Part shown: positions 1-32,000 of the stretch, one piece after another | Numbering within the stretch: the stretch's first letter is position 1 | Layout of the letters: each line of letters starts with the position of its first letter | Assembly (NCBI GenBank): GCA_902783785.1 | Contig: CACZSH010000057.1 | Location: 1-32,000, forward strand | Direction of reading: 5' to 3' | DNA: 32,000 nt | From: an uncultured bacterium | Lineage (GTDB): Bacteria; Cyanobacteriota; Vampirovibrionia; Gastranaerophilales; Gastranaerophilaceae | The notes under the pieces: generated by a model | Told to the model about the DNA's origin: nothing | Database searches by the model: none | What the model saw: only the letters and a program-made list of their open reading frames with translations | Program-made: the position numbers and the translations under genes

Positions 1-747
1 ATAAGTTGCTTCTGCATGAGGGTTTAATACATTTGTAACATTTAAATCCCCTCCTTTAATTCCACCTAAATTAATAGAAGTAACAACACCTGTTTCATCT
101 TCATAATAAACCCCTTGAGGAATCTCATTACATAATTCAGCCATCAATTTTGCCGCATTTGGTTTTGTTTTATCAGCAATTTCAATTCCAGAGTGGCCTC
201 CTTTACAATTAATTTCAACATGTCCATTGCAATAGCTTGCGCCTGACACTTGTAATACTCCAAATTCATCAGCATCACATACAATAACATATTTTGAATT
301 TAAATTTTTAAAATCAAAATTTTTAATACCACTCATACCGTTTTCTTCATCTCTTGTGAATACGACTTCCAATCCACCGTGTTTCATATCAGAATTTTTA
401 GTATCTTTTAATAATTTTAGTGCTGCTGACATACCAAATTTGTCATCTCCACCTAATGTTCGCCCTTGTGCATGTATAAAATCCCCATCTAAAACAGGAT
501 TTACAGGTGAATCATCACCAACAACATCCATATGTGATGATAGTGCCATAAGTGGTTTTGTATCATCTGTTGCAGGTAATTTGATGATGACATTATTATA
601 TTTATCAGTCATAAAATCTAAATTTTCTTGACTGCAAAATTCTCTTACCCAATCTACAACTTTTTCTTCGTGTAGAGAAGGAGATGGAATGCTTGTCAGA
701 TTGTAAAAAATATCAATTAATTCGTACTCTTTTCTTAGATTTTCCAT
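1..747 (-). CDS. M20-family tripeptidase (PepT-like), 3' part missing
   Basis: Zinc-dependent cytoplasmic exopeptidase of the M20/PepT group, which releases residues from short peptides. The reading frame is open for 249 codons from the ATG at 745-747 to the window edge, so the C-terminal part is not visible. Family motifs appear in order: a metal-binding SSHMDVVGDD, then GRTLGGDDKFG with the bridging Asp, a catalytic-type TRDEENG, then CDADEFG, and GGHSGIEI, which fits the dimerisation domain. The start is supported by AGGAG five bases upstream. It is the last visible gene of a minus-strand cluster and follows the 77-aa zinc-ribbon gene after 15 bp, so it is probably co-transcribed with it. 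M20 membership is secure. Tripeptidase rather than another M20 specificity is inferred from the TLGGDDK motif. Confidence 0.85.
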   Translation of the reverse strand, partial: MENLRKEYELIDIFYNLTSIPSPSLHEEKVVDWVREFCSQENLDFMTDKYNNVIIKLPATDDTKPLMALSSHMDVVGDDSPVNPVLDGDFIHAQGRTLGGDDKFGMSAALKLLKDTKNSDMKHGGLEVVFTRDEENGMSGIKNFDFKNLNSKYVIVCDADEFGVLQVSGASYCNGHVEINCKGGHSGIEIADKTKPNAAKLMAELCNEIPQGVYYEDETGVVTSINLGGIKGGDLNVTNVLNPHAEATY

Positions 748-762
748 AATTTTCTCCTAGTT

Positions 763-996
763 TTATCTTCCCCTAAAAAACCTTTGTCCTGTTCCACCTT
801 TACCAATTGGAACTCTTACTGATCTCATGCATTTAGGACATCTCCCAACATAAGCGGTTCCATCCTTGTTCTTGTATATGCGTGCATATACATTGCAACA
901 TTCAAAAGTTATACCAAGAAAAGGTTTTTTTTCTCTTTTTGGTTCTTCAAATTCTTCTTTTTCATTATCTATTTCGTCATCGTAAAAATCAAACAT
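763..996 (-). CDS. small conserved zinc-ribbon-like protein, unknown function
   Basis: A 77-residue protein with an acidic N-terminus (FDFYDDEIDNEKEEFEE) followed by a basic, cysteine-bearing core. The core has ECCNVYARIY, then GRCPKCMRSVRV, then GGTGQRFFRGR at the C-terminus. The CC and CPKC pairs could bind one zinc ion. I recall similar short proteins with the GGTxxRFF ending in other bacteria but know no function for them. The ATG at 994-996 is preceded by AGGT at suitable spacing. The gene begins 8 bp after the glycosyl hydrolase stop and is followed after 15 bp by the peptidase, so it is most likely part of that operon. No signal peptide or membrane segment is seen, so a cytoplasmic location is likely. 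Confidence 0.75.
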   Translation of the reverse strand: MFDFYDDEIDNEKEEFEEPKREKKPFLGITFECCNVYARIYKNKDGTAYVGRCPKCMRSVRVPIGKGGTGQRFFRGR

Positions 997-1004
997 TACT
1001 AAAC

Positions 1005-2843
1005 CTATCTATCTGTTGTTTTGTACGTACGAACCTTTTTAGGGACAGTAACCTGACATTGTGAAGAATCAAAAGCACTGCATGAAAGAATTTTTTTATA
1101 TTTTTCTGCAAAATGTGCATAATCGAATATAATTACTCCGCCCAAGTTACATTTTCTAGTTTCATGTACTTGTCGTATCAAATCTTCTTGAGCACCACCC
1201 ATAAATGTTACAAAAAGACCCGCGTAGAGCTTAGTATTTGAATTACAAAGGTACTTATTAAAATCATATACCATTTGTTTCATTGTTTTAGGGTCGCATG
1301 TCAAAAATAACGGAGTAAAACCATCAATTAATCCTCCTTGTGCCCATTTATTCCAATTTTGTTGTTTTACATCAATGGCTTGTTTTAAATTAGGGAAGAC
1401 AACTGCCGTGTAGAATACTTTATTTGCGCGACATAGACAACTTACTTTTTGTACCATTTGTTCAATTTTATTTTGTCTGTATTTACACCACAATTCCCAA
1501 CGATAATCCTTTGATGTTATATCATAAGGATCAAAGCCGTACATTCCTTTAAATTCTTCTCTCGCAAATTTCGTATACCCCCAGTTTGAATCAATATAAC
1601 CGTTATAACTTCCTGAAATAGATTGTGGATAACGAATATAGTCAATATTTATACCATCTGGGTGATAATTAATTACAATTTCTTTTAATAAATTTAATGC
1701 AAAATCTTGGACTTCTGGATTCGCAGGATCCAAAAAGTAACCGTTATGCTCCGACAAAGAAGGATGAAGTCCGTCTTTATTAGCGTTTACTCTATTTACA
1801 TTAGCCCATTCAGGATGTTTTGCAAGAATTGAATCAGGATATTGAGATGGTACTTTGTTACCGACATAGAATGTTTCAAACCAGATATTTATTTTGATAT
1901 TGCGCTTGTGAGCTTCCTGTATCCAAATTCGTAAAGGATCGATGCCAACAAATATTTCATTTTGAGGGATAAAACCATAACTTTTCATAATATTACTTGG
2001 GTATATTGTTTTACCATGGAAAAAAGTTTCTAAAAATACATTGTTAATTCCATTTTTTTGTAAATCATTTAGGGTATTAATAATTGCTGATTTAGATGTA
2101 GCTGTTGGTCTTATCCAAACTCCTTTTAATTCATTTTCCTTATAAGGTACTGCGCTTGCTATGGCACCATTTGCATGTTCAATTGATAATGTAGAATATT
2201 TTTGGACGTTAATCGGACTGTGTTTTGCCCTGCGTAAATAGTAATTAGCTCTGGAAATATATGCTTTTGGTAAAGTAGGATCGTAGCTTAAAAGATTTTT
2301 TTGATAGTAATTAATCATTGAATTTGCTTCATTGATTTTTTCTTGGGCGTCATAAATAAAACTTTCAGATGTTATATAAGCATATATATTTTTATTGTAT
2401 TTATCTATATATATCTTTGTTCCTACCATTAAGTTTTCGTTCATCCATTTTTTAGCTTTACCATGAGCGCTAATAACAAAACCATTCTCAGGTATTAGGG
2501 AATCCGCACCACTTAGACTAACAACTGTATTCCCAACTACAATAGCTTCTCCTCCATATTCATTTGTCCCGGTGCTGACACCAAATTTTGGAGTATACAC
2601 AACCAGCTGATTAGCTCCTCGTAGCCCAGGGTAAAAACTACCTGTTGGATTATTTGTAGCAGATGGATCAATTGCACTGATTTTATACATTTCTTGAGAA
2701 AAAATAACTTCATGCTTTTTACTTATATATGGCTCAAATGGATTTGTATTAATTAAGTCAGTAACTTTAGCGTACGCACTCATACATGTGTTAGTTGATA
2801 AAATAATTGTAGCTAATAATACCAGACAATATTTTTTAAACAT
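1005..2843 (-). CDS. secreted family 10-like glycosyl hydrolase (GHL10 domain)
   Basis: A 612-residue exported protein. Residues 1-25 form a signal peptide (Lys-Lys, hydrophobic core, AYA cleavage site). Residues about 70-150 contain TGTNEYGGEAIVVGN and NGFVISAHGKA, a module often found ahead of GHL10 domains in cyanobacterial proteins and reminiscent of NAGPA-type phosphodiester glycosidases. From about 238 a GHL10 (DUF187) barrel begins with ELKGVWIRPTA. It contains GINNVFLETF, INIWFETF and the diagnostic DGINIDYIRYP (396-406), whose acidic residues probably line the active site. The family acts on polysaccharide or peptidoglycan-derived glycans. The substrate here cannot be read from sequence. 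GGAG lies 11 bases before the ATG. The TPR gene stops 49 bp upstream, and TATAAT in that gap may give it its own promoter. Confidence 0.85.
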   Translation of the reverse strand: MFKKYCLVLLATIILSTNTCMSAYAKVTDLINTNPFEPYISKKHEVIFSQEMYKISAIDPSATNNPTGSFYPGLRGANQLVVYTPKFGVSTGTNEYGGEAIVVGNTVVSLSGADSLIPENGFVISAHGKAKKWMNENLMVGTKIYIDKYNKNIYAYITSESFIYDAQEKINEANSMINYYQKNLLSYDPTLPKAYISRANYYLRRAKHSPINVQKYSTLSIEHANGAIASAVPYKENELKGVWIRPTATSKSAIINTLNDLQKNGINNVFLETFFHGKTIYPSNIMKSYGFIPQNEIFVGIDPLRIWIQEAHKRNIKINIWFETFYVGNKVPSQYPDSILAKHPEWANVNRVNANKDGLHPSLSEHNGYFLDPANPEVQDFALNLLKEIVINYHPDGINIDYIRYPQSISGSYNGYIDSNWGYTKFAREEFKGMYGFDPYDITSKDYRWELWCKYRQNKIEQMVQKVSCLCRANKVFYTAVVFPNLKQAIDVKQQNWNKWAQGGLIDGFTPLFLTCDPKTMKQMVYDFNKYLCNSNTKLYAGLFVTFMGGAQEDLIRQVHETRKCNLGGVIIFDYAHFAEKYKKILSCSAFDSSQCQVTVPKKVRTYKTTDR

Positions 2844-2892
2844 TTATACGATATCTCCAAGTCCCTATACTTATTATATAATAAATATAATA

Positions 2893-3501
2893 TTATTTTT
2901 TTAATTCATCTAATTGATGTATTTTTGTGTTTAGAGCCTTGTTATTTAAGATTTGACATGCTCTTTGATAATGAAATTGAGCTTTTTCAAGTTCCCCTAA
3001 TTTTGCATTAACAACAGCTAATCTTAGATTAAGATTTCCATCATTGCTCATTCCATATTTGAAAGCAGCATTATAAAATTTTAAAGCTTTTCTAAAATCC
3101 TTTTCATCTTCTCTAAAAATGCCATAATAGTAATTTACAAGTGGGTTTTTTATATCTAAATTTAGCCCTCTGTCCAAAAATGCTTTTGCCTGAATTGATC
3201 TATTCATTTTTCCATAAATATGCCCAAGAGTGGCCATAACTTCAGCATCTTTAGGAGAAATTTTTATCAGCGTTTGATATGCACCGGCTGCCATTGAATA
3301 GTAATATGTTTGTTCTTTGGGCTGTTTCGATTCTCTTGCTTTTTCTAAATAGTTTTTTGCCTTTAGCTTCCATTCGTTATAGTTTAAGCTTTTATAGTCA
3401 ACATATACGTCATTATATTCTACCGATGCCTCATATGTGTATGCGTATAATGGAGAAAAAAACAGATAGGCGATTAATATAAATACTTTTAAATTTTTCA
3501 T
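2893..3501 (-). CDS. exported TPR-repeat protein
   Basis: A 202-residue protein with an N-terminal signal peptide (MKNLK, hydrophobic core, probable cleavage after LYAYTYE) and at least three tetratricopeptide-type helical repeats in residues about 70-190. Recognisable repeat signatures are AEVMATLGHIYGKMNRSIQA, PLVNYYYGIFREDEKDFRKA and NLRLAVVNAKLGELEKAQ. TPRs act as protein-protein scaffolds, and the export signal places this one in the periplasm or at the cell surface. It is the first gene of the minus-strand cluster leading into the glycosyl hydrolase, and its promoter region (79 bp) is shared divergently with nuoA. A TATAAT lies 31 bp before the ATG, and no strong Shine-Dalgarno is visible. 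The binding partner is unknown. Confidence 0.8.
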   Translation of the reverse strand: MKNLKVFILIAYLFFSPLYAYTYEASVEYNDVYVDYKSLNYNEWKLKAKNYLEKARESKQPKEQTYYYSMAAGAYQTLIKISPKDAEVMATLGHIYGKMNRSIQAKAFLDRGLNLDIKNPLVNYYYGIFREDEKDFRKALKFYNAAFKYGMSNDGNLNLRLAVVNAKLGELEKAQFHYQRACQILNNKALNTKIHQLDELKK

Positions 3502-3554
3502 ATAATTTTCTTAATAAATCACAACAATAACTATTATAACATGAAGTTTTTTTG

Positions 3555-3560
3555 TATGAT
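3555..3560 (+). promoter_or_regulatory. putative -10 box of the nuo operon
   Basis: TATGAT lies in the 79-bp gap between the divergent TPR gene and nuoA. Transcription starting about 7 bp downstream would leave a short leader of about 14 nt that includes the G-rich ribosome site at 3571-3578. No convincing -35 box is seen, so the call is tentative. Confidence 0.35.
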
Positions 3561-3580
3561 TAACATATACGGGGGTGGAT

Positions 3581-3934
3581 TTGCAAGAACTAGTGTATTT
3601 ATTAGTATTTATCGTTTTATCAACATTATTTGCCGTTGCTTCGATTATTGCTGGTTTTGTTTTTGGTTATAAAAATGAATCATACGAAAAATCACAAATC
3701 TATGAGTGTGGTATGAAATTATTTTCTGATGCAAAGTTACGTTATGATGTTAAATATTTTAATTATGCACTTTTGTTTTTGCTGTTTGATACTCTATCAT
3801 TCTTTTTATTCCCTTTTGCTGTAACTTTTAATAAAATGCCTTTGTTTATCGTTGGTGAAGTTATTTTATTTACGGTTATTTTATTAGTAGGCTTACTATA
3901 TGCAATACAAAAACGTATGTTAGGAGATAATTGA
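3581..3934 (+). CDS. nuoA: NADH-quinone oxidoreductase subunit A
   Basis: Membrane subunit A of complex I, with three transmembrane helices. It packs beside NuoH at the quinone chamber. The loop motif YECG is present, and the FDxExxFLFPWA signature appears as [13 protein letters not shown]. The Asp is kept, but the normally conserved Glu two residues later is Leu (residue 72 counting from the TTG). I prefer the TTG at 3581 because GGGGGTGGA lies just upstream, and nuoC uses the same arrangement (G-run, short spacer, TTG). The GTG at 3575 sits inside that G-run and would leave no ribosome site. The stop overlaps the nuoB ATG (TGATG). First gene of an eleven-gene nuo operon. Confidence 0.9.
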
Positions 3935-4491
3935 TGAACGTTATTATCTCTTGTATTGATTATGTACTAAATTGGGGAAGAGCAAATTCACTTTGGCCTC
4001 TTACATTTGCAACTTCTTGTTGCGGTATTGAAATGATGCAAACTTCTGCTGCTGATTTTGACATAGCAAGATTTGGTTCAGAAGTATTTCGTGCATCTCC
4101 AAGACAAGCTGATTTATTAATTTGTGCTGGAACAATAACTCATAAGATGGCGCCTGCTTTATTGAGATTGTATCAGCAAATGCCTGAACCAAAGTATGTA
4201 ATTGCTATGGGTGCTTGTACTTGTGGCGGTGGAATGTTTACAGACTCTTACTCTGTCGTTAATGGCGTTGATAAAATTATTCCTGTTGATATTTATCTTC
4301 CAATGTGTCCGCCTAAACCGGAAGCTCTTTTAGATGCTATTATTAAACTACAAAATAATATTAAAAAAGAATCATTAATAGATAGACAAAAGTTTGTAAC
4401 TAAACATTGTTCATACCTAAAAGAAGAAGATGATATTTTAATAAAAGATAGCGGACTAAATATTATAAAATGGGGGGTAGAACTTGATTAA
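3934..4491 (+). CDS. nuoB: NADH-quinone oxidoreductase subunit B (N2 cluster)
   Basis: Peripheral-arm subunit that carries the last iron-sulfur cluster, N2, which passes electrons to quinone. Tandem cysteines at 29-30 (TSCCGIEMM), C95 (GACTCGGG) and C125 (PMCPPKPEA) are the four expected ligands. The core motifs [17 protein letters not shown] and [18 protein letters not shown] match the family well. Two departures are visible: the usual PGCPP is PMCPP, and there is an extra Cys at 97 beside the third ligand. The start is the ATG at 3934, which overlaps the nuoA stop and has AGGAG upstream. The TTG three bases earlier is not needed. The 185-residue length is normal. It overlaps nuoC by 8 bp. 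Confidence 0.97.
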
Positions 4492-4915
4492 TACGGATTT
4501 ATTAAAAGAATACTTCCCTGACGTTGTTGTTAACGAAGATTATATATTTGTTAGTAACAATGTATTTGAAATTCTTTCATTTTTAAAATCAAAAAATTAT
4601 GTTGATTTTGATATTTTATCCCAAATAATTGCAACAGATTATAGTGAATTTGTGCAATTAACTTATAGCTTGTATTCAACTGTAAATAACGAATTCTTAT
4701 ATATCATTACAAACGTCAATACTGAAGCTACCAGCGTAGTTAAATTATATAAGAGTGCATATTTTGATGAGTGCGAAATATACGATATGTTCGGCATAAA
4801 ATTTATTGGTAACGATAAACTGAAGAGATTATATATGCCTGAAAGTTGGAAAGGTCATCCTTTATTGAAATCATATAGTAATACTGATGAAAGGTTGGTG
4901 TGGAATAATGACTAA
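4484..4915 (+). CDS. nuoC: NADH-quinone oxidoreductase subunit C
   Basis: Peripheral-arm 30-kDa-type subunit, here a separate 143-residue protein and not fused to NuoD. The family signature is clear in the second half: [16 protein letters not shown], then [19 protein letters not shown]. The N-terminal half is short and poorly conserved, as is usual for compact NuoC proteins. The start is TTG at 4484, inside the end of nuoB. It is preceded by a run of six G and TAG, which serves as the ribosome site and parallels the nuoA start. The stop overlaps the nuoD start by 8 bp, so translation of C and D is probably coupled. Confidence 0.93.
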
Positions 4916-6017
4916 TCTTTTAAAAACTATGGAAATCAATTTGGGCCCTCAACATCCGTCAACACATGGCGTTTTGAGACTCGTACTGGAACTTGATGGA
5001 GAAGTAATTAAATCGTGTACTCCTATTGTTGGTTATCTTCATCGTGGTATTGAAAAAATGGCTGAATCTAGATCTTATCTTCAATATTTACCGATTGTTG
5101 ATAGAATTGATTATCTTGGTGGATTTTTTAATTCATATGCGTTTTGTGATTGTATTGAGCATATTGCAAATGTTGAAGTCCCTGAGAAAGCTCAATATAT
5201 CAGAGTGTTATGCATGGAACTTAATCGTATTGCATCACATTTACTGTGGTTGGGTACATTTATGTTGGATTTGGGTGCTTCTTCTCCGCTTTTTTACTGT
5301 TTTAGAGATAGAGAACGAATATTGCATATTTTTGAGGAGTTAACAGGTCAGAGAATGATGTATAACTATTTTACTTTTGGCGGAGTTAGATGGAATATAC
5401 CTGATGCAATTCTTGATTCAATCTCTGTATTTGTCGCAGATTTGCCAAATTGTATAAAAGATTATGAAAATATAATTACAAACAATCCAATATTTATCTC
5501 AAGATGTAAAAATAAAGGTGTACTTAGCAAGAAAACTGCTTTGCAGTACTCTATTACCGGTCCTAATTTGAGAGCATCAGGTGTTGCTTTGGATTTTAGA
5601 AAATCGAATCCATATCTTGTTTATGATAAATTAAATTTTGATATTGCTATCAATTCAGAATGTGATGCTCTTGCTAGATATAAAGTTAGAATTTCAGAAT
5701 TGTATTCTTCATTGGAAATTGTGAGACAATGTTTAGATTACATAAGACAATCAAATGATGAAGTTATTAATAAAACTTTGAAACCAGTAATTTTAAATAT
5801 TCCTGATGGAGAATACACATCATCAGTTGAAGCACCAAGAGGATTGACTTCATGTACTGTAAAAGCCGGAGGCAAAAATCCATATAGAGTAAAATGGAGA
5901 ACAGGCTCTTATTATGCAGTTCAATTACTTCCTGAACTTATAAATAATTCTGAAATTGCTGATGTTATGGCAATATTTGGGTCATTAGATGTTATTTTGC
6001 CGGAGGTTGATAAATAA
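4908..6017 (+). CDS. nuoD: NADH-quinone oxidoreductase subunit D (quinone-site subunit)
   Basis: The 49-kDa-type subunit that forms the quinone-binding site with NuoB. NLGPQHPSTHGVLR contains the quinone-binding His (H20), and DRIDYLGG contains the quinone-binding Tyr (Y69). Their spacing is identical to H38 and Y87 of Thermus Nqo4. D121 in MLDLGASSP is also kept. The next segment, normally ending FRIGG or IRIGG, reads MMYNYFTFGG: the His equivalent to Thermus H169 is Met151 and the Arg before the glycines is Thr156. I chose the ATG at 4908 because the protein then starts just before the conserved N-terminus and overlaps nuoC like the other junctions. An upstream in-frame ATG at 4887 lacks a ribosome site. 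Length is 369 residues. Confidence 0.96.
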   Translation: MTNLLKTMEINLGPQHPSTHGVLRLVLELDGEVIKSCTPIVGYLHRGIEKMAESRSYLQYLPIVDRIDYLGGFFNSYAFCDCIEHIANVEVPEKAQYIRVLCMELNRIASHLLWLGTFMLDLGASSPLFYCFRDRERILHIFEELTGQRMMYNYFTFGGVRWNIPDAILDSISVFVADLPNCIKDYENIITNNPIFISRCKNKGVLSKKTALQYSITGPNLRASGVALDFRKSNPYLVYDKLNFDIAINSECDALARYKVRISELYSSLEIVRQCLDYIRQSNDEVINKTLKPVILNIPDGEYTSSVEAPRGLTSCTVKAGGKNPYRVKWRTGSYYAVQLLPELINNSEIADVMAIFGSLDVILPEVDK

Positions 6018-7120
6018 TGAATTACTTATTTAGTCTTTTTATTAATTATTTGGCAAATTTTGGTGTCCCAAAGGAAATATCATATGTTGTATTTCCGATT
6101 TTACCTTTTTGCATAGTTGCTTGTGCGTTAATTTTTGTGGTTTTAATTCTTGTATTGGCAGAAAGAAAAATTTTAGCATTGTTTACACAAAGAAAAGGTC
6201 CTAATCGTGTCGGTGTTTGGGGTATTTTACAAACGATTGCGGATGCAATTAAGTTGCTTTGTAAAGAAAATATTGAACCAAATGTTACTGACGGTATATT
6301 TTTTACTCTTGCGCCACTTATTGCTTTTGTGCCGGTGATGGTATGCTGGGGTATAATCCCATTTAGCAATGAATTTGATTTTATATCTATTTCTACTTCT
6401 GCCTTATTATTTTCTGTTGTGGCAATTATGCCTGTTATTGGTATCTTGCTTGCAGGCTATTCAAGTAATAATAAGTTTTCATTGATAGGTTCGGTTAGGG
6501 CAGTTGCTCAAATTGTTTCATACGAACTACCTATTATATTTGTTATTTTATCAGTTTGTATCTTAGCTTCATCTCTTAATATTAAAGATATAATTCTAGC
6601 TCAAGTATCTGTTTATAAGATGTTTGGCTGGTATATATTCCCTTGTTTTTTAGGTTTTGTAATTATGTTTGTTTCTTCATTGGCCGAATTAAATCGATGT
6701 CCATTTGATTTACCAGAGGCAGAAAGTGAATTGGTTGCAGGATACAATACTGAGTATTCTGGAATGCGATTTGCATTATTTTTTCTTGGTGAATATGCAA
6801 TGTTATTTGCTTCTTCTGCATTTATTGCGGCACTGTTTTTAGGTGGATTCATATCACCATTTGGTTTTTATTTATCTGAAAAACTTTTTGCTAATAACAT
6901 TTTGATACAAATTTTTATTTATTTTGAACAAGCTATATGGTTTTTTCTAAAAACATTTATTGTCGTATTTTTGATTATGTGGGTAAGAGCTGTGCTCCCA
7001 AGATTAAAATCTTCTGATTTACTTAAATTTAGTTGGAAATTTTTATTACCTCTTTCTATACTGAATTTTATTTATATCTGTATATTTAAATATGTTGTTC
7101 TTGTCGGAGGTATAAAATAA
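6017..7120 (+). CDS. nuoH: NADH-quinone oxidoreductase subunit H
   Basis: Heel subunit of the membrane arm that links the quinone chamber to the proton channels. It has 367 residues with about eight transmembrane helices. Family signatures are LAERKILALFTQRKGPNRVG (residues about 47-66), the acidic loop FDLPEAESELVAGYNTEYSG, QIVSYELPI and FLGEYA. These hold the conserved glutamates of the E-channel. GGAGGT lies 8 bp before the ATG. The stop overlaps the nuoI ATG by one base. Unlike NuoA, nothing conserved appears to be missing here. Confidence 0.97.
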   Translation: MNYLFSLFINYLANFGVPKEISYVVFPILPFCIVACALIFVVLILVLAERKILALFTQRKGPNRVGVWGILQTIADAIKLLCKENIEPNVTDGIFFTLAPLIAFVPVMVCWGIIPFSNEFDFISISTSALLFSVVAIMPVIGILLAGYSSNNKFSLIGSVRAVAQIVSYELPIIFVILSVCILASSLNIKDIILAQVSVYKMFGWYIFPCFLGFVIMFVSSLAELNRCPFDLPEAESELVAGYNTEYSGMRFALFFLGEYAMLFASSAFIAALFLGGFISPFGFYLSEKLFANNILIQIFIYFEQAIWFFLKTFIVVFLIMWVRAVLPRLKSSDLLKFSWKFLLPLSILNFIYICIFKYVVLVGGIK

Positions 7121-7515
7121 TGTTAAAACAAATTTATAACTCAATATTATCTCTTGTTATTGGACATTTAACAGTATTTAAACACTCTTTTAAAAAACGC
7201 GTTACTCTTGAATATCCTGAAATAAAACCATATTTAAATAATAAATTTAGGGGAAAACATGAGTTTGATATCTCAAAATGTAAAGCATGTGGAATGTGTC
7301 AAAAAGTTTGTCCTGCAAATGCAATTGATATTATAAAAGATGAAAACGGTCTTTCAGAATATAATATTGATTATAGTAAATGTATATTCTGCGGTAATTG
7401 TTATTATTATTGCAACTTCAAAGCAATTAAACCTAGTAATCAATTTGAACTTGCCACTTCTGATAAAAAATCACTAAAAGTTACTTATAAAAAATTGGAG
7501 AATACGAATGAATAG
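7120..7515 (+). CDS. nuoI: NADH-quinone oxidoreductase subunit I (two 4Fe-4S clusters)
   Basis: Ferredoxin-like subunit that carries clusters N6a and N6b and delivers electrons to NuoB. Two complete CxxCxxCxxxC motifs are present: CKACGMCQKVCP and CIFCGNCYYYCN. In the second, the Pro that normally follows the fourth Cys is Asn. The N-terminal VTLEYPEIKP and NKFRGKHEF segments are typical of the family. At 131 residues it is a compact form. GGAGGT precedes the ATG. With no NuoE, F or G in the cluster, this subunit is probably where an external donor such as ferredoxin enters, as proposed for cyanobacterial and archaeal 11-subunit complexes. Confidence 0.95.
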   Translation: MLKQIYNSILSLVIGHLTVFKHSFKKRVTLEYPEIKPYLNNKFRGKHEFDISKCKACGMCQKVCPANAIDIIKDENGLSEYNIDYSKCIFCGNCYYYCNFKAIKPSNQFELATSDKKSLKVTYKKLENTNE

Positions 7516-8053
7516 TGCCGAAATATTGACAAGTGTTATATTTTATTTATGTTCTGCAGTTATAATTTTAAGTGCACTATTGACGATTTTATCAAAAAGA
7601 ATTATGTATTCTTTGATTTTTGCTATTATTGTATTTTTTGCAGTAGGTTTCATTTTTATGCTTTTAAATGCAGAATATAATGCTATAATTCAATTTGCTG
7701 TATATGGAGTTGCTATACCTATTTTGATTGCTTTTGCCCTTATGTTTACTTCATATAAAACCGATAAGAGTATATATTTGGCATTTTCTGCTCGTCTTAT
7801 TTTGACACTAATATCGGCAATTTTATTTGTATTGACTTTATTCAATATATTGCTTATATCGTCATCTGTTGTTGATTGGTTATTCACTTCTCAATCATCG
7901 TTAATATTGAATAAATACGAAATGTTTAATTCTATTTCAAATGGTTTATATATAAAATCTTTCTTTGCCTTGGAATTGATTGCATTTTTAGTTTTTGTTA
8001 TTATTGTTGGTTTTTCTTCACTTACGTTATTTAAGGGGAAACGAAATGGCTAA
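7508..8053 (+). CDS. nuoJ: NADH-quinone oxidoreductase subunit J
   Basis: A 181-residue membrane subunit with about five transmembrane helices. It sits between NuoA/H and NuoK and contains the helix whose pi-bulge transmits the coupling signal. The segment AVYGVAIPILIAFALMF corresponds to the conserved third helix. Identification rests on this segment, the length and the position between nuoI and nuoK. GGAG is found upstream of the ATG at 7508, which lies inside the end of nuoI. The stop overlaps nuoK by 8 bp. Confidence 0.9.
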   Translation: MNSAEILTSVIFYLCSAVIILSALLTILSKRIMYSLIFAIIVFFAVGFIFMLLNAEYNAIIQFAVYGVAIPILIAFALMFTSYKTDKSIYLAFSARLILTLISAILFVLTLFNILLISSSVVDWLFTSQSSLILNKYEMFNSISNGLYIKSFFALELIAFLVFVIIVGFSSLTLFKGKRNG

Positions 8054-8372
8054 TTTAGTATTTAATATCACTTTATTCCATTATTTAATTCTGGCTCTAA
8101 TACTCTTTACCATTGGCCTTTTAGGTGTAATTTTATCAAAAAATATAATTAAAGCTTTAATTTCTGCTGAATTTTTGATATCAGCTGTTAATATAAATTT
8201 TGTTGCTTTTGCTTTTTTTGTTGATAGTGCTAAATTGACTGGTTTTATTTTTTCAATTTTTACTATCGCAATTGGTGCTGTTGAACTAGCTATTGCTTTT
8301 GCTATTTTTTATCTGTTATTTAAAGAGAAAAAAACAGTTAATATTAATGATTATAAGGAGTTAAAAGGATAA
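8046..8372 (+). CDS. nuoK: NADH-quinone oxidoreductase subunit K
   Basis: A 108-residue membrane subunit with three transmembrane helices, related to MrpC/MnhC. Both buried glutamates needed for proton transfer are present: E42 in ALISAEFLISAVN and E80 in GAVELAIAFAI. The ATG at 8046 is preceded by AAGGGGAAACGAA and gives the normal family length. A longer frame starting at 7995 would add 17 residues encoded within nuoJ and is unlikely. Its last base is the first base of nuoL. Confidence 0.95.
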   Translation: MANLVFNITLFHYLILALILFTIGLLGVILSKNIIKALISAEFLISAVNINFVAFAFFVDSAKLTGFIFSIFTIAIGAVELAIAFAIFYLLFKEKKTVNINDYKELKG

Positions 8373-10231
8373 TGGAAATTTTTATACAAAATATTGGTTT
8401 AACTGTTTTATTTCCGCTTTGGTGTTCTGTTCTAATATTTCTTGGCAACTTTTTAAGTATACTAAAGTCAAAAAAAATTATACTTTCTCTAACTTTATTA
8501 TCTACTACATTTGGCTTAATTACATCGCTATTTACATTTTTTAATGCGATGGTTACTGAGAATTTTGTATTAGAAAATACATTTAAATTTTTATCAGTTA
8601 ATAATTTTATCCTTGAATTAGGGACATATATTGATTTAACATCATCATTTATGCTTTTAATTATTTTTACGGTTACGCTAGCAGTACAGATATATTCTTA
8701 TTCTTACATGTATAATGATGCAAGTTTTTCAAGATTTTTTGCTTTAATGAACTTTTTTACGTTTTCAATGAGTGCTCTAGTGCTTTCTCCTAATCTTTTT
8801 CAGATATATATATGTTGGGAATTGGTAGGAGTTTCAAGCTATCTTTTAATATCATTTTGGTTTCATAAAAATGCTGCATCTAATGCAGGTAAAAAAGCTT
8901 TCGTAATGAATAGAATCGGTGATATGTGCCTATTAGCAGGAATAATTTTATCTTCCATAATTATTTACAACTATTCAGGTCAAACTGATTTTGCAGATAT
9001 TCCGTTTAGTAGTATTGATAAAATTGCTGCTTATCTTTTTACGTATACATCTGAGCCAATTTTTATAATAATTTGTGTATTGTTAATTTTGGGTTCTATT
9101 GCAAAATCTGCACAATTTCCACTTCATACCTGGCTACCTGATGCAATGGAAGGCCCTACTCCTGTTAGTGCATTAATTCACTCTGCAACTATGGTAGCTG
9201 CCGGTGTATTTTTAATTGCAAGATTATTTCCTATATATTATCAATCAAGTTTTGTAATGAATTTTATAGTAATTATTGGTATAATTTCTGCACTAATTGG
9301 TGCATTTTGTGCAATAACTTGCAGGGACATTAAAAGAATTCTTGCTTACTCTACATCCTCTCAGCTAGGTATTATGTTTATTGCACTAGGTTCAGGAGCT
9401 TTAACTGCAAGTATGCTTTATTTAGCGACACATGCCTTTATAAAGTCCATGCTATTTTTGTGTGCAGGCCTAATTATGTCATTGTATCTTGGTAAAACTG
9501 ATATTGATAATTTTGGTGGACTAAAAAAACATATGAGTTTAATTGCATATATTTTTCTAATTGGTGCCTTTTCATTGAGTGGAATTCTATTTTCAGGGTT
9601 TGCATCTAAATCTTTAGTTTTCCATCATTTATTTGAAACGCACAGTTATTATATTATTTTATCACTGCTTGTTATTTCATTTATGACTGCATTTTACATT
9701 TTTAGAATGTATTTTCTTGTATTTGAAGGTAATTCCCATACGTCAGATAATAAAAAATATAGCCATGTTATGGTTGTTCCAATTCTTTTTCTGTGTGTAA
9801 TAACATTACTTTTAGGCTTTTTCTTACCCAAAATGTCAACATTAAAGTACGAACTTATTCCTGTTACTACTGAGCTGGTTGCAATTCTTTTAGCATATTT
9901 ATTTTACGTTAAATTTGTAAATATGCTCCCTAAATTGCCAATTTTATATAATTTGTCTTATAATAAGCTGTATATCGATAATTTCTACGATTTTATTACT
10001 CAAAAATTATATTTAGGGATTTGTAAAACAGCTAATTTTATTGATGACTATATTTTTGACGGAACTGTATTTGTAACTGTTTTTCTTACAAAATTAAATG
10101 CTTGGCTTAATTCAAAATTTCAAACAGGTAGTGTACAGTCTTACATTTCATATTCGTTTGCAATTTTAGCTTTAGTATTAACCGGTTTTTGTTTAGTTTA
10201 TTCTTTGGTAGCGTATTTTGCTGAGGTGTAG
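8372..10231 (+). CDS. nuoL: NADH-quinone oxidoreductase subunit L (antiporter-like)
   Basis: The distal proton-pumping subunit, 619 residues, with about 15 transmembrane helices and the C-terminal lateral helix. Key charged residues are in place: the Glu of YICWELVGVSSYLL (helix 5), the Lys of GSIAKSAQFPLHTWLPDAMEG (helix 7) and the conserved PVSALIHSATMVAAG and AYSTSSQLG segments. The C-terminal 100 residues (YNKLYIDNFYDF and on) match the NuoL-specific lateral arm, which separates it from NuoM and NuoN. The start ATG overlaps the nuoK stop. AAGGAG and AAGGAT lie just upstream. Confidence 0.97.
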   Translation: MEIFIQNIGLTVLFPLWCSVLIFLGNFLSILKSKKIILSLTLLSTTFGLITSLFTFFNAMVTENFVLENTFKFLSVNNFILELGTYIDLTSSFMLLIIFTVTLAVQIYSYSYMYNDASFSRFFALMNFFTFSMSALVLSPNLFQIYICWELVGVSSYLLISFWFHKNAASNAGKKAFVMNRIGDMCLLAGIILSSIIIYNYSGQTDFADIPFSSIDKIAAYLFTYTSEPIFIIICVLLILGSIAKSAQFPLHTWLPDAMEGPTPVSALIHSATMVAAGVFLIARLFPIYYQSSFVMNFIVIIGIISALIGAFCAITCRDIKRILAYSTSSQLGIMFIALGSGALTASMLYLATHAFIKSMLFLCAGLIMSLYLGKTDIDNFGGLKKHMSLIAYIFLIGAFSLSGILFSGFASKSLVFHHLFETHSYYIILSLLVISFMTAFYIFRMYFLVFEGNSHTSDNKKYSHVMVVPILFLCVITLLLGFFLPKMSTLKYELIPVTTELVAILLAYLFYVKFVNMLPKLPILYNLSYNKLYIDNFYDFITQKLYLGICKTANFIDDYIFDGTVFVTVFLTKLNAWLNSKFQTGSVQSYISYSFAILALVLTGFCLVYSLVAYFAEV

Positions 10232-10232
10232 T

Positions 10233-11744
10233 ATGGAATATTTATCATTAAATCTATTAATTTTCTCACCATTAATAATTGCAATATTATTTTTCTTGCC
10301 TATATTTAACACAAAAGAAGTTTTTATAAGAAGATTTACAAAAACATTTATGGGTGTACATTTTGTCTACGCACTATGTTTTTGGATATTTTATAATCCG
10401 GATGTAAACTTTTTTGATGAATTATTCTTGTTTGGGCAGAGTGGTGTTCAATCCCTAGGGATAAGATCGGCTTTTGCTATTGATGGATTATCCTTAGTAA
10501 TGGTTACTTTGACATCATTTTTATTTTTTATGTCTGCAATTTCAAGTAAAACTATTATTCGACACAGACAAAAGCTGTACTATGGATTACTTTTGCTTCT
10601 TGAAACCTCTGTTTTAGGAGTGTTTACTTCATCTGATATTTTCATATTTTTCTGTTTCTGGGAATTAGAACTTATACCAATGTACTTCCTGATAAGCTTA
10701 TGGGGTAGTGGTAGAGCACAAAAATCAGCAATGAAATTCCTACTTTATACATTCTTTGGAAGTTTGTTTTTATTACTTGGAATATTATTACTAAGTTACT
10801 ATAGTGATACTTTAAATTTTCAAATGAGTTCATTATTTGCAGATATAAATGTTGTTGACAAATTACCTATAAATATACAAATTTTAATTTCAATACTACT
10901 GATGATAGGTTTTTTTGTAAAACTCCCAATTATTCCACTTCATACTTGGCTTCCAAATGCACATTGTGATGCTCCAGCTCCTATCAGTATTTTACTTGCT
11001 GGATTATTACTAAAAATGGGTGCATATGGATTTATTAGATTTAATATTTTATTACTTCCTGATGCATTTAAGATTCTTGCTCCATTTTTAATTGTATTTG
11101 CAGTTATAAATATTATCCACGCAGGATTATGTGCTTACAATCAAGACGATATTAAAAAGATAATTGCCTACTCAAGTATTTCTAATATGGGTATTGTATT
11201 GCTTGGACTTTGTACAAATAACGAAGAAGGTGTTACTGGTGGTATTGTACATATGGTGTCTCATGGTTTGATATGTGCTGGATTGTTTATGATTGTAGGA
11301 ATTATTTATAATAGAACAAAAACTCGTGATATAAAAGCTATTTCTGGACTTGGCACAGTAATGCCTAATCTGATGGGTTTTACTGTTATGTTTTCTTTTG
11401 CTGCTATTGGTGTTCCTTTGCTGATTGGTTTTGTCGGAGAATTTTTAACATTTTGGGGCGCATTTTCTGTACAGTACGATTCTTATATATTTCTTCCAAC
11501 TGTAATAATATTTGCTATTTTTGTTTTGGTTATAAGTGCAGCATATATGTTTAAATTTGTACATAGAATATTTTTTGGTAGTATAGATAACTCTTGGGCA
11601 ATTTTGAAAGATTTGACAGCTCATGAATTTATAGTTTTATCTTCTATATTGTCTGTAATTGTATTTTTTGGTATAAATCCAATGAGTTTGATAGATGTTA
11701 TAAACCCAATTGTTGAAGTTATTGTTGAAAGTGCAGGGATATAA
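10233..11744 (+). CDS. nuoM: NADH-quinone oxidoreductase subunit M (antiporter-like)
   Basis: The middle proton-pumping subunit, 503 residues with about 14 transmembrane helices. Signatures are CFWELELIPMYFLISLWG (helix 5 Glu), FVKLPIIPLHTWLPNAH (helix 7 Lys), PAPISILLAGLLLKMGAYG (helix 8 Lys) and LIGFVGEFLTFWG (helix 12 Glu). All are intact, so proton translocation through this subunit should work. I chose the ATG at 10233 because GAGGTG sits 4 bp upstream. A TTG at 10218 would add five residues without a ribosome site. It starts 1 bp after nuoL and ends on the nuoN ATG. Confidence 0.97.
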   Translation: MEYLSLNLLIFSPLIIAILFFLPIFNTKEVFIRRFTKTFMGVHFVYALCFWIFYNPDVNFFDELFLFGQSGVQSLGIRSAFAIDGLSLVMVTLTSFLFFMSAISSKTIIRHRQKLYYGLLLLLETSVLGVFTSSDIFIFFCFWELELIPMYFLISLWGSGRAQKSAMKFLLYTFFGSLFLLLGILLLSYYSDTLNFQMSSLFADINVVDKLPINIQILISILLMIGFFVKLPIIPLHTWLPNAHCDAPAPISILLAGLLLKMGAYGFIRFNILLLPDAFKILAPFLIVFAVINIIHAGLCAYNQDDIKKIIAYSSISNMGIVLLGLCTNNEEGVTGGIVHMVSHGLICAGLFMIVGIIYNRTKTRDIKAISGLGTVMPNLMGFTVMFSFAAIGVPLLIGFVGEFLTFWGAFSVQYDSYIFLPTVIIFAIFVLVISAAYMFKFVHRIFFGSIDNSWAILKDLTAHEFIVLSSILSVIVFFGINPMSLIDVINPIVEVIVESAGI

Positions 11745-13189
11745 TGAATTCTACATATGATATTTTAAATATTTTTATTCCTAGTGTAATATTGTTAATT
11801 ACAATTGCAGTGCATACTGTTTTGTCACTGCTAAAGAATAATATTAATTACTACAAAATTTCTAAGTGGATATCTTTTTCAGGCTTAATATTATCACTTA
11901 TTTCTGTGTTTGATGTACAATTTGAACCAATCTATTTTGCATTTTCTGATGCAATTGTTTCGAATACATATACGATATTTATTCAGTCGGTTATACTGGT
12001 ATCTGCTATAATTTGTGTACTATTAACTAAAAAAATTATCGCTTCCAGACGAAACAATGCGTTTACATTTCATATTATATTTTTAAGTGCAGTTTTAGCA
12101 TCTATGATATTGGTTTCAGTTAATGACTATTTAACAATGTTTATATCTATGGAATTACTTAGTATTGCGTGCTTCTTTTTAATTAGTTTTAACAAGGGCT
12201 ATATTTCAAAAGAGGCATCGCTAAAATATATCTTTACTAATATCATTGCGTCATCTGTGTTTCTACTTGGAGTTTCGTATTTATACGGAATCACATCATC
12301 TGTAAATTTTTCAGAAATTAATGAATTTTATATGCAGCATACAGCCGAGTGGATGTATACAATTTCAATATTATTTATAGCCTCTGGTTTGTTGTTTAAA
12401 TTAGCAGTTTTTCCATTTGCTAATTGGATTTTAGATATTTACGAAGGTTCTTCGACCTCTGTTGCTGCATTTTTATCTGTTATTCCGAAAGTGGCTGTTT
12501 TGGGTTTGTTGTGCAGATTATTGGTATTTAATTTTAGCTATAGTTTTGAATTTCCTCTGATATTACTAATATTTGCTTCTATAACAGCAATATGGTCAAA
12601 TTTAATTGCAATCAGACAAAGAAATATTAAAAGATTATTGGCTGCTAGTTCATCTGCTAATGCATCATATATGCTTTTTGCTGCAAGTTTAGTGAGTGTA
12701 TATAATATTTCAACAGTTATATTTTATTTAATAACATATGTTTTAATGAATTTAGGTGTGTTTTCAGCCGTTATATTGCTTGAAAATTCTGCATTTTCCA
12801 ATAAATTGTATGAATTTAAAAATTTTGCATATACAAATCCATTATTTTGTTTTGCATTTCTTGTTTCATTGTTAGGACTTGCTGGTATACCGTTAACATC
12901 TGGTTTTATAGCAAAAATTTATTTACTCTCAGCTATTGCTAAGTCAGGCTTAATATTTATGCCATTTTTACTTGTCCTTGTAATAGCAATGGTAATAGCA
13001 ATGTTTTATTATGTTAGAATAGCAAAACTTATGTTCGAAAAAGACGAAACAAAGGATGAAAAATTTGTTATATATAAAACTGAATCGGCAAGCATTATTT
13101 TATATTTATGTGCAATATTTACAATTATAATTGGTATCATTCCTGATAAAATTATCGAAATATGTAAAATAATTGCATACAATATTTAG
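11744..13189 (+). CDS. nuoN: NADH-quinone oxidoreductase subunit N (antiporter-like)
   Basis: The third antiporter-like subunit, 481 residues with about 14 transmembrane helices. The helix 5 Glu (ISMELLSIACFFLISF), helix 7 Lys (LLFKLAVFPFANWILD), helix 8 Lys (VAAFLSVIPKVAVLG) and helix 12 Lys (GIPLTSGFIAKIYLLSA) are all present. Sequence identity is lower than for NuoL and NuoM, as is usual. It is the last gene of the operon. Its stop codon overlaps that of the convergent small exported gene, and no terminator hairpin fits between them. Confidence 0.95.
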   Translation: MNSTYDILNIFIPSVILLITIAVHTVLSLLKNNINYYKISKWISFSGLILSLISVFDVQFEPIYFAFSDAIVSNTYTIFIQSVILVSAIICVLLTKKIIASRRNNAFTFHIIFLSAVLASMILVSVNDYLTMFISMELLSIACFFLISFNKGYISKEASLKYIFTNIIASSVFLLGVSYLYGITSSVNFSEINEFYMQHTAEWMYTISILFIASGLLFKLAVFPFANWILDIYEGSSTSVAAFLSVIPKVAVLGLLCRLLVFNFSYSFEFPLILLIFASITAIWSNLIAIRQRNIKRLLAASSSANASYMLFAASLVSVYNISTVIFYLITYVLMNLGVFSAVILLENSAFSNKLYEFKNFAYTNPLFCFAFLVSLLGLAGIPLTSGFIAKIYLLSAIAKSGLIFMPFLLVLVIAMVIAMFYYVRIAKLMFEKDETKDEKFVIYKTESASIILYLCAIFTIIIGIIPDKIIEICKIIAYNI

Positions 13190-13512
13190 TAATCACTGTA
13201 TCCAGGATAAGGCTTAATTTCATGTCTTAAGAATTGACTTGTATCAGATGATGGGTCAAAATAATAAATAATTGGCTTTATAAGCTTAAAAAGAGGAATT
13301 TTATAAATGGGATCTTCTGCTGCATGATAATCATAAGGCTCACCATTTGACCGAGCTTGGATTTTATTATACATTTCAACAAAATCAGGTGAATAACCAT
13401 AATTAATCATTGCTTCTTCAGAATATACTTCCTCCTGAGTTGTATAAGCAAATGATATATGAGAAACTGAAGCTAGCAATATAGTAACTAATAATAAAAT
13501 AAGTTTTTTCAT
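13186..13512 (-). CDS. small exported protein, unknown function
   Basis: A 108-residue protein with a clear signal peptide (MKKLILLLVTILLASVSHISFA, cleavage before YTTQ). The mature part is about 86 residues, rich in Tyr, Pro and Asp, with no motif I recognise. The ATG at 13510-13512 is preceded by GAGG at 6 bp. An in-frame TTG 12 bp upstream is less likely. It lies 34 bp downstream of ispG on the same strand, and TATAAT at 13524-13529 could give a private promoter, although that would start transcription very close to the ribosome site. The export signal and the absence of a lipobox suggest a periplasmic or secreted location. A lineage-specific protein is likely. Confidence 0.7.
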   Translation of the reverse strand: MKKLILLLVTILLASVSHISFAYTTQEEVYSEEAMINYGYSPDFVEMYNKIQARSNGEPYDYHAAEDPIYKIPLFKLIKPIIYYFDPSSDTSQFLRHEIKPYPGYSDY

Positions 13513-13546
13513 GTTAAACCTCAATTATATAATAAACTATTTTGTA

Positions 13547-14608
13547 TCATTGTTCAAGATTTTCATATATAATCTGTTCAAGTTTATCTAATAGTTCCGA
13601 TTCAGGAACACGAGCGATAATTTCACCTTTTTTAAAAATATAACCTTCACCAATTGCCCCTGCAATACCGAAATCAGCATGTTTAGCCTCTCCTGGTCCA
13701 TTTACCGGACAACCCATTGTCGCAATAGTTATGGGTTTATCAAGATTTTTAAACTTATCTTCAACTTTTTTGGCTAAACTTATTAAATCTATTTGGGTTC
13801 TACCGCATGTTGGACATGAAATAAAATTAACTCCACGAGTACGTAGATTAAGAGATTTTAAAATTGCATAACCGGCTTTAACTTCTTCTATTGGATCTTC
13901 TGTTAAAGAAACACGTATAGTATCACCAATACCCAGTGAAAGTAATGACCCAATTCCTACAGATGATTTAATTAAACCTCCCTTAAGTGTACCTGATTCA
14001 GTTATTCCTAAATGTAGCGGATAGTCATATTTTTCTGAAAAAAGCTTGTACGCTTCTATAGTAGTGAGTACGTCAGAAGATTTTAGAGAAATTTTTATTT
14101 TATCAAAATTCATATCTTCTAAAATTTTTATATGTCCTTCAGCACTTGAAACAAGCTTTTCTGCTAAAGATAAGTCGTTGTTACTTTGTAGTTTTTTTTC
14201 CAGTGATCCAGCATTAATACCAATACGGATAGGTGTGTTTTGTTGTTTTGCTAACGTAACTACTTTTTCAACATATTCACGCTTACCAATATTTCCAGGA
14301 TTTAAGCGTAAAGCAGAAACTCCATTATTAATACATTGGATAGCTAATCTATAATCAAAATGAATATCAGCAACAACCGGAATTTTAGAAAGTTTTACAA
14401 TTTCCTTGATAGCAGCAGCGGCATCAGTATTTAAAACCGCAAGCCTAATGATTTCGCAACCAGCATCCGTTAATCTATCAATTTGATTCATTGTTGCTTT
14501 TATGTCACGTGTATCGGTATTACACATTGATTGAACAGAAATTGGTGCATTACCACCAATTTTTACGTTTCCAATTAATAATTCTTTAGTTTTTCTTCTT
14601 TTTATCAT
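13547..14608 (-). CDS. ispG: 4-hydroxy-3-methylbut-2-enyl diphosphate synthase (IspG/GcpE)
   Basis: Iron-sulfur enzyme of the MEP isoprenoid pathway that converts MEcPP to HMBPP in the cytoplasm. The 353-residue length is that of the compact bacterial form. The TIM-barrel half starts with IGGNAPISVQSMCNTDTRD and contains VADIHFDYRLA and ALRLNPGNIG. The C-terminal half carries the 4Fe-4S ligands in ISCPTCGRTQ and ATMGCPVNGPGEA, followed by DFGIAGAIGEG. No Shine-Dalgarno precedes the ATG at 14606-14608. Instead an extended -10 (TGCTAAAAT) ends 6 bp upstream, which predicts a leaderless message. The gene diverges from the phosphoesterase across only 39 bp. Confidence 0.97.
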   Translation of the reverse strand: MIKRRKTKELLIGNVKIGGNAPISVQSMCNTDTRDIKATMNQIDRLTDAGCEIIRLAVLNTDAAAAIKEIVKLSKIPVVADIHFDYRLAIQCINNGVSALRLNPGNIGKREYVEKVVTLAKQQNTPIRIGINAGSLEKKLQSNNDLSLAEKLVSSAEGHIKILEDMNFDKIKISLKSSDVLTTIEAYKLFSEKYDYPLHLGITESGTLKGGLIKSSVGIGSLLSLGIGDTIRVSLTEDPIEEVKAGYAILKSLNLRTRGVNFISCPTCGRTQIDLISLAKKVEDKFKNLDKPITIATMGCPVNGPGEAKHADFGIAGAIGEGYIFKKGEIIARVPESELLDKLEQIIYENLEQ

Positions 14609-14614
14609 AAAATA

Positions 14615-14623
14615 ATTTTAGCA
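14615..14623 (-). promoter_or_regulatory. extended -10 promoter of ispG, leaderless type
   Basis: Read on the minus strand, TGC then TAAAAT, followed by exactly 6 nt and the ispG ATG. The TGn extension can replace a -35 box, and no good -35 is seen. Initiation 7 nt after the box would fall on the A of the ATG. Confidence 0.55.
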
Positions 14624-14647
14624 CTTAAATATAAAAAGAGGTAATTT

Positions 14648-15379
14648 ATGAAAATAGCTGTTATATCCGATATTCATGGTAATTTATATGCATTAGAAAA
14701 AGTTCTTGAAGATATTGAGCATGAAAAATGCGATAATATATTTTGTCTTGGGGATTTAGCAATGGCTGGTCCGGAACCTGATAAGACGGTATCACTTGTA
14801 AAGCAGATGAATTGGGATATTATTCAAGGTAATACAGATAAAATGATTGTTGAATTTACTGATAAAATATATGATTCTTTAAAAGGCTCTATCCCTATAA
14901 TGGCAAATGCTCTAAAGAATGATGTTGAAGTCATAAGTAAGGATAATAAAGAATTTTTAAAAAATTTGCCAGAAAATATGGAAATAACAATAAGTAAAAC
15001 ACCAATATTGCTTGTCCATGGCTCTCCACGAAAGAATAATGAAGATATTTTACCTGATTTACCACTGGATGAAGTTGAAGAAATGGTTTCAGATACAGAT
15101 GCACGACTTATTCTTTGTGGTCATACTCACATTCCGTGCGGTTATCAGACAAATACCGGTAAAACAGTTGTAAATGTGGGAAGCGTTGGAAGACCTTTTA
15201 CAGAAAAACCTGAAGCTTGCTATGCAATTGTTTCAATAGATGATATTGGTTTTGGTGTTGAACACAGATTTGTTGAATATGATTATCATGCTGCGGCAGA
15301 TGTATTGTCTAAAAGAAATTTTGATGGCGCAGATAAATTGTCTAAAATCCTTATAAAACCTGAATTGCGACATATGTAA
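14648..15379 (+). CDS. YfcE/MJ0936-type metallophosphoesterase
   Basis: A 243-residue calcineurin-like phosphoesterase with a two-metal active site. All five family motifs appear in order: SDIHGN, CLGDLAMAGP, QGNTDKM, LVHGSP and CGHTHIP, followed by VNVGSVGRPF, which is typical of the YfcE/MJ0936 branch. Members hydrolyse phosphodiesters. The cellular substrate cannot be read from sequence. There is no signal peptide, so it is cytoplasmic. GAGGTAA lies ahead of the ATG. It is one of the few first genes in the window with a strong ribosome site, unlike its divergent neighbour ispG. A 50-bp gap with its own promoter separates it from the next gene. Confidence 0.88.
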   Translation: MKIAVISDIHGNLYALEKVLEDIEHEKCDNIFCLGDLAMAGPEPDKTVSLVKQMNWDIIQGNTDKMIVEFTDKIYDSLKGSIPIMANALKNDVEVISKDNKEFLKNLPENMEITISKTPILLVHGSPRKNNEDILPDLPLDEVEEMVSDTDARLILCGHTHIPCGYQTNTGKTVVNVGSVGRPFTEKPEACYAIVSIDDIGFGVEHRFVEYDYHAAADVLSKRNFDGADKLSKILIKPELRHM

Positions 15380-15394
15380 CCAAACATAAAAATT

Positions 15395-15423
15395 TTCACT
15401 AAAGTTGTTTATTATTGTATAAT
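15395..15423 (+). promoter_or_regulatory. promoter of the MnmC2-like gene, leaderless type
   Basis: TTCACT (15395-15400), 17-bp spacer, perfect TATAAT (15418-15423), then 6 nt and the ATG at 15430. No Shine-Dalgarno is present. The predicted transcription start coincides with the start codon. Confidence 0.6.
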
Positions 15424-15429
15424 TATGAA

Positions 15430-16650
15430 ATGGTCAACTTTAATGCAAAATTTACTAATGATGGCTCGGTAGGGTTATATTCTGAACAAATAGGTGATAT
15501 CTATCACTCGATTTATGGTGCGCTGTCTGAAGCGTATGAAAAATTTATTTTCCCTGCTAATCTTGATGAATTTTTAAATACTCATGATGAAATTAAAATT
15601 TTAGATTTATGTTACGGACTTGGATATAATTCAAAATCTTTTTTAAATTTTTATTTTAATATTTATAGTAAAAAAAATAATTTTATTCCGCATTTAAATA
15701 ATTATATCAATTCGATATATACCAATAATATTTGCAATAAAATTTTTCATAAAATTACTTTGCATGGAGTGGATATTGATAAAAATTTATTAAAATTATC
15801 ACCACTAATTTCTCATAAAAAAAAATTTATAAATACAAAAAAAAATATGAATATTTTTTCAAAAAAAAATTTATTTAATTCTAGAAAATTTTTTATAAAA
15901 GATTATATAAATATTTTTATATTTTTAAATTTATTAGAATTATATAAAAAAAATTATATTGATAAAGACTTACATGAAATTTTAGCTAATAATAGTAATA
16001 AAAAATTTTTTACTCTAAATTTAGCCTATTTAATAAAAAAATTTGATTTAGAGGGGTATGAACTATCTCAGTATGAATGTTTATTAGCTTTGTTACATAA
16101 TATATATTATAAGTATATATCAAATAGTTATAAAAATGCCTTAAAATTGTTTAAAAACGAAAATATTAAATTTAGACTCTATAATCAAGATGCTAGATCT
16201 TTTATAAAAAGCACTGACTTAACATATGATTATATATTTTTAGATGCTTTTTCACCCACTAAGGCTCCTAATTTATGGACTGCAGAATTTTTTGGTAATT
16301 TATACAATCATCTTTCTGATGATGGAATGATTTTGACTTACTCAAATTCAGCCTCAATAAGAAATGCATTTTTAAAAAATAATTTTTACATAGGTAAGAT
16401 TTTTAATAAATATGAAAATAGATTTACTGGTACAATTGCCACAAAAAATGAATCTCTTATAAAGCACAAACTTGATAATTTTGAAATTGGATTACTAAAT
16501 ACAAAAGCTGGGATTTGTTACCATGATAATGCGGAATTAACTTTAGATGATAAAACAATTTTACTAAATAGAAAAATTGCATGTGAAAATTCTAATTTAA
16601 TTTCTTCTACAAAGTATAAAAAGGAGTATAAATGTTCTATGATGTTGTAA
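15430..16650 (+). CDS. MnmC2-like (DUF752) tRNA wobble-uridine methyltransferase
   Basis: A SAM-dependent methyltransferase resembling the N-terminal (MnmC2) half of E. coli MnmC, which methylates aminomethyl-uridine-34 to mnm5U in certain tRNAs. The start region FTNDGSVGLYSEQIGDIYHS resembles the family's N-terminus. ILDLCYGLGYN (57-67) is the SAM loop, HGVDID (112-117) is the acidic strand, and YIFLDAFSPTKAPNLWT (268-284) with YSNSASIRNAF is the family signature. Between strands two and four (residues about 118-245) lies an unusually long insert rich in Lys, Asn, Phe and Ile, encoded by extremely AT-rich DNA with A-tracts. The ATG at 15430 is chosen because -10 spacing and family start agree. 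A TTG at 15415 lies upstream of the -10 box. It overlaps the next gene by 19 bp. Confidence 0.75.
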   Translation: MVNFNAKFTNDGSVGLYSEQIGDIYHSIYGALSEAYEKFIFPANLDEFLNTHDEIKILDLCYGLGYNSKSFLNFYFNIYSKKNNFIPHLNNYINSIYTNNICNKIFHKITLHGVDIDKNLLKLSPLISHKKKFINTKKNMNIFSKKNLFNSRKFFIKDYINIFIFLNLLELYKKNYIDKDLHEILANNSNKKFFTLNLAYLIKKFDLEGYELSQYECLLALLHNIYYKYISNSYKNALKLFKNENIKFRLYNQDARSFIKSTDLTYDYIFLDAFSPTKAPNLWTAEFFGNLYNHLSDDGMILTYSNSASIRNAFLKNNFYIGKIFNKYENRFTGTIATKNESLIKHKLDNFEIGLLNTKAGICYHDNAELTLDDKTILLNRKIACENSNLISSTKYKKEYKCSMML

Positions 16651-17891
16651 TTGCAGGCGGAGGTGCTGCAGGTTGTGCTGCTGCGTTTAATTTAGGTATT
16701 AATGGAAAAAAAGTTTTATTAGTTGAAAAGAATAATTATTTAGGCGGCTTGATGACAGGTGGACTTGTTACTCCGTTTATGAAGTCATCAGAGAACCAAA
16801 TAAACACTGAATTTACAAAAATATTTTTATCCGAAATGAAAAAAAATGGTGCATCTATAACTTATCTAGATGGTAATGACGGATGGTTTAATCCAGAGTA
16901 TGCAAAAATTGTTCTTGATAAATTAATGTCAATATCAAATGTAGAGGTAAGATTTGATACTGTAATAACTGCTGCTTTATTAGATAATAGTGTTATTTCT
17001 GAAATTACTATTTCATCAAAAATGTTATCAGAACATATCAAATCGAGATATTTTATTGATGCAACAGGAAATTGTGATTTTTCAAAAATTTTAAATTGTA
17101 ATTTTCTGAATAAAAATGATGAAATTCAAGCAACAAATTTGAGATTTATAATGTCAAATATCGATATTGATAAATTTGCAGAATGGATTTTAGATATTGA
17201 TACTGATAGAAATGTAACAACTGTTTGTAAAATCGGAAATGAAACACATTTATCGACTGCATGTACTTGGGATACAAAGAAAAATTGGGCATTAACACCT
17301 TTATTTGAATTAGGGGTTAAAGAAGGTATACTCAAAAATGAAGATAGAAACTATTTTCAAGTTTTTACTATCCCTAAAATGCCTAATTCTATTGCTTTTA
17401 ATTGCCCTCGTGTATGTAGTAAAAATGTTATCGACCCTTTAAATAATCGCAGTTATTCTTTAGCGTTAAGGCTGGGTAGAGAAAGTATTTTAAGATTATC
17501 TGAATTTTGTAAATCATATTTTAAAGGTTTTGAAAATGCATATATATCCTCTATTGCTGATATGCTTGGTGTTAGAGTATCTCGTAGACTAAAAGGTCGA
17601 TATATTTTTACTATTGAAGATATAAAGTCCGGTAAAAAATTTGATAACCCTGTTTTAATTTCAAATTATCCTGTTGATGTTCATTCAACAAAAAATAATA
17701 AATCTATACTTGAAAAGGTTAATATTGAATATCAAATGCCAATTGAAGCTATGATTTCAGCTGATTATGATAATTTATTTGTCGCTGGAAGATGTGTTTC
17801 TGCAGATTTTTATGCTCAATCTGCTATAAGAATTATTCCGTCATGTTTTTCTATGGGTGAAGGATTAGCTAAGTATATTCTTGAATTATAA
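16632..17891 (+). CDS. FAD-dependent oxidoreductase (FAD_oxidored type)
   Basis: A 419-residue flavoprotein. The N-terminal Rossmann motif VIAGGGAAGCAAAFN (7-21) is followed by LLVEKNNYLGGLMTGG, and a C-terminal FAD-contact segment reads LFVAGRCVSADFYAQSAIR then SCFSMGEGLAKYI. This layout matches the FAD_oxidored (PF12831-like) group, whose members have varied and mostly unknown substrates. The internal ADMLGVRVSRRLKGRY is also typical of that group. GGAG lies 6 bp before the ATG at 16632, which is inside the end of the MnmC2-like gene, so the two are translationally coupled. That suggests a linked role, possibly in tRNA modification, but it does not look like the DAO-type MnmC1 domain. No membrane segment is seen. 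Confidence 0.82.
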   Translation: MFYDVVIAGGGAAGCAAAFNLGINGKKVLLVEKNNYLGGLMTGGLVTPFMKSSENQINTEFTKIFLSEMKKNGASITYLDGNDGWFNPEYAKIVLDKLMSISNVEVRFDTVITAALLDNSVISEITISSKMLSEHIKSRYFIDATGNCDFSKILNCNFLNKNDEIQATNLRFIMSNIDIDKFAEWILDIDTDRNVTTVCKIGNETHLSTACTWDTKKNWALTPLFELGVKEGILKNEDRNYFQVFTIPKMPNSIAFNCPRVCSKNVIDPLNNRSYSLALRLGRESILRLSEFCKSYFKGFENAYISSIADMLGVRVSRRLKGRYIFTIEDIKSGKKFDNPVLISNYPVDVHSTKNNKSILEKVNIEYQMPIEAMISADYDNLFVAGRCVSADFYAQSAIRIIPSCFSMGEGLAKYILEL

Positions 17892-17909
17892 ATATATTGA
17901 TTTTATAAT
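17881..17909 (+). promoter_or_regulatory. promoter of the AsmA-like gene
   Basis: TTGAAT (17881-17886, inside the end of the upstream gene), 17-bp spacer, TATAAT (17904-17909). The ATG is 15 bp further on, giving a leader of about 9 nt with no Shine-Dalgarno. Confidence 0.55.
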
Positions 17910-17924
17910 CGTAATGATAAAGTT

Positions 17925-20900
17925 ATGAGTACCAGACAAAAATTTTTAATATATATATTTTCTGTAATAATGTTGTATGCTCTCTATTTTTGGGGTATAC
18001 CTCAACTTTTTAATGTTGAAAAAAATATTAATAAGTATGAGGCATTTATTCTAAATGCAACAGGTTATAACTTGAAAATTTCTAATCCAAAATTAAAAAT
18101 GGGTCTTATCCCTGGTATATGGATTATGGCCGATAGGATTGAGTTACTCAATAAGGATAATTCAAAAGCACTTGACCTAGTTGCACCTAAAATAAAAATA
18201 TCCGTTTTTCGTTTTCTTGTTGGAAAATGTAATATTAATCACTTTTATGCTGATACAATAAGAGCAAATATTATTTATACAAATGATTCAAAATTATATC
18301 TTGGAGATTACTATTTGCCAAAATCTAGTAATTCTCAGTTAGATTTAAATAATTTAAAGTTAAATATTCAAGATTTTAATATTAATATTAATGATGAACA
18401 AATTAAACAAAATAGTATTATTGTTGGTGATTATTTTGTTATAAAAAAATTTTTAATAAATAAACAATACATTATTTCATCTGCGTTTAAAATTAGGGCT
18501 AGAGGTAATAAATCAAATGTTAATTTTGACTTAAATTTAAAAATGCCTTTGATGAAAAATCTTTCAGCTAACGATTCGTATCTTAATGCATCAATAACCA
18601 ATTTTGATTTATCTTGCCTTTCAAAGTACATTTCATACATTACAAATGCAGAATACAAAGATTTAAAAGGAATTCTAAACTTTGAAGCTCATTCTCAGGA
18701 TATTGAAAAGAAAAATAATTTTTATAACATAAATCTTGTTCTTGAAAATTTTGGAATAAATGGTAAAGATTTTGCTCAGCCTTATTTTTATAATGGCAGA
18801 GTTAGCTTATGTTCGAGTTATACAGCCAAACAAAAAGATTTAGTTATAAATTCTTTAAATTTTTCAACAGATAACCTTTCTGTTGATTTATATGGGGAAA
18901 TAAAGAAAATTTCATCATCTTCTCCAGTACTGGCTTTAAACCTAAAAACAAAAAATTCACGTGCAGAAAAGCTAGTTGAACTTTTACCTGCAAATAATAA
19001 ATTTTATAAAGAACTTGAATTTGATATTGAAACTCTCGTAAAATCTAAATTCTTCGCTAATGTTGATATGGATTTAACTATCAATGGTAATTATCTTAAA
19101 CCTGATGTATATGGAGATTTAAATATTACCGAAGCTTATGTTACTAATAATCCGATACCAAATGGTGCTAAAAAAGCGGATATCAACTTGAAATTTAAAA
19201 AAGATAGAATTCTGATGGATGTATTGGTGCCAGCAGCCGTTAACGAATATGTTACAGTTGGAGGATTTGTTGAGTTATATGATAAGAAAAATGTTGAAGT
19301 TATTGTAAAGAGTTCAAAGAATGTTGACCTTGGAATAGCACAATATGTATTAATGCCTGTGCATAAAGTCTTAAACTTTGATTTGGGTCCTGTTCCCGTA
19401 ATGGATATTGATGGCTTTGGTAATATTGATTTGGTTGTTAAAGGAAACAAATTTGATCCCCATGCATTTGGAGTGTTTAATTTTGAGAGAGGTGTTGTTT
19501 CTTTTAATGATATTCATAATTTAGTTATGACAAATGCTTCCGGAAATTTAAAATTTGATGATAGAAATACTATTTTTACTACAAAATCTGCTAAATTAAA
19601 TGGTGAACCTATAACAGTTGATGGCACGTGCACTTTGTTTGGAGTTCTTGATTTTTCTGTTAAATCAAAAAATCAACCGGCAAATTTATTAGTAAATGTA
19701 ATAAAATCTTCACCTATGTTAGATGATATCGGAGAAAAAATCAAAACATTTAATATTGATTCAGGTTTGATTGATGTTGATTTAAAACTTACGGGGAAAA
19801 TAATTGATCCATATAGTATAATTTTTGGTAAAAATTTGTTTGCAAATGGTTCAATAACACTTAGTAAAATTTTTGGAAATCTTTCTGATATAAATATACC
19901 AATCTCTAATATTAACGGTATTATTAACTTTGATAACTTTAATTTAGTTATTAAAGTGGAATCTGCGATAAACAATTCTAAATTAAAAATTGTTGGTAAA
20001 ATTAATGAAAATTTAGCAAACCTGAATATTTCATCTGATAACTTACAACTTGATGACATAGTATCTATTATTTCAAAGAAAAAAATTGTTCCATTTAAGA
20101 AAAATAAAAAGAATATAATATCATTTTTTGCTAATTATAATGGTCCTATTGATAATCTTGATTATTCAAAATTAAGAGTCGAATGCAAAACAAATTTGAG
20201 TAATTATAAATTTTTATATAAACCAACTAACGCAAATATTGAAATTTTAAATGGTGGTTTTAATATTCAAAATAGTGTTTTAAATCTTAATAAGACAAAT
20301 ATAAAAATTGAAAATATGCCATTATTTATATATGGCAGAATTTCCAATCTTTATAATAATCCAACACTCAATATTAATGTTGCGTCAAGACCAAATCAAG
20401 CTTTTGCAGATATACTTTTTAATGAGAATGCAATTTATCCAGTAAAACTTCGTGGCAATATTTCACATAACATGAAAATAACAGGAACCTTAAATGATTT
20501 AAATTTAAACTCATTAATAAAAATAGGTGAAAACTCTAAAATTTATTATATGGGTGCATCATTTGGTGATGATATAAATCAAATATTTATTAATCTGGAT
20601 GCAAATATTAAAAATAAAAATATAATAAATATAAATAAATTATCTGAGGATAAATTATTAAAGACTAATACAAAGAATACTATCTTCCATCGTATATTAG
20701 ACATTACAGGTACAATTAAAATTTATGACAAAGATGTAATATTTGATAATTTAAAGATAAGAACTCTTTCAGAAAATGATGCAAGATTATTTAACATAAT
20801 ATTTAGAAAACCATTTATAAAACAAGGTACATTTAACTCTGATATTCAATTATCAGGTTCTATTAAAAGACCAAAAATTATCGGCAAAGCTTCTGCAAAA

Positions 20901-22055
20901 AATATATCTATACCTAATTACTTTCTAAATATTAATAAAGCAACTATACTATTTATGCCTAATGTTGTAAGAATTGTTTCTAACGGTAATTTTGTAGGTG
21001 AGTATTTCAATTTGAATTCAACCGTTGATAATAAGTTTTACGAACCTTATATAATTAATGATGTAAAATTAGATATTAAAAATTTAAATTTAAATACATT
21101 AGTGTCAAATCTTAATGAGATGGAATTAGATATTAATGATAAATTAAGTAATACAAGTGCTATTAATTTTAATATCCCTAAATTCATAATTAAGAACGCT
21201 AATATCAAGTCTGATATAGTAATTATTGATAAACTAATTCTTAATAACCTTACTGCTAATGGCAATTTTGATAGCGAAAAGAAATTTAATCTTTCTCACT
21301 TTAAATTTTTAGCTGCTAATGGTGAAATTAATGGAAAATACTCCCTAAATTCTAAAACTCTTCAAAACGAGTTTTCAATTATAATTGATGGCGTAGATGC
21401 GAATGAATTCACTGAAAAATCCTTTAATTTGCGAAACCAAATTACAGGAAAAATAAATGGAGAAATGAATATAAGTTGTTTGGGTATAACACAACAGGAC
21501 TGTCTTAAATCAATATCTGGTCATGGCGGATTTAAAATTTCAAAAGGGAATATGCCTAAGCTTGGTTCATTAGAATATCTGTTAAATGCTGCAAATTTAG
21601 TTAAAAGTGGGATAACAGGCTTGTCTCTTAATGGTCTTATTGATCTAATTACACCTCTAAGAACAGGTGAATTTGAATCTATCGTTGGCACACTTGATCT
21701 AAAAAATGGTAAAATTAACAATATTCAAATTTATTCTCAGGGTAAAAATTTAAATTTATTTCTTTCAGGGCAAATCGATTTATCAACATCAATAGCAAAT
21801 ATGAAGATTTTTGGCAGATTGCTTAGAAATACAACAAACATACTAGGTCCTATAGGTAATGCTTCGCTAAATGCCTTATTTAACACTATTCCAGGAATTA
21901 ATTTATCTAAAAATTCGGATAATACTATTCTTGAAAGCATTAATAAAATACCTGGGGTTGAGCTAACAAGCAGTAAATATCGTATTTTTACTGTTGATAT
22001 TAATGGTGATATCAACGGTAATGACTACGTTAGAAGCTTTAAATGGGTTGAATAA
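17925..22055 (+). CDS. giant AsmA/YhdP-like envelope protein
   Basis: A 1376-residue protein with one N-terminal membrane anchor (residues about 7-25) and a long beta-rich periplasmic body. After the anchor, ATGYNLKISNPKLKMGLIPG and IWIMADRIELL match the start of AsmA/YhdP/TamB-family proteins. The body is built from repeating segments that alternate Asn, Ile, Lys and Asp. The C-terminal 200 residues (LNAANLVKSGITGLSLNG, IVGTLDLKNGKINN, SGQIDLSTSIANMKIFG) resemble the AsmA C-terminal domain. In diderm bacteria such proteins form hydrophobic grooves thought to carry phospholipids between the two membranes. That role is inferred here. The size is similar to YhdP (about 1270). It ends 5 bp before the convergent exported gene. 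Confidence 0.82.
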   Translation: MSTRQKFLIYIFSVIMLYALYFWGIPQLFNVEKNINKYEAFILNATGYNLKISNPKLKMGLIPGIWIMADRIELLNKDNSKALDLVAPKIKISVFRFLVGKCNINHFYADTIRANIIYTNDSKLYLGDYYLPKSSNSQLDLNNLKLNIQDFNININDEQIKQNSIIVGDYFVIKKFLINKQYIISSAFKIRARGNKSNVNFDLNLKMPLMKNLSANDSYLNASITNFDLSCLSKYISYITNAEYKDLKGILNFEAHSQDIEKKNNFYNINLVLENFGINGKDFAQPYFYNGRVSLCSSYTAKQKDLVINSLNFSTDNLSVDLYGEIKKISSSSPVLALNLKTKNSRAEKLVELLPANNKFYKELEFDIETLVKSKFFANVDMDLTINGNYLKPDVYGDLNITEAYVTNNPIPNGAKKADINLKFKKDRILMDVLVPAAVNEYVTVGGFVELYDKKNVEVIVKSSKNVDLGIAQYVLMPVHKVLNFDLGPVPVMDIDGFGNIDLVVKGNKFDPHAFGVFNFERGVVSFNDIHNLVMTNASGNLKFDDRNTIFTTKSAKLNGEPITVDGTCTLFGVLDFSVKSKNQPANLLVNVIKSSPMLDDIGEKIKTFNIDSGLIDVDLKLTGKIIDPYSIIFGKNLFANGSITLSKIFGNLSDINIPISNINGIINFDNFNLVIKVESAINNSKLKIVGKINENLANLNISSDNLQLDDIVSIISKKKIVPFKKNKKNIISFFANYNGPIDNLDYSKLRVECKTNLSNYKFLYKPTNANIEILNGGFNIQNSVLNLNKTNIKIENMPLFIYGRISNLYNNPTLNINVASRPNQAFADILFNENAIYPVKLRGNISHNMKITGTLNDLNLNSLIKIGENSKIYYMGASFGDDINQIFINLDANIKNKNIININKLSEDKLLKTNTKNTIFHRILDITGTIKIYDKDVIFDNLKIRTLSENDARLFNIIFRKPFIKQGTFNSDIQLSGSIKRPKIIGKASAKNISIPNYFLNINKATILFMPNVVRIVSNGNFVGEYFNLNSTVDNKFYEPYIINDVKLDIKNLNLNTLVSNLNEMELDINDKLSNTSAINFNIPKFIIKNANIKSDIVIIDKLILNNLTANGNFDSEKKFNLSHFKFLAANGEINGKYSLNSKTLQNEFSIIIDGVDANEFTEKSFNLRNQITGKINGEMNISCLGITQQDCLKSISGHGGFKISKGNMPKLGSLEYLLNAANLVKSGITGLSLNGLIDLITPLRTGEFESIVGTLDLKNGKINNIQIYSQGKNLNLFLSGQIDLSTSIANMKIFGRLLRNTTNILGPIGNASLNALFNTIPGINLSKNSDNTILESINKIPGVELTSSKYRIFTVDINGDINGNDYVRSFKWVE

Positions 22056-22060
22056 ACAAA

Positions 22061-22663
22061 TTAATAATTAAATTCACCACGTGTAAGTATTATTTTGCCA
22101 TTTAAGTCATACATATTTTTATTCTGCCATACACCTTTGAACTTAAATTTGTCATCAAAAATAAATTGCATATTATCTGATAAATAGTAAAAATATGCTA
22201 CAACTTTACCATTTTTATAAAACTGTTTTGAAAAATACGGATAACTTGGATAGTCATATGATATGTAGTCTACAAAAGTCAAATGACCAAATGCATCATA
22301 GTAATAATTATGCAAAATATCATCTTTGTATTGAATAGCGTACATTATTAATAAATTTCCTTTAAAAAATCCTGATATATTATATTTCTCAGTAGCTAAT
22401 ATTCTATTTTTAGCTTGGTAATAATGTATCTTATTTTCATTATCTTTTAGATATATATCAAATGATTTTTTAAATTCTTTTTTTGAGATTTTGTTTGGAA
22501 CATAATCAGAAGTTGAAAGAGAATTAATAATTTCATTAACAAGAGTTTCCCTATCAGTTTGAGCCATAGAAATCCAATCATAAGTTACATGTGATTCAAG
22601 TATCTTAGCTGAAGCAGAAAGAGGCATAAAAAATATAATAAATAATATAAATAAATTTTTCAT
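22061..22663 (-). CDS. exported protein, unknown function
   Basis: About 200 residues with a signal peptide (MKNLFILFIIFFMPLSASA, cleavage before KILESH). The mature protein is rich in Tyr, Phe, Lys and Asp. Its second half has repeated short strands such as YYDAFGHLTFVDY, KQFYKNGKVVAYFYY and GVWQNKNMYDLNGKIIL, reminiscent of YD- or MORN-like beta-hairpins, but no family is recognised with confidence. The start is the ATG at 22661-22663 because TATAAT ends exactly 6 nt upstream. An in-frame TTG 6 bp further upstream would fall at the edge of that box. It diverges from mnmG across 39 bp and converges on the AsmA-like gene. Confidence 0.7.
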   Translation of the reverse strand: MKNLFILFIIFFMPLSASAKILESHVTYDWISMAQTDRETLVNEIINSLSTSDYVPNKISKKEFKKSFDIYLKDNENKIHYYQAKNRILATEKYNISGFFKGNLLIMYAIQYKDDILHNYYYDAFGHLTFVDYISYDYPSYPYFSKQFYKNGKVVAYFYYLSDNMQFIFDDKFKFKGVWQNKNMYDLNGKIILTRGEFNY

Positions 22664-22669
22664 AGGCAA

Positions 22670-22675
22670 ATTATA
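22670..22675 (-). promoter_or_regulatory. -10 box of the exported-protein gene, leaderless type
   Basis: Perfect TATAAT on the minus strand, 6 nt before the ATG at 22663. No Shine-Dalgarno and no clear -35. It faces the mnmG -10 box only 15 bp away. Confidence 0.55.
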
Positions 22676-22690
22676 TCATAACTTTTGTAA

Positions 22691-22696
22691 TATAAT
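22691..22696 (+). promoter_or_regulatory. -10 box of mnmG, leaderless type
   Basis: Perfect TATAAT followed by 6 nt and the mnmG ATG at 22703. No Shine-Dalgarno and no clear -35 box are seen. It shares a 39-bp gap with the divergent promoter. Confidence 0.58.
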
Positions 22697-22702
22697 CATT
22701 AT

Positions 22703-24601
22703 ATGAATATGAATTATGTACATAACAATTATGATTGTATAGTCGTTGGAGCCGGACATGCAGGCTGTGAATCTGCAATTTCTGCGGCAAGACTCGGTTT
22801 ACAAGTATTATTATGCACTATAAATGCAGATAATATAGCACTAATGCCATGTAATCCTGCTATTGGAGGTCCTGCAAAATCAACTCTTGTAAGAGAAATT
22901 GATGCATTAGGTGGTGTTATGGGTGAAGCCGCTGATGCTACTTATCTTCAAATGAAAGTTCTAAATTCATCTAAAGGCCCTGCCGTTAGAGCTTTAAGGG
23001 CGCAATCTGATAAAAAAGCCTATATGGCATATATGCGTAATATTATCGAAAGTATTGAAAATATTCATATAAGACAAGCTTGTATTACAGAGCTAAAATT
23101 AACAAATGGTCAAGTTTCTTCTGTTGTAGATGAATTTGGTATTGAACATTTTGCACCAACAGTTATTTTAACAACAGGAACTTCACTTGACGGTAAAATT
23201 TATGTTGGTCTCAAATCATATCCGGCAGGCAGACTTGGAGAAATGCCCGCTTATGGGTTATCAGATTCACTCAGAAAATGCGGTTTAACTCTAAAAAAGC
23301 TTAAAACAGGAACTCCGCCACGAGTTGATAAACGTACTATTGATTATTCTAAAATGACTTTACAACCAGGTGATAAAGAGCTTAATTTTTATTCTTTTAA
23401 ACCAAATAGACCAATTAGACCACAGTATAATTGTTACTTAACAAGAACAAATGAGGAAACTCATAAAATCATCTTGTCTAATCTTGATAAATCACCTTTA
23501 TATCAAGGCTTGATTCATGGCGTTGGTCCAAGATATTGTCCATCTATTGAAGATAAAGTTGTTAGATTTGCAAGTAACCCTTCTCATCATATTTTTATTG
23601 AACCAGAAGGTTTAAATACATATGAAATGTATATTCAAGGATTTTCAAGCAGTTTACCAGCTGAAGTTCAGGTGAAAATGTTAAGAACTTTGCCAGGGTT
23701 GGAAAATGCTCATGTCATTAAGCCTGCGTATGCAGTTGAGTATGATTATGTTCCTGCTGTTCAGACAACACATTCTTTAATGTGTAAAACTATAAAAGGT
23801 TTATTTTTGGCAGGACAAATTAACGGAACAAGCGGTTATGAAGAGGCTGCAGCACAAGGATTAATTGCAGGAATTAATGCTTTTAATTTCTTAAATAATT
23901 CTGAACTTCTTGAGCTTTCTCGTTCATCATCATATATTGGTACATTAATTGATGATTTAGTTACAAAGGATATTGCTGAACCATATAGAATGCTGACATC
24001 TCGTTCTGAATTTAGATTACTTTTAAGACAAGATAACGCTGATGAAAGATTAACTCCTTACGGGCATAGAGTTGGCTTAGTTGGAGAAGAACAATTTAAA
24101 AGATTTACAGATAAACAAAATACGATAAAAGATCAAATAGAGTTACTAAAAGAAACTAAACTTTCAAAATCTGATAAAGTTGATGAAATTTTGGCTAAAT
24201 GTAATGAAAGTATTGATAGAGGCATTCGCTTATACGAACTTTTAAAACGACCAAATATTTCTTATCCTATTATCTGTGAATTATGCGAAAAATTTAAGGA
24301 TATGAATATTAGCAAAGATATTTATGAATCTGTCGAAATTTTGGTAAAATATGACGGATACTTAAAAAGACAAACAGAACAGGTAGATAATTCAGAAAAA
24401 TTGGAAAAATTTAAAATCCCTGAAAATATAGATTATAATTCAGTAGGCCATATTTCTACAGAAACTAGAGAACAACTTATAAAAATTCGACCAAAAACGC
24501 TCGCTCAAGCCTCTCGCATCGGTGGAGTGAAACCTGCTGATATTTCAATATTAATGGTTTTACTTGAACGCCACCAATTTGATACTATTCAAGAGCCATA
24601 A
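22703..24601 (+). CDS. mnmG: tRNA uridine-34 5-carboxymethylaminomethyl modification enzyme MnmG
   Basis: FAD- and NADH-dependent subunit that, with MnmE and methylene-tetrahydrofolate, adds the (carboxymethyl)aminomethyl group to wobble uridine of tRNAs. Its 632-residue length is typical. Motifs: [13 protein letters not shown] (FAD binding), [52 protein letters not shown]-type ([15 protein letters not shown]), [21 protein letters not shown], and the C-terminal tRNA-binding region [25 protein letters not shown]. MnmE is not in this window. The MnmC2-like enzyme 6 kb upstream could act on its product. The last 17 bp overlap the end of the convergent dnaJ gene. Confidence 0.98.
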
Positions 24602-25616
24602 TTTGTTTATACAACTCAATCTGTTTTGGTGAAATTTCTTTTGGTAAGACAATCTTTGCCTTAATTTTTAAATCACCAAAGCCGCCATTTTGTTTAGGTA
24701 GTCCTAAATCTTTCAATCTCAATGCTTTACCCGTATTCATACCTGCAGGAATATTTATATTTACATTTCCATGTAGGGTATTAACATCTAATTTTGTTCC
24801 CAACACAGCTTGAGCCGGTGTTAATTCAACTTCTTTTGTTAAGTCAAAGCCATTAATTTCATATTCAGAATCATTAAGATTTAATATTAAATATAGATCA
24901 CCTTTATTACCTCTTGAGCCTGTCTTACCTTCATTTTTAAGTCTTATTTTTTGACCTTCTTTAATTTCTTTAGGTAATTTAACGTTAACAGATTTATCTT
25001 CTGTACGAATACCAGTGCCACCGCAAACAGTACAATATCCCGATCCTGAACAAGCGGTACACTTGTCCATAACTTTAAACCGAACGGAAATATTTCCTTT
25101 CATAATATCTTTTGCTGAAACAGAAACAGTTCTTGTTAAGTCTAAATCTTCTTTAACAGGAGAATGATGTTGAGTATTTATATCCTCAAATCCCATATTT
25201 GAACTATAAGAACGACTTCTTGCACGTGATGAACTTCTTGCTCCACCCATCATGTCTCCAAATATAGATGAAAAGAAATCAGAAAATCCGCCTAAATCAC
25301 CGAAATTGATATTTTGTGTAAAGCCTTGTGTTCCGCCTTGATTAAAGTTAAATCCAAAATTTTCATATCCCGGAGGAGGAGTAAAATCTGCCCCGCCTTG
25401 CCAATTAGCACCTAAACTATCATATCTTTTGCGCTTTTCTTTATCACCCAATACTTCGTAGGCTTCATTAATTTCCTTAAACTTATCTTCTGCTTCTTTT
25501 GTTTTATTAACATCAGGATGATATTTACGAGCAAGCTTACGAAAAGCTGATTTAATTTCAGCCTCAGTTGCTTCTCTTTTAACACCTAATATTTCATAAT
25601 AATCTTTGTACTTCAT
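24585..25616 (-). CDS. dnaJ: DnaJ-type co-chaperone with a half zinc finger
   Basis: Hsp40 partner that delivers clients to DnaK and stimulates its ATPase. The J domain (residues 1-70) has the HPD at 33-35. A long Gly/Phe/Ser/Arg-rich linker (about 74-145) follows, then beta-rich client-binding domains. The zinc region has only two CxxCxGxG repeats, with cysteines at 186, 189, 195 and 198, where classical DnaJ has four repeats and two zinc sites. It is therefore intermediate between DnaJ and the zinc-free CbpA type, and the symbol is given with that caution. The ATG of [12 protein letters not shown] is chosen because GGTGAT lies just upstream. An ATG 18 bp earlier has no ribosome site. It lies 54 bp downstream of uvrC. 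Confidence 0.88.
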
Positions 25617-25670
25617 ATTATCACCATGATACATGATAATACAGATTTAAATAAATAACCAAAATATTAA

Positions 25671-27329
25671 TTATTTTTTAATAGATTGTTTAGATCTCAA
25701 ATTTCTATGATAAGTTATAGCAAATCTATGCGCTTCATCACGAATTCTTTGAAATAAAAATAATGCGTTAGAATTTTTTGGGAATATGACAGGATTAGAT
25801 TTTTCAGGTAAAAATATTTCTTCTTCTCTTTTTGCCAAACTAACAAAATCAATTCCCGATACACCCATTTCTTTAACAATTTCCATAACTGATGATAATT
25901 GACCTTTTCCACCGTCAATTATTATTAAATCAGGCTTATCCCAACCCTTATCGCCAAGTCTTTTAAAACGTCTTGAAAGAACTTCTTTCATAGACATAAA
26001 ATCATCAGGTTTTCCCTCTGTTGATTTGACCTTAAACTTTCTATATTCTGATTTTTTGCTTACACCATTTACAAATACAACCATAGAAGCAACTGTATTT
26101 GTACCTTGAATATGAGAAATATCGTAGCATTCCATGCGGTAAGGAAAATTAGATAATTTTAATTTTTCTTGTATGTATGCTCCAACTTCGTTAAAATCAT
26201 CAATAATTTTACTCATTTCTTCAATTTTTGTTGAATCCATAAGATTTTGAGCATTTTTTTCTGCAAGTTTCAGCAATTCTAAACCTTTTTTTGTCTTTCC
26301 GTAAGTTATTTTTATATTTTTTCCGGAAAGAATATTTAGCCACTCTTCATACGGTTTTTTATCAATATTTTCAAATTGAGAGGCAATAATTTTATCAGGG
26401 AAATCCTGCTGTAACATATTATAGTAATCTCTTATAAAAATTTCTGTAAGAGCTATTAAATCTTCATCAAATTGATTAGTATAAGCAAATTGTTTTTTAT
26501 CAATCAATCTGCCTTCTCTTATCTGCATTACGACAGCGATAAAAATGCCGTTTTCATATAAAAATGAAAGTACATCTTCGTTTAATTTAGTATTTTCGGT
26601 AACAACTTTTTGTTTTTCTAGCGTCTTTTGTAAGTCAAAGTAGCTGTCTCGCAATTTGGCTGCTTTTTCAAATTGTTCAGAATCAGAATACTTATGTATT
26701 TGATCCATTAGTTTTTTTAAAAGTTCAGATTGCTTACCCTTTAAAAATAGTTCCGCCTGCCCAATAAGTGATTGATACTCTTCAGGTGTAATTTTACCTT
26801 GACATGGGGCCATACATCGACCAATATCATAGTAAATGCAGGGTCTGGATTTAAATTTAGGAGTTTTACACTGTTTTAACGGAAATAATTTTTTCAAAAA
26901 ATCCAATGTTGCATACATTGCTCTTGCATCAGTGTATGGTCCGTAAAATCTACCTTTATCCGGATTTAAATTCTTTTTTCTAACAACTGTTATTCTTGGA
27001 TATTCTTCATCTGTGATTAAAAAATACGGATATTTTTTATCATCTTTCAAAAGAATATTGTATTTTGGCTTATGTTTTTTTATTAGCTGAGATTCAAGAA
27101 TAAGAGCTTCAGCCTCGGAATCAGTTAAAATATATTCAAGTTTTTCAATATGTGATACAAGTACTTTTGTCTTTAGCCTGTCAACTGTTTTTCTAAAATA
27201 ACTTTTAATTCTCTTTTTTAAATTTTTTGCTTTACCGACATAAATAACAGTACCTGTTTTATCATAATAAATATAACAACCCGGAGAATCCGGTAAAACT
27301 TTTAATGTTTGACTAAGTGCTTCATTCAT
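25671..27329 (-). CDS. uvrC: UvrABC excinuclease subunit C, lacking the C-terminal HhH domain
   Basis: Nuclease that cuts DNA on both sides of a lesion in nucleotide excision repair. Residues about 12-95 form the GIY-YIG nuclease (PGCYIYYDKTGTVIYVGKAK), and CIYYDIGRCMAPCQG is the Cys-rich segment. A UVR motif for UvrB contact lies at about 200-240. The RNase H-like nuclease is present, with CYDISHIQGT, LIIIDGGKGQ and DEAHRFAITYHR holding the catalytic Asp, Asp and His. The protein then stops after RNLRSKQSIKK, exactly where other UvrC proteins continue into the paired helix-hairpin-helix domain. Length is 552 against about 600 usually. No remnant of that domain is seen downstream. There is no Shine-Dalgarno. 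TATAAT ends 7 nt before the ATG. Confidence 0.96.
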   Translation of the reverse strand: MNEALSQTLKVLPDSPGCYIYYDKTGTVIYVGKAKNLKKRIKSYFRKTVDRLKTKVLVSHIEKLEYILTDSEAEALILESQLIKKHKPKYNILLKDDKKYPYFLITDEEYPRITVVRKKNLNPDKGRFYGPYTDARAMYATLDFLKKLFPLKQCKTPKFKSRPCIYYDIGRCMAPCQGKITPEEYQSLIGQAELFLKGKQSELLKKLMDQIHKYSDSEQFEKAAKLRDSYFDLQKTLEKQKVVTENTKLNEDVLSFLYENGIFIAVVMQIREGRLIDKKQFAYTNQFDEDLIALTEIFIRDYYNMLQQDFPDKIIASQFENIDKKPYEEWLNILSGKNIKITYGKTKKGLELLKLAEKNAQNLMDSTKIEEMSKIIDDFNEVGAYIQEKLKLSNFPYRMECYDISHIQGTNTVASMVVFVNGVSKKSEYRKFKVKSTEGKPDDFMSMKEVLSRRFKRLGDKGWDKPDLIIIDGGKGQLSSVMEIVKEMGVSGIDFVSLAKREEEIFLPEKSNPVIFPKNSNALFLFQRIRDEAHRFAITYHRNLRSKQSIKK

Positions 27330-27336
27330 AACAAAG

Positions 27337-27342
27337 ATTATA
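27337..27342 (-). promoter_or_regulatory. -10 box of uvrC, leaderless type
   Basis: Minus-strand TATAAT, 7 nt before the uvrC ATG. No ribosome site and no good -35 box. It shares the 78-bp gap with the rpaA-like promoter. Confidence 0.5.
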
Positions 27343-27395
27343 CCATGTCATTATTAAAAAATAATTAAAATTATAATTAATTGAGATATTAGTTA

Positions 27396-27401
27396 TATAA
27401 T
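27396..27401 (+). promoter_or_regulatory. -10 box of the rpaA-like gene, leaderless type
   Basis: TATAAT followed by exactly 6 nt and the ATG at 27408. No Shine-Dalgarno. The -35 position is AT-rich without a clear match. Confidence 0.55.
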
Positions 27402-27407
27402 TATGAT

Positions 27408-28106
27408 ATGGATATAAAAATACTTGTAGTTGATGATGATGCAGCTATCAATGAGTTAGTAAAAGTAAATTTAGAACTTAGCGGATTTAAAGTTATACAA
27501 GCATATGACGGGATAGAAGGGTTTGCACTTGCAAAACAAGAATTACCGAATGCTATTGTATTGGATTGTATGATGCCTGATGTTGATGGGTTTACAGTTG
27601 CGCAACGTATAAGACAAAATGAAGAAACAAAAGACATTCCTATTTTAATGCTAACAGCTTTGTCTCAACTAAATGATAAAGTAAAAGGGTTTAATATCGG
27701 AGTTGATGATTACTTATGCAAACCTTTTGAAATGGAAGAATTACAGGTAAGATTGCGAGCAATTTTAAAACGTTCAAGACAACTACCTGAATCTTTATCA
27801 ACAAGAGAAATATTAACTATAGGAGAAGTAACTCTTTTACCTGAGTCTTACAGCGTAAAAATTGGTGAAAATATTGCAAAATTAACACCAATTGAATTTG
27901 ATATATTTAATTTATTGTTCCAAAACCAAGGGAATATGGTTTCATCAGCAAAACTATTACAAGATGTTTGGGGATATGCTCCAAATGATGATGTCGAAAC
28001 AATTAGAGTGCATATCAGACACCTTAGAAGCAAAATTGACAAAATTTCTAACGGTAAAAAGTATATTGAAACGATATATGGCGGCGGTTATAAGTTGAAT
28101 ATATAA
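27408..28106 (+). CDS. rpaA: OmpR/PhoB-family response regulator, RpaA type
   Basis: A 232-residue two-component response regulator: receiver domain (1-120) plus winged-helix DNA-binding domain (about 130-230). D9, D10 and the phospho-acceptor D53 (AIVLDCMMPDVDGFTV) are present, with the Thr/Lys pair in LMLTAL and LCKPFE. From memory it follows cyanobacterial RpaA along its length: VVDDDAAINELVKVNLELSG, RIRQNEETKDIPILMLTALS, VWGYAPNDDVETIRVHIRHLRSKI and IETIYGGGYKLN. In cyanobacteria RpaA is the clock-output regulator and is phosphorylated by SasA. Whether an equivalent kinase exists here is unknown, and none is in the window. The symbol is used by similarity, not proven orthology. It converges on lepA with a 3-bp gap. 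Confidence 0.88.
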   Translation: MDIKILVVDDDAAINELVKVNLELSGFKVIQAYDGIEGFALAKQELPNAIVLDCMMPDVDGFTVAQRIRQNEETKDIPILMLTALSQLNDKVKGFNIGVDDYLCKPFEMEELQVRLRAILKRSRQLPESLSTREILTIGEVTLLPESYSVKIGENIAKLTPIEFDIFNLLFQNQGNMVSSAKLLQDVWGYAPNDDVETIRVHIRHLRSKIDKISNGKKYIETIYGGGYKLNI

Positions 28107-28109
28107 TTT

Positions 28110-29915
28110 CTATTCTTCTTCATTAAGACTTAATACAGCCATAAATGCTTCTTGAGGAACTTCTACCCTACCAACGGCTTTCATACGTTTTTTACCACGT
28201 TTTTGTTTTTCAAGTAACTTACGTTTACGAGTAATATCCCCACCATAACATTTATCCAAAACGCTTTTTCTAAGAGCTTTGATATTAGTTCTGGCAATAA
28301 CTCTGCCACCAATAGCAGCTTGAATTGGAACTTCAAAAAGCTGTCTTGGAATAATTGTTTTTAATTTTTCCGTCAGTTTTTGACCAATATAAAAAGCATT
28401 ATCTTTATGACAAATAACAGAAAGAGCGTCAACTATCTCACCGGCAAGCATAACATCAAGTTTTACCAGACTTGATTTTTTGTAATCACAAAATTCATAA
28501 TCCATGCTTGCGTAACCTTTGGTTCTTGATTTTAATTGATCATAAAAGTCAGTAATGACTTCACTCAAAGGAATATGATATTCTAAATTAACACGTACTT
28601 TATCTAAATAAGTCATATTGATGAATATACCTCTTTTAGACTGTGTTAAATCCATTAATGTTCCTGTATATTCATTTGGAGCAATAATATCAACTTTTAC
28701 GTATGGTTCTTCAATAAAATCAACTTGACCTGCAGGTGGTAAATTTGCTGGGTTATCAATTTCTAATACTTCACCATTTGTAGTATGTACATGGTACACA
28801 ACAGAAGGTGCCGTTGTAACAAGAGATAAGTCATATTCACGTTCAAGGCGTTCTTGAGCAATTTCCATGTGTAACATACCCAAAAACCCGCATCTAAAGC
28901 CAAAACCTAACGCAGATGAAGTTTCAGGTTCAAATGTAATACTGCTGTCAGATAATTTTAGTTTTTCTAAAGCTTCTTTTAAATCCTGATAGTCTTCATT
29001 GTCAACGGGATACATACCTGAAAATACCATTGGTAAAGCTTCTTGGTACCCAGGTAATGGTTCTTTTGCAGGATTACAAATATTGGTTATCGTATCACCT
29101 ACAAAACGTGTTATTTCCTTAATAGAACCTGCAAAATATCCTACATCACCACAATTTAAAGATTCGCATGGAACTCTGGTTGGCGTTAAATATCCAAGTT
29201 CAACTACATCATACTCTTTACCTGATGCCATAAACCTTATTTTATCACCATTTTTAATTTTACCGTCCATAATCTTAAACAAGCAAACTGTTCCTAAATA
29301 TGAATCATACGCACTATCAAATACAAGCGCTCTTAAAGGACTGTCTGATGTATCTTTTGGCGGAGGAATTAATTCTACAACCGCTTCTAATACATTTTCA
29401 ATACCCTCTCCGGTTTTTGCACTTACAGGAATAGCAAGCGAAGCATCTATTCCTAAAACTTCTTCAATTTCCTGTCTAACTCTTTCAACATCAGCTGATG
29501 GTAAATCAATTTTATTAATTACAGGAATTATTTCTAAATTTTGTTCTATTGCTAAATACACGTTAGCAAGTGTTTGAGCTTCAACGCCCTGAGTTGCATC
29601 AACAATTAATAATGCGCCTTCACAAGCAGCTAATGAACGTGAAACCTCGTATGTAAAATCTACGTGTCCCGGAGTATCAATAAGATTTAATTCATAATCC
29701 TTACCATCTTTTGCTTTATAATTCATTCTTGCTGTGTTCAATTTTATTGTGATACCACGTTCACGTTCAATATCCATGGAATCTAATAATTGATCCTGCA
29801 TGTCGCGTTTACTAATAGTTTCTGTTGCTTCAAGCAGTCTATCAGCAAGTGTAGATTTACCGTGATCTATATGAGCAATAATACAAAAATTTCTAACGTT
29901 CTCTCTATACTTCAT
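28110..29915 (-). CDS. lepA: elongation factor 4 (LepA), ribosome-associated GTPase
   Basis: Translational GTPase that acts on the ribosome, implicated in back-translocation and 30S assembly. Its 601-residue length is standard. GTPase motifs G1 (AHIDHGKST), G2 (GITIK), G3 (DTPGH), G4 (NKID) and G5 (SAKTGEG) are complete. Domain II, the EF-G-like domains and the LepA-specific C-terminus ([33 protein letters not shown]) follow. The protein begins at [20 protein letters not shown]. No Shine-Dalgarno precedes the ATG, and TATAAT ends 6 nt upstream, with TTTACA 18 bp further, so the message should be leaderless. It diverges from pilT. Confidence 0.98.
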
Positions 29916-29921
29916 ATCATT

Positions 29922-29951
29922 ATTATATCTATAAAAGAGTATATTTGTAAA
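29922..29951 (-). promoter_or_regulatory. lepA promoter, leaderless type
   Basis: On the minus strand, TTTACA (29946-29951), 18-bp spacer, TATAAT (29922-29927), then 6 nt and the lepA ATG. This is the best-matched leaderless promoter in the window. Its -35 lies 3 bp from the divergent pilT -35. Confidence 0.65.
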
Positions 29952-29954
29952 CTA

Positions 29955-29982
29955 TTGACTTTTATTCTTTAAATAATAATAT
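29955..29982 (+). promoter_or_regulatory. pilT promoter, leaderless type
   Basis: TTGACT (29955-29960), 16-bp spacer, TAATAT (29977-29982), then 6 nt and the pilT ATG. A TATAAT at 29980-29985 gives a 19-bp spacer and only 3 nt to the ATG, which is less plausible. No Shine-Dalgarno. Confidence 0.5.
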
Positions 29983-29988
29983 AATTGT

Positions 29989-31056
29989 ATGTTAATTGAA
30001 GAATTATTAGAATTAGCCACATATAAAAAAGCAAGTGATTTACATATTTCAGCTGGTTTACCTCCTGTAATTCGTGTTGATGGACGATTAATAAGAGTAG
30101 AACAGCAAGTTTTATCACCTGATGACATTGAATCATTAGTTTTTCCTATGTTATCTAATGAACAACGTAGAAGACTTGAACAAGAATGGGAACTTGATTT
30201 TTCTTATGGAGTTCAAGGTTTAAGCAGATTTCGTGTTAATATCTATAAGGATAAAGGCAGTTATGCTGCGGCCTTCAGAACAATAAATTCAGTAGCCCCT
30301 TCATTTGATACATTAGGTTTACCTGATATTGTAAAAAAAATTTCTGATAAACCAAGAGGATTGGTTCTTGTTACTGGACCTACAGGTTCTGGAAAATCTA
30401 CGACTCTTGCTACTATGATTGACTATATTAATTCAACAAGAGCTGAACATATTTTGACCATTGAGGACCCTATTGAGTTTGTGCATAAATCTAAAAAAAG
30501 TATTATTCATCAACGTGAACTTGGTCAAGATACGCGATCATTTTCAAATGCGTTGCGCTCAGCGTTAAGAGAAGATCCTGACGTTATATTGGTCGGTGAG
30601 ATGCGTGACTTGGAAACAATTCGTCTTGCAATTACAGCTGCTGAAACAGGGCACTTAGTTTTTGGAACATTACATACTTCTTCTGCTTCACAAACAATTG
30701 ACCGTATTATTGATGTGTTTCCTGAAGGCCAGCAACAACAAATTCGTATTCAGCTTTCTACTTCACTTGTGGCTGTACTTTCACAAACATTACTACCAAG
30801 ATTAATGCCAGATGGAACAAAACAAGGTCGAATACTCGCTCAAGAGATTATGATTGTTAATCCTGCTATTGCAAACCTAATTCGTGAAGCTAAAGCTGCG
30901 CAAATTTATTCAACTATTCAAACTAATCAAGGTAGTGGTATGCAAACACTTGAAATGGCATTGAAAGATTTATTTAATCAAAAATTAATATCACTTGATG
31001 ATGCGTTATCAAAATCATCAAGACCTGATGAGCTAAAAAGACTATTACAAAGATAA
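29989..31056 (+). CDS. pilT: type IV pilus retraction ATPase PilT
   Basis: Hexameric cytoplasmic ATPase that disassembles type IV pili, powering twitching motility and DNA uptake. The 355 residues begin with LLELATYKKASDLHISAGLPP, the normal PilT start. The PAS-like N-domain is followed by Walker A GPTGSGKST (130-138), the Asp box (ILTIEDPIEF), Walker B (DPDVILVGEMRDLET) and the His box (TGHLVFGTLHT). The C-terminal motif AIANLIREAKAAQIYSTIQT corresponds to the AIRNLIRE motif required for retraction, with Arg replaced by Ala at the third position. That motif separates PilT from the assembly ATPase PilB, and other pilus genes are not in this window. Confidence 0.97.
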   Translation: MLIEELLELATYKKASDLHISAGLPPVIRVDGRLIRVEQQVLSPDDIESLVFPMLSNEQRRRLEQEWELDFSYGVQGLSRFRVNIYKDKGSYAAAFRTINSVAPSFDTLGLPDIVKKISDKPRGLVLVTGPTGSGKSTTLATMIDYINSTRAEHILTIEDPIEFVHKSKKSIIHQRELGQDTRSFSNALRSALREDPDVILVGEMRDLETIRLAITAAETGHLVFGTLHTSSASQTIDRIIDVFPEGQQQQIRIQLSTSLVAVLSQTLLPRLMPDGTKQGRILAQEIMIVNPAIANLIREAKAAQIYSTIQTNQGSGMQTLEMALKDLFNQKLISLDDALSKSSRPDELKRLLQR

Positions 31057-31082
31057 TTATTATATATTAATAAAACAAAAAG

Positions 31083-31106
31083 TCTATAATTGCTTGATAT
31101 TATAGA
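31083..31106. repeat. 8-bp inverted repeat downstream of pilT
   Basis: TCTATAAT at 31083-31090 and its exact complement ATTATAGA at 31099-31106, with an 8-nt loop, followed by a T-rich stretch. It could be a weak transcription terminator for pilT or a regulator site. The stem is AT-rich, so the call is uncertain. Confidence 0.35.
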
Positions 31107-31130
31107 TATTTTATCCATTTTTTTGTAAAT

Positions 31131-31148
31131 ATTAAGAAATGTTAAGAA
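31131..31148 (+). promoter_or_regulatory. 10-bp-period direct repeat, possible response-regulator site
   Basis: ATTAAGAA at 31131-31138 and GTTAAGAA at 31141-31148 are spaced by one helical turn, just upstream of TATACA (31150-31155), a possible -10. The layout (8-bp half-sites, 2-bp gap) is that of OmpR-family sites such as cyanobacterial HLR1. The bases differ from HLR1 at two positions per half. Confidence 0.4.
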
Positions 31149-31184
31149 TTATACAACAAAAAAGGCAATTTTTTTAACAAAAAT

Positions 31185-31199
31185 TACTTTATTAAAGTA
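31185..31199. repeat. palindrome in the leader of the Gln-rich gene
   Basis: TACTTTATTAAAGTA is a perfect 6-bp inverted repeat with a 3-nt centre, 31 bp before the ATG. It could be an operator or a small RNA hairpin. A similar TACTT...AAGTA palindrome lies downstream of the gene at 31959-31972. Confidence 0.35.
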
Positions 31200-31230
31200 C
31201 GAGGACATTAAACACACGGAGAACAAAAAA

Positions 31231-31833
31231 ATGGGTTTCTTACTTTTCGCAGGAAGAAAATTACAACTAAAAGCTAGAATGAATCAATTGCAATATCGTC
31301 AAATGCAATTATCTCAAGAGCAACAAACAATTGCTTCTCAAATAGCTGATAAACAACAAGCAATTCAAGCAGCAAAGAATCAATTGAATCTTTCTTCTCA
31401 AATGTTCGTTCTTGGTAATGTTCTTAATGGTTTATCATCAAATGATACAGTTAAACAAATGTTAAATTCAAAAGGTTTAGCTACTTGTTCTTCTCGTGAC
31501 CTTCAAGCTTTATTAAATGGTCAAAAAATTTCAGCTGGTGGTCAAGAAATATCATTAACTGGTGATGATTTTTCTCAAATACAATCAGTATACAGTCAAC
31601 TTCAATATCAATCACAAATGCAAGCATCATATGCTACAAATGTTATAAATAGTGTTATGGATGCATCAAGTAAATTAGAATTAACTCAATTGCAAAACAA
31701 AGATAGTCAAATATCAATGGAAATTGAAAATATTGAATCTCAATTAAAACTTGTTACTGGTGAATACGAAGCTGCTAAAAAAGGTGAACAAAGTGAAGCT
31801 CAATCATCAGCACCAACATTCGGTCTTGCATAA
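31231..31833 (+). CDS. glutamine-rich helical (coiled-coil) protein, unknown function
   Basis: A 200-residue protein with about 31 Gln by hand count, a single Cys and no Trp or His. Residues about 10-52 (QLKARMNQLQYRQMQLSQEQ and on) and 145-185 read as long amphipathic helices likely to form coiled coils, separated by a Ser/Gly/Asn-rich middle. There is no signal peptide. The C-terminus SSAPTFGLA is probably flexible. No family is recognised. It has GGAG 9 nt before the ATG, a 170-bp upstream region with repeats and the only strong terminator of the window, which together suggest a separately controlled, perhaps highly expressed, single-gene unit. A structural or filament-forming protein is a possibility but not shown. 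Confidence 0.75.
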   Translation: MGFLLFAGRKLQLKARMNQLQYRQMQLSQEQQTIASQIADKQQAIQAAKNQLNLSSQMFVLGNVLNGLSSNDTVKQMLNSKGLATCSSRDLQALLNGQKISAGGQEISLTGDDFSQIQSVYSQLQYQSQMQASYATNVINSVMDASSKLELTQLQNKDSQISMEIENIESQLKLVTGEYEAAKKGEQSEAQSSAPTFGLA

Positions 31834-31853
31834 TAAGTAATTAATAATACAAA

Positions 31854-31894
31854 GCAAACAAAAAGCTCAAGAAAATCTTGAGCTTTTTGTTTGC
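31854..31894. terminator. perfect 19-bp hairpin terminator
   Basis: A 41-bp perfect inverted repeat, 19-bp stem (starting GCAAACAAAAAGCTCAAGA) and AAA loop, lies 20 bp after the Gln-rich gene. A U-run of five occurs within the descending arm, and the symmetrical A/T content could let it work in both directions. Confidence 0.85.
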
Positions 31895-31958
31895 AATATC
31901 AGAAGAATATCCATTCAAATCCAGTAATAGATTGAAAGGCAATTTTCTAAAAGAAAAA

Positions 31959-31972
31959 TACTTAAATAAGTA
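31959..31972. repeat. palindrome near the right edge
   Basis: TACTTAAATAAGTA, a perfect 6-bp inverted repeat with a 2-nt centre, sits in otherwise featureless sequence (31895-32000) where no gene start is visible. It may belong to the control region of a gene beyond the window. Confidence 0.3.
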
Positions 31973-32000
31973 TAAGGAAAATTATATTAAAGTAATAGCA

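Follow-up and report, generated by a model that had tools for sequence, protein, structure and literature searches.

The small subunit NuoA of complex I carries a pair of carboxylates in its second transmembrane helix, D79 and E81 in E. coli. The locus described here raises the question whether the second of these has really been lost from a gut bacterium of the Gastranaerophilaceae (Ca. Gastranaerophilales), a relative of the cyanobacteria, and how a complex I lacking it might work. The locus lies in the window, by which we mean the whole analyzed stretch of 32,000 nucleotides of contig CACZSH010000057.1.

The nuo operon of the window and its NuoA

The operon nuoABCDHIJKLMN occupies positions 3575–13189 with all genes on the + strand and all 11 reading frames open. 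It is a complete 11-subunit NDH-1-type gene set (NuoA, B, C, D, H, I, J, K, L, M, N) in a single operon. The genome (G000; 1.78 Mb in 122 contigs, 97% complete) has a single NuoA, whose gene is the first of the operon and starts with GTG. The individual features are:

3575–3934, + strand, nuoA (119 aa): open reading frame matching PF00507 (E 1.6e-23) and the NCBIfam NuoA models; without the Glu equivalent to E81
3788–3790, + strand, GAT: Asp72, aligned with E. coli NuoA D79, kept
3791–3793, + strand, ACT: Thr73 of NuoA, by codon reading
3794–3796, + strand, CTA: Leu74, which in the alignment replaces E. coli NuoA E81
3934–4491, + strand, nuoB: family models and alignment; four N2 cysteines kept
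4484–4915, + strand, nuoC: family models
4908–6017, + strand, nuoD: family models and alignment; equivalents of E. coli NuoCD H220, H224, R228, Y273 and D325 (quinone site) kept
6017–7120, + strand, nuoH: family models and alignment; E36, D63, E157, D213, E216, E218, E220, E228 and E241 (E. coli numbers) kept
7120–7515, + strand, nuoI: family models; two CxxCxxCxxxC motifs
7508–8053, + strand, nuoJ: family models and alignment; Y59 kept, Pro where E. coli has M64 (TM3)
8040–8372, + strand, nuoK: family models and alignment; E36 and E72 kept
8372–10231, + strand, nuoL: family models and alignment; E144, D178, K229, H254, H338, K342 and K399 kept, D400 replaced by Ser
10233–11744, + strand, nuoM: family models and alignment; E144, K234, K265, H348 and E407 kept, H322 replaced by Asn
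11744–13189, + strand, nuoN: open reading frame and alignment to E. coli NuoN; E133, K217, K247 and K395 kept

The first-pass annotation had stated that the Asp of the NuoA signature is kept and that the Glu has become Leu, and this reading was confirmed. The motif spans 3785–3817, inside the interval 3779–3829 of that annotation. Since the window's NuoA aligns with E. coli NuoA and PDB chains without gaps at the motif, the Glu has not been shifted to a nearby position. The five PDB chains compared here out of 32 matches, Nad3 chains and cyanobacterial NdhC among them, all have Glu at this site. G001, the other genome of the window's genus g1, has the motif FDVITFFLFPF with Ile at the site, and the Glu is therefore missing genus-wide, in both genomes available. 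A sequencing or assembly error, conceivable for a contig of a 122-contig assembly, has next to no chance of explaining the substitution, since the change from Glu to CTA takes at least two base changes and this independent second genome is also without the Glu, which refutes the error. We conclude that the substitution of E81 is real and genus-wide. At each of T73, L74, S75 and F76 the window has a residue other than that of the 17 family members with the Glu used for comparison.

A comparison of 42 key positions with E. coli gave three differences, namely NuoA E81 (Leu), NuoL D400 (Ser) and NuoM H322 (Asn), the last of these replacements being found also in many Glu-keeping relatives. The residues of the E-channel relay (NuoH E157, NuoA D79, NuoK E36/E72) are all present. 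At the NuoL D400 site there is Ser in the window and in g56, Ala in G001 and Asn in G157; the remaining redox-arm operons with a residue there have Glu or Asp.

The E-channel is gated by a pi/alpha switch in the third transmembrane helix of NuoJ. The Pro in this helix is found in g1, g15, g16, g20, g47, g52 and g56, and g17, g21, g26, g44, g48, g54 and the order members in the comparison lack it. As most carriers of the Pro keep the Glu, it is not tied to E81.

Complex I without NuoEFG is already known from Melainabacteria and Saganbacteria (PMC6349859). The complex of the window agrees with these and with the cyanobacterial NDH-1 core in its subunits (A–D and H–N, no NuoEFG in the operon) and in its N2, quinone-site and E-channel residues, and differs in the Leu at NuoA E81, the Ser at NuoL D400 and the Pro in NuoJ TM3. 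Judged from its genes, it belongs to a known type, complex I without N-module, in which the E81 substitution is new. The phylogeny of melainabacterial complex I has been worked out in a paper whose Results contain no residue analysis (PMC8235220), and incomplete complex I sets have been counted as a class (PMC12361115). Our literature searches, which missed most subscription papers, gave no report of E81 loss in Gastranaerophilales.

Occurrence of the glutamate among relatives

Within the family 383 genomes were searched; 92 have NuoA and all 92 copies were read at the E81 site. The Glu is kept in 75 and replaced in 17, the losses being distributed over g1 (2/2), g17 (1/2), g20 (1/7), g44 (2/2), g48 (2/4), g54 (2/2) and g56 (7/7), with no loss in the copies read from g15, g16, g21, g26, g45, g46, g47 and g52. 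Outside the family the Glu is present in 18 of 18 order members and in all 50 phylum copies sampled from elsewhere (the 30 best-scoring and 20 low-scoring ones among the matches). We take this distribution to be more than a chance effect. The annotation was therefore right in calling this Glu otherwise conserved. Because it is kept so widely the Glu must normally matter, and this counts against the explanation which we favor below.

D79 is no more constant than E81 in the phylum sample, where its site is Asp in 45 and Ser in 5 of the 50 copies; 3 of the 18 order members outside the family have Glu there. The phylum copies with Ser at the D79 site (L243, L246, L247, L249 and L252) keep E81 and are thus the mirror image of the window. 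We also note that a NuoA 54% identical to that of the window is encoded on L056 (ONVC01000021.1, titled uncultured Acinetobacter); it resembles the Gastranaerophilales copies and the entry is probably a mislabelled metagenome-assembled genome.

A tree was built from NuoB, D, H, M and N of 31 genomes with redox-arm operons, leaving NuoA out. On this tree, made by a quick method with SH-aLRT support only and with G159 as a long branch of unsure placement, the operons of the family that still hold redox-arm genes show at least five losses of E81 (g1, G098, g56, G196 and G159). Taken alone the loss in the window is a modest finding; it gains interest from being one of several that occurred independently.

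Loss of further residues and of the redox arm

In the three operons of g56 which were compared (L125, L126, L127) NuoA E81, NuoH E157 and NuoK E72 are gone together, and the N2 cysteines of NuoB and the quinone site of NuoD are kept. Different states are found side by side in g48. G153 has a complete complex with E81 kept and NuoK E72 replaced by His. G196 (L122, − strand) appears to be an intermediate: it has Gln at both NuoA sites and a NuoB with four cysteines, its NuoD has lost H220, H224 and Y273, its NuoH has lost E157, D213, E216, E220, E228 and E241, and what is left of its NuoI is 60 aa long and has no cluster motifs. The operon of G177 is without nuoB, C, D and I. G196 and G177 are sisters on the tree with G153 outside them.

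Operons of the composition nuoA-H-J-K-L-M-N, without B, C, D and I, are located on L038 (8304–15651, + strand, G113), L039 (813–8172, + strand, G088), L131 and L132 (− strand, G149 and G163) and L124 (− strand, G177), all with open frames. By genus these are g17 (G113, G088), g44 (G149, G163; their NuoA-like gene is a weakly scoring match of the Pfam model) and g48 (G177), and the membrane-only state takes three changes on the tree. The same gene set has been described from marine actinomycetes, where it is an additional copy (PMC6676996), whereas NuoB and NuoD models gave no match anywhere in G088, G149, G163 and G177 (genomes 89–99% complete). For G113 and G187 the same models match only longer hydrogenase-like relatives. 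The actinomycete operon also differs from the system of the window, which has all of nuoB, C, D and I and is hence not of the membrane-only class.

The dN/dS ratios of the membrane-only genes are 0.12–0.31 for the pair G149/G163 and 0.03–0.34 for G113/G088, with synonymous sites near saturation and worse so in g17; as the values stay below 0.35 in both pairs we regard these genes as being under selection. No replacement electron module was found by reading the open reading frames around the operons of G149, G163, G113, G177 and G187, the family library being applied only to the distant cluster of G113.

Across the family the constraint on the E-channel is weak: E81 alone is lost in g1 and G098, sister genera have lost more of the acids, and in some the redox arm has gone altogether. 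We tentatively suggest a staged and repeated dismantling in the Gastranaerophilaceae, in which E81 would be lost first, then other E-channel carboxylates, then quinone-site and iron–sulphur residues and finally the redox arm in its entirety. NuoAHJKLMN would remain as the cell's only complex I, an ion transporter that is free of redox chemistry and under selection. Against this sequence of events it has to be said that the lineages are few, that g21 and g26 have lost NuoK E72 too and yet keep E81, and that the test for co-loss comprises 4–5 independent pairs, too few for significance (p 0.25 for NuoH E157). Moreover the genomes are metagenome assemblies, in which absent genes can be binning gaps, but for B, C, D and I such gaps are unlikely because the operons are contiguous.

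Coupling in a complex without E81

The annotation had placed the Asp and the Glu at the entrance of the proton path next to the quinone chamber, and this placement could not be upheld. The E-channel is described as ending at ND3-D66 (PMC10396290), and ND3-Glu68 lies about 16 Å from ND1-E143 in the direction of the extended membrane domain (PMC12529768); because of these placements we locate D79/E81 at the far end of the E-channel. Mutation and simulation have identified the switch point on the path from E157(H) to E36(K) as D79(A), and the mutant D79N is left with about 20% of the activity while its H+/e− ratio does not change (PMC13324432; E81 does not occur in that text). The E. coli D79N variant and the NuoA of the window are alike in that one carboxylate of the pair is removed; in the variant, however, it is the gate that is removed, whereas in the window D79 stays and E81 is gone. 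The pair member of demonstrated weight is the one which is kept. Single E81 mutants of NuoA are reportedly mild and the D79/E81 double mutant severe.

In our opinion the 11-subunit complex of the window, lacking NuoEFG, probably still links the reduction of quinone to the pumping of ions in the absence of E81. Electrons would probably be delivered by ferredoxin or flavodoxin, and protons would be relayed from the quinone site through NuoH E157 and NuoA D79 to NuoK E36; with this relay intact, the way of a charge from the E-channel into the central axis would remain open. E81 would then be an auxiliary acid that is no longer needed in this lineage. The activity of the complex, its electron donor and the dispensability of E81 for pumping are what we infer here.

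With no NuoEFG in its operon the complex is not a 14-subunit NADH:quinone oxidoreductase. PF01512 has one match (NuoF-like) in the genome, a HydB-like subunit of 617 aa whose gene adjoins those of an [FeFe] hydrogenase and a NuoE-like protein. The locus which carries this only NuoF-like gene (L191, 1653–5812, − strand, contig C44 of G000) is HydABC-like with a hydrogenase of the group A6 type. A quinone substrate is plausible, since the genome has MenG/UbiE above the cut-off and a MenA-like prenyltransferase, the latter below its curated cut-off. MenG/UbiE is above the cut-off in 11 of 18 genomes (G000, G001, G098, G139, G149, G153, G159, G163, G196, G003 and G016) and not in G161, G234, G145, G106, G113, G088 and G177; UbiA matches in all 18, unspecifically. 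Two results on the quinone chain count against the favored explanation: cytochrome bd was found in none of the 18 genomes, that of the window included, and MqnA/MqnD of the futalosine pathway in two, both outside the family, and not in the window's genome. A link of E81 loss to quinone loss was considered and rejected, as G145 and G106 keep the Glu without MenG/UbiE above the cut-off.

The annotation had inferred altered coupling from the substitution. This is possible, but the gate proven by mutation is D79, which the window keeps. An altered or partial coupling without E81, with fewer ions per electron, slip or a different driving force, as a first stage toward the membrane-only complexes, appears to us rather unlikely. 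It would agree with the series G153, G196 and G177 inside one genus, with the loss of NuoH E157 three times and always in a lineage without E81, and with the replacement of the NuoL D400 equivalent, which among the redox-arm operons compared is confined to g1 and g56 apart from the Asn in G157. The sign test for co-loss is, however, underpowered, and the window retains D79, E157, both Glu of NuoK and every other E-channel acid. The replacement of D400 in g1 could still mean that the pump is changing as a whole, and this speaks against unaltered coupling.

It is quite improbable that the operon is decaying and the substitution functionless. Other family lineages are without parts or all of complex I, but in the window the 11 frames are open and the motifs kept, and the operon must be under selection because dN/dS against G001 is 0.07–0.22 over NuoA, B, D, H, J, K, L and M (dS 0.8–1.8, near saturation).

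Even less probable is that an acid elsewhere has assumed the role of E81. The annotation had suggested NuoH or NuoJ for this, but no new acid was found in a helix adjoining NuoA TM2. Our search covered NuoA, H, J, K and N and gave none in a suitable helix of the first four, in which the only acids new to the window are NuoA D2 and D118 (at the termini), NuoH E20 (N-terminal) and NuoJ D123. D123, which is Glu in G001 and thus new to the genus, would be the candidate, but it falls in a stretch missing from E. coli NuoJ. Furthermore, G098 has likewise lost the Glu without a new acid in NuoA, H or K. Those polar changes in A, H, J and K which are specific to g1 were listed as well, from alignments with some trimmed rows, and contained nothing convincing.

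We therefore return to a complex that probably pumps without E81. If the staged loss outlined above is true, E81 would be what the E-channel can most readily do without, and the complexes of this family would be a natural dissection of residues for redox coupling and residues for ion transport. The way in which the E-channel links quinone chemistry to pumping is a matter of continuing debate. The complexes which lack E81 and keep D79, those without E157 and NuoK E72 in addition and those without NuoB and NuoD form a ready-made mutational series, which would show the carboxylates that coupling needs and whether the membrane arm works alone.
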